42,655 bases of DNA from an uncultured Ruminococcus sp. GTDB taxonomy: Bacteria; Bacillota; Clostridia; Oscillospirales; Acutalibacteraceae. Location of the stretch: assembly GCA_902784855.1 (NCBI GenBank), contig CACZWQ010000019.1:1-42655 (forward strand), given 5' to 3'. Shown here one piece after another: positions 1 through 42,655 of this stretch. Both the position numbers and the translations under genes were made by a program. The first letter of the stretch is position 1. Every line of letters starts with the position of its first letter. The notes under the pieces were generated by a model. It searched no databases. It had not been told where the DNA came from and saw only the letters and a list, made by a program, of their open reading frames with translations.

Positions 1-9
1 GAAAAAATT

Positions 10-39
10 ATGCCCGCGTTCGAATGCGGGCATTTTTTT
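10..39 (+). terminator. Intrinsic terminator of an upstream gene
   Basis: An 8-bp perfect stem (ATGCCCGC / GCGGGCAT) with an 8-nt loop is followed by seven T residues. An A-run on the 5' side means it could also stop transcription on the other strand. The gene it ends lies outside the window. Confidence 0.8.
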
Positions 40-67
40 GACGTTTTTTACAAACGTCTGTGAGAAA

Positions 68-100
68 GGTTAGGTATTACGCCCGCATCATAACGCGGGC
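68..100 (+). repeat. Copy A of a candidate dispersed intergenic repeat (GGTTAGGT plus hairpin)
   Basis: This 33-nt stretch begins with GGTTAGGT and ends with GCGGGC. It aligns without gaps to 23995-24027 at 24 of 33 positions. Here its 3' half forms the hairpin GCCCGC / GCGGGC. TACAAACG-type words occur on both sides (near 49, 119 and 171), and a palindrome (CGAGCGT-C-ACGCTCG) lies near 147-161. It sits between the upstream terminator and the pyrE promoter. No coding role is apparent. With only two copies in the window, the repeat status is tentative. Confidence 0.4.
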
Positions 101-169
101 TTTGACGGTGACCGCCCGTACAAACGTCGGGTGCGCGGACTGGGTCGAGCGTCACGCTCGCGCGGGGGG

Positions 170-198
170 TTTACAAACGATGTTTCTTGTGGTAAAAT
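170..198 (+). promoter_or_regulatory. SigA-type promoter of the pyrE operon
   Basis: TTTACA (-35) and TAAAAT (-10) are separated by exactly 17 bp, and the pyrE start lies about 50 bp downstream. No PyrR-type attenuator or other riboswitch-like fold was evident in the short leader. Confidence 0.75.
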
Positions 199-250
199 GT
201 TATTTGATAAAGTATGCAAACAAATATTTGATATCACGGAGGAATCAGTT

Positions 251-925
251 ATGGAAGCGTATAAACAGGAATTCATTGAATTTATGGTCGACTGCAACGT
301 GCTGAAATTCGGCGATTTCGTCACCAAAAGCGGCAGAAAGACGCCCTTCTTTGTCAACACGGGCTTCTACCGCACGGGCGCCCAGCTCAGACGGCTCGGC
401 GCGTACTACGCCGAGGCGATCAACGAAAAGTTCGGTCTCGATTTCGACGTGCTCTTCGGACCCGCCTATAAGGGCATTCCGCTGACCGTCGCCGCCACCA
501 TCGCCATCAGCGAGAAATACGGCGCGGATATCCGCTACTGCTCCAACCGCAAGGAGGTCAAGGATCACGGCGACAAGGGCATCCTCCTCGGCAGCCCCAT
601 CACCGACGGCGATCGGGTCGTCATCATCGAGGACGTCACCACCGCCGGCACCTCCATCGAAGAGACGCTTCCCATCATCAAGGCGCAGGGAGACGTTGAG
701 CCCGTCGGCCTGGTCGTCTCTGTCGACCGCATGGAGCGCGGCAAGGGAGAAAAGAGCGCCCTCGCCGAGATCGAAGAGCGATACGGCTTAAAGACCACCG
801 CCATCGTCACCATGGCGGAGGTGGTGGAGCACCTCTACAACCGTGAATACAAGGGAAAAGTCATCATCGACGATAAGCTCAAGGAAGCGATCGATGCATA
901 CTACGCGCAATACGGCGTAAAATGA
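251..925 (+). CDS. pyrE: Orotate phosphoribosyltransferase
   Basis: Transfers the phosphoribosyl group of PRPP to orotate, giving OMP, the fifth step of UMP synthesis; a cytosolic enzyme. The 224-residue product has the substrate-side GRKTPFFVN segment near residue 25, FGPAYKGIPL in the middle, and the PRPP-binding loop VVIIEDVTTAGTS near residue 125. An in-frame upstream ATG exists, but the start used here is preceded by GGAGGA seven bases away and gives the family's usual N-terminus. It is the first gene of a tight unit with radC 15 bp downstream. No other pyr genes are near, so it is an isolated pyrimidine gene, probably with a housekeeping promoter. Confidence 0.95.
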   Translation: MEAYKQEFIEFMVDCNVLKFGDFVTKSGRKTPFFVNTGFYRTGAQLRRLGAYYAEAINEKFGLDFDVLFGPAYKGIPLTVAATIAISEKYGADIRYCSNRKEVKDHGDKGILLGSPITDGDRVVIIEDVTTAGTSIEETLPIIKAQGDVEPVGLVVSVDRMERGKGEKSALAEIEERYGLKTTAIVTMAEVVEHLYNREYKGKVIIDDKLKEAIDAYYAQYGVK

Positions 926-940
926 TTTTGGAGTAATACC

Positions 941-1643
941 ATGGCAGAGAACAAGGACAACATCCACGCGGGTCACCGCGCGCGCATGAAAAAACGATTT
1001 ATTGAGCACGGCTTTCAGGGCATGGAGCAGCACGAGATTTTGGAGATGGTGCTCTACTACGCCATCCCGCGCAAGGATACGAATCAGCTCGCGCACCGCC
1101 TGCTCGACCGTTACGGCGTACTCGGCAAGGTGTGCGACACGCCCGTCGATGTGCTGGAGCGCGATTTCGGGCTGAGCGAGTCCGCCGCGGTGCTGTTGAA
1201 AATGGTGCCGGCGCTGGCACAGGTCTACATCGATTCCAAGGTCGACCGCAAGTTCATCAACACGGAAACGGTGATAGAGGTATTGCGCCCGAAGTTTATC
1301 GGCGCCACCGTGGAGCGCACGGTCGTCGCGCTGAGCGACGCGAAGGACAAGCTGATCCTCTGTGACGTGATCTTTGAAGGTTCCCTTTCTGCCACGGAAT
1401 CACCCATCCGCAAGATCGTCGATCTGGCGCTGCGCCACAACGCGAAGTATGTCTATCTCGCGCACAATCACCCCAGCGAGCTGTGCGTGCCCTCGCGTCA
1501 GGATCTGGAGGCGACCCGCACCATTTCCGAGACGCTCGACGGCATCGGCGTCGTGCTGGTCGACCACTATATCTTTACCTCCAACGAGCATTTTTCCATC
1601 CGCTCCTACAAGCATTTCAGCAAGCTATTTGTCAACAGAAGAT

Positions 1644-1654
<11 letters not shown>
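941..1654 (+). CDS. radC: RadC family JAMM-domain protein
   Basis: RadC proteins combine an N-terminal helix-hairpin-helix region with a C-terminal JAMM/MPN metalloprotease-like fold. Despite the name, their cellular role is unsettled and the historical DNA-repair assignment is disputed. The 237-residue product shows the putative metal site HNHPS followed by S-R-Q-D in the last third, the JAMM arrangement H-x-H with a distal Asp. The N-terminal half ([10 protein letters not shown], then a Gly-rich turn) fits the HhH part. The stop overlaps the uvrB start by 11 bp, implying translational coupling with a nucleotide-excision-repair gene. Confidence 0.9.
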
Positions 1655-3599
<1,945 letters not shown>

Positions 3600-3629
3600 G
3601 CGGCAATCTCTCGATAAAGGAAGAACAGC

Positions 3630-5615
3630 ATGCCAAGAAAAAAACAACAGGAATACGGCAACGACAGCATCACCACGCTCAAAGGCGCCGACCGCGTGCG
3701 CAAACGCCCCGCGGTCATCTTCGGCTCCGACGGCATCGACGGCTGCCAGCACTCGGTCTTTGAGATCCTCTCCAATTCCATCGATGAAGCGCGCGAAGGT
3801 CACGGCAGAAAAATCACCGTGACCCGTTTTGCGGATGGCTCCATCGAGGTCGAGGATCACGGCCGCGGCATCCCCGTCGACTACAACGAAAAGGAACAGC
3901 GCTACAACTGGGAGCTGGTTTTCTGTGAGATGTACGCGGGCGGCAAGTACAACAACAACGAGGGCGAGAGCTATGAATTCTCCCTTGGCATGAACGGCCT
4001 CGGCCTCTGCTCCACCCAGTACAGCTCGGAATACATGGACGTCGACATCCGCCGCGACGGCTTCCGCTATACCCTTCACTTTGAGAAGGGCGAGAACATC
4101 GGCGGACTGAAAAAGGAGCCCTACGCCAAGAAGGACACGGGCACCAAGATCACATGGAAGCCCGATCTGGAGGTGTTCACCGACATCGACATCGCGCCCG
4201 ACTACTTCCTCGACGTGATGAAGCGGCAGGCGATCGTCAACGCGGGCGTGGAATTCATCTTCCGCAACCAGAACGGCAGAAGCTTTGACACCACCTCCTT
4301 TACTTATCAAAACGGCGTGGTCGACCACGTCGCGGAGCTGATCGGTACGGACGGCATGACGGGCGTGCAGCACTGGGTCACCGAGGTCAAGACCCGCGAC
4401 CGCGAGGACAAGCCCGAATACAAGTGCAAGATGGACGTCGCTGTCGCCTTTTCCAACAAGGTCAGCACCACCGAATACTACCACAACTCCAGCTGGCTGG
4501 AATACGGCGGCGCCCCCGACAAGGCGGTGCGCAACGCCTTCGTCTGGCAGCTCGACAACTACCTCAAGGCGAACAACAAATACAACAAGACCGAGAAGAA
4601 AATCAACTTTGACGACGTCGCGGACTGCCTTGTCTGCGTCATCTCCTCCTTCTCCAACGTGACCTCCTACGAGAACCAGACCAAAAAGGCGGTCAACAAC
4701 AAGGGCATTCAGGACGCGATGACGGCATTCCTGCGCCAAAGGCTGGAGATCTACTTCATCGAGAACCCCCTTGAAGCGGAAAAGATCGCCGAGCAGGTGC
4801 TCATCAACAAGCGCAGCCGCGAGAACGCCGAAAAGACCCGCCTGAACATCAAAAAGAAGCTCTCGGGCAACCTCGACATGACCAACCGCGTGGAGAAGTT
4901 TGTCGACTGCCGCAGCAAGGATATTTCTGCAAGAGAATTATTTATCGTGGAGGGCGATTCGGCAAAGGGCGCCTGCGTGCAGGCGCGCGACCCCGATTTT
5001 CAGGCGATTATGCCCATCCGCGGCAAGATCCTCAACTGTCTCAAGGTCGACTACGACCGCATCTTCAAAAGCGACATCATCACCGACCTGCTGCGCGTCC
5101 TCGGCTGCGGGGTCGAGGTCAAGAGCAAGGCGAACAAAAACCTCGCCGTCTTTGACATGGACGCCCTGCGCTGGAACAAGGTCATCATCTGCACCGACGC
5201 CGACGTCGACGGCTTCCACATCCGCACCATGCTGCTGACGATGCTCTACCGCCTGACCCCGACGCTCATCCGCGAGGGAAAGGTGTTCATCGCCGAGTCG
5301 CCGCTGTATGAGATCACCTCCAAAAACGAGGTGTACTTCGCCTACGACGAGGCGGAGAAGGAGCGCTTCCTTTTGCAGCTCGGAGACGAGAAATACACCA
5401 TCCAGCGCAGCAAGGGTCTGGGCGAAAACGAGCCGGACATGATGAACCTGACCACCATGAATCCCAAGACCCGCCGCCTGATCAAGGTCATGCCCGACGA
5501 CGCGGCGCAGACGGCGGAGATCTTCGACGTGCTGGTCGGCAACAATCTACAGGCGAGAAAAGACTACATCGTCGAGCACGGCAGCGAGTATATCGACCGG
5601 CTCGACGTCAGCTAA
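3630..5615 (+). CDS. Divergent type II topoisomerase, ATPase/TOPRIM subunit (ParE/GyrB-like)
   Basis: The ATP-hydrolysing subunit of a bacterial type IIA topoisomerase, pairing with the next gene. Visible parts of the 661-residue product: GHKL ATPase motifs (ILSNSIDEA, then DHGRGIP and GMNGLG), a transducer region, TOPRIM EGDSAKG near residue 440 and TDADVDGFH near 521, and the tail region KGLGE. Several normally invariant spots differ from gyrase: the usual RPGMYIG segment reads RPAVIFGSDG, and EGDSAGGSA reads EGDSAKGACV. This suggests a diverged topoisomerase IV-like paralogue rather than the main GyrB. It lies 30 bp after uvrB and 12 bp before the partner, so the two are co-expressed. The symbol parE is likely but not proven. 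Confidence 0.88.
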   Translation: MPRKKQQEYGNDSITTLKGADRVRKRPAVIFGSDGIDGCQHSVFEILSNSIDEAREGHGRKITVTRFADGSIEVEDHGRGIPVDYNEKEQRYNWELVFCEMYAGGKYNNNEGESYEFSLGMNGLGLCSTQYSSEYMDVDIRRDGFRYTLHFEKGENIGGLKKEPYAKKDTGTKITWKPDLEVFTDIDIAPDYFLDVMKRQAIVNAGVEFIFRNQNGRSFDTTSFTYQNGVVDHVAELIGTDGMTGVQHWVTEVKTRDREDKPEYKCKMDVAVAFSNKVSTTEYYHNSSWLEYGGAPDKAVRNAFVWQLDNYLKANNKYNKTEKKINFDDVADCLVCVISSFSNVTSYENQTKKAVNNKGIQDAMTAFLRQRLEIYFIENPLEAEKIAEQVLINKRSRENAEKTRLNIKKKLSGNLDMTNRVEKFVDCRSKDISARELFIVEGDSAKGACVQARDPDFQAIMPIRGKILNCLKVDYDRIFKSDIITDLLRVLGCGVEVKSKANKNLAVFDMDALRWNKVIICTDADVDGFHIRTMLLTMLYRLTPTLIREGKVFIAESPLYEITSKNEVYFAYDEAEKERFLLQLGDEKYTIQRSKGLGENEPDMMNLTTMNPKTRRLIKVMPDDAAQTAEIFDVLVGNNLQARKDYIVEHGSEYIDRLDVS

Positions 5616-5627
5616 GGAGGCACCGCG

Positions 5628-7871
5628 TTGGCACCGAGAAAAAAGAAAACCACCAAGGCGCCGTCCTCCAAGATACACGGCGTCATCAACGGCGCGGGCG
5701 AGGTGGTGGAGCAGCCGATCGTCTCCACCATCCGCGAGAACTTCATGCCCTATGCGATGAGCGTCATCCTCTCGCGCGCCATCCCCGAGATCGACGGCTT
5801 CAAGCCCTCGCACCGCAAGCTGCTGTTCACGATGTACAAGATGGGACTGCTCAAGGGAAACCGCACCAAGTCCGCGAACATCGTCGGCGCGACCATGAAG
5901 CTCAACCCGCACGGCGACGCCGCGATCTACGACACGATGGTGCGCCTGTCGCGCGGCTATGAGGCGCTGCTGCACCCCTATATCGACTCCAAGGGCAACT
6001 TCGGCAAATTCTACAGCCGCGACATGGCGTGGGCTGCCTCCCGTTACACCGAGGCGAAGCTCGCGCCCATCTGCAACGAGCTGTTCTGCGACATCGACAG
6101 GGAGACCGTCGATTTTGTCGACAACTACGACAACACCATGAAGGAGCCGACGCTGCTGCCCGCCACCTTCCCGTCGGTGCTCGTCAACACCAACACGGGC
6201 ATCGCCGTCGGCATGGCGAGCAATATCTGCTCCTTCAACCTCAAAGAGATCTGCGAGACCGCCGCGGCGCTGATCCGCGACCCGCACCACGACGTCAGAG
6301 CCACGCTGCCCGCGCCCGACTTCATCGGCGGCTGCCAGGTGCTCTACGACGAAAAGGCGCTGGAGCAGGTCTACGAAACGGGACGCGGCAGCATCCGCCT
6401 GCGCGCCCGCTACCAATACGACAAGAGCCAGAACTGCATCGACGTGACGGCGATCCCCGCCACCACCACGAGCGAGGTCATCATCGAGCGCATCATCGAT
6501 CTGGTCAAGCAGGGCAAGATCAAGGAGATCGCCGACGTCCGCGACGAAACGGGTCTGGACGGCCTGAAGATCACCATCGACCTCAAGCGCGGGGTGAATC
6601 CCGACCAGCTCATGGCGAAGCTCTTCAAGCTGACCACCCTCGAGGACAGCTACGCCTGCAACTTCAACGTCCTCATCGGCGGGGTGCCGATGGTGCTGGG
6701 CGTCCGGGCGCTGCTGGAGGAGTGGATCGCCTTCCGCATGGAGTGCGTGCGCCGCCGCACCTTCTTTGACCGGCAGAAAAAGGCGGAGCGGCTGCATTTA
6801 TTGCAGGGCTTGGCAAAGATTTTGCTCGACATCGACAAGGCGATCAAGATCATCCGCGAGACCGACGAGGAGGTCGAGGTCGTTCCCAACCTGATGATCG
6901 GCTTCGGCATCGACAAAATACAGGCGGAATATGTCGCCGAGATCAAGCTGCGCCACCTCAACCGCGAATACATCCTCAAACGCACACAGGACATCGAGCA
7001 GCTCGAAAAGGAGATCGCCGAGCTCGACGACATCCTCAAAAGCAAGGCGCGCATCAAGACGATCATCGTGCGCGAGCTGAAAGCCGTCGCGGAAAAGTAC
7101 GGCGAGCCGCGCCGCAGCACGATCATCTACGAGGACACCGCGCAGCAGTATCACGAGGAGATCGCCGCGGTGCCCGACTATCCCTGCACCTTCTTCTTTA
7201 CCAAGGAGGGCTATTTCAAGAAGATCACGCCGCAGTCGCTGCGCATGAGCAGCGTCCACAAGCTCAAGGAGGGCGACGAGATCACACAGGAGATCGAGTT
7301 CTCCAACGACTGCGACCTGCTGTTCTTCTCCGACCGGGCGCAGGTGTACAAGGCGAAGGCGAGCGACTTTGCCGACACCAAGGCGAGCGTGCTGGGCGAG
7401 TACGTCGCGGCGAAGCTCGGCATGGACGAGGGCGAGAACGCCGTTTATCTGGTCGCCACCAAGGACTACGGCGGCATGCTGCTGTTCGGCTTCGAGAACG
7501 GCAAGGCGGCGAAGGTGCCGCTGGAGGCATATGCCACCAAGACCAACCGCAAGAAGCTGACGGCGGCGTATTCCGACAAATCGGTTCTGACGGGCATGCT
7601 GTGGCTCGACGCTGACAAAGAGGTGCTCTTCACCGCTTCCTCGGGCAGGGTGCTGCTCGTCCATACCAAAGTGCTCTCGCTCAAAACCACCCGCAGCACA
7701 CAGGGCGTGGCGGTGATGAAGCTCAAAAAGGGACACCGCCTGTTTGCCGTCGCCGCCTATCGGGAGGGCACGTTTGAAAAACCGCAGCGCTACCGCGCCA
7801 AGTCGCTGCCGGCGCTCGGCGCGCTGCCCTCGAACGAGGACAAGGGCGAGGAACAGCTCTCGCTGCTTTAG
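5628..7871 (+). CDS. Divergent type II topoisomerase, DNA-cleaving subunit (ParC/GyrA-like)
   Basis: Breakage-reunion subunit expected to form an A2B2 enzyme with the preceding product. The start is TTG, set by AAGGAGG seven bases upstream. The winged-helix/tower region contains SRAIPEIDGFKPSHRKLL, and the catalytic tyrosine sits in SRYTEAKL at about residue 140. A coiled-coil segment follows, and the C-terminal third resembles the beta-pinwheel domain. The 747-residue length is intermediate between ParC and GyrA. The segment before the tyrosine (FYSRDMAWAAS) departs from the gyrase form with its alternating Asp and Ala. No GyrA-box was recognised, which argues for topo IV-like decatenation rather than gyrase. 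Substrate preference is not shown by the sequence. Confidence 0.88.
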   Translation: MAPRKKKTTKAPSSKIHGVINGAGEVVEQPIVSTIRENFMPYAMSVILSRAIPEIDGFKPSHRKLLFTMYKMGLLKGNRTKSANIVGATMKLNPHGDAAIYDTMVRLSRGYEALLHPYIDSKGNFGKFYSRDMAWAASRYTEAKLAPICNELFCDIDRETVDFVDNYDNTMKEPTLLPATFPSVLVNTNTGIAVGMASNICSFNLKEICETAAALIRDPHHDVRATLPAPDFIGGCQVLYDEKALEQVYETGRGSIRLRARYQYDKSQNCIDVTAIPATTTSEVIIERIIDLVKQGKIKEIADVRDETGLDGLKITIDLKRGVNPDQLMAKLFKLTTLEDSYACNFNVLIGGVPMVLGVRALLEEWIAFRMECVRRRTFFDRQKKAERLHLLQGLAKILLDIDKAIKIIRETDEEVEVVPNLMIGFGIDKIQAEYVAEIKLRHLNREYILKRTQDIEQLEKEIAELDDILKSKARIKTIIVRELKAVAEKYGEPRRSTIIYEDTAQQYHEEIAAVPDYPCTFFFTKEGYFKKITPQSLRMSSVHKLKEGDEITQEIEFSNDCDLLFFSDRAQVYKAKASDFADTKASVLGEYVAAKLGMDEGENAVYLVATKDYGGMLLFGFENGKAAKVPLEAYATKTNRKKLTAAYSDKSVLTGMLWLDADKEVLFTASSGRVLLVHTKVLSLKTTRSTQGVAVMKLKKGHRLFAVAAYREGTFEKPQRYRAKSLPALGALPSNEDKGEEQLSLL

Positions 7872-7896
7872 TCTGAAAAATTCGTCTGAAAAATTC
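7871..7896. repeat. Perfect 13-bp tandem duplication
   Basis: GTCTGAAAAATTC occurs twice with no gap, starting on the last base of the ParC-like stop codon. It lies upstream of the secG promoter. It could be a replication slip; no function is evident. Confidence 0.8.
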
Positions 7897-7907
7897 GGAA
7901 AAACCAC

Positions 7908-7936
7908 TTGCAAACTTGCTGTTGTTGTGGTAATAT
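7908..7936 (+). promoter_or_regulatory. SigA-type promoter of secG
   Basis: TTGCAA and TAATAT are spaced by 17 bp in an AT-rich gap after the topoisomerase genes. The secG start is about 65 bp downstream. Confidence 0.75.
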
Positions 7937-7999
7937 AAATAAGTGAATCGGAAAAAAGGCGGATCGTGCAGCGGTTCCGCTCAATGAAAGGACGATAAT

Positions 8000-8251
8000 A
8001 TGAACGTATTAGGTATTGTGCTGGGAATCGTACTCGCGATCGTTTCGATCGCCATCATTGTGGTCATCATTCTTCAGGAAGGCAACCAGCAGGGTCTCGG
8101 CGTCGTCACGGGCGCGGCGGACTCCTACTTCTCCAAGAACAAGGCTCGCTCGATCGACGCGTTTCTTTCCCGCTGGACAAAGGTGTTCGCGGCGGTGTTC
8201 GTCGTATTCGTTATCGCGCTGAACGCGCTGTCCTTCTTCAAGGTACTGTAA
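8000..8251 (+). CDS. secG: Protein translocase subunit SecG
   Basis: Small integral membrane subunit of the SecYEG channel. The 83-residue product has the family layout: a hydrophobic helix at residues 4-25, the loop LQEGNQQGLGVVTGAADSYF with the conserved Q-x-G segment, and a second helix at about 60-80. AAAGGA lies eight bases before the ATG. It is a single-gene unit with its own promoter and terminator. In many Firmicutes secG is followed by rnr and smpB; here it is followed by bofA instead. Confidence 0.93.
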   Translation: MNVLGIVLGIVLAIVSIAIIVVIILQEGNQQGLGVVTGAADSYFSKNKARSIDAFLSRWTKVFAAVFVVFVIALNALSFFKVL

Positions 8252-8277
8252 TAGTTGCAGTCAAACCGGCATATAAT
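8249..8277 (+). promoter_or_regulatory. Candidate SigE-like promoter of bofA, nested in the secG terminator
   Basis: TAATAGTT, a 13-bp gap and CATATAAT resemble the mother-cell SigE pattern (ATA-centred -35, CATACAAT-like -10). Transcription would start around 8284, after the left arm of the secG terminator, so a bofA transcript would not form that hairpin. bofA is SigE-controlled in Bacillus subtilis. The match is by eye and could be fortuitous in AT-rich DNA. Confidence 0.35.
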
Positions 8278-8309
8278 AGACCGTCGAGCTATCGGCGGTC
8301 TATTTTTTT
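8276..8309 (+). terminator. Intrinsic terminator of secG
   Basis: An 8-bp stem ATAGACCG / CGGTCTAT with a 12-nt loop is followed by seven T residues. Confidence 0.85.
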
Positions 8310-8326
8310 CTATGGAGTTGACTGAC

Positions 8327-8587
8327 ATGCCTTGGTGGGGGATCGTCATTATCTTTCTGTCGGCGTTTTTGGGCTTTGCTTTTCTTCATGCGGCGGGAAA
8401 AAATAAGCACCCTTTCAAAAGGGCGCTTTTATCGATGTGTGTCGGGCTGCTGACGCTGACGGCGGTGAACCTGTCGTCGGGTCTGACGCATGTGTCCGTC
8501 CCGGTCAGCCTGCTGAGCGTGCTTACCTCGGCGCTCGGGGGCGTGCCGGGCGTGACGCTGCTGCTGTTTCTCAATTTGATCGTGTGA
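8327..8587 (+). CDS. bofA: BofA family pro-sigma-K processing regulator
   Basis: BofA is a small membrane protein of the outer forespore membrane that, with SpoIVFA, holds the SpoIVFB protease inactive until the forespore signals through SpoIVB. The 86-residue product starts with a hydrophobic helix (WWGIVIIFLSAFLGF), then a basic turn and further hydrophobic stretches. It ends with LGGVPGVTLLLFLNLIV, the C-terminal signature of the family. An ATG 15 bases upstream is in frame, but its own bases form the TATGGAG ribosome site for the start chosen here, nine bases away. The stop codon abuts the stop of the convergent DUF4364 gene with no gap. Confidence 0.85.
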   Translation: MPWWGIVIIFLSAFLGFAFLHAAGKNKHPFKRALLSMCVGLLTLTAVNLSSGLTHVSVPVSLLSVLTSALGGVPGVTLLLFLNLIV

Positions 8588-9199
8588 TCACGGGTTGACG
8601 ATGGTCCCGTATACCTCCTCCAGCGCCTCGCCGACGCTCTCGGTGTTCTTGGTCATCAGACCGAGCATCGTCTTGTATACCGTGCGCGGATAGCCGAGGA
8701 AATTCTCCTTGATGATCTCCGCCTGCTCATAGTCCGGCGCGTAGAGCGTAAAGGACAGCAGGGTGATATCGCCGCCCGAGACGCGGCAGTTGACCTCGAA
8801 GCCGCTTTCGGTCTTGACGATGTCCACAAAGTTCTCGCGCGCGGTGCGCCGTTCGCCGAGCAGCCGCAGGGCGCAGTTGTATGCCTTCCGCTTGACGCTG
8901 TGCGCCAGCGTGGTTTCGAGCTGTTGGGCGATGATCCTGCCGTTTGCGGAAAGCAGATAGGTCTGTTCGCCGTCGATCTCTGAGTCGGGGATCAGGCTGC
9001 CGCCCTGCACCAGCTCGTCAAAGGCGACGACGATCTCGAAGAAGTTCGCCAGCTCGTCGGAGCGGATCGCCTCGACCGTCAGGCTTCGGCTCATGCTCTC
9101 TCCGACGGAATCGAATAAATAGCAGATCAGGATCTTGATTTCATTCTTGCTGCGCAGCCCGCCGGGCGCGACGCCCGCATCAAAGGTATCGAATGCCAT
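8588..9199 (-). CDS. DUF4364 family protein
   Basis: A 203-residue soluble protein of the DUF4364 family, which is common in Clostridia and usually predicted to start with a winged helix-turn-helix. The N-terminus (SKNEIKILICYLFDSV) fits such a helix pair. The rest is mixed alpha/beta with a late helix-rich tail (EQAEIIKENFLGYP). No catalytic motif was seen. It is monocistronic, convergent with bofA and divergent from nfeD. Upstream on its strand there is a good -10 (TATAAT at 9232-9237) but only a weak -35. A transcription-regulator role is an inference from the predicted fold. Confidence 0.75.
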   Translation of the reverse strand: MAFDTFDAGVAPGGLRSKNEIKILICYLFDSVGESMSRSLTVEAIRSDELANFFEIVVAFDELVQGGSLIPDSEIDGEQTYLLSANGRIIAQQLETTLAHSVKRKAYNCALRLLGERRTARENFVDIVKTESGFEVNCRVSGGDITLLSFTLYAPDYEQAEIIKENFLGYPRTVYKTMLGLMTKNTESVGEALEEVYGTIVNP

Positions 9200-9289
9200 A
9201 ATTTACACCCTCTGTTTTGGTTATTACTCCCATTATAGCATATAATATTCAAAAAGTGTAGAGGCAAATAAAAATTGAAGCCAAAGCAG

Positions 9290-9318
9290 TTGAAATTTTT
9301 TGCAAAATGTGGTATAAC
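9290..9318 (+). promoter_or_regulatory. SigA-type promoter of the nfeD-SPFH pair
   Basis: TTGAAA, 17 bp, TATAAC. The predicted start of transcription is within a few bases of the ribosome binding site, so the leader is only about 15 nt long. Confidence 0.75.
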
Positions 9319-9339
9319 GTTGATAAAGAGGTGATGCAT

Positions 9340-9780
9340 ATGCAGCCGTATATGATGGCATATTTCTGGATCGCCCTGGCGGTCGTGCTGGTTCTGGTGG
9401 AGGTCGCCAGTGTGCAGCTCGTCTCGGTGTGGTTCGTGCTGGGCGCGGTGTGCGCCGCGGTCACGAGCATCTTCACCGATTCGCTGGTCATTCAGATCGT
9501 TGTCTTTGTATCCGTCTCGCTGGCGGCGCTGGTGATCACGCGTCCGCTGGTCAAAAAATTTAAAACCAACCGCAAGAAGCTCAACACGAACGTCGACCGC
9601 CTGATCGATCAGACGGGCGTGATGCTCAGCGATTTGACCGACCCGCAGGCTGTGGGACAGGCTAAGGTGCTGGGCAAGGTGTGGAGCGTCAAATCCGATG
9701 TGATGCCGCTCAAAAAGGGAGACACCGTGCGGGTGCTCGCGGTCGAGGGCGTCAAGCTGATCGTCAGAAAAGTACAGTAA
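9340..9780 (+). CDS. NfeD-like membrane protein
   Basis: NfeD-family proteins pair with SPFH/flotillin proteins in membrane microdomains. The 146-residue product begins with two or three hydrophobic helices (residues 5-65). It then has a basic linker (KKFKTNRKKLN) and a C-terminal OB-fold-like beta domain ending VEGVKLIVRKV, the short NfeD architecture without the ClpP-like protease domain. Two ATGs lie six bases apart. The second is used because AAAGAGGTG sits six bases before it, while it touches the first. The next gene, an SPFH protein, follows after 11 bp, which supports the assignment. Confidence 0.85.
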   Translation: MQPYMMAYFWIALAVVLVLVEVASVQLVSVWFVLGAVCAAVTSIFTDSLVIQIVVFVSVSLAALVITRPLVKKFKTNRKKLNTNVDRLIDQTGVMLSDLTDPQAVGQAKVLGKVWSVKSDVMPLKKGDTVRVLAVEGVKLIVRKVQ

Positions 9781-9791
9781 GGAGAAGTATT

Positions 9792-10697
9792 ATGACAGCA
9801 GGCATTATCATTATCAGTATCATCATTCTGTTGGTGCTCATCCTCGTGGTGCGCAACATCAAGATCGTCCCGCAGGCGCACGCCTTCGTGATCGAGCGCC
9901 TCGGCGCCTATTACGCCACATGGGAGACGGGACTGCACCTCAAGGTGCCGTTCATCGACCGCATCTCGCGCAAGGTCTCGCTCAAGGAGCAGGTTGTGGA
10001 CTTCCCGCCGCAGCCCGTTATCACCCGCGATAACGTCACCATGCAGATCGACACCGTCGTGTATTTTGAGATCACCGATCCCAAGCTCTATACCTACGGC
10101 GTGGAGCGCCCGCTCAGCGCGATCGAAAACCTCACCGCGACCACGCTGCGCAACATCATCGGCGACCTTGAGCTGGACAACACGCTCACCTCGCGCGACA
10201 CCATCAACGACAAGATCCGCTTCATCCTCGATGAAGCCACCGACGCGTGGGGCATCAAGGTCATCCGCGTCGAGCTGAAAAACATCCTGCCGCCGCGCGA
10301 GATTCAGGACGCGATGGAGAAGCAGATGAAGGCGGAGCGCGAGCGCCGCGCCAGGATCCTCGACGCCGAGGGCGAAAAGCGCAGCCAGATCCTCGTGGCG
10401 GAGGGCTTGAAGGAATCCGCCATCCTGAAAGCGGACGCGGTCAAGGAGCAGAAGATCCGCGAGGCGCAGGGAGAAGCGGAAGCGATCCTCACCGTTCAGC
10501 GCGCCAATGCCGACGCGCTGCGCATGCTCAACGAAGCGGCGCCCAACGACAGGGTCATTCGCCTCAAGAGCTTGGAGGCGTTCGGCAAGGCTGCCGACGG
10601 CAAGGCGACCAAGATCATCATCCCCTCGGACATCCAAGGCTTGGCAAGCTCCGTCACCGCGGTCAAGGAGCTCTGGAACGACACGGCAAAATCATGA
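9792..10697 (+). CDS. SPFH domain / stomatin-like membrane protein
   Basis: Stomatin/prohibitin family scaffold protein (the QmcA/paraslipin group). The 301-residue product has an N-terminal membrane helix (residues 3-21), then the SPFH core with VPQAHAFVIERLG, PFIDRI and DNVTMQIDTVVYF, followed by a long Ala/Glu-rich coiled coil (about 170-245). The short C-terminal segment is hydrophobic. The classical QmcA alignment also carries a PPREIQDAM-like stretch just before the coiled coil, visible here. GGAGAAG precedes the ATG. Co-transcribed with the NfeD gene and closed by a strong terminator. The exact client process is unknown. Confidence 0.9.
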   Translation: MTAGIIIISIIILLVLILVVRNIKIVPQAHAFVIERLGAYYATWETGLHLKVPFIDRISRKVSLKEQVVDFPPQPVITRDNVTMQIDTVVYFEITDPKLYTYGVERPLSAIENLTATTLRNIIGDLELDNTLTSRDTINDKIRFILDEATDAWGIKVIRVELKNILPPREIQDAMEKQMKAERERRARILDAEGEKRSQILVAEGLKESAILKADAVKEQKIREAQGEAEAILTVQRANADALRMLNEAAPNDRVIRLKSLEAFGKAADGKATKIIIPSDIQGLASSVTAVKELWNDTAKS

Positions 10698-10703
10698 ATC
10701 ATC

Positions 10704-10740
10704 CGGCGGCAGCCCCCACGGCTGCCGCCGATTATTCTTC
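10704..10740 (+). terminator. Intrinsic terminator after the SPFH gene
   Basis: An 11-bp GC-rich perfect stem (CGGCGGCAGCC / GGCTGCCGCCG) with loop CCCAC is followed by a T-rich tract (ATTATTCTTC). Confidence 0.85.
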
Positions 10741-10759
10741 TTTTAATTCTTTAAACATA

Positions 10760-10788
10760 TTGAAACCGCCGCCCGTTTTCTGTATAAT
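10760..10788 (+). promoter_or_regulatory. SigA-type promoter of the purine operon
   Basis: TTGAAA, 17 bp, perfect TATAAT. The leader to purE is only about 40 nt, too short for a guanine or adenine riboswitch with expression platform. No PurR-box pair was recognised. Regulation is therefore not visible in the sequence. Confidence 0.85.
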
Positions 10789-10831
10789 ATATGAGTTAAA
10801 CTATAATCAAAGAAAAGGATCTGAGCCGATC

Positions 10832-11329
10832 ATGAAAAAAGTAGCCATTATCATGGGTTCCGACAGCGACTTTCCCGTCGTGTCCAAGGCGGTTTTGAAG
10901 CTGAAGGAATTCAACATCCCCTATGAGGTCCATGTGATGAGCGCGCACCGCACACCCGACGCCGCCATCAATTTCTCCGCGAACGCCAAGCAAAACGGCT
11001 TCGGCGTCATCATCGCCGCCGCCGGCATGGCGGCACATCTTGCCGGCGTGCTCGCCGCCAAGACGACCCTGCCCGTTATCGGCATCCCCTGCAAATCCGC
11101 ACAGCTCGACGGCATGGACGCGCTGCTCGCCACCGTCATGATGCCCACCGGCATCCCCGTCGCCACCGTCGCGGTGGACGGCGCCGCCAACGCCGCGATC
11201 CTCGCGGCGGAGATCCTCGCGCTCTCCGACGACAAGCTCGCCGAGAAGCTCGAAAAGATGAAGGCGGATATGGAACAGGGCGTCGCCCTCAAGGACGCCG
11301 CCATGCAGGTTAAGGTGGAATCGCTTTAA
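10832..11329 (+). CDS. purE: 5-(Carboxyamino)imidazole ribonucleotide mutase, class I
   Basis: Converts N5-CAIR to CAIR in purine synthesis. The 165-residue protein has the class I motifs: GSDSD near the N-terminus, SAHRTP near residue 42, and AAGMAAHLAGV in the middle. Class I PurE normally needs PurK, which is not in the window. AAAGGA lies 12 bases before the ATG, slightly far. The stop overlaps the purF start by one base (TAATG). It is the first gene of a seven-gene purine unit. Confidence 0.95.
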   Translation: MKKVAIIMGSDSDFPVVSKAVLKLKEFNIPYEVHVMSAHRTPDAAINFSANAKQNGFGVIIAAAGMAAHLAGVLAAKTTLPVIGIPCKSAQLDGMDALLATVMMPTGIPVATVAVDGAANAAILAAEILALSDDKLAEKLEKMKADMEQGVALKDAAMQVKVESL

Positions 11330-12789
11330 TGATCAACAACTATGTGGAGATCACACCCGCACGCGACAAGGTGATGGACGAGTGCGGCGTGTTCGGTATC
11401 TATAAAAACAACGACGACCTCAACGTCGTCTCCGTCACCCATGACGCGCTCTACAGCCTCCAGCACCGGGGACATGTCAGCGCGGGCATCACCGTCAACC
11501 TCGACCGTCAGTTCACCACCGTCAAGGAGCTGGGCATGGTGAGCGAGGTGTTTCACGACAAGACCCTCCAAAAGCTTCCCAACGGCAAGATCGCCGTCGG
11601 CCATGTGCGCTACACGATGAACGCGGCGCTCGACCGCGCCGCCAACCAGCCGCTCGTGCTGCGCTATAAGGAGGGCTCGATCGCCATCGCCAGCAACGGC
11701 TCGATCTCGAACTTTCCCGAGATCCGCCGGGAGCTGGAGCGCGGCGGCTCTATTTTCCAGTCCAACTCCAACGCGGAGCTGATGGCGTATGTCATCGCCA
11801 CCGAGCGCATCCGCACCGAAAACCTCGAGGACGCGGTGCTGTCTGCGATGAAGCGCTTAAAGGGCGCCTATTCCACGGTCATCTGCGCGCCGACGCGCCT
11901 GATCGCGTTCCGCGACATCTACGGCTTTCGCCCGCTGTGCATCGGCAAGCTGCGCGACAGCTACATCTTCACCTCCGAGAGCTGCGTCATCGAGACCCTC
12001 GGCGGCGAGCTGGTGCGCGACGTCAAGCCGGGCGAGATGGTCGTGGCGGACGAGGACGGCTTTCACAGCTACATGGTCGACGAAACGGCGGCAAAGACCT
12101 CGCTGTGCGTCTTTGAGTATGTCTACGTCGCCCGCCCCGACAGCGTCATCGACGGCGTGAGCGTCTATAACGCGCGCGTCCGCGCCGGCGAGCTGCTCTT
12201 CAAGGAATATCCCATCGAGGCGGATATGGTCTGCGGCGTGCCCGATTCGGGCATCATCGCCGCCGAGGGCTACGCCCGCGCATCGGGCATTCCCTACGGC
12301 ATGGGCTTTATGAAAAATAAATTTCTCGGCAGAAACGCGGGAACGGGCATGGACAAGAAGAAGCGCCTGCTTCACACCAAGCTCACCGCGCTCAAATCGA
12401 ACGTCGCGGGCAAGCGCATCGTCGTCATCGACGACTCCATCGTGCGCGGACAGACCTCGCAGCACATCGTCAACCTGCTGCGCAGCGCCGGCGCCAAGGA
12501 GATTCACATGCTCATCAGCTCGCCGCCGTTCGTTTATCCCTGCCACTTCGGCATCGACATCAGCGACAGGGAAAACCTGATCGCGAACCGCATGAGTATC
12601 GAGGAGATCCGCCGCGAGATCGGCGCCGATACCCTGGGCTACCTCAGCGTGGAGAGCCTGCACGAGACCGTGCGCGGCTGCGGCATCGACCTGTGCGACG
12701 GCTGCTTCACCAAGCAGTTCAGCGCCGAGGTGCCGACGACCTTCTTTGTCGATAAATACGCAAGCAAAATCAAGCATCATTCATCATAA
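11329..12789 (+). CDS. purF: Amidophosphoribosyltransferase, divergent glutaminase site
   Basis: First committed step of purine synthesis: PRPP plus glutamine to phosphoribosylamine. The 486-residue product has a short propeptide and the nucleophile Cys19 in ECGVFGI, the PRPP loop VVIDDSIVRGQTS, and cysteines placed like the Fe-S ligands of the B. subtilis enzyme (SLCVFEY, PCHFGID, LCDGC). Several glutaminase-site positions depart from the family: HRGQE reads HRGHV, HNGN reads SNGS, and SDTE reads SNAE. The flexible loop normally reading GRTFIQP reads GRNAGTG. It sits in the purine operon between purE and purM, so a purine role is likely. Reduced glutamine use, or use of ammonia, is possible but unproven. 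Confidence 0.88.
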   Translation: MINNYVEITPARDKVMDECGVFGIYKNNDDLNVVSVTHDALYSLQHRGHVSAGITVNLDRQFTTVKELGMVSEVFHDKTLQKLPNGKIAVGHVRYTMNAALDRAANQPLVLRYKEGSIAIASNGSISNFPEIRRELERGGSIFQSNSNAELMAYVIATERIRTENLEDAVLSAMKRLKGAYSTVICAPTRLIAFRDIYGFRPLCIGKLRDSYIFTSESCVIETLGGELVRDVKPGEMVVADEDGFHSYMVDETAAKTSLCVFEYVYVARPDSVIDGVSVYNARVRAGELLFKEYPIEADMVCGVPDSGIIAAEGYARASGIPYGMGFMKNKFLGRNAGTGMDKKKRLLHTKLTALKSNVAGKRIVVIDDSIVRGQTSQHIVNLLRSAGAKEIHMLISSPPFVYPCHFGIDISDRENLIANRMSIEEIRREIGADTLGYLSVESLHETVRGCGIDLCDGCFTKQFSAEVPTTFFVDKYASKIKHHSS

Positions 12790-12822
12790 ATACCGGAAAT
12801 CATCATTTACGGAGGAATCACC

Positions 12823-13857
12823 ATGGAAAGCTTTTCTGAAAGTTACAAGGCGGCGGGCGTCGACATCACCGCGGGCTACAAAAGCGTAGAGCTGATGAAA
12901 AAGCACGTCGCGCGCACCAACATCCCCGGCGTGGTTTCGGGCATCGGCGGCTTCGGCGGCCTGTTCGCGCCCGATTTCAAGGGCATGGAGGAGCCGGTGC
13001 TGATCAGCGGCACCGACGGCGTCGGCACCAAGATCAAGCTCGCCTTCCTGCTCGACAAACACAACACCATCGGCATCGACTCTGTCGCGATGTGCGTCAA
13101 CGACGTCATCTGCTGCGGCGCAAAGCCCCTGTTTTTCCTCGACTATATCGCCATCGGCAAGAATATCCCCGAAAAGGTCGCGTCCATCGTCGAGGGCGTC
13201 GCGGAGGGCTGCGTGCAGTCCGGCTGCGCCCTGATCGGCGGCGAGACCGCCGAGCACCCGGGTCTCATGCCCGAGGACGAATATGACGTGGCGGGCTTCT
13301 GCGTCGGACTCGCCGACAAGCCCAAGATGATCGACGGCTCCAAGCTGCTGCCGGGCGATGTGCTGATCGGACTGCGCTCCTCGGGCGTGCATTCCAACGG
13401 CTTCTCGCTCGTCAGAAAGATCTTCGATATCAACGAGGAGACCGTATACAACACCTATCCCGAGCTGGATAAGCCCCTCGGAGAAGCGCTGCTCACCCCG
13501 ACCAAGATCTATGTCAAGCCCATCCTCGCGCTGATGGAGCAGGTGACGGTCAAGGCGGTGTCCCATATTACGGGCGGCGGCTTCTATGAAAACATCCCCC
13601 GCATGCTCAGAGACGGGCTGTCCGCGCGCATCGACAAGTCTGCGATCCCCGTGCTGCCCATCTTCACCCTCATGCAGCGCGTCGGCAATATCAGCGAGCA
13701 CGACATGTTCAACACCTTCAACATGGGTGTCGGCATGGTCGTCGCCGTCGCGAAGGAGGACGCCGAGCAGGCGCTCGACGTGCTGCGTCAAAACGGCGAG
13801 GACGCGGTCGTGCTGGGCGACGTCATCGAGGGCAGCGAAGGAGTCGTGTTCGCATAA
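12823..13857 (+). CDS. purM: Phosphoribosylformylglycinamidine cyclo-ligase (AIR synthetase)
   Basis: ATP-dependent ring closure of FGAM to AIR. The 344-residue product contains the conserved SGTDGVGTK loop near residue 65, the dimer segment MCVNDVICCGAKPLFFLDY, GGETAEHPG, and SSGVHSNGFSL in the C-terminal half, followed by HITGGGFYENIPR. The length is typical. GGAGGA stands six bases before the ATG. The stop overlaps the purN start by one base. The FGAM synthetase purL, which feeds it, is not in this window. Confidence 0.96.
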   Translation: MESFSESYKAAGVDITAGYKSVELMKKHVARTNIPGVVSGIGGFGGLFAPDFKGMEEPVLISGTDGVGTKIKLAFLLDKHNTIGIDSVAMCVNDVICCGAKPLFFLDYIAIGKNIPEKVASIVEGVAEGCVQSGCALIGGETAEHPGLMPEDEYDVAGFCVGLADKPKMIDGSKLLPGDVLIGLRSSGVHSNGFSLVRKIFDINEETVYNTYPELDKPLGEALLTPTKIYVKPILALMEQVTVKAVSHITGGGFYENIPRMLRDGLSARIDKSAIPVLPIFTLMQRVGNISEHDMFNTFNMGVGMVVAVAKEDAEQALDVLRQNGEDAVVLGDVIEGSEGVVFA

Positions 13858-14483
13858 TGAAAAACATCATCGTATTGGTATCGGGCGGCGGCACGAATTT
13901 ACAGGCACTGCTCGACGCACAGGACAGGGGAGAGATCAAAAACGGCAAAATCACCTGCGTCATCTCCTCCAACCCCAACGCCTATGCCCTGACCCGCGCC
14001 GCGAACCACGGCGTTGAGACGGAAGTCATCCGCCGACGCGATTTTGCGGCGTTCGACGACTATGACGCGGCGCTCACGGCGCTTTTGCAGCAAAAAAACG
14101 CCGATCTGATCGTGCTGGCGGGCTTTATGACCATCCTCGGCAGCCGCGTCATCCGCGCCTTTGAAAACCGCATTATCAACATCCATCCCGCGCTTATCCC
14201 GTCGTTCTGCGGCGAGGGCTATTACGGTCTGCGCGTGCACGAGGAAGCGCTGAAAAAGGGTGTGAAGGTCACGGGCGCCACCGCGCATTTCGTCAACGAG
14301 ATCTGCGACGGCGGTCCCATCATCATCCAGAAGGCGGTGGAGGTCCGCAGCGGCGACACCCCCGCGATATTACAGAAAAGGGTCATGGAACAGGCGGAGT
14401 GGCAGATTCTGCCCAAGGCTGTCGCCCTTTTCTGCGAAGATAAAATCAAAGTAACAGACGGTATCACCGAAATACTCGACTAG
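13857..14483 (+). CDS. purN: Phosphoribosylglycinamide formyltransferase
   Basis: Transfers a formyl group from 10-formyl-THF to GAR. The 208-residue product shows the N-terminal SGGGTNLQAL phosphate loop. The catalytic Asn and His are in NIHPALIPSF and the catalytic Asp in VNEICDGGPI, in the order expected. Translation is coupled to purM through the TAATG overlap. The folD gene, which supplies one-carbon folates, is also in the window but far away and not co-transcribed. Confidence 0.96.
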   Translation: MKNIIVLVSGGGTNLQALLDAQDRGEIKNGKITCVISSNPNAYALTRAANHGVETEVIRRRDFAAFDDYDAALTALLQQKNADLIVLAGFMTILGSRVIRAFENRIINIHPALIPSFCGEGYYGLRVHEEALKKGVKVTGATAHFVNEICDGGPIIIQKAVEVRSGDTPAILQKRVMEQAEWQILPKAVALFCEDKIKVTDGITEILD

Positions 14484-14493
14484 GAGGAAATAT

Positions 14494-15210
14494 ATGAAAG
14501 CGGTATCACTCACCAAAGAGATCGCCTCTACCACCTATCCCGGCAGGGGCATCGTACTCGGCAGAACGGCGGACGGCACCAAGGCCGTCATCGCCTACTT
14601 TATCATGGGCAGAAGCGAAAACAGCCGCAACCGCATTTTTGCACAGACGGCGGACGGCATCAGGACAGAGGCGTTCGACCCCTCTAAGCTGACCGACCCC
14701 TCGCTGATCATCTATGCGCCCGTGCGCGTGCTCGGCAACAAGACCATCGTCACCAACGGCGATCAGACCGACACCATCTATGACCTGATGAATCAGCAGC
14801 TCACCTTTGAGCAGGCGCTGCGCACCCGCGAATTCGAGCCGGACGCGCCCAACTACACCCCGCGCATCTCGGGCATCGTCAAGTGCTCCGACGGCAGCAT
14901 GAACTACGCCCTCTCCATCCTCAAAAGCGCCAACGGCGACCCCGCGTGCTGCCAGCGCTACACCTTCTCCTACGACGCGCCCTTGGCCGGTCTGGGCAGA
15001 TTCATCCACACCTATATGAGCGACGGCGATCCGCTGCCGAGCTTTGAGGGCGAGCCGACCTTGGTCGAGATCGGCGACGACAGCATCGACGCCTTTGCCG
15101 AAAAGGTTTGGGACGCGCTCAACGAGGACAACAAGGTCTCCCTGTTCGTGCGCTATATCGACATCGCCACGGGCGAAGCGGAATCCCGTATCATCAACAA
15201 GAATCAATAA
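14494..15210 (+). CDS. purO: IMP cyclohydrolase, PurO type
   Basis: The last purine step, FAICAR to IMP, done by a stand-alone enzyme of the archaeal PurO type instead of the N-terminal domain of bifunctional PurH. The 238-residue protein opens with a PGRGIVLGRTADG segment and continues with IMGRSENSRNR, both characteristic of this group as I know it. It contains no MGS-like fold motif of the PurH cyclohydrolase domain. It lies directly before a PurH that has only the transformylase half, so the two complement each other. GGAGGAAAT precedes the ATG. The assignment rests on family resemblance plus this context. Confidence 0.82.
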   Translation: MKAVSLTKEIASTTYPGRGIVLGRTADGTKAVIAYFIMGRSENSRNRIFAQTADGIRTEAFDPSKLTDPSLIIYAPVRVLGNKTIVTNGDQTDTIYDLMNQQLTFEQALRTREFEPDAPNYTPRISGIVKCSDGSMNYALSILKSANGDPACCQRYTFSYDAPLAGLGRFIHTYMSDGDPLPSFEGEPTLVEIGDDSIDAFAEKVWDALNEDNKVSLFVRYIDIATGEAESRIINKNQ

Positions 15211-15239
15211 TACAGTATAAACAGAAAGGGACGATACCG

Positions 15240-16418
15240 ATGAATGAACTTTCACTCAAATACGGATGCAACCCCAATCAGAAGCCCTCGCGCATCTTCA
15301 TGCAGGACGGCAAGGACCTGCCCGTCGAGGTGCTCAACGGCAAGCCGGGCTATATCAACTTCCTTGACGCCTTCAACTCGTGGCAGCTCGTGCGCGAGCT
15401 GAAAGCCGCGACCGGACTTCCCGCCGCAGCCTCCTTCAAGCACGTCAGCCCCGCGGGCGCCGCAGTCGCCACCGAGCTTTCCGACACCCTGAAAAAGATC
15501 TATTTCGTCGACGACCTCGAGCTGTCGCCCATCGCCTCGGCATACGCCATGGCGCGCGGCGCGGACAGAATGTCCTCCTACGGCGACTGGGTCGCGCTGT
15601 CCGACACCTGCGATGTGCAGACTGCCAAGCTGCTGCAAAGAGAGGTCTCCGACGGCATCATCGCGCCCGGCTACACGCCCGAGGCGCTCGAGGTGCTCAA
15701 AACCAAGAGACGCGGCACCTATAACGTCGTGAAGATCGACCCCGACTATGTTCCCGCGCCCATCGAGCACAAGGATGTGTTCGGCATCACCTTTGAGCAG
15801 GGCAGAAACGAGCTGAAGATCGACGAAGCCATGCTCATGCAGAACATCGTCACCAAGAACAAGGAGCTGACCGAGGAAGCCAAGCGCGACCTGCTCATCG
15901 CTCTGATCACGCTCAAATACACCCAGTCCAACTCCGTCTGCTACGCCAAGGGCGGTCAGGCGATCGGCGTCGGCGCGGGTCAGCAGTCCCGCATCCACTG
16001 CACCCGTCTCGCGGGCAACAAAGCCGATATCTGGTATCTGCGCCAGCATCCGAAGGTAATGAACCTTCCCTTCGTCGACGATATCCGCCGCCCCGACCGC
16101 GACAACACCATCGACGTCTATATCTCCGACGACTATGAGGACGTGCTCGCCGACGGCGTTTGGGAGCAGTTCTTCAAGACCAAGCCCGAGCCCCTCACCA
16201 AGGAGGAAAAGAAGGCGTGGCTTGCCACGTTCAGCGGCGTGTCTCTCGGCAGCGACGCGTTCTTCCCGTTCGGCGACAACATCGAGCGCGCCAAGCGCAG
16301 CGGCGTGCAGTACGTCGCGCAGCCCGGCGGCTCTATCCGCGACGACAACGTCATCGAGACCTGCGATAAGTACAACATGACCATGTCCTTCACCGGCATC
16401 CGTCTGTTCCACCATTAA
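15240..16418 (+). CDS. purH: AICAR formyltransferase (PurH transformylase domain only)
   Basis: Converts AICAR to FAICAR with 10-formyl-THF. The 392-residue product matches only the C-terminal transformylase part of PurH: the catalytic Lys-His in SFKHVSPAG near residue 67, LKYTQSNSVCYA near 225, QQSRIHCTRLAG, DAFFPFGDN, and QPGGSIRDD near the end. The N-terminal IMP cyclohydrolase domain is absent, and that job is expected to fall to the preceding gene. The longer open frame to 15108 only covers the end of the previous gene; AGAAAGGG precedes the ATG chosen. The stop runs directly into the mini-hairpin array. Confidence 0.9.
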   Translation: MNELSLKYGCNPNQKPSRIFMQDGKDLPVEVLNGKPGYINFLDAFNSWQLVRELKAATGLPAAASFKHVSPAGAAVATELSDTLKKIYFVDDLELSPIASAYAMARGADRMSSYGDWVALSDTCDVQTAKLLQREVSDGIIAPGYTPEALEVLKTKRRGTYNVVKIDPDYVPAPIEHKDVFGITFEQGRNELKIDEAMLMQNIVTKNKELTEEAKRDLLIALITLKYTQSNSVCYAKGGQAIGVGAGQQSRIHCTRLAGNKADIWYLRQHPKVMNLPFVDDIRRPDRDNTIDVYISDDYEDVLADGVWEQFFKTKPEPLTKEEKKAWLATFSGVSLGSDAFFPFGDNIERAKRSGVQYVAQPGGSIRDDNVIETCDKYNMTMSFTGIRLFHH

Positions 16419-16648
16419 TGACAGCGAAGCTGTCAATTCATGCGCGAAAGCGTAATTCATGTTCGACAGAACCATTCATGAACCGTCAGGTTCCTTTCAT
16501 TCCCGTTACGTTTTCATAAAGGAGAACAAATTTCGCTCATTTCGGACATTTGCGGCGGGAATGAATTGACCTACGGTCATGAATTGGCTGCACCATGAAT
16601 TGCCTTCGGCATGAATTGGCTGCGCCATGGATTGATTGGCTTCGCCAA
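16419..16648. repeat. Inverted array of short hairpins between the AICAR formyltransferase gene and purD
   Basis: Left half: four mini-hairpins at 16419-16435 (TGACAGC-GAA-GCTGTCA), 16443-16452 (CGC-GAAA-GCG), 16461-16472 (GTTC-GACA-GAAC) and 16480-16493 (GAACC-GTCA-GGTTC), joined by AATTCATG-like spacers. Right half: five at 16567-16579 (TGACC-TAC-GGTCA), 16586-16594 (imperfect), 16602-16610 (GCC-TTC-GGC), 16618-16626 (GGC-TGC-GCC) and 16636-16648 (TTGGC-TTC-GCCAA), joined by ATGAATTG spacers on an exact 16-bp period from 16579 to 16627. Left spacers are reverse complements of right spacers, and a 10-bp pair TTCATTCCCG / CGGGAATGAA encloses the 50-nt centre. The whole could fold as one long stem with side hairpins. 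It is non-coding and lies inside the purine operon. Confidence 0.85.
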
Positions 16649-16665
16649 CCAACTGAGAGGTAAAG

Positions 16666-17931
16666 ATGAAAATATTAATGATCGGCTCAGGCGGCAGAGA
16701 GCACGCGCTCATCAAAAAGCTGCTCGAGAGCCCCAAATGTGAAAAGCTCTACTGCGCCCCCGGCAACGGCGGCATCTCCCGCGACGCCGAGGTCGTCAAC
16801 ATCTCGGTGATGGACAAGGAGGGCATGGTGCGGTTCGCGAAGGACAACGCCATCGACCTCGTCTTTGTCGCGCCCGACGACCCGCTCGCCGACGGCATGG
16901 TCGACGCCATGGAGGCGGCGGGCATCCGCGCCTTCGGTCCCAACGCCAAGGCGGCGATCATCGAGGCTTCCAAGGTCTTTTCCAAAAATATGATGAAAAA
17001 ATACGGCATCCCCACCGCGAAGTACGAAGTGTTCACCGACCCCGCGCAGGCGATTGCCTATGTCAAGGCGGAGAATACCACGCCCGTCGTCGTCAAGGCG
17101 GACGGTCTGGCGCTCGGCAAGGGCGTCATCATCGCGCAGACCATCGACGAAGCCGTCGCCGCGATCAAATCCATCATGGAGGATAAGCAGTTCGGCGACA
17201 GCGGCAATCAGATCGTCATCGAGGAATTTCTCACGGGTCCCGAGGTATCGGTGCTCGCCTTTACCGACGGCAAGTGCGTCAAGCCGATGGTCAGCTCCAA
17301 GGACCACAAGCGCGCCTATGACAACGACGAGGGCTTGAACACGGGCGGCATGGGAACGATCAGCCCCAATCCTTACTACACCGACGCCCTCGCAAAAGAG
17401 TGCATGCGCACCATCTTTGAGCCCACCATAGAAGCGATGGCCAAGGAGGGCAGACCCTTCAAGGGCTGTCTGTACTTCGGACTGATGATGACCCCAAAGG
17501 GTCCCAAGGTCATCGAGTACAACGCCCGCTTCGGCGATCCCGAGGCGCAGGTGGTGCTGCCCAGACTGAAAACCGATCTGGTCGATATCTGTGAAGCGGT
17601 CATCGACGGCAGCCTGAGCGACCTCGAGATCGAGTGGGACGACGGCGCAGCGGCGTGCGTCGTGATGGCGAGCGGCGGCTATCCCGTGTCCTACAAGAAG
17701 GGCATCGAGATGTTCGGCTTGGACGAAAACGGTCAGGTCGACGGCGCTGTCGTCTATCACGCGGGCACCAAGTACGAGAACGGCAGGTTCTACACCAACG
17801 GCGGCAGAGTGCTCGGCGTAACGGCGAAAGCCCCCACGCTGGACGAGGCGCTCGAAAAAGCCTATGCCGCGGTGAAAAAGATCTCCTTTGAGGGCGCGCA
17901 CTACCGCACCGACATCGGAAGAACCAAATAA
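16666..17931 (+). CDS. purD: Phosphoribosylamine-glycine ligase
   Basis: ATP-grasp enzyme making GAR from phosphoribosylamine and glycine. The 421-residue product shows the N-terminal IGSGGREHAL loop, the ATP-grasp segment VVKADGLALGKGVI near residue 142, the metal-site stretch EYNARFGDPEAQ near residue 285, and a C-terminal beta-barrel part. AGAGG lies five bases before the ATG, immediately after the last mini-hairpin of the array, so the array may affect its translation or its share of the operon message. Last gene of the unit. Confidence 0.95.
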   Translation: MKILMIGSGGREHALIKKLLESPKCEKLYCAPGNGGISRDAEVVNISVMDKEGMVRFAKDNAIDLVFVAPDDPLADGMVDAMEAAGIRAFGPNAKAAIIEASKVFSKNMMKKYGIPTAKYEVFTDPAQAIAYVKAENTTPVVVKADGLALGKGVIIAQTIDEAVAAIKSIMEDKQFGDSGNQIVIEEFLTGPEVSVLAFTDGKCVKPMVSSKDHKRAYDNDEGLNTGGMGTISPNPYYTDALAKECMRTIFEPTIEAMAKEGRPFKGCLYFGLMMTPKGPKVIEYNARFGDPEAQVVLPRLKTDLVDICEAVIDGSLSDLEIEWDDGAAACVVMASGGYPVSYKKGIEMFGLDENGQVDGAVVYHAGTKYENGRFYTNGGRVLGVTAKAPTLDEALEKAYAAVKKISFEGAHYRTDIGRTK

Positions 17932-17942
17932 TACAGCGCAAT

Positions 17943-17974
17943 AAGGGAGAAGCCGAAAGCGGTTTCTCCCTTTT
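17943..17974 (+). terminator. Terminator of the purine operon, facing spo0A
   Basis: A 13-bp stem from AAGGGAGAAGCCG to CGGTTTCTCCCTT (one G-U pair) with loop AAAG is followed by four T residues. It lies between convergent purD and spo0A and may serve both, though the T-tract is poor on the - strand. Confidence 0.85.
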
Positions 17975-17976
17975 GG

Positions 17977-18744
17977 TTACGATGCGTTTTTGATCTGCAA
18001 GCGGAGTCGGTCAGAGATCATGGCGATGAATTCGCTGTTGGTCGGCTTGCCGCGGTCATTGTGGATCGTGTAGCCGAAGTACGAATTCAGCACGTCGATG
18101 TCGCCGCGGTCCCATGCCACCTCGATGGCGTGGCGGATGGCGCGCTCCACACGGCTGCTGGTCGTCTCGTACTTCTTCGCCACGGCGGGGTAGAGCTGCT
18201 TGGTGACGGCGTTGATCATCTCGGGGTGCTCCACCGACATGATGATCGAGTCGCGCAGGTAGTGATAGCCCTTGATGTGCGCGGGCACGCCGATCTCGTG
18301 CAAAATCTCCGTCACCTTGACCTCCATCCCGAAGGCGTCGACGCTGATAGGCATACGCAGCAGCCGTTCGCTCTTCTTCATCATCAGGCGGATGTTCTCG
18401 CAGAGCTGTCCCACGTCGTAGGGCTTGAGCACAAAGTAGCTCGCGCCGCTGTTCATGATCTCGCGCTCGAGCACCGCACTGTGAAAGGCGGAGAAAACGA
18501 TAAAGAGAGGCAGCCTGCAATTTTGTCGTTTTATGCTGCGCATGACGCCGATCGCGTCAAGCCGCGTCATAAAGGACTCCATCAGCACCACATCGGGCTG
18601 CTCCTGCATGATGCGGCTGCAAAGCTCCTCGCCGTCCTTGGAGCAGAATGCGACGGAAATATTAAAATTTTGAAACTTTTCAAGTGCCTCTCTGTCAAAT
18701 TCGGCAGCGTCCTCGGTTATCATCAGTTTAATGCTAGTGTCCAT
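17977..18744 (-). CDS. spo0A: Sporulation master regulator Spo0A with Glu at the phosphoacceptor site
   Basis: Response regulator that switches on sporulation. The 255-residue protein has a receiver domain (about 1-125) and the highly conserved DNA-binding domain ([37 protein letters not shown]), which identifies it firmly. In the receiver, position 56, the Asp phosphorylated in B. subtilis, is Glu (codon GAG, in the context [12 protein letters not shown]). The acidic pocket reads Glu11-Asp12, the conserved Thr is Ser85, and the Lys is kept (Lys107 in VLKPYD). The invariant Pro after the site is Thr. So the fold is kept but the phosphorylation site is not standard. It follows spoIVB on the same strand, as in Bacillus. 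Confidence 0.96.
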
Positions 18745-18778
18745 GTTCAGTCTCCCATCAAATTTTTATTGTGAGATA

Positions 18779-18807
18779 ATCTTACCATAAAATGGTAATC
18801 TTGGCAA
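18779..18807 (-). promoter_or_regulatory. SigA-type promoter of spo0A
   Basis: On the - strand TTGCCA and TAAGAT are 17 bp apart, within a small palindrome (TACCAT-AAA-ATGGTA). A perfect core 0A box (TGTCGAA) occurs about 100 bp further upstream at 18905-18911, inside the end of spoIVB. This could allow self-control, but a 7-bp word can occur by chance. Confidence 0.6.
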
Positions 18808-18891
18808 TAGTTTCCAAGAAAATTTTTGAAAAAATCTTGAACTTTTTTTACTGCAAATGACTGAAATGACAATAAAACGCCATATATTGTG

Positions 18892-20091
18892 TTATCTCTG
18901 ATAATTCGACACCATATTTTGCGCTGTTATCCCATACCCCTCATGGGGGCTGTTGACGAACACATGGGTCACCGCACCTGCCAGCTTGCCGTCCTGTACC
19001 ACGGGGCTGCCGCTCATGCCCTGCACGATACCGCCGCATTCCGACAGCAGTCTCCGATCTGTAACCTTTATGACAAAATTTTCATTTGATTGCGCGTCCG
19101 TGTTGCAGATATTTGTGATCTCCGCCGAAAAACAGGCACATTCATCGCCCGCAACGGTCGTATAGATCTGCGCTTCTCCCACATGGAGCGCGTCGTTTTC
19201 CGCGATCTCCAGTGTGACGCCGCTTTGGAGATTTTTGTCGTTTGTTGTCCCATAAATGCCGCAATGGGTGTTTTTTGTCAGTTTTCCGAGGGTCTGACCG
19301 GTCAGATAGCCGTTCAGGCTGCCCGCGACGCCCGCGCTGCTCTTGCTGACGGAGCGCACGCCCGCGCGCACCACCTCGGCACTGCCCAGCGGCATCAGGG
19401 CGGCGGTGTCCTTGTCACAGATGCCGTGACCCAGCGCCGCGAATACCTGCTGCTCGGGGTCGTAGTAGGTCACGGTGCCGATCCCCGCGCAGCTGTCGCG
19501 CACCCATGCGCCCAGCAGATAGACGCCGACGGTGTTTTTGCGCGGCGTCACGGTCTTGACCAGCTCTTTGCCGTTTCGTTCGATCGTGAAGCGGATGGGC
19601 TGTCCGCCGCATCCGAAGGTTTTCTGCTGCAGCGCTTCGTTGGTGCTGACCGCTTCGCCGTTGACCTTCTTGATCACGTCGCCTTCCTTCAAGCCGCCGT
19701 CCCGCGCGGGGTTGACATAGCGCCCGTCGCTGAAAAAGTCCTCCAGCTCCACCACCATGACGCCGTCGGAGAAGAATCTGACGCCGAAGGGCTCGCCGCC
19801 CATCACAACCTTTTTGGCGTGCGTCCGCGCCGCGGCAGGCGCAGGGGAGACGGCGAGCGCAGTCATCAGCGCGACGGCAACAGTCGCTGCCTTGACTCGG
19901 AAACGCAAAGCCGTTTGTCTACACCGTTTTTTTGATTTTACGATCTTACTGCCGTTTGAACAGGCGGGCGGAAGTGTCCACCGACACGAGTGCGTTGTTC
20001 TAACAAACGTATGACCCCGCCGTTGCAGACATTTTCCTATCTCACTATCGTTTGAATAGGCGGGCGAGAGTGTCCACCGACACTTTTTCAC
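18892..20091 (-). CDS. spoIVB: SpoIVB serine peptidase (stage IV sporulation)
   Basis: Forespore-secreted PDZ-serine protease that starts pro-SigK processing by cutting SpoIVFA. After a membrane-anchor segment (about residues 66-90) come a PDZ domain (GGLKEGDVIKKVNGEAV) and the SpoIVB peptidase domain with the His in AALGHGICD and the nucleophile in GMSGSPVVQDG. The GTG start has AAAGGAAG 10 bases upstream. The first 65 residues are unusual: an in-frame 32-residue-period repeat (CRWTL at residues 4 and 36) encoded by a duplicated hairpin sequence. Family members normally begin only 10-20 residues before the anchor, so a later start cannot be fully excluded. No terminator was seen before spo0A. 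Confidence 0.93.
   Translation of the reverse strand: MKKCRWTLSPAYSNDSEIGKCLQRRGHTFVRTTHSCRWTLPPACSNGSKIVKSKKRCRQTALRFRVKAATVAVALMTALAVSPAPAAARTHAKKVVMGGEPFGVRFFSDGVMVVELEDFFSDGRYVNPARDGGLKEGDVIKKVNGEAVSTNEALQQKTFGCGGQPIRFTIERNGKELVKTVTPRKNTVGVYLLGAWVRDSCAGIGTVTYYDPEQQVFAALGHGICDKDTAALMPLGSAEVVRAGVRSVSKSSAGVAGSLNGYLTGQTLGKLTKNTHCGIYGTTNDKNLQSGVTLEIAENDALHVGEAQIYTTVAGDECACFSAEITNICNTDAQSNENFVIKVTDRRLLSECGGIVQGMSGSPVVQDGKLAGAVTHVFVNSPHEGYGITAQNMVSNYQR
19943..20083 (-). repeat. Two 45-bp direct repeats, 96 bp apart, in the 5' end of spoIVB
   Basis: Copies at 19943-19987 and 20039-20083 agree at 39 of 45 bases, and all six differences are transitions. Each contains the hairpin AGTGTC-CACC-GACAC(T). 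The 96-bp period is exactly 32 codons, so the reading frame of spoIVB is kept. The sequence resembles an intergenic palindromic element that has become coding. Confidence 0.85.
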
Positions 20092-20122
20092 AAAAAAATC
20101 ACTTCCTTTCTGTTGCCTTTCT

Positions 20123-20152
20123 TATTGTTTCCGTTTATAATAAGAAATAAGG
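20123..20152 (-). promoter_or_regulatory. Candidate SigF/SigG-type promoter of spoIVB
   Basis: On the - strand, GGAAACAATA fits the forespore -10 pattern GGNRANANTW at every position. CCTTA, 15 bp upstream, fits GYWTA at four of five. Predicted initiation is just before the ribosome site. spoIVB is forespore-transcribed in B. subtilis, so the assignment is biologically sensible. Confidence 0.55.
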
Positions 20153-20301
20153 CGATTTTTTTTATTACGAAAACTGTTGGAAACACAACCGCCGTTTTGC
20201 CCGCCATTCGGCGAAATCTGTGAGTATTTTCATCGTCTGACATTTTTTTATCAAATTTTCGAGATCACGCCGGCTCTTTCGCCGGCACTATTGAGGTCAT
20301 T

Positions 20302-22540
20302 ATGCAGGAAAACCAAACCGAATTGCGCGGACTTTCCTCCGAAGAGGTCAGGGCGCGCGTCGAGGCGGGCAAGGTCAACACCGCCTCGACTGTCAAAACC
20401 AAATCCGTCAGGCGCATTTTCTACGACAACATCTGTACGGTGTTCAATTTGATCAACGTCCTCCTGTTCGTCGCGCTGCTGCTCGTCGGCTCCTACAAGA
20501 ACATGCTGTTCATCGGCGTGGTGGTGCTCAACAGCATCATCGGCATCGTGCAGGAGATCCGCTCCAAAAAGAGCGTCGACACGCTGACCATCCTCACCGA
20601 GAGCAAGCTCGACGTGCTGCGCGACGGCAAGACCGTGCATCTCTCGAAGGACGAGCTGGTGCTCGACGATGTGATCGTCCTCTCGCGCGGCAATCAGGTG
20701 CCCGCCGACTGCGTGCTGGTGCAGGGCGCCTGCAAGGCGAATGAGAGCCTTTTGACGGGCGAGTCCAATCTGATCGAAAAGCGCGCGGGCGACGAGCTGC
20801 TGTCGGGCAGCTTCATCGCCGCCGGCACCTGCTACTGCCGCGTCAACCGCGTCGGCGCCGACAGCTACGCCGCCAAGATCAACAACGAGGCGCGCTACAT
20901 CAAAAAGAACAACTCGCAAATTTTGAAATCCTTCAAATTCATCATCAATATCTGCACGGCGATCATCGTCCCCGTGGGCGCGCTGCTCTTTTGCAGCAGC
21001 TATTTCTTCCGCGGCAACACCATGCAGGACAGCGTCGTCTCCACCGTGGGTGCGCTGGTGGGCATGATCCCGGCGGGCATGATCCTGCTGACCGGCTCGG
21101 TGCTGGCGGTGTCGGTCATCCGCCTGTCGCGCAAGAAGGTGCTCGTCAACGAGATGTACTGCATCGAGACCCTCGCCCGCGTCGACGTCATCTGCCTTGA
21201 CAAGACGGGCACGCTGACGGCGGACAAGATGAACGTCCATCAGGTCATCAACCTCAACACCAACGACGACAAGATCAAGACGGCGCTCGCTTCCGTCGTC
21301 GCCGCCTCCGACGAGATCAACGCCACGCTGCAGGCGGTCAGCGACTACACGCAGGGTATCACGCCGGTCGAGTGCACGCACTTTGTGCCGTTTTCGTCCG
21401 AGACCAAGTGGTCGGGCGGCAGCTTTGCCAACGGCAAGACCTACATCATGGGCGCGGCGGAATTCGTTTTTTCCGATAAAGAAAAATATCCCGAGATATA
21501 CGAGAACATCAACCGCATCACCGAGACCGTGCGCATCCTCGTGCTCGGCTCGTCCGACCTGCCCGTCGGCAGCGGGATCCCTGCCGATCTGCACCCGATG
21601 GCGCTGATTTTGATCAAGGATCAGCTGCGCGACAACGTCTGCGAGACGGTCGATTACTTCAAGGAGCAGGGCGTGACGCTCAAGGTGATTTCGGGCGACA
21701 GCGTCAAGACCGTCAAGAACATCGCGCTGGATACGGGCATCGCGGGCGCGGAGCACGCGGTGGACATGACGACCGTCAAGACCGACGAACAGCTCGAGGA
21801 GGTCGCCGAGCGCTGCAACGTGTTCGGCAGGGTCACGCCGGCGCTCGGTGGCGATGGCTTCGGGCAGCGAGGCGGCGCGCAACGTGTCGCAGATCGTGCT
21901 CGTCAACAACGACTTTGCCGCGATGCCGCACGTCGTCGCGGAGGGCAGGCGCACCATCAACAACATCGAGCGCAGCTCGTCGCTGTATCTGGTCAAAACG
22001 ATCTACTCTATTTTGCTGGCGGTATTCTTCATCTTCTCGCACCTGCGCTATCCGTTCCAGCCCATCCAGCTCACGCTCATCAGTTCGCTGACCGTGGCGT
22101 TCCCGTCCTTCGTGCTGGCGCTGCAGCCGAACAAGAACATCGTGCGCGGCAACTTCACCTTCAATATCATCGCGCGCGCCGCGCCCGCGGCGATCTGCGT
22201 CGTGCTCAACGTGGTGCTCACGGCGGCACTGAGCAATCTGTTCGGCATTTCGCAGCAGGAGCTGTCGACCATCGCGGTCGGCGTGACCGCCCTGATCTGC
22301 CTGATGCTGATCGTCAGGCTGTCCGTCCCGTTCAACGCCCTGCGCGGCGCCATGCTCGGCGTCAGCGTCGGCGGTATCGCGATCGCCGTGATCTTCTTTC
22401 ACAAATTCTTCATGCTCGCCCCGCTGCATTTCGGCGCGGTGATCATGCTGGCGGTGTGCGCGTCGCTGGCGGCGCTGCTGTTCAACGTGCTCTACAACAT
22501 CGCCGACCGCTATATCGAGACATTCAAGAGGAAAAAGTGA
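20302..22540 (+). pseudogene. P-type cation ATPase broken by an internal deletion and frameshift
   Basis: The first part (about 512 codons, to about 21838) has the actuator motif LLTGES, the membrane helices, the phosphorylation site DKTGTLT and the start of the nucleotide domain, ending CNVFGRVTP. The frame then changes, and the rest (SVAMASGSEAARNVSQ, then six hydrophobic helices to 22540) continues one frame over. Comparison with the family shows that the segment between, about 35-40 residues including the essential Mg-binding hinge GDGxND, is missing. The first frame runs on as nonsense to 22548. The product should be inactive even if made in two pieces. An assembly error across short GC-rich repeats is an alternative. 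A GCCGGC hairpin lies at 20269-20286 just before the start. Confidence 0.85.
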
Positions 22541-22544
22541 TACT

Positions 22545-23873
22545 TTGAATATACAAATCGAACCGAAAGCCAACCAAATCATCCATCTCCTGCAGCAGCA
22601 CGGCTTTGCGGCGTATGCCGTCGGCGGCTGTGTGCGCAACGCCCTGATGGGGCTGGAGCCGCACGACTGGGACGTCTGCACCGACGCGAAGCCCGATGCG
22701 CTGCGCGCGGTGTTCGGCGGCTATGAGACCCACGACTACGGGCTGAAGCACGGCACGCTGGTGGTGATGGTGGACGGCGAGCCGTTTGAGGTGACCACCT
22801 ACCGCATCGACGGGGTCTATGCCGACAGCCGCCGCCCCGAGAGCGTGACCTTCACCGACGATCTCACGCGCGACCTGTCGCGCCGCGACTTCACGGTCAA
22901 CGCCATGGCGTACAACGACGAGAGGGGTTTGCAGGACCCCTTCGGTGGTGCTGAGGATCTGCGGCGCGGCGTGCTGCGCTGCGTCGGCGTTCCCGATGAC
23001 CGCTTCCGCGAGGACGCCCTGCGCATTCTGCGCGGCGTGCGTTTTGCCGCCGTTTACGGCTTTCAGGCGGAGCGGGAGACGGCGCAGGCACTGCACCGCA
23101 ACGCGCGCCTGCTCGACCGGATCGCCCGCGAGCGCGTGCGCGAGGAGCTGCTGGGCATGCTCTGCGGCGCGCAGGTGACGCAGGCGCTCGATGAATTCCG
23201 CGACGTGATCGCGGCGGTCATCCCCGAGCTTGCCGAGACCTTCGGCGTCAGGCAAGTCAACAAACACCACTGCTGCGACGTCTGGGGGCATATCATCCGC
23301 TCGGTCGGCGCGGTCGAAGCGGAGCCGCTGCTGCGGATGACGATGCTGCTGCACGACATCGGCAAGCCGCGTGCGCGCACGACGGATGCCGACGGCGTCA
23401 ACCACTTCAAGGGACACCAGCAGATCAGCGCCGCGCTGGCGGAGCCGATTTTGCGGCGGCTGCGCTGCCCGAACCGGTTCACCGAGGATTGCCTGCAATT
23501 GATCCTGTGGCACGATTTCCGCTTTGACGGCAGCACCCGTCAGGTCAAGCGCGTGCTGCAACAGCTCGGCGAAGTGCAGATGCGCCGCCTGTTTCAGGTG
23601 CAGCGCGCGGATATCGCCGCCCAGTCGGATTACCGCCGCGCGGAAAAGCTGGCGTCGGTGGCGCTGGCGCAGCAGCAGACGGAAGAGATTCTCGCCGAAC
23701 ATCCATGCCTGTCGCTCAAAGACCTCGCCGTCAACGGCAGCGACCTGAAACAGCTGGGCTATCCCGACGGCAGGATCATCGGCGACACGCTCCGAACACT
23801 GCTGGACGCGGTCATCGACGAGCGGGTCGAAAACACAAGAGAGAGCCTGCTGCATTTCTTGCAGACGAAATAA
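22545..23873 (+). CDS. cca: CCA tRNA nucleotidyltransferase with HD domain
   Basis: Adds or repairs the 3' CCA of tRNAs. The 442-residue product has the class II nucleotidyltransferase head (AVGGCVRNALMG and the DxD-type DWDVCTD), the RRDFTVNAMAY and RILRGVRFAA segments that bind the incoming nucleotide, and an HD phosphohydrolase-like domain (LLHDIGKP near residue 267). The start is TTG, 5 bp after the ATPase remnant ends; GAGG lies 13 bases upstream, somewhat far. Because no promoter was seen in front, it is probably transcribed with the broken ATPase gene. Closed by a strong terminator. Confidence 0.92.
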   Translation: MNIQIEPKANQIIHLLQQHGFAAYAVGGCVRNALMGLEPHDWDVCTDAKPDALRAVFGGYETHDYGLKHGTLVVMVDGEPFEVTTYRIDGVYADSRRPESVTFTDDLTRDLSRRDFTVNAMAYNDERGLQDPFGGAEDLRRGVLRCVGVPDDRFREDALRILRGVRFAAVYGFQAERETAQALHRNARLLDRIARERVREELLGMLCGAQVTQALDEFRDVIAAVIPELAETFGVRQVNKHHCCDVWGHIIRSVGAVEAEPLLRMTMLLHDIGKPRARTTDADGVNHFKGHQQISAALAEPILRRLRCPNRFTEDCLQLILWHDFRFDGSTRQVKRVLQQLGEVQMRRLFQVQRADIAAQSDYRRAEKLASVALAQQQTEEILAEHPCLSLKDLAVNGSDLKQLGYPDGRIIGDTLRTLLDAVIDERVENTRESLLHFLQTK

Positions 23874-23877
23874 ACAG

Positions 23878-23909
23878 AAGGGCTGCCGCGGGAAAGCGGC
23901 AGCCCTTTT
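23878..23909 (+). terminator. Intrinsic terminator of cca
   Basis: A 12-bp perfect stem (AAGGGCTGCCGC / GCGGCAGCCCTT) with loop GGGAAA and a T-run. Confidence 0.9.
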
Positions 23910-23930
23910 CGGTACAGTGTTATGTTATAA

Positions 23931-24037
23931 TTTACAGACGCGCAACGCCCGCGTGCCGCGGGAGTCAATCCGCGCGTGCAACGTTTGATAAAAAGGTTAG
24001 GTTTTTATCACGCGTTATAGTGCGGGCAAAATATGTT

Positions 24038-24055
<18 letters not shown>
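23931..24055. repeat. 87-bp segment flanked by 19-bp direct repeats at the malic enzyme 3' end
   Basis: TTTACAGACGCGCAACGCC occurs at 23931-23949 and again at 24037-24055, the second copy being the last codons and stop of the malic enzyme gene. Between them lie a perfect 9-bp hairpin (TGATAAAAA-GGTTAGG-TTTTTATCA, 23986-24010) and the 33-nt copy B (23995-24027) of the repeat also found at 68-100. The arrangement looks like a small insertion that duplicated the gene end. Confidence 0.7.
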
Positions 24056-25210
<1,155 letters not shown>

Positions 25211-25267
25211 ACAGTTTACTCCTTCTGATCAAGCGGTGATATCATGATAAAAATCGCAAAGAATGAT

Positions 25268-25296
25268 TTGACATTTTCCGCGATATGATTTAATAT
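25268..25296 (+). promoter_or_regulatory. Strong SigA-type promoter of rnpB
   Basis: Perfect TTGACA, 17 bp, TAATAT, placed so that transcription begins within a few bases of the first P1 pairing of the RNase P RNA. Confidence 0.88.
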
Positions 25297-25302
25297 AATA
25301 AT

Positions 25303-25657
25303 GCGAGTGCGCCGAACAGCCGCGAGCAGCGTCCGAAAGGGTCTGTGCGAGGAAAGTCCGGGCTTCACAGAGCGAAAATAACGGCTAACGGCCGCCGGGG
25401 GCGACCCCAGGGAAAGTGCAACAGAAAATAACCGCCCGGGTGCCGATGCACCTTGGTAAGGATGGAAAGGCGAGGTAAGAGCTCACCGGAGGGCGGGAGA
25501 CCGCTCTGCCGTGTAAACCCTATTTGAAGCAACACCGTGGAGGGACAAAAAGCGCTTGCTCGGCGCGTCCCGAGGAGGTGGCATCGAGCGGTCGGGGCAA
25601 CCTGCCGCCAAGATAGATGGCTGTTCAAGACAGAACCCGGCTTACAGACGCAGTCGC
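25303..25657 (+). ncRNA. rnpB: RNase P RNA, bacterial type A
   Basis: Catalytic RNA that removes 5' leaders from pre-tRNAs. Universally conserved segments are present in order: GAGGAAAGTCCGGGCT near the 5' end, ACAGAAAATAACCGCC, then GGTAAGGATGGAAAGG with GGTAAGAGCTCACC, AGATAGATGGC and finally ACAGAACCCGGCTTA. The ends pair as helix P1 (GCGAGTGC with GCAGTCGC, one mismatch). Length about 355 nt. The type A call rests on this layout and was not folded in full. Small open frames inside it are not genes. Confidence 0.95.
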
Positions 25658-25661
25658 GAAA

Positions 25662-25695
25662 AAACGAGGAAATGATTTCGGTCATTTCCTCGTTT
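25662..25695. terminator. Bidirectional terminator between rnpB and the zinc-ribbon gene
   Basis: A 14-bp perfect stem (AAACGAGGAAATGA / TCATTTCCTCGTTT). The T-tract is weak on the + side but TTTTTT follows on the - side, so it suits the - strand gene best. Confidence 0.75.
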
Positions 25696-25712
25696 GCCAT
25701 TGTAAGCAGGAA

Positions 25713-26276
25713 TTATTTATTCAGCGCCGCGTAGATTTTATCCATCAGCATCTCGACCCACGGAATCTGACCGATCAAAAGCAGCTTGTTCTTCTTGCCG
25801 GTAGCGGCGTTCACGATACCGATGATCGCGAGCACGCAGAGGAAGATGGTGCCGGCGGAGAAGATGAAGGTGAAGATATTGGTGGCAACGCTGTTCTCGT
25901 AGTAATAACCGCGGAGCAGGCTGTAGCTCAGCTCACCGGGGAAGATCGCCCTGATGATCGCCAAAAAGATCGCCTGAAGGATCTGATAGGCGATCATGAC
26001 CGCGCAGAGGGTCGCGCCCTGCTTGACGTGGAACTTGCAGTACGCGGAAGTCTTTCTCGCAAAGAGCGGGACGAGCAGCAGCAGACCGCAGTAGGCAAGC
26101 CATGCGATACCTCTGTTCGCCTGTACATCGGCAGCTTCGTCCATCACAACGGGCTGAACGGGAGCCGCTTCGGGAGCAGCCGCAGATGCCGCGTCATTGT
26201 TGGCGGGGGTGCCGCAGGAGGGGCAGAAGCCGGCGTCGTCGTTGAGTTGTTGTCCGCAGTTCTTACAGAATTTCAT
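25713..26276 (-). CDS. Zinc-ribbon membrane protein
   Basis: The 187-residue protein starts with a four-cysteine zinc ribbon (CKNCG at about 4-8, CPSCG at about 18-22), followed by an Ala/Pro-rich linker. It then has about four hydrophobic helices with the central FHVKQG turn, similar to DUF4870-type proteins (FHxxQ between helices). No enzymatic motif is present. Proteins of this build are common in gut clostridia and their function is unknown. It is monocistronic, with its own promoter and terminator. Confidence 0.8.
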   Translation of the reverse strand: MKFCKNCGQQLNDDAGFCPSCGTPANNDAASAAAPEAAPVQPVVMDEAADVQANRGIAWLAYCGLLLLVPLFARKTSAYCKFHVKQGATLCAVMIAYQILQAIFLAIIRAIFPGELSYSLLRGYYYENSVATNIFTFIFSAGTIFLCVLAIIGIVNAATGKKNKLLLIGQIPWVEMLMDKIYAALNK

Positions 26277-26350
26277 AGATAATCTCCTTTACCTTTGTAC
26301 TCCCTCGTGACAGTTCAGAGAGAGGAAGAATAAGTGTTTTTTGCAAAACT

Positions 26351-26379
26351 ATTGTAGCAAAAAAGGATGGAAAAGTAAA
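26351..26379 (-). promoter_or_regulatory. Extended -10 promoter of the zinc-ribbon gene
   Basis: On the - strand TTTACT, 17 bp and TGC-TACAAT (extended -10). The leader to the start is about 65 nt; nothing else is recognised in it. Confidence 0.65.
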
Positions 26380-26432
26380 TACATATTATTGACAAGAAAA
26401 CAGAAACAATCCTCTTTTTTTTCGTAATAAAA

Positions 26433-28022
26433 TCACGCGCCCGCCTCACAGCAGCGGCATGCCGTGCGGATGCCGTCGGTCGCGGCGGAGATGATGCCGC
26501 CCGCGTAGCCGGCGCCCTCGCCGCAGGGGTACAGCCCGCATAGTCCGACCGACTGCAGGGTCTCGGGGTCGCGCATGATGCGCACGGGCGAGGAGGAGCG
26601 GGTCTCGACGCCGGTCAGCACCGCGTCGCCGTCGTCGAAGCCGACAAGCTTTTTGCCCATGGCGACGATCGCCTCCGCCATGCTGTCGCAGATCTCGCCG
26701 GGCAGGCAGACCCGCAGGCTGCCCGGTGTATAGGCGGGGGAGATGCTCGGCAGCACCGCGCCGAGGCGGGTGCTCGGGCGGTTCTCCAAAAAGTCCGCCA
26801 CGCGCTGCACGGGAGAGGAGAAGCTGCCGCCGCCCGCCGAAAAGGCGGCTTCCTCCAGTCGGCGCTGGTAATACATGCCGCCCAGCGGGCTGTCGTTCGG
26901 ATAATCTTCAGGGCTGACGCCGACCAGCAGCGCCGCGTTGGAATTCTGCGCGTCGCGGGCGAATTCGCTCATGCCGTTGGTGCACAGCCTGCCGCGCTCG
27001 CTGGACGCGTTGACCACCCTGCCGCCCGGGCACATGCAGAAGGTATAGGCGCCCCTGCCGTTTTTCGTCTGCACGTTCATCTTATAGGGCGCCGCGCCGA
27101 GCGCCTTGTGACCCGCCGCTGCGCCGTACTGGGCGCGGTCGATCATCTCGCGCGGGTGCTCGATGCGCGCGCCGACCGAAAAGGGCTTCGGCTCCATCGG
27201 CAGGTGCAGATCATTGAGCATTTCAAAGGTGTCGCGGGCGCTGTGACCGATGGCGAGGAGCACCACGTCGGTCTCGATGACCTCCGTCTTGCCGCCGCGC
27301 TCCGTCACCGCCGCGCAGACCCTGCCGTCCTTGGTACGCAGCCCGACGAGCTTGGTTTCGAACAGCACCCTGCCGCCGAGGCGGATGATGTGCTCGCGGA
27401 TATTTTTGACGGTCGGGCGCAGCCGGTCGGTGCCGATGTGCGGCTTGGCGTTCCATAGGATCTCCTCGGGCGCGCCGTGGGCGACGAACTGCTCCAGCAC
27501 CCAGCGCTGGCGGACGTCCTTGGTGCCCGTGTTGAGCTTGCCGTCCGAAAAGGCGCCCGCGCCGCCCTCGCCGAACTGGACGTTCGAGCCTTCATCCAGT
27601 ATGCCGTCCGTCCAGAAGCGGTGCACATCGGCGGTGCGGCGGTCGACGTCCCTGCCGCGCTCGATGACGATGGGGCGCGCGCCGCTTTCGGCGAGCACGA
27701 GAGACGCGAACATCCCCGCAGGTCCGAAGCCGACGACGACGGGAGACGCGCCGCCGCGCCATTTCGGCGGCGTGAAGCGGTAGGGCGTGACCTTGACGGC
27801 GTTTTTATTCCTTTTCAGAAGATTATTTTCGTTGACGGCGACCGTCACGTCGAGGGTGCAGGTGAAATGCAGCTGTTCCTTCTTGCGCGCGTCTACCGCG
27901 CGGCGGTACAGGCTGACGGTTTGCAGCGCCCGGCTGTCGAGGCGCAGCGCCTTCGCCGCTGCCTGACGGAGCGTTTGGTCGTCGTAGTCGAGGGGGATTT
28001 TGATGTTGTTCAGTCGGATCAT
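26433..28022 (-). CDS. FAD-dependent dehydrogenase, COG2509 type
   Basis: A 529-residue flavoprotein of the uncharacterised FAD-dependent dehydrogenase group (COG2509). A 90-residue N-terminal domain (LDSRALQTVSLYRRAVDAR) precedes the FAD-binding loop VVGFGPAGMFA. Further on are EGGAGAFSDGKLNTG, a mid-region CMCPGG, and a C-terminal second FAD segment YPCGEGAGYAGGI. The substrate is unknown. It overlaps the preceding flavoprotein gene by 4 bp, so the two are translationally coupled and may act in the same process. Confidence 0.85.
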   Translation of the reverse strand: MIRLNNIKIPLDYDDQTLRQAAAKALRLDSRALQTVSLYRRAVDARKKEQLHFTCTLDVTVAVNENNLLKRNKNAVKVTPYRFTPPKWRGGASPVVVGFGPAGMFASLVLAESGARPIVIERGRDVDRRTADVHRFWTDGILDEGSNVQFGEGGAGAFSDGKLNTGTKDVRQRWVLEQFVAHGAPEEILWNAKPHIGTDRLRPTVKNIREHIIRLGGRVLFETKLVGLRTKDGRVCAAVTERGGKTEVIETDVVLLAIGHSARDTFEMLNDLHLPMEPKPFSVGARIEHPREMIDRAQYGAAAGHKALGAAPYKMNVQTKNGRGAYTFCMCPGGRVVNASSERGRLCTNGMSEFARDAQNSNAALLVGVSPEDYPNDSPLGGMYYQRRLEEAAFSAGGGSFSSPVQRVADFLENRPSTRLGAVLPSISPAYTPGSLRVCLPGEICDSMAEAIVAMGKKLVGFDDGDAVLTGVETRSSSPVRIMRDPETLQSVGLCGLYPCGEGAGYAGGIISAATDGIRTACRCCEAGA

Positions 28023-29230
28023 AGGTGTTCTCCCGCGATGATGCCGCTCGCAAAAGCAAAGTGGAGGTTATAGCCGCCGCACGCGCCGCAGAGGTCGATC
28101 GCTTCGCCGCAGACGAAGAGGTTTTCGCAGCGCTTGCTGCGCATGGTGTGCGGGTCGATCTCGCTGCCGTGCACGCCGCCCGTGCACGCCTGTGCGCGGT
28201 CAAAGCCTGCGTTGCCGAGGACGGGAAAGCGCAGCGCCTTGGCGGCGGCAGAAACGGCGCGCAGCTCCTTGGCGGAGAGCGCCCCGCACGGGCGGGTCAG
28301 GTCACTGAGCTGCGCCGCCTTCAAGACCGCCAGCGCCACGCGCTTGAGCAGGATGCCCGTCATCAGGCAGTCGGCGGGCTGAGCGGCAAATCGCTTTTGA
28401 TTCTTTTTCAGAATATTGAATAATTCGTTTTCGGAAATATCCGGCAGCAGGTCGACGGCGATCTCGTCCTTCTCCCGGCTGTAGAGCGAGAGGTCAAAGA
28501 CGCAGATGCCCGAAAGGCTGTCGTCGTTGAACTGCACCTCGCCGCGTGCGGCGGCGACGGTCCTTCCGCCGCGCAGCAGGGTGACAGCGGCGGCGGCGCG
28601 CAGCCCCTTGAGCGGCTTGAGCAGCGGCGACTGCACCCGCACGGGGCAGAGCGCCGGGGCAAAGGGGACGACGCGGTGACCGAGACTGCGCAAGAGGTCG
28701 GCTGCGCTGCCGCTTGAGCCCAGCTTGGGCGCCGCCTTGGAGCCCGCCGCGATCACGAGCTTTTCCGCTTCAAAGGTGTTTTGTGCGGTCTGAACGATGA
28801 ATCTGCCCTGTCGGCGGACGCTGCCGACGGTCTCGCCGCAAAAGAAGGACACGCCCGCCGCCTCGCAGTTGAAGCGCAGTACGTCGAGCACGGACGAAGC
28901 CTGACGGCTGAGGGGATAATACCGACCCTCGCCGTCGGGGGCGCACAGCAGCCCGAGGCTTCGAAAATACCCGAGCAAAGCGGTTGTGTCGATCTGAGAG
29001 AGCACCGCTGCACTCCGGTCGCGGAAGCTGCCGACGTAATGGTCCGCGGTGATGCGGTCGTGGGTGAGGTTGCACCTGCCGCTGCCCGTCGCGAGGAGCT
29101 TTTTGCCCACGCGGTCGTTCTTCTCGATGACCGCGACGGTCAGGGCGGGATTTTTTTTCTTGGCGGCGATGGCGCACAGCATGCCGGAGGCGCCGCCGCC
29201 GAGTATGATCACGTGATAAAAATGCTTCAT
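28019..29230 (-). CDS. NAD(P)/FAD-dependent oxidoreductase, HI0933/YhiN family
   Basis: A 403-residue flavoprotein with the N-terminal dinucleotide loop ILGGGASGMLCAIAA and the family signature GKKLLATGSGRCNLTH. A mid-protein insertion domain follows, then the C-terminal CTGGVHGSEID and FVCGEAIDLCGACGGYN segments. Members are annotated as aminoacetone oxidase-like, but biological roles are not established. AGGTGAT lies before the ATG, directly after the T-tract of the upstream gene's terminator. No separate promoter was seen, so expression probably depends on read-through. Confidence 0.88.
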   Translation of the reverse strand: MKHFYHVIILGGGASGMLCAIAAKKKNPALTVAVIEKNDRVGKKLLATGSGRCNLTHDRITADHYVGSFRDRSAAVLSQIDTTALLGYFRSLGLLCAPDGEGRYYPLSRQASSVLDVLRFNCEAAGVSFFCGETVGSVRRQGRFIVQTAQNTFEAEKLVIAAGSKAAPKLGSSGSAADLLRSLGHRVVPFAPALCPVRVQSPLLKPLKGLRAAAAVTLLRGGRTVAAARGEVQFNDDSLSGICVFDLSLYSREKDEIAVDLLPDISENELFNILKKNQKRFAAQPADCLMTGILLKRVALAVLKAAQLSDLTRPCGALSAKELRAVSAAAKALRFPVLGNAGFDRAQACTGGVHGSEIDPHTMRSKRCENLFVCGEAIDLCGACGGYNLHFAFASGIIAGEHL

Positions 29231-29240
29231 ATCATCACCT

Positions 29241-29269
29241 AAAAATCAAGGCAGCGTGAAGCTGCCCTG
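29241..29269 (-). terminator. Terminator of the small-multidrug-export gene
   Basis: On the - strand CAGGGCAGC / GCTGCCTTG (one G-U) with loop TTCAC, then ATTTTT. It runs straight into the ribosome site of the next gene, so it may act as a partial stop. Confidence 0.65.
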
Positions 29270-29272
29270 AAA

Positions 29273-29761
29273 TCATGCATTTGCCATGAGCGAGAAGATG
29301 CCGCCCATGCCCATTTTGACGGCGTAGGTGCCGACGCCCATGATGATGCCCGCGATCAGCACGCCGCAGATGACCGCGAGGACGCTTTTCTTGAAGCCCA
29401 TGTTCAAAAAGCTCGCGCCCAGCGTGCCCGTCCATGCGCCGGTGCCCGGCAGCGGGATGCCGACGAACAGCATCAGCGCGATAAATAAGCCCGCGCTGCC
29501 TCTTTTTTGCAGCTTTTGACCCGCCTTCTCTCCCTTTTTGAGACAGAAGGTGAAGAATTTGCCGATGAATTTCTTGTCCTTGCCCCAGATCAGCACCTTT
29601 CTCGCGAAGAAGTAGATCAGCGGGACGGGAAGCATGTTGCCGATGATGCAGATGGGGAAGAGCCAGAACACGTTGAGGTCATTGGCGATGCCGAAGGGGA
29701 TCGCGCCTCTCAGCTCGATGAGCGGCACCATGGAAATCAAAAAACAAACCAGATACAACAT
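29273..29761 (-). CDS. Small multidrug export family membrane protein (COG2426)
   Basis: A 162-residue polytopic protein with helices at about 3-20, 30-52, 83-110 and 120-150. It has the family segments PLIELRGAIPFGI and LFVGIPLPGTGAWTGTLGA. The name comes from the family; transport has not been shown for these proteins as far as I know. A TTG 30 bases upstream would lengthen it, but it lacks a ribosome site. The ATG used here has AAGGAG 12 bases upstream and begins directly with the hydrophobic helix. Confidence 0.82.
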   Translation of the reverse strand: MLYLVCFLISMVPLIELRGAIPFGIANDLNVFWLFPICIIGNMLPVPLIYFFARKVLIWGKDKKFIGKFFTFCLKKGEKAGQKLQKRGSAGLFIALMLFVGIPLPGTGAWTGTLGASFLNMGFKKSVLAVICGVLIAGIIMGVGTYAVKMGMGGIFSLMANA

Positions 29762-29801
29762 AAAAACAATACGCTCCTTACTCCGTTTCAAAATTCAATT
29801 C

Positions 29802-29830
29802 AGTATAGCAGAAAAAACCATAAATTTCAA
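29802..29830 (-). promoter_or_regulatory. SigA-type promoter with extended -10
   Basis: On the - strand TTGAAA, 17 bp, TGC-TATACT. It drives the small-multidrug-export family gene and, by read-through, perhaps the two flavoproteins. Confidence 0.8.
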
Positions 29831-29891
29831 TATGGCGGGAACATGTTTCCGTAAAAATCCAACAGAGTTGCCGTTTTCGATTTCTTTTTCA

Positions 29892-29919
29892 TTGACTTTG
29901 ACCGAAAATGATGTACAAT
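29892..29919 (+). promoter_or_regulatory. SigA-type promoter of vanZ-like and MATE genes
   Basis: TTGACT and TACAAT with 16 bp spacing. GGGGTGA follows as ribosome site before the VanZ-like start. It is divergent from the - strand promoter about 60 bp away. Confidence 0.65.
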
Positions 29920-29941
29920 AGATAAAAGTCGGGGTGATGAA

Positions 29942-30418
29942 ATGAGAGAAAATCGCGCATCCAAGCGCTTTACTGCGATCGTTTTCACGCTCACCGCGCT
30001 GATGACGGCGTTCATCTGGGTGCATTCGCTGATGCCCGCCGACCTGTCCTCGCAGGAGAGCGCGGGCTTGACGGAGCTGCTCTACGGCTTCTTCCGTCAG
30101 TTCGGCATGGAGAAAACAGCGGTCCACCAACTGATCCGCAAGCTGGCGCACTTTTCGGAATATGCAGCCTTCGGCTGCCTGCTGCTGAGCTGTGCCTACA
30201 GCCGCGACCGCTTCAAGCCGTGGCGCTATGCGGTGCCCGTGCTCTTTGCGGGGCTGATGACGGCGGTCATCGACGAGACCGTCCAGCTTTTCTCCGAGGG
30301 CCGCGCGGGCATGATCGCCGACGTGTGGATCGACTTCGGCGGCGTGCTCTGCGGCGCGCTGATCACGCTGGGACTCACGGCGCTGCATGTCAGGCGCAAA
30401 CGGAAAAACCATCAATGA
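29942..30418 (+). CDS. VanZ-like family membrane protein
   Basis: A 158-residue membrane protein with the VanZ signatures RKLAHFSEYAAFG (near residue 66) and DETVQLFSEGRAGMIADVWID (near residue 112), separated by hydrophobic helices. The C-terminus is short and basic (RRKRKN). VanZ itself gives low-level teicoplanin resistance, but most relatives are not tied to resistance. No other glycopeptide-resistance gene is near, so a cell-envelope housekeeping role is as likely. The stop overlaps the region just before the MATE start, so the two genes form a pair. Confidence 0.88.
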   Translation: MRENRASKRFTAIVFTLTALMTAFIWVHSLMPADLSSQESAGLTELLYGFFRQFGMEKTAVHQLIRKLAHFSEYAAFGCLLLSCAYSRDRFKPWRYAVPVLFAGLMTAVIDETVQLFSEGRAGMIADVWIDFGGVLCGALITLGLTALHVRRKRKNHQ

Positions 30419-30426
30419 GGGAGCTT

Positions 30427-31818
30427 ATGGAAAAGGAATCGTTAAAAGAAAACAAGATGGGCACCATGCCCATGACAAGGCTGATCCTGACGATGTCGCT
30501 GCCCGCCATCTTCTCGATGACGATTTTGGCGATGTACAACGTCGTGGACAGCATCTTCATCAGCCATTACGACATGGACGGCTTCACGGCGGTGTCGCTC
30601 GCCTTTCCGCTGCAGCTGCTGCTGATCGCGGCGTCGGTCGGCACGGCGATCGGCGTCAACTCGCTCGTCTCGCGCAAGCTCGGCGAGCAGAACTTCGAGC
30701 AGGCGAACGCCACGGCGACCCACGGCTTGGTGCTGTGCCTGTTCACCTACGCTTTCTTTCTGCTGCTCGGACTGTTCGGCGTGCGCCCGTTCATGGACGC
30801 GTTCAGCGGCGGCAATCAGCGTGTCGTCGAGGCGGGCGTGCAGTATTTCACCTGTGTGCTCTGTCTGTCGCTGTTCTCCATCATCCAGGTGATGATCGAA
30901 AAGACCCTGCAGGCGACGGGCAACATGATCTATCCCATGCTGTTCCAGCTTTTGGGCGCGGTGGTCAACATCATCTTTGACCCGCTTTTGATCTTCGGCA
31001 TCGGCATCTTCCCCGAGATGGGCGTGCTGGGCGCCGCAGTGGCGACGGTATTCGGTCAGTTCTGCGGCATGGTGTTCGCTTTGATCATCCTCTTCCGCAA
31101 GCGCCACAAGGTGCAGATCCGGCTCAAGGGCTTCCGCTTCGACCCCATCACGGTCAAGAATATCTACGCGGTGGGCTTTCCCTCCATTATTATGCAGAGC
31201 ATCGGCGCGATTATGATGCTCGGGCTCAACGCGATCTTTCAGGCGCACCGCTCGATCGTCTCGGTCGACGTGTTCGGCATCTACTTCAAATTGCAGAGCT
31301 TTGTGTTCATGCCCTGCTTCGGGCTGAATCAGGGCTTGATGCCGATCTTCGGCTACAACTACGGCGCGCGCAACAAGGCGCGGCTCTATTCGGCGCTGGT
31401 GCGCGGCGTGATCATCGCGGCAGCCATCATGCTGACGGGCACCATCCTGATGTGGACGATCCCCGACGTGCTGCTCTCGATGTTCGGCAACGAGTCGAGC
31501 TTCACCGACGTCGACGCCGCCACGCTGATGCGCGAGGGTGAGCGGGCGTTCCGCATCATCAGCCTGTGCTTTGTCCCCGCGGCGGTGGGCATTGTGTTCA
31601 CCACGCTGTTTCAGGCGGTGGGCAAGGGCTTTCGCAGCCTGATCATGTCGTTCTGCCGCCAGCTGATCATCCTGCTGCCGACGGCGCTGCTGCTGTCGGT
31701 CACGACGGGCGTGGGCAACGCGTGGTACGCATTCCCGATCGCGGAGGCGGGCGCGCTGCTGCTGGCGACGGTGTTCTTCCTGAATCTGGTCAAGGGAGAT
31801 TTCAAAAAATTGCATTAA
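30427..31818 (+). CDS. MATE family efflux transporter
   Basis: A 463-residue, twelve-helix Na+ or H+ coupled multidrug and toxin extrusion protein. The first helix carries SLPAIFSMTILAMYNVVDSIFI, the usual MATE opening, and the two homologous halves are visible (second half from about residue 230). The C-terminal half has FGLNQGLMPIFGYNYGA, a family hallmark. An alternative ATG 12 bases upstream overlaps the vanZ stop. The one used has GAGG six bases ahead. The substrate cannot be told from sequence. Confidence 0.9.
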   Translation: MEKESLKENKMGTMPMTRLILTMSLPAIFSMTILAMYNVVDSIFISHYDMDGFTAVSLAFPLQLLLIAASVGTAIGVNSLVSRKLGEQNFEQANATATHGLVLCLFTYAFFLLLGLFGVRPFMDAFSGGNQRVVEAGVQYFTCVLCLSLFSIIQVMIEKTLQATGNMIYPMLFQLLGAVVNIIFDPLLIFGIGIFPEMGVLGAAVATVFGQFCGMVFALIILFRKRHKVQIRLKGFRFDPITVKNIYAVGFPSIIMQSIGAIMMLGLNAIFQAHRSIVSVDVFGIYFKLQSFVFMPCFGLNQGLMPIFGYNYGARNKARLYSALVRGVIIAAAIMLTGTILMWTIPDVLLSMFGNESSFTDVDAATLMREGERAFRIISLCFVPAAVGIVFTTLFQAVGKGFRSLIMSFCRQLIILLPTALLLSVTTGVGNAWYAFPIAEAGALLLATVFFLNLVKGDFKKLH

Positions 31819-31825
31819 TGTTTGG

Positions 31826-31861
31826 TCACCTCGGCGCATAGGATGTGCTGAGGTGATTTTT
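31826..31861 (+). terminator. MATE terminator hairpin that buries the next gene's ribosome site
   Basis: A 13-bp stem (left arm 31826-31838, right arm 31844-31856, two G-U pairs, loop TAGGA) followed by five T residues. The right arm contains GAGGTGA, the ribosome binding site of the gene starting at 31862. Read-through RNA would therefore be both mostly terminated and translationally blocked. Confidence 0.8.
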
Positions 31862-32191
31862 ATGGAGGATGACCGCGAGCGCATCGACATGGAAACAGAC
31901 TGGCAGCCCGTCGACACGCCCGAGACGCCCGTGATCGCGGCAGACGCTTGCGGGGAGGAAGAAACGCCCCCGCGCAGACAAAGCGCCCCGCCGCGCCATC
32001 TGCTGCTGACCGTGCAGCTGGCGGCGTGTGTGCTGCTGGGCGTGGCGGCGTTTGCCTTGAAGAGCATCGGGGGCGAGGTGTGGGAGACCGTGCGCAGCTG
32101 GTACGTCGAGCAGATAAACGACTCGGCGATCTTCGAGGGTGCGCGCGGCATGGAGCAGCTGTGGGGCGCGGCGACGCCGGATGAGGCTTAG
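31862..32191 (+). CDS. Small single-pass membrane protein, SpoIVFA-like by context
   Basis: A 109-residue protein with an acidic N-terminal tail (about 45 residues), a basic patch (PPRRQSAPPRH), one membrane helix at about 48-66 (LLLTVQLAACVLLGVAAFAL) and a short outer tail (WETVRSWYVEQINDSA). It overlaps the start of an M50 protease gene by 11 bp. This layout mimics spoIVFA-spoIVFB, but the C-terminal LytM-like domain of Bacillus SpoIVFA is missing. Sequence identity to SpoIVFA was not recognisable by eye, so the call rests on position and topology. Its ribosome site lies inside a hairpin. Confidence 0.6.
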   Translation: MEDDRERIDMETDWQPVDTPETPVIAADACGEEETPPRRQSAPPRHLLLTVQLAACVLLGVAAFALKSIGGEVWETVRSWYVEQINDSAIFEGARGMEQLWGAATPDEA

Positions 32192-32771
32192 GCTCGGCGG
32201 CACGCAGGTGGAGCTGTCCTACACGCTGCTGTGTCTGGCGGCGTGCTGCCTGCTGCTCGGGATATTCCGGGGCTTTCTGTGGTGCGCCGCCGCGATCGCG
32301 CTGCACGAGGGCGGGCATCTTTTGATGATGGTGCGGTACGGATATTTCCCTGAAAGAATCAAAATCGCGCTCTTTACCATCGACATCATCGACGGCAAAC
32401 GGGAGCAGCGGCGCACGCGGGAAAACGCCCGGATCATTTTTTTCGGACCTTTTGTAAATTTCGTTTGTTTTTCGGCGAGTTATCTGTTATACTTAAAGGG
32501 TATCGGCGGGCTCCTGCCCTTTGCGGCGGCGAATCTCTCGGTGGGGCTGTTCAACAGCCTGCCGGTGATGTCGCTCGACGGCGGTCAGCTGCTGTTTCTG
32601 CTGCTGTGCCGCAGGCATGCGCCCGCGACTGCCGAGCGGGTCGTCAACGTGTGCACGGTGGTGTGCATCGTGCCGCTCGCCGCGCTGGGCTTTCTGACCC
32701 TGCTGCGCAGCGGGAATGTCTCGCTGCTGTTCGTCAGCGGGTATTTGATTTTGGCGCTTTTGAATCATTAA
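32181..32771 (+). CDS. SpoIVFB-like M50 (site-2-type) intramembrane metalloprotease
   Basis: In Bacillus SpoIVFB cuts pro-SigK inside the mother cell's outer forespore membrane. The 196-residue protein has the zinc motif ALHEGGHLL (HEGGH) in a hydrophobic helix at about residue 40, a GPFVNF segment, and the third zinc ligand in NSLPVMSLDGGQLLFLL, matching the SpoIVFB pattern LDGG. No CBS domain is present at the end, so it is shorter than the Bacillus protein (about 288 residues). Translation is coupled to the small partner. The presence of SpoIVB and BofA in the window supports the role. Confidence 0.82.
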   Translation: MRLRLGGTQVELSYTLLCLAACCLLLGIFRGFLWCAAAIALHEGGHLLMMVRYGYFPERIKIALFTIDIIDGKREQRRTRENARIIFFGPFVNFVCFSASYLLYLKGIGGLLPFAAANLSVGLFNSLPVMSLDGGQLLFLLLCRRHAPATAERVVNVCTVVCIVPLAALGFLTLLRSGNVSLLFVSGYLILALLNH

Positions 32772-32791
32772 CCAAGATGTAGGAGGATAAT

Positions 32792-34651
32792 ATGGTCAGC
32801 AAGGATGTAGAAAGACTGCTGCTGAAGGTGCAGAAGCCGGGACGGTATGTCGGCGGCGAGCTCAACGAGGTGATCAAGGACAAAAAGGACGTCGCGGTGC
32901 GCTTCGCGTTCTGCTTTCCCGACACCTACGAGGTCGGCATGTCCCATCTGGGCATGAAGATCCTCTACAGTCAGTTTAACAGCGTGCCCGATATCTGGTG
33001 CGAGCGCGTGTTCGCGCCGTGGGTCGATATGGAGGAGGAGATGCGCCGCCACGGCATCCCGCTCTATGCGCTCGAAAGCGGCGACCCGCTGACAGCGTTC
33101 GATTTCATCGGCTTCACCCTGCAATATGAGCTGAGCTACTCCAACATGCTCAACATGCTCCGTCTCGGCGGCATCCCCATCACGACCGAGGCGCGCGGCG
33201 ACGAGCTGAAACACATCGTCGTGGCGGGCGGGCCCTGCGCCTGCAACCCCGAGCCGATCGCCGACTTTGTCGATTTGTTCTTCATCGGCGAGGGCGAGGA
33301 GGTCGATCTCGAGGTGATCGAGCTGTTCCGTCAGTGCAAGCGCGAGGGTGTCGGCAAGCAAGCATTTTTGCGCCGCTGCGCCGACATCGAGGGTGTGTAT
33401 GTGCCCTCGCTCTACGAGGTGTCCTACCACGAGGACGGCACCATCGCCCGCTTTGCGCCCAAGGACGGCGCGCCCGCGGTGATTCACAAGCGCCTGATGC
33501 TCGACATGGACAAGTCCTACTATCCCGACAACTTCGTCGTGCCGCTGGTCGAGATCGTCCACGACCGCGCCGTGCAGGAGATCTTCCGCGGCTGCATCCG
33601 CGGCTGCCGTTTCTGTCAGGCGGGCTTTCTCTACCGTCCCGTGCGCGAAAAGTCGCCCGAGACCATCAACGCCCAGTGCCGCGCCCTCTGCACCAACACG
33701 GGCTACGACGAGGTCAGCCTGTCGTCGCTGAGCTCGAGCGATTACAGTCAAATCGTCCCGCTGCTCGAAAAGCTGACCGCGTGGTCGGGCGAGGAAAAGG
33801 TGAGCCTGTCGCTGCCGTCGCTGCGCGTCGACGGCTTCACCGACGAGATCATGAACAAGATCAAAACCGTGCGCAAGAGCGGCTTGACCTTCGCCCCCGA
33901 GGCGGGCAGCCAGCGCATGCGCGACGTGATCAATAAAAACGTGCAGCACGACGAGCTGATGCAGACCTGTGCCACCGCCTTTGCGGGCGGCTGGACGACC
34001 GTGAAGCTCTATTTTATGATCGGGCTGCCGACCGAGACCATGGACGACGTGGCGGCGATCGCCGACCTCGGGCAGGACGTGGTCGAGACCTTCTATCAGA
34101 CTCCGAACCGCCCAAAGGGCAAAAGCCCGCGCGTGACGGTCTCGGCGTCCTCGTTCGTGCCCAAGCCCTTCACACCCTTCCAGTGGGAGCCGCAGGACAC
34201 GATCGACATGCTGCACGAGAAGCAGCAGCACATCAAAAACAGCATCCGGTCCAAGAAGATCACCTTCAACTACCACGACGCCGACACCAGCTTTCTGGAG
34301 GCGGTATTCGCCCGCGGCGACCGCAAGCTCTGCCGCGTGATGGCGCTCGCGTGTGAAAGAGGGTTCCACTTCGACGGCTGGAACGACTGCTTTCGCTTGG
34401 AGAACTGGCTGGCGCTGTTTGAGGAATGCGGCATCGACCCCGCGTTCTACGCCAACCGCCGCCGCAGCTTCGACGAGATTTTGCCGTGGGATCACATCGA
34501 CTACGGCGTGAAAAAGAGCTTTTTCATCAGCGAATGCCGCAAGGCATATGAGAATACGACGACCCCGCACTGCCGCCTTGCCTGTTCGCACTGCGGCGCG
34601 GCGAAATACGGAAAGGGTGTGTGCTTTGAAAAACGTCAGGATCTGGTTTAA
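32792..34651 (+). CDS. Radical SAM protein, TIGR03960 family
   Basis: A 619-residue enzyme with a Rossmann-like N-terminal domain (FAFCFPDTYEVGMSHLG) and the radical SAM cluster motif C-x3-C-x2-C in RGCIRGCRFCQ near residue 269. A TIM-barrel segment (TFAPEAGSQRMRDVINKN) and a Cys-rich end (CRLACSHCG) follow. The family is widespread in Clostridia upstream of the L21/L27 operon and is always next to the DUF2344 partner. Its substrate is not known. The partner gene overlaps its 3' end by 26 bp. AGGAGG precedes the ATG. Confidence 0.9.
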   Translation: MVSKDVERLLLKVQKPGRYVGGELNEVIKDKKDVAVRFAFCFPDTYEVGMSHLGMKILYSQFNSVPDIWCERVFAPWVDMEEEMRRHGIPLYALESGDPLTAFDFIGFTLQYELSYSNMLNMLRLGGIPITTEARGDELKHIVVAGGPCACNPEPIADFVDLFFIGEGEEVDLEVIELFRQCKREGVGKQAFLRRCADIEGVYVPSLYEVSYHEDGTIARFAPKDGAPAVIHKRLMLDMDKSYYPDNFVVPLVEIVHDRAVQEIFRGCIRGCRFCQAGFLYRPVREKSPETINAQCRALCTNTGYDEVSLSSLSSSDYSQIVPLLEKLTAWSGEEKVSLSLPSLRVDGFTDEIMNKIKTVRKSGLTFAPEAGSQRMRDVINKNVQHDELMQTCATAFAGGWTTVKLYFMIGLPTETMDDVAAIADLGQDVVETFYQTPNRPKGKSPRVTVSASSFVPKPFTPFQWEPQDTIDMLHEKQQHIKNSIRSKKITFNYHDADTSFLEAVFARGDRKLCRVMALACERGFHFDGWNDCFRLENWLALFEECGIDPAFYANRRRSFDEILPWDHIDYGVKKSFFISECRKAYENTTTPHCRLACSHCGAAKYGKGVCFEKRQDLV

Positions 34652-35285
34652 AAAGGACGACGCGTGCCGCTATATCTCCCATCTTGATCTCAACCGCACC
34701 ATGCTGCGCGCGCTGCACAAGAGCAAGCTCCCCATCTGGCACACCGAGGGCTTCAATCCCCATCCGTTCGCGACCTTCCCGCTGCCGCTGTCGCTGGGGT
34801 TTCGCGGCGTCAACGAGTGCATGGACGTCAAATTGGAGGACGACGACTTTCCCTTTGAGGAGATCATCACCCGTCTCAACGCCTGCCTGCCGCGCGGCAT
34901 CCGCGTGTTCAAGGTGACCGAGGCGGTGATGAAGGCGGGCAAGGTCGCCTATGCGTCCTTCACCGTCTGCCTGTCCCTGCCGGGCAAGCCGTCGGGGCTT
35001 GTCTGCCGTCAGCTCGAGGAGCTGCTGGCATGCGAGCATATCGAGATCGAAAAGAAATCCAAAAAGGGCAGAAAGACCGTCGACATCAAGCCCGCCGTCC
35101 GCGACTTTTCCGTCACCGAGCGGTTTGACTTCGCCGAGCTTGCGATCATCCTCTCGGCGGGCAGCAGCGACAATGTGAACCCGAATCTTCTGGTCGCCGC
35201 GCTGGAGCAGCGAACGGGCGAGACCTATGAAGCGGATATCACCCGCAACGAGCTTTATAACGCGGAAATGGAACCGTTCCGGTGA
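34626..35285 (+). CDS. DUF2344 / TIGR03936 radical-SAM-associated protein
   Basis: A 219-residue partner of the previous radical SAM protein. It begins IWFKKDDACRYISHLDLNRTMLRAL, the typical family opening, followed by the conserved GFNPHP segment. In many clostridia the two are fused or adjacent and lie upstream of rng and rplU. The TTG start (AAAGGG eight bases upstream) lies inside the previous gene. Function is unknown; a role in RNA or protein modification is often proposed on genomic context only. Confidence 0.88.
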   Translation: MKNVRIWFKKDDACRYISHLDLNRTMLRALHKSKLPIWHTEGFNPHPFATFPLPLSLGFRGVNECMDVKLEDDDFPFEEIITRLNACLPRGIRVFKVTEAVMKAGKVAYASFTVCLSLPGKPSGLVCRQLEELLACEHIEIEKKSKKGRKTVDIKPAVRDFSVTERFDFAELAIILSAGSSDNVNPNLLVAALEQRTGETYEADITRNELYNAEMEPFR

Positions 35286-35294
35286 GGTGAGACG

Positions 35295-35981
35295 ATGTTT
35301 GAATTTACCATTCATGAGGCGGCGTTTCTCAATGAATTCAAGGAGAAGATCCGCGCCTATGTCAACAAATCCTATCAATACACCATGCGCTTTCTCGCAA
35401 GCCCCGTCGTCTGCGACTACCGCGACAACGAGCGCCTGATTTTGATCTCCGTCAACAAGTCGGTCTATCAGAATCTATACAGCTTCCTGCACCTCAATGA
35501 GAGCCACATGCAGTACGCGGCGTTCGCCTGTCTGGAGAATGCGCTCTATGCCATGCGCGTCTATGAGGCGCTGGTGCTCGACCCCGCGGACATGCATGCC
35601 TATATCACCTCTCCCGACTTCTCGGTGGAGGAGTCGGAGCGCGCGAGAGAGGAAGCGCGAAACAATCGGGAATATTCGGACGCGGAGGAACAATTTTCTG
35701 TAAAAGAATTTTATAACGCCCTCCACGCGTTCAATACCTTCGCGCTCAAAACCCCCGCCGTCTCCTCCCAGCTCCACAACAAAAACGTGTTTCTGGGGCT
35801 GTCCTGCGGCAGGGAGCTGAGCGACGAGCTGCAAAATGAAGTCAGGAAGAACATGGTCGGGGCATATCTGTCGCTGAGAAAGCACATGCGGCTGTTTTTC
35901 AACGGCGGCATCGACGAAGAGATGGAGGACTTTGAGGACGAGATCCACGAGATGTTCACGGACTATGTGAAGAAATTTTAA
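35295..35981 (+). CDS. Hypothetical protein, cytosolic and acidic at the C-terminus
   Basis: I do not recognise this 228-residue protein. It starts MFEFTIHEAAFLNEF and is predicted mostly helical. In the middle is a charged, low-complexity helix (EESERAREEARNNREYSD). The C-terminus is strongly acidic (GGIDEEMEDFEDEIHEMF). There are no membrane helices, no signal peptide and no cysteine pattern. It follows the DUF2344 gene after 9 bp with GAGGTGAG as ribosome site, so it belongs to the same unit. A link to RNA modification or to sporulation is only a guess from position. Confidence 0.7.
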   Translation: MFEFTIHEAAFLNEFKEKIRAYVNKSYQYTMRFLASPVVCDYRDNERLILISVNKSVYQNLYSFLHLNESHMQYAAFACLENALYAMRVYEALVLDPADMHAYITSPDFSVEESERAREEARNNREYSDAEEQFSVKEFYNALHAFNTFALKTPAVSSQLHNKNVFLGLSCGRELSDELQNEVRKNMVGAYLSLRKHMRLFFNGGIDEEMEDFEDEIHEMFTDYVKKF

Positions 35982-36009
35982 CACACAATTCACGCAGATT
36001 TGGGAAAAT

Positions 36010-36042
36010 CTTCATACGGCTGTCACATAGCGGCGGTAGACT
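36010..36042 (+). promoter_or_regulatory. Orphan Pho-box-like promoter
   Basis: CTTCATA (36010-36016) and TGTCACA (36021-36027) are 11 bp apart, as in PhoB/PhoP direct repeats, with TAGACT (36037-36042) at the place expected for a -10. A second TGTCACA lies at 36045-36051. No phosphate gene follows. Confidence 0.4.
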
Positions 36043-36048
36043 AGTGTC

Positions 36049-36141
36049 ACAGTCAACAAGGACATGCTTTCTTCCTCCTTTTTAAAAGATTTTTCATAGA
36101 TGTTCCTAATGATAAAGGCTCGCCGCAAGGCGGGCCTTTAT
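36049..36141 (+). ncRNA. Candidate small RNA (about 95 nt) ending in a GCAA-loop terminator
   Basis: From the predicted start of the Pho-like promoter to the terminator there is only a T-rich stretch with an 11-codon frame (start 36067) that has no well-spaced ribosome site. This gap of 160 bp between the acidic hypothetical gene and the TIGR01212 gene holds nothing else I can see. Whether an RNA is made is untested; a leader for the following gene is the main alternative. Confidence 0.3.
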
Positions 36142-36143
36142 TC
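36112..36143 (+). terminator. Intrinsic terminator with GCAA tetraloop
   Basis: A 13-bp stem (ATAAAGGCTCGCC / GGCGGGCCTTTAT, one G-U) closed by the stable tetraloop GCAA, followed by a short T-rich tail (TTTATT). Confidence 0.8.
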
Positions 36144-36164
36144 ATGGCAGCAGCGGAGAGAACG

Positions 36165-37046
36165 ATGTATTATTATTCTTTAAACGAATATTTGCAAAAA
36201 ACCTTCGGCGAGAAGGTGTATAAGCTGTCGCTCGACGGCGGGATGACCTGCCCCAACCGCGACGGGACGTGCGGCACGCGGGGCTGCATTTTTTGCAGCG
36301 CGGGCGGTTCGGGCGAGTTTGCGGCGCAGCGGGGCCTGCCCGTCGCCCGGCAGCTCGAGCAGGCAAAGCGGCGCATCGCCGCCAAGACCGGCTGCCGCCG
36401 CTTCATCGCCTACTTTCAGCCCTTCACCAACACCTACGCGCCCGTGGAGCACCTGCGGCAGCTCTTTGAGGAGGCGATGGCGCCCGAGGAGATCGTCGCG
36501 CTCTCGATCGCGACCAGACCCGACTGTCTGGGCGAGGATGTGCTGGCGCTGCTGCGGGAGCTGAATCAAAAAAAGCCCGTGTGGGTGGAGCTGGGCTTGC
36601 AGACCATCCACCCGCGCACGGCGGCTTACATCCGCCGCGGCTACCCCTTGTCGGTGTACGACGACGCGGTGCAAAGGCTGCGCGGCAGCGGCATCCAGGT
36701 GATCACGCACATCATCCTCGGGCTGCCGGGCGAGAGCCGGGAGGACATGCTGGCGACGGTGCGCTACGCGGGCGCGCGCAGCGACGGCGTCAAGCTGCAG
36801 CTGCTGCATGTGCTGAAGGGGACGGACCTGCTTGTCGATTACGAGCGCGGGCTGTTTGAGGTCATGACCTTGGATGCATACGCCGACCTGCTCTGCGACT
36901 GCCTGAGAGCGCTGCCGCCCGATGTGGTGGTGCACCGCCTGACGGGCGACGGCGACAAAAAGCTCCTTGTCGCCCCGCTGTGGAGCGGAGACAAGAAGCG
37001 CGTGATCAATACCGTCAGAGAGCGGATCCGGCGCTGCGAGCGGTGA
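36165..37046 (+). CDS. Radical SAM protein, TIGR01212 (YhcC/YtqA) family
   Basis: A 293-residue protein with the family's opening KVYKLSLDGGMTCPNRDGT and the cluster cysteines C-x7-C-x2-C (first in CGTRGCIFC). Also present are FIAYFQPFTNTYAPV, IATRPDCLGEDVL, VELGLQTIH and HIILGLPGE. The unusual cysteine spacing is normal in this family. Relatives are thought to act on tRNA or its anticodon modification, but this is not firm. The ATG just after the terminator is in frame but leaderless. The one used has GGAGAG four bases upstream and matches the family start. Confidence 0.9.
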   Translation: MYYYSLNEYLQKTFGEKVYKLSLDGGMTCPNRDGTCGTRGCIFCSAGGSGEFAAQRGLPVARQLEQAKRRIAAKTGCRRFIAYFQPFTNTYAPVEHLRQLFEEAMAPEEIVALSIATRPDCLGEDVLALLRELNQKKPVWVELGLQTIHPRTAAYIRRGYPLSVYDDAVQRLRGSGIQVITHIILGLPGESREDMLATVRYAGARSDGVKLQLLHVLKGTDLLVDYERGLFEVMTLDAYADLLCDCLRALPPDVVVHRLTGDGDKKLLVAPLWSGDKKRVINTVRERIRRCER

Positions 37047-37104
37047 CGGCGCAGGGGAAGGGGAGGCAAAAATAAAAATCCCTCTTTTATTTGCGATCGT
37101 TTTA

Positions 37105-37113
37105 TGATATACT
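37105..37113 (+). promoter_or_regulatory. Extended -10 promoter of the YfmF-YfmH-lgt unit
   Basis: TGA-TATACT is an extended -10. The -35 position (TTTTAT, 17 bp upstream) is poor, as is common for extended -10 promoters. Confidence 0.6.
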
Positions 37114-37148
37114 AATTCGGAAAGAATGCAATTAACGGAGATGAAGCT

Positions 37149-38414
37149 ATGAGTAACATCCAACGGATACGGCTCGGCGACGGCGTTTGGTTCAGCGACG
37201 TGCGCGACAGCCGTTTCAAAACCATGAAGATTTCCGCGAACCTGATCGTGCCGCTCAGCGCGGAGAACGCCGCGGCGAACGCGCTGATCTGCGGGGTGCT
37301 GTCGCGCTCGTGCAAGGCATATCCCGACTTCACCGCCCTGAGCAAGAAGCTCAGCTTCCTTTACGGCGCCGAGCTGAACGCCTCCGTCCGCAAGGCGGGC
37401 GACAATCAGGTGCTGACCCTGTCGGCGTCGGGGCTCGACGACCGCTACACCCTCGACGGCGAGAGCGTGGCGCGCGAGCTGTCCCTGCTGCTCTGCGGCG
37501 TGATCTTTGAGCCGAACCTGCAGGGGGAGGCGTTCGTGCCCGGAGAGGTGGAGCAGGAGCGCCGCCAGCTGCTCGATCTGATCGACTCCGAGTGCAACGA
37601 CAAGCGCATCTACGCCAACGCGCAGCTGGTCAGCCGCATGTGCGCCGGCGAGGTGTTCGGCATGAAGCGCTACGGCACCGCCGAGACCATCCGCGCGGCG
37701 ACTCCGCAGTCGCTGTATGCCGCGTGGCGGCAGCTGTTGAAAACGGCGGTGTTCGAGATCATGTATATCGGCGACAGCGCCCCCGACCGGGCGGTCGAGG
37801 TGTTCCGTCAGGCGTTCGAGGGAATTGACCGCGCGCCCGTCACCGCACAGACCGAGGTCATCCGCGCCGCGGCGCAGCCGCAGCATTTCACCGAGGAGAT
37901 GGACGTCGTCCAGTCCAAGCTCGTCATGGGCTTTCGCGCGGGCACGGCGCTGCCCGACCGTGAGATCTACGCGACCATGCTGATGTGCGCCATCCTCGGC
38001 GGAACGGCGAATTCCAAGCTGTTCTGCAACGTCAGGGAAAAGCAGAGCCTTTGCTACTACTGCGGCTCGCGCTATGACAAGATGAAGGGCATCGTGTTCA
38101 TCGACAGCGGCGTCGAGGGCGAGAACATCGAAAAGCTGGAAGCGGGCGTGCTGCACGAGATCGAGGACATGAAAAACGGCGTGATCACCGATTTTGAGAT
38201 CGAAGCGACCAAGATGGCGGTGATCAACGCCTATCACACCTCCGACGATACCGTCAGCGGCATCGAGAGCTGGTATGCCGCGCAGCTGTTCGACGACAGC
38301 TGGAAGTCGATCGAGGAGATGGCGGCGCTCATCAACGGCGTCACCAGGGAAGAGATCGTCGCGGCAGCGAACAGGCTGACGCTCGACACGGTCTATGTAC
38401 TGAAAAACCGCTGA
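37149..38414 (+). CDS. M16 peptidase-like protein YfmF (inactive half of the pair)
   Basis: A 421-residue M16-fold protein of the YfmF type. Unlike its neighbour it lacks the HxxEH zinc motif where expected, so it should be the non-catalytic half of a heterodimer. It keeps the C-terminal-domain stretch FCNVREKQSLCYY typical of M16 partners. NCBI-style names link the pair to 5-aminopentanol modification of elongation factor P, but efp is not in the window. GGAG lies eight bases before the ATG. The gene for the catalytic partner follows after 11 bp. Confidence 0.88.
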   Translation: MSNIQRIRLGDGVWFSDVRDSRFKTMKISANLIVPLSAENAAANALICGVLSRSCKAYPDFTALSKKLSFLYGAELNASVRKAGDNQVLTLSASGLDDRYTLDGESVARELSLLLCGVIFEPNLQGEAFVPGEVEQERRQLLDLIDSECNDKRIYANAQLVSRMCAGEVFGMKRYGTAETIRAATPQSLYAAWRQLLKTAVFEIMYIGDSAPDRAVEVFRQAFEGIDRAPVTAQTEVIRAAAQPQHFTEEMDVVQSKLVMGFRAGTALPDREIYATMLMCAILGGTANSKLFCNVREKQSLCYYCGSRYDKMKGIVFIDSGVEGENIEKLEAGVLHEIEDMKNGVITDFEIEATKMAVINAYHTSDDTVSGIESWYAAQLFDDSWKSIEEMAALINGVTREEIVAAANRLTLDTVYVLKNR

Positions 38415-38425
38415 GGGGGGATTGG

Positions 38426-39703
38426 ATGAAAACCACGATCAAGGAAGTAAAGTCGTCCCGCGCGGGCGACAGCTACTATCAAATCAAGCACAGCTCGGGA
38501 CTGCATATCTATGTCTATCCCAAGGAGGGCTACCGCTCGGCATACGCGATCATCGGCGCGCGCTACGGCAGCATCAACACCTGCTTCTCCCGCGACGGCG
38601 GCGAAAAGATCACCGTGCCCGACGGCATCGCGCACTATCTCGAGCACAAGCTCTTCGAGAGCGCCGAGGGCGACGCCTTCACCCGCTACGCCGAGACGGG
38701 CGCATCCGCCAACGCCTATACGAGCTTTGAAAAGACCTGCTATCTGTTCTCCTGCACCGATCACTTTGACGAGAGCTTTGAGATCCTGCTCGACTTTGTG
38801 CAGGACCCCTATTTCACCGCGCAGACCGTGCAGAAGGAGCAGGGCATCATCGGGCAGGAGATCAAGATGTACGACGACTCGCCCGACTGGCGCGTGATGT
38901 TCAACATGCTCGAGGGCATGTATCACAACCATCCCGTGAAGATCGACATCGCGGGCACGGTGGAGACGATCGCCGAGATCACCGCCGAGAAGCTCTACGA
39001 CTGCTACAACACCTTTTATAATCTCAACAACATGGTGCTCTGCGTCTCGGGCAACGTCACCGTGGAGCAGGTGCTCAAGACCTGCGACCGCATGCTCAAG
39101 CCGAGTGAGCCGCACACCATCGAGAATTACTTTGAGGACGAGCCGTATGAGATCGTCAAGCCCTTTGTCGAGCAGTCCTTTCCCGTCTCCATGCCGCTGT
39201 TCAACCTCGGCTTCAAGGAGCGCGCGGACGCGCTGATGGACGAGCGCCGCCTTGCCGAGACGGAGATTTTGCTCTCGGCGCTCGCCTCTCCCACAAGCGC
39301 CCTCTACCGCGAGCTGATGGACAGCAACCTCATCAACAACACCTTCTCCTACGAGCTGTTCGAGGGTCCCGGCTACTGCGCGGTCATCTTCGGCGGCGAG
39401 AGCCGTGCGCCCGAGCAGGCGGCGGCAAAGATCAGGGAGACGATCGACCGCGTCAAGCGGGAGGGGCTTTCCCCGGAGGAGTTTGAGATCGCGAAGCGGG
39501 CGGTGTACGGCGACGGCATCTCCTCGCTCAACTCGGTCAGCAATATCGCGAACATGATCGCCGACTACCACTTTAACGGCAACGAGCTGTTCGCCGCGAT
39601 CGACGCCGTCGCCGAAGCCCGGAAGGCGGACGTCGACCGCCGTCTGACGGAAATGCTCGACACGGACAACTGCACGCTGTCCGTCATCAGAAATAACGGA
39701 TAA
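38426..39703 (+). CDS. M16 zinc peptidase YfmH (catalytic half of the pair)
   Basis: A 425-residue M16 metallopeptidase with the inverted zinc motif HYLEH (in GIAHYLEHKLFE, near residue 72) and the downstream ligand Glu in the helix containing EQGIIGQEIKMYDD. The C-terminal domain has NNTFSYELFEGPGY, the substrate-binding region. It should form a chamber with the preceding YfmF-like protein. The pair is usually found before lgt in clostridia, as here. Confidence 0.9.
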   Translation: MKTTIKEVKSSRAGDSYYQIKHSSGLHIYVYPKEGYRSAYAIIGARYGSINTCFSRDGGEKITVPDGIAHYLEHKLFESAEGDAFTRYAETGASANAYTSFEKTCYLFSCTDHFDESFEILLDFVQDPYFTAQTVQKEQGIIGQEIKMYDDSPDWRVMFNMLEGMYHNHPVKIDIAGTVETIAEITAEKLYDCYNTFYNLNNMVLCVSGNVTVEQVLKTCDRMLKPSEPHTIENYFEDEPYEIVKPFVEQSFPVSMPLFNLGFKERADALMDERRLAETEILLSALASPTSALYRELMDSNLINNTFSYELFEGPGYCAVIFGGESRAPEQAAAKIRETIDRVKREGLSPEEFEIAKRAVYGDGISSLNSVSNIANMIADYHFNGNELFAAIDAVAEARKADVDRRLTEMLDTDNCTLSVIRNNG

Positions 39704-39722
39704 ACAGGGAGGGAAGGTCATT

Positions 39723-40610
39723 TTGGAAACTTACCACGTTCAATTTCCGGGACTGGGCTGGACGTTTGATATCAGCAACGTCGCCTTTTCCATCGGCTCC
39801 TACCATGTCTACTGGTACGGATTGATCATCACTGCGGGCTTGATGCTCGCGCTCATCTACGCGTGGCGCACCGCGCCGCGCTACAACGTCAACACCTCCA
39901 AGCTGTTCAACTGCGTGCTGGTCGGCTTGGTGACGGGCATCATCGGCGCACGGCTCTACTTCTGCGCCTTCAAATGGGACGAATACGCCGCCAACCCCAT
40001 CTCCATTCTCTACATCCACGAGGGCGGTCTGGCGATCTACGGCGGCATCATCGGCGCGCTGCTGGGCGGCTATGTGATGGCAAAGATCCAGAAAATGAGA
40101 TTTTTGCCCATCCTCGACGTGACCATGATGGGCTTCCTCATCGGTCAGGGCATCGGGCGCTGGGGCAATTTTATGAATCAGGAGGCGTTCGGCAGCGCCA
40201 CCGACCTGCCGTGGCGCATGCTCAGCGAGAACACCGTCATCAACGGCGCGGTCACCGCGGTGCACCCCTGCTTCCTGTATGAGAGCATCTGGTGCCTGCT
40301 GGGCTTTGCGGTGCTCCACTTCTTCGGCAAATACCGCCAGCGCTACGCGGGACAGATCTTTTACCTGTATCTGGTCTGGTACGGCTTCGAGCGCACCATC
40401 GTCGAGGGCCTGCGGATGGACAGCCTCTATCTGCCCTTCCGGGTGTTCGGCGCGGAGATCCGTGTTTCACAGGCGCTGTCGGCGGTTCTGGTGATCGTCG
40501 GCTTGGTGCTGCTGCTTGTCAATATCAAAAAGGAGGATCCTTTCTATGCAGATTATCGACGGAAAAAAGGTATCGGCAGAAGTCAAGGCAAACGTCAAAA
40601 GGCTCACTGA
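39723..40610 (+). CDS. lgt: Prolipoprotein diacylglyceryl transferase
   Basis: Integral membrane enzyme that attaches diacylglycerol to the lipobox cysteine of lipoproteins. Visible are HEGGLAIYGGIIGALLG near residue 100, the signature GRWGNFMNQEAFG near residue 143, and LWYGFER-like ending helices. The start is TTG, after GGGAGGGAAGG. The last 65 bases, coding for a basic tail (RRKKGIGRSQGKRQK), overlap the start of folD in another frame. The 295-residue length is normal. Confidence 0.95.
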   Translation: METYHVQFPGLGWTFDISNVAFSIGSYHVYWYGLIITAGLMLALIYAWRTAPRYNVNTSKLFNCVLVGLVTGIIGARLYFCAFKWDEYAANPISILYIHEGGLAIYGGIIGALLGGYVMAKIQKMRFLPILDVTMMGFLIGQGIGRWGNFMNQEAFGSATDLPWRMLSENTVINGAVTAVHPCFLYESIWCLLGFAVLHFFGKYRQRYAGQIFYLYLVWYGFERTIVEGLRMDSLYLPFRVFGAEIRVSQALSAVLVIVGLVLLLVNIKKEDPFYADYRRKKGIGRSQGKRQKAH

Positions 40611-41403
40611 CGAACTGAAAGCAAAACACAATATCACCCCGGGGCTCGCGGTCGTCATCGTAGGCGACGATCCCGCCTCGCGCGTGTATGTCAACAATAA
40701 AAAGAAGGCGTGCGAGGCGGTCGGCTTTATCTCCGAGGAATACGCCCTGCCCGCCTCCACCACGCAGGAGGAGCTGCTTTCGCTGGTGGAGACCCTCAAC
40801 AACAAGGCGGACATCAACGGCATTCTGGTGCAGCTGCCGCTGCCGAAGCACCTCGACGACAAGGCGGTCATCGCTGCCATTGATCCGAAGAAGGACGTCG
40901 ACGCCTTCCACGCCGTCAACGTCGGCAAGATCATGCTGGGCGAATACGATTTTCTGCCCTGCACCCCGGCGGGCGTGATGGAGATGCTGCACGCCTATGA
41001 GATACCGGTCGAGGGAAAGGAATGCGTCGTCATCGGCAGGAGCAACATCGTCGGCAAGCCCATGGGCATGCTGCTGCTCCACGAGAACGGCACCGTCACG
41101 ATCTGCCACAGCCGCACCAAAAACCTCGCGGAGGTATGCCGCCGCGCGGATATCTTGGTGGCAGCGGTGGGTATCCCGAAGTTTGTCAAGGCGGACATGG
41201 TCAAGGACGGCGCGGTCGTCATCGACGTCGGCATGGACAGAGACGAAAACGGCAAGCTCTGCGGCGACGTCGACTTTGAGAACGTCAAGGAGAAATGCTC
41301 CTTCATCACGCCCGTCCCCGGCGGCGTCGGACCCATGACCATCGCCACCCTGATGAAGAACACCCTAAAGGCGTGCCGGATGCAGAACGGGATCGACGAC
41401 TGA
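40546..41403 (+). CDS. folD: Methylenetetrahydrofolate dehydrogenase / methenyl-THF cyclohydrolase
   Basis: Bifunctional cytosolic enzyme that makes 10-formyl-THF, the donor for PurN and AICAR formyltransferase. The 285-residue product has the catalytic Lys in SRVYVNNKKKAC, QLPLPKHL, the dinucleotide loop VIGRSNIVGKPM near residue 165, and TPVPGGVGPMT near the end. The ATG has AGGAGG nine bases upstream, located inside lgt, so folD overlaps lgt by 65 bp. No terminator with a good stem was seen before the rplU promoter. Confidence 0.96.
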   Translation: MQIIDGKKVSAEVKANVKRLTDELKAKHNITPGLAVVIVGDDPASRVYVNNKKKACEAVGFISEEYALPASTTQEELLSLVETLNNKADINGILVQLPLPKHLDDKAVIAAIDPKKDVDAFHAVNVGKIMLGEYDFLPCTPAGVMEMLHAYEIPVEGKECVVIGRSNIVGKPMGMLLLHENGTVTICHSRTKNLAEVCRRADILVAAVGIPKFVKADMVKDGAVVIDVGMDRDENGKLCGDVDFENVKEKCSFITPVPGGVGPMTIATLMKNTLKACRMQNGIDD

Positions 41404-41435
41404 GATAAAAAAGCGTTTTTTGTGCGATCATCCCC

Positions 41436-41464
41436 TTGACAAACCGGCAAACCCATGCTATAGT
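41436..41464 (+). promoter_or_regulatory. Strong promoter of the L21-Prp-L27 unit
   Basis: Perfect TTGACA, 17 bp, extended -10 TGC-TATAGT. Confidence 0.88.
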
Positions 41465-41470
41465 ATAAAA

Positions 41471-41561
41471 GCCGCATATGGCGGGTAATGGCGTAACTGC
41501 GCCCAAAAGCAGGGTTTTCCCCTCACCCGTCGATAGCGAGACCATGAAAAGGAATGACATT
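41471..41561 (+). promoter_or_regulatory. rplU leader, possible L21 leader RNA
   Basis: About 90 nt of untranslated leader with a CTGC / GCAG hairpin and a possible long-range GGGT / ACCC pairing. Firmicutes rplU leaders are often structured for self-control by L21. A covariance-model search would decide; by eye the fold is only plausible. Confidence 0.4.
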
Positions 41562-41870
41562 ATGTACGCAGTGATTCAGACAGGCGGCAAGCAGTACAGA
41601 GTACAGAACGATGAAGTCATCTTCATCGAGAAGCTTGACGCGGAAGCAAACGACACCGTGACCTTTGACGTCGTTGCCCTCGGCAGCGAGGACGGCATCA
41701 AGGTCGGCACCCCCTTTGTAGAGGGAGCCAAGGTTACCGCAGAGGTCGTCAAAAACGGCAAGGGCAAGAAGATCAGAGTCGCGACTTATAAGCCCAAAAA
41801 GGGTGAGAAGCGCGTGATGGGTCACAGACAGCCCTATACGCAGGTGAAGATCACTTCCATCGAGGCTTGA
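41562..41870 (+). CDS. rplU: Ribosomal protein L21
   Basis: Large-subunit ribosomal protein binding 23S rRNA. The 102-residue protein begins YAVIQTGGKQYRVQ and ends with MGHRQPYTQVKITSI, the family signature region. AAAAGGA lies eight bases before the ATG. In-frame ATGs further upstream lack a proper ribosome site. The stop overlaps the prp start by one base. Confidence 0.97.
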   Translation: MYAVIQTGGKQYRVQNDEVIFIEKLDAEANDTVTFDVVALGSEDGIKVGTPFVEGAKVTAEVVKNGKGKKIRVATYKPKKGEKRVMGHRQPYTQVKITSIEA

Positions 41871-42187
41871 TGATCCGGGCGGTATTGACGGTAGAGGACG
41901 GCATCATCACGGGCTTTTCGCTCAGCGGTCACGCCGATTTTGCCGAGCAGGGCAGCGACATCGTGTGCGCGGCAGTCAGCTCGGCGGCGTATATGGCGGC
42001 GAACACCGTCACGGATGTGCAAAATCTGCCGTGCTCCGTCACCGCAGACGACGGGTACATGGAAATGCATCTGTCAAAGCAGGAAGCAGAACAGGCGCAG
42101 GTGATACTGAACGGTCTGCTGCTTCATCTGGACGCTCTTTGCAAGGAGTATCCGGCATTTATTAACTTAAAAATTTCGGAGGTGTAA
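41870..42187 (+). CDS. prp: Ribosomal-processing cysteine protease Prp
   Basis: Prp removes the N-terminal extension of L27, which is essential in Firmicutes with this extension. The 105-residue protein has the catalytic His in SLSGHADFA and the catalytic Cys in GSDIVCAAVSSAAYM. The ATG overlaps the rplU stop, with GAGG four bases upstream. The gene order rplU-prp-rpmA is the classical one. The following L27 carries a matching cleavage site, so substrate and enzyme are encoded side by side. Confidence 0.94.
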   Translation: MIRAVLTVEDGIITGFSLSGHADFAEQGSDIVCAAVSSAAYMAANTVTDVQNLPCSVTADDGYMEMHLSKQEAEQAQVILNGLLLHLDALCKEYPAFINLKISEV

Positions 42188-42190
42188 GGT

Positions 42191-42475
42191 ATGCTTCAAG
42201 TTAACATCCAGTTATTCGCTCATAAAAAAGGTATGGGTTCCACCAAGAACGGCCGTGACAGTGAGTCCAAGCGTCTCGGCGTGAAGCGCGCTGACGGTCA
42301 GAAGGTGCTCGCGGGCAACATTCTCGTCAAGCAGAGAGGAACGCACATTCATCCCGGCGCAAACGTAGGCAGGGGCTCCGACGATACCCTGTTTGCGAAG
42401 ATCGACGGCGTTCTCCGCTTTGAGCGCGTCGGCAAGGACAGAAAGCGCGCCAGCGTTTATCCTGTTGAGCAGTAA
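42191..42475 (+). CDS. rpmA: Ribosomal protein L27 with Prp-cleaved N-terminal extension
   Basis: Large-subunit protein near the peptidyl-transferase centre. The 94-residue precursor begins [14 protein letters not shown]: nine residues to be removed by Prp before the mature Ala-His-Lys-Lys start, as in Staphylococcus. Conserved parts are GSTKNGRDS and [22 protein letters not shown] lies eight bases before the ATG. A terminator follows. Confidence 0.97.
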
Positions 42476-42487
42476 TAATGCGATTGC

Positions 42488-42514
42488 AAGGGTGGGTGTA
42501 TGCTCACCCTTTTT
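42488..42514 (+). terminator. Intrinsic terminator of rpmA
   Basis: A stem of AAGGGTG with CACCCTT, extended by two weaker pairs, loop about 6 nt, followed by five T residues. Confidence 0.8.
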
Positions 42515-42530
42515 GCTATTTTGAGATTCC

Positions 42531-42545
42531 CATGCCGCAGGCATG
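42531..42545 (+). repeat. Isolated mini-hairpin before obgE
   Basis: CATGCC-GCA-GGCATG, a 6-bp stem with a 3-nt loop. It is the same size class, with CATG at the ends, as the hairpins between the AICAR formyltransferase gene and purD, so it may be a single unit of that repeat family. Confidence 0.45.
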
Positions 42546-42563
42546 TCATCGAGGTGAACCACA

Positions 42564-42655
42564 ATGTCCATGTTTGTAGATAAAGCCAATATCCGCATCA
42601 AGGCGGGCGACGGCGGCGACGGCGCGGTGGCGTTCCACCGTGAGAAGTACGTCGC
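42564..42655 (+). CDS. obgE: GTPase Obg (partial, runs off the window)
   Basis: Only the first 30 codons are present. The start [18 protein letters not shown], followed by FHREKYV, matches the glycine-rich Obg fold N-terminus; Obg is a ribosome-associated GTPase. GAGGTGA lies six bases before the first ATG; a second ATG two codons later is the alternative. The position after rpmA is the usual one. Confidence 0.9.

Follow-up and report, generated by a model that had tools for sequence, protein, structure and literature searches.

The array of mini-hairpins lying between purH and purD in the window analyzed here (the whole stretch of 42,655 nucleotides from an uncultured Ruminococcus sp., whose genome is designated G000 below, with the other G numbers standing for compared genomes and the L numbers for loci) is probably a non-autonomous element linked to the 23S rRNA intervening-sequence proteins (IVPs), its short spacers being putative binding sites of such a protein. 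Arrays of this kind recur in the same genome and in its relatives, their stems covary, some of the sites they occupy are empty in related genomes, and such arrays adjoin a good number of IVP genes, with spacer types and IVP clades having diversified together; a protein-binding platform had been among the readings offered by the initial annotation of the region, and the spacers would form just that.

As read directly from the window sequence, the array spans 16419–16648 and consists of two inverted halves with four and five mini-hairpins, respectively, just as had been described before. The ORF upstream (15108–16418, plus strand, aligned with its congeners, TTG start set mechanically) is one which we take, by recognition and from the initial annotation rather than from a family search, to be the C-terminal part of purH (AICAR formyltransferase), and its TAA stop (16416–16418) falls within CATTAATG, the left half’s tail motif. 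This left half-array (16419–16501, minus strand), delimited from the sequence and from the same-site left half in G013, has its hairpins at 16419–16435, 16442–16453, 16461–16472 and 16480–16493 and its spacers, CAATTCAT, TAATTCAT, CCATTCAT and CTTTCATT, at 16434–16441, 16453–16460, 16472–16479 and 16494–16501. The inner closing arms, TTCATTCCCG (16496–16505) and CGGGAATGAA (16556–16565), are 100% complementary over 10 nt, this being the 10-bp pair already said to join the halves, and the centre between the halves (16502–16559) holds an AAAGGAG (16518–16524) at which, in agreement with the earlier remark on a ribosome site lacking a gene, no ORF of at least 100 aa starts. In the right half-array (16561–16648, plus strand), exact ATGAATTG copies at 16561, 16579, 16595 and 16611 are followed by ATGGATTG at 16627, so the “exact 16-bp period” formerly ascribed to it holds for the last three steps, while the first one is 18 nt; its hairpins are at 16568–16578, 16586–16594 (with a mismatch), 16602–16610, 16618–16626 and 16636–16648, and some of the array’s stems are just 3–4 bp long. 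The ORF downstream (16666–17931, plus strand), likewise aligned with its congeners, is presumably purD, named by recognition. When folded as RNA, as the initial annotation had proposed, the region 16390–16690 proved far more stable than its shuffles (−104.3 kcal/mol, z −5.35, 0/100 shuffles as low). The Rfam search returned no over-threshold family at the array region, and the profile search no PF05635 (IVP) match on the array’s own contig, C19; elsewhere in the window, at 25304–25660, lies a bacterial class A RNase P RNA (248 bits).

The history of the junction can be followed in relatives, as 54 of the 60 congeneric genomes match the purH-purD stretch. Among the 30 loci compared, the array is present in two, those of G000 and its nearest relative, G013, and the other 28, most of which have just a short purH-purD spacer, contain no 400-nt window scoring above 1 with the spacer-aware detector. 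The left halves of the G013 and window copies match and show one clear change in both arms of a stem (GTTC/GAAC to GTTT/AAAC), and the right halves differ, that of the window being 82–91% identical, over the longer matches, to other arrays of G000. The window copy would have entered the junction in the common ancestor of G000 and G013, its right half having most likely been replaced later by G000’s own expanding half-element, in keeping with the separate origin of the right half suspected in the initial annotation. Outside the genus, a ladder (two inverted half-elements) with the TGAATT spacer sits at the purH-purD junction of G085 and G083, which belong to another family, and is absent from G084 and G087 of their genus; the proteins flanking the G085 copy are 70% and 61% identical to those of the window. 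Another site is occupied by a TGAATT ladder in G085 and by one with the spacer GTGAAATG in G055 (where there are below-threshold matches to the Rfam family Gut-1), and it lacks a ladder in G086, G084, G083 and G087. Occupied and empty sites among relatives are found at purH-purD of the congeners and at the two sites just described for G085 and, together with the dispersed copies described below, support the mobile miniature element that had been one of the earlier suggestions; no target-site duplication was noticed on inspection by eye. At L300 (G085:C202), an inserted ladder provides the stop codon of the upstream gene and an AAAGGAG before the downstream one, which may be compared with the AAAGGAG in the window centre.

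Could the ladder instead be an RNA element serving the host’s purine operon, one retained for slowing the decay of the purH-purD message or tuning purD translation? The strong RNA fold would suit such a role, and the junction has been struck repeatedly, by TGAATT ladders in G000/G013 and, in another family, G085/G083, and by tandem heptamers (described below), which, in the six of the 28 array-less spacers examined for them, form two-sided arrays in G006 and G073 and a one-sided array in G007. Arrays elsewhere, however, adjoin many unrelated genes, 28 of the 30 junctions do without this array, and, at about 20 arrays per genome, it is not a very unlikely coincidence for two genomes to share one junction (up to about 0.3 by a rough estimate), which makes the operon-specific explanation unlikely and speaks against the tuning of purD as the main reading.

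The exact unit ATGAATTG-N(5-20)-ATGAATTG occurs in 45 copies at 19 loci of G000 (20 loci counting one more from BLAST), with the reversed-pattern control giving 0, and in 9/58 relatives (10/59 genomes with G000 itself), and therefore the array is not a local accident. Two genomes of one genus, G055 and G085, contain 77 and 75 units, and four other genomes of that genus 0, 0, 0 and 1. A scan of named genomes with a three-spacer pattern yielded, among the matches listed, many ruminant-gut Clostridia and Oscillospiraceae records, with the resulting family distribution being a lower bound; several of the listed matches from beyond Clostridia (cyanobacteria, Prevotella, Mycoplasma and others) appear, in the part examined, to be plain tandem repeats lacking hairpins and were set aside. 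Three viral contigs (L237, L245 and L250) carry several TGAATT ladders per short contig.

In the best-preserved sets, those of G055 and G085, a half-element comprises four copies of a 7–8 nt spacer and a partial fifth (the CATT tail), with mini-hairpins in between. Four ATGAATTG copies are found in 22 of the 26 G055 halves (five in the other 4) and the CATT[AGT] tail in 25, the corresponding G085 figures being 22/28 and 26/28; the plan is looser in G000 (four spacers in 10/15 halves, tail in 7/15) and, among the matches listed, in the named loci (54/94 and 33/94). In the G055 and G085 elements, which have a head-out arrangement, the centre contains CATTAAGG/CCTTAATG and two extra hairpins; the purH-purD elements of G000 and G013 are arranged tail-out. 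Most of the G000 copies are single halves with conserved flanks of their own, and in many of the half-elements at L002–L008 and L065–L076 the array is preceded by GTTCTGCCAAGA and followed by a GCCCG..CGGGC hairpin and ACGGTCACC; as such flanks are common to many of these half-elements, the mobile unit there may exceed the array.

That structure is kept while stem sequence varies, as the initial annotation had put it, holds for G055, where 68 inserts, 56 of them different, have 310 of 323 stem positions in Watson–Crick pairs (96.0%), compared with 67.4% after re-dealing the 3′ arms within length classes (perfect stems: 56 observed, mean of 16.5 in the control). Diversity is lower in G000, whose 45 inserts are of 19 kinds (98.0% vs. 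89.0% re-dealt). Gradual compensatory change was not seen between the orthologous arrays of G055 and G085, which mostly show identical hairpins, loop changes or replacement of a whole half (half-by-half in at least two of the ten orthologous pairs, L088/L285 and L080/L288), with the four “both kept” cells of the comparison representing shifted or replaced hairpins; as it is replacement rather than gradual compensation that these arrays show, the covariation of the stems may stem from module exchange.

The connection with a protein is provided by an element of G055 and its G085 ortholog, whose halves enclose an ORF matching PF05635 (E 4.5e-25), the 23S rRNA intervening-sequence protein family of four-helix-bundle relatives of Avd; an IVP lies between the halves of an element in G055:C36, G085:C222 and G013:C168. 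A solved relative (PDB 2rld) has five chains, and pentamers among IVP relatives are described in PMC4990558 and PMC10053308, of which the latter also gives the likeness to Avd, and the former states that the IVP/S23 proteins have no known function. PF05635 was matched in 21 of the 25 genomes searched (78 matches, seven of which were omitted as fragments, leaving 71 IVP genes for analysis). Ladders with a detector score of at least 3 lie within 400 nt of 24/71 IVP genes, up- or downstream (22/71 upstream alone), and in 0/590 control windows (0/250 from the same loci, 0/220 from purH-purD and 0/120 from Y1 loci); at a score of at least 2, they are upstream of 31/71 IVP genes vs. 5/250, 0/220 and 1/120 of the respective controls. 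An earlier detector relying on hairpin chains only was noisy (chains of at least 3 upstream in 28/71 vs. 21/250 controls), and the spacer-aware one was used instead.

Tandem heptamers are the second flank type, with a period score of at least 17 upstream of 32/71 IVP genes vs. 4/251 controls, and are inverted on both sides of 21/71 IVP genes vs. 0/54 controls, at a median of 4.4 copies per array (n = 53 arrays). Over the 71 IVP rows, there are 36 with ladders, 33 with heptamers and 2 with neither, the labels of 24 rows (12 ladder, 12 heptamer) coming from lower scores or from reading by eye. IVPs were also matched in 25 plasmid records, 11 of which were fetched (from cyanobacteria, Bacteroidota, Spirochaetota, Chloroflexota and Clostridia), and 10 of these 11 have a period-7 score of at least 15 on both sides (controls: 7/251 windows), with the eleventh having a long inverted repeat. 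On seven plasmids (L404, L405, L407, L409, L411, L412 and L413), the heptamer-flanked IVP is located within or next to genes of CRISPR cas, DISARM or restriction-modification systems or methylase genes. In the incomplete G000 assembly, no TGAATT-clade IVP was found, the sole IVP detected there (L309) being of the heptamer class; G013 has one of the TGAATT clade (L095). Behind the gene at L309 (G000:C66), a tRNA-Leu-gene-like start can be seen by eye, with no ARAGORN prediction.

Spacer type follows the IVP clade closely. In the phylogeny of all 71 proteins (104 columns, many weak forks), for which the labels had been set from the DNA before tree building, the ladder vs. heptamer class needs 2 changes, compared with about 24 when shuffled. 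For the 11 spacer types found in the 36 ladder rows, 10 changes suffice, which is the minimum (all of the 200 shuffles needed at least 22), and host family carries no signal on the ladder IVP tree (20 changes vs. 21.6 shuffled). TGAATT, the spacer of the window array, is that of one IVP clade, whose members come from five genomes in four families. With the ATGAATTG pattern as the sole criterion, 139 loci were fetched, and these contained, among the matches listed, ten IVPs, one of which (L173) is G055’s own copy and is not counted; eight of the remaining nine (seven found by the detector, L222 by reading) are nearest to the TGAATT clade (72–88% identity) and lie about 30–139 nt from an array, and the ninth is of the heptamer class and lies 7.3 kb away. 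The spacer predicted from the protein was correct for 8/8 of the further IVPs near arrays, among the matches listed, and for 2/2 IVPs from phage records, whose closest clades, TGAAAT and TTATAT, have the spacers that are also present at these two IVPs (the second one as read by eye). As spacer type and IVP clade go together, with a repeat unit going with one IVP branch, these sequence comparisons suggest that an IVP may recognize its repeat.

As for the sites occupied, 97 of the 150 arrays with both neighbours called (172 arrays overall) lie between co-directed ORFs, and as 57/172 share over 40 nt with a mechanically called ORF, the term “intergenic” does not hold as shown for every array. The genes recurring beside arrays of different genomes are IVP, purH-purD and rlmD, with a few single pairs having another neighbour in common (e.g., L088/L143, 71%). 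ARAGORN predicts a tRNA or tmRNA in the 700 nt preceding 25/71 IVP genes, on the strand of the gene, compared with 0/71 downstream and a tRNA in 0/99 other loci (20 of G000, 14 of G055, 17 of G085, 28 purH-purD and 20 Y1). At L314, L318, L319, L330, L333, L340 and L416, the order of tRNA, terminator-like hairpin with a T-run, ladder and IVP is repeated, as seen by eye, and the first strand of the ladder can pair there either locally or with a strand farther away, as though there were two competing folds. The 23S rRNA methyltransferase gene rlmD (NCBIfam TIGR00479, E 5e-125 for the L203 copy) precedes the IVP by 138–595 nt, in the same orientation, at L189, L203, L233, L321 and L322 and directly follows it at L222, i.e., it is present beside the IVP at 6/13 different TGAATT-clade loci vs. 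0/67 other IVP loci tested; L151 and L154, in which no IVP was detected, have it as well. This adjacency may reflect a preferred site or a link between IVP and 23S rRNA away from the rRNA gene itself. Hairpins close to array heads, no more than 20 nt away on the outer side, are more frequent than in random windows in G055 (13/31 vs. 58/480), G085 (12/31 vs. 38/467), G045 (5/8 vs. 17/124), seven other loci (7/12 vs. 16/176) and the named loci (37/114 vs. 218/1967), with no such enrichment found in G000 (2/19 vs. 26/280). Insertion next to terminators was set aside, given G000 and random control windows that were unmatched for intergenic position.

How, then, would such an element spread? To our knowledge, IVPs have no known catalytic site. 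In the most likely scenario, an IVP would bind one half’s spacers in single-stranded form and this binding would drive the spread: an oligomer (IVP relatives being pentamers) would occupy the unpaired spacers of single-stranded RNA or DNA, the mini-hairpins would fold away the stretches between the binding sites, and the bound element could then spread using host enzymes. It is improbable that the array RNA is instead copied by a resident reverse transcriptase with the IVP as an Avd-like helper, an idea to which the resemblance of IVP to Avd (PMC10053308) lends itself, as RVT_1 is absent in 5/8 of the TGAATT-array carriers searched (G000, G013, G085, G054 and G051; present in G055, G045 and G057), in assemblies that are incomplete and with a profile that may miss divergent types; reverse transcriptase was accordingly set aside as the mover. 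Mobilization of a REP/RAYT-type element by an IS200-like Y1 transposase, which the palindromic dispersed repeats in inverted pairs, with a design recalling REPINs, and the presence of Y1_Tnp (PF01797) in the carriers G012, G016, G035, G045, G051 and G057 might bring to mind, is very improbable, as there is no Y1_Tnp match in G000 (94% complete) or G054, G055 has one partial match (24.7 bits over 48/121 positions, cut-off 23), and G013 one below the cut-off; this transposase, too, was rejected as the mover. A chance local duplication or slippage, which the near-periodic right half might suggest and which the initial annotation would have accepted had related genomes held no second array and the stem arms not covaried, is hardly credible, being refuted by the dispersed copies in G000 and 9/58 relatives and by the covarying stems.

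If IVP-driven spread is taken further, IVPs and their arrays might constitute a separate kind of selfish element present in several phyla, a proposal about evenly balanced between right and wrong: a small, apparently non-enzymatic ring protein would act with inverted arrays in which a 7–8 nt site recurs about 4.4 times (bare heptamers or hairpin-interleaved), each clade having its own site, and the pair would travel between hosts as a unit, favour sites behind tRNA/tmRNA genes and, for the TGAATT clade, beside rlmD, and shed non-autonomous arrays such as that of the window and Gut-1. An orphan RNA and a class of unexplained repeats would gain a protein partner, the IVP/S23 proteins would gain a candidate ligand in the form of a named short repeat per clade, and, if mobilization by IVP is true, this would be DNA spread by a protein without a transposase, RT or HUH domain. 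No report tying IVP to repeats or mobility was found in the open-licence literature, nor was one found under Gut-1.

Among known systems, the closest is Gut-1 RNA (RF01706), and the earlier remark that no named element of this design was known has to be amended slightly: the design, mini-hairpins with a fixed short spacer, is the same, and the spacer differs, being UGAAAU (TGAAAT) in Gut-1 and TGAATT in the window array. The window scores 17.7 bits against Gut-1 (E 0.79, minus strand, over the left half), with the gathering threshold being 50. PMC2864571, in its available portion, describes Gut-1 solely as a noncoding RNA from human gut samples, with no IVP link. Several of the Gut-1 matches listed are nearby opposite-strand pairs, and some lie directly upstream of IVP genes; over-threshold Gut-1 lies upstream of the IVP in 3/14 array-bearing loci searched (L349, L344 and L357), and 25 genomes contain at least 79 over-threshold matches, 7 of those listed having an IVP gene no more than 400 nt away. 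Within the family, the orphan Gut-1 RNA represents the TGAAAT-spacer type, and, on this reading, its over-threshold matches away from IVP are non-autonomous copies.

The 23S rRNA intervening sequences, of which excision by RNase III is a defining trait, share the protein family (S23p/IVP) and the stem-loop with an ORF. The window element, however, lies between purH and purD rather than in 23S rRNA, belongs to a family with hairpin ladders or inverted heptamer arrays, and has no PF05635 on contig C19, although related elements do encode an IVP. In Coxiella, tandem heptamers (GACAGAT) upstream of S23p are described in PMC4990558. REPIN/RAYT systems likewise combine dispersed palindromic repeats with a cognate protein, and REP hairpins bear a GTAG or CGTC foot tag; the window’s assembly, in contrast, has no Y1 HUH enzyme, and the proposed partner is a four-helix bundle without known catalysis. 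By analogy, the proposed geometry would resemble that of TRAP-type proteins, in which a ring binds regularly repeated short RNA sites.
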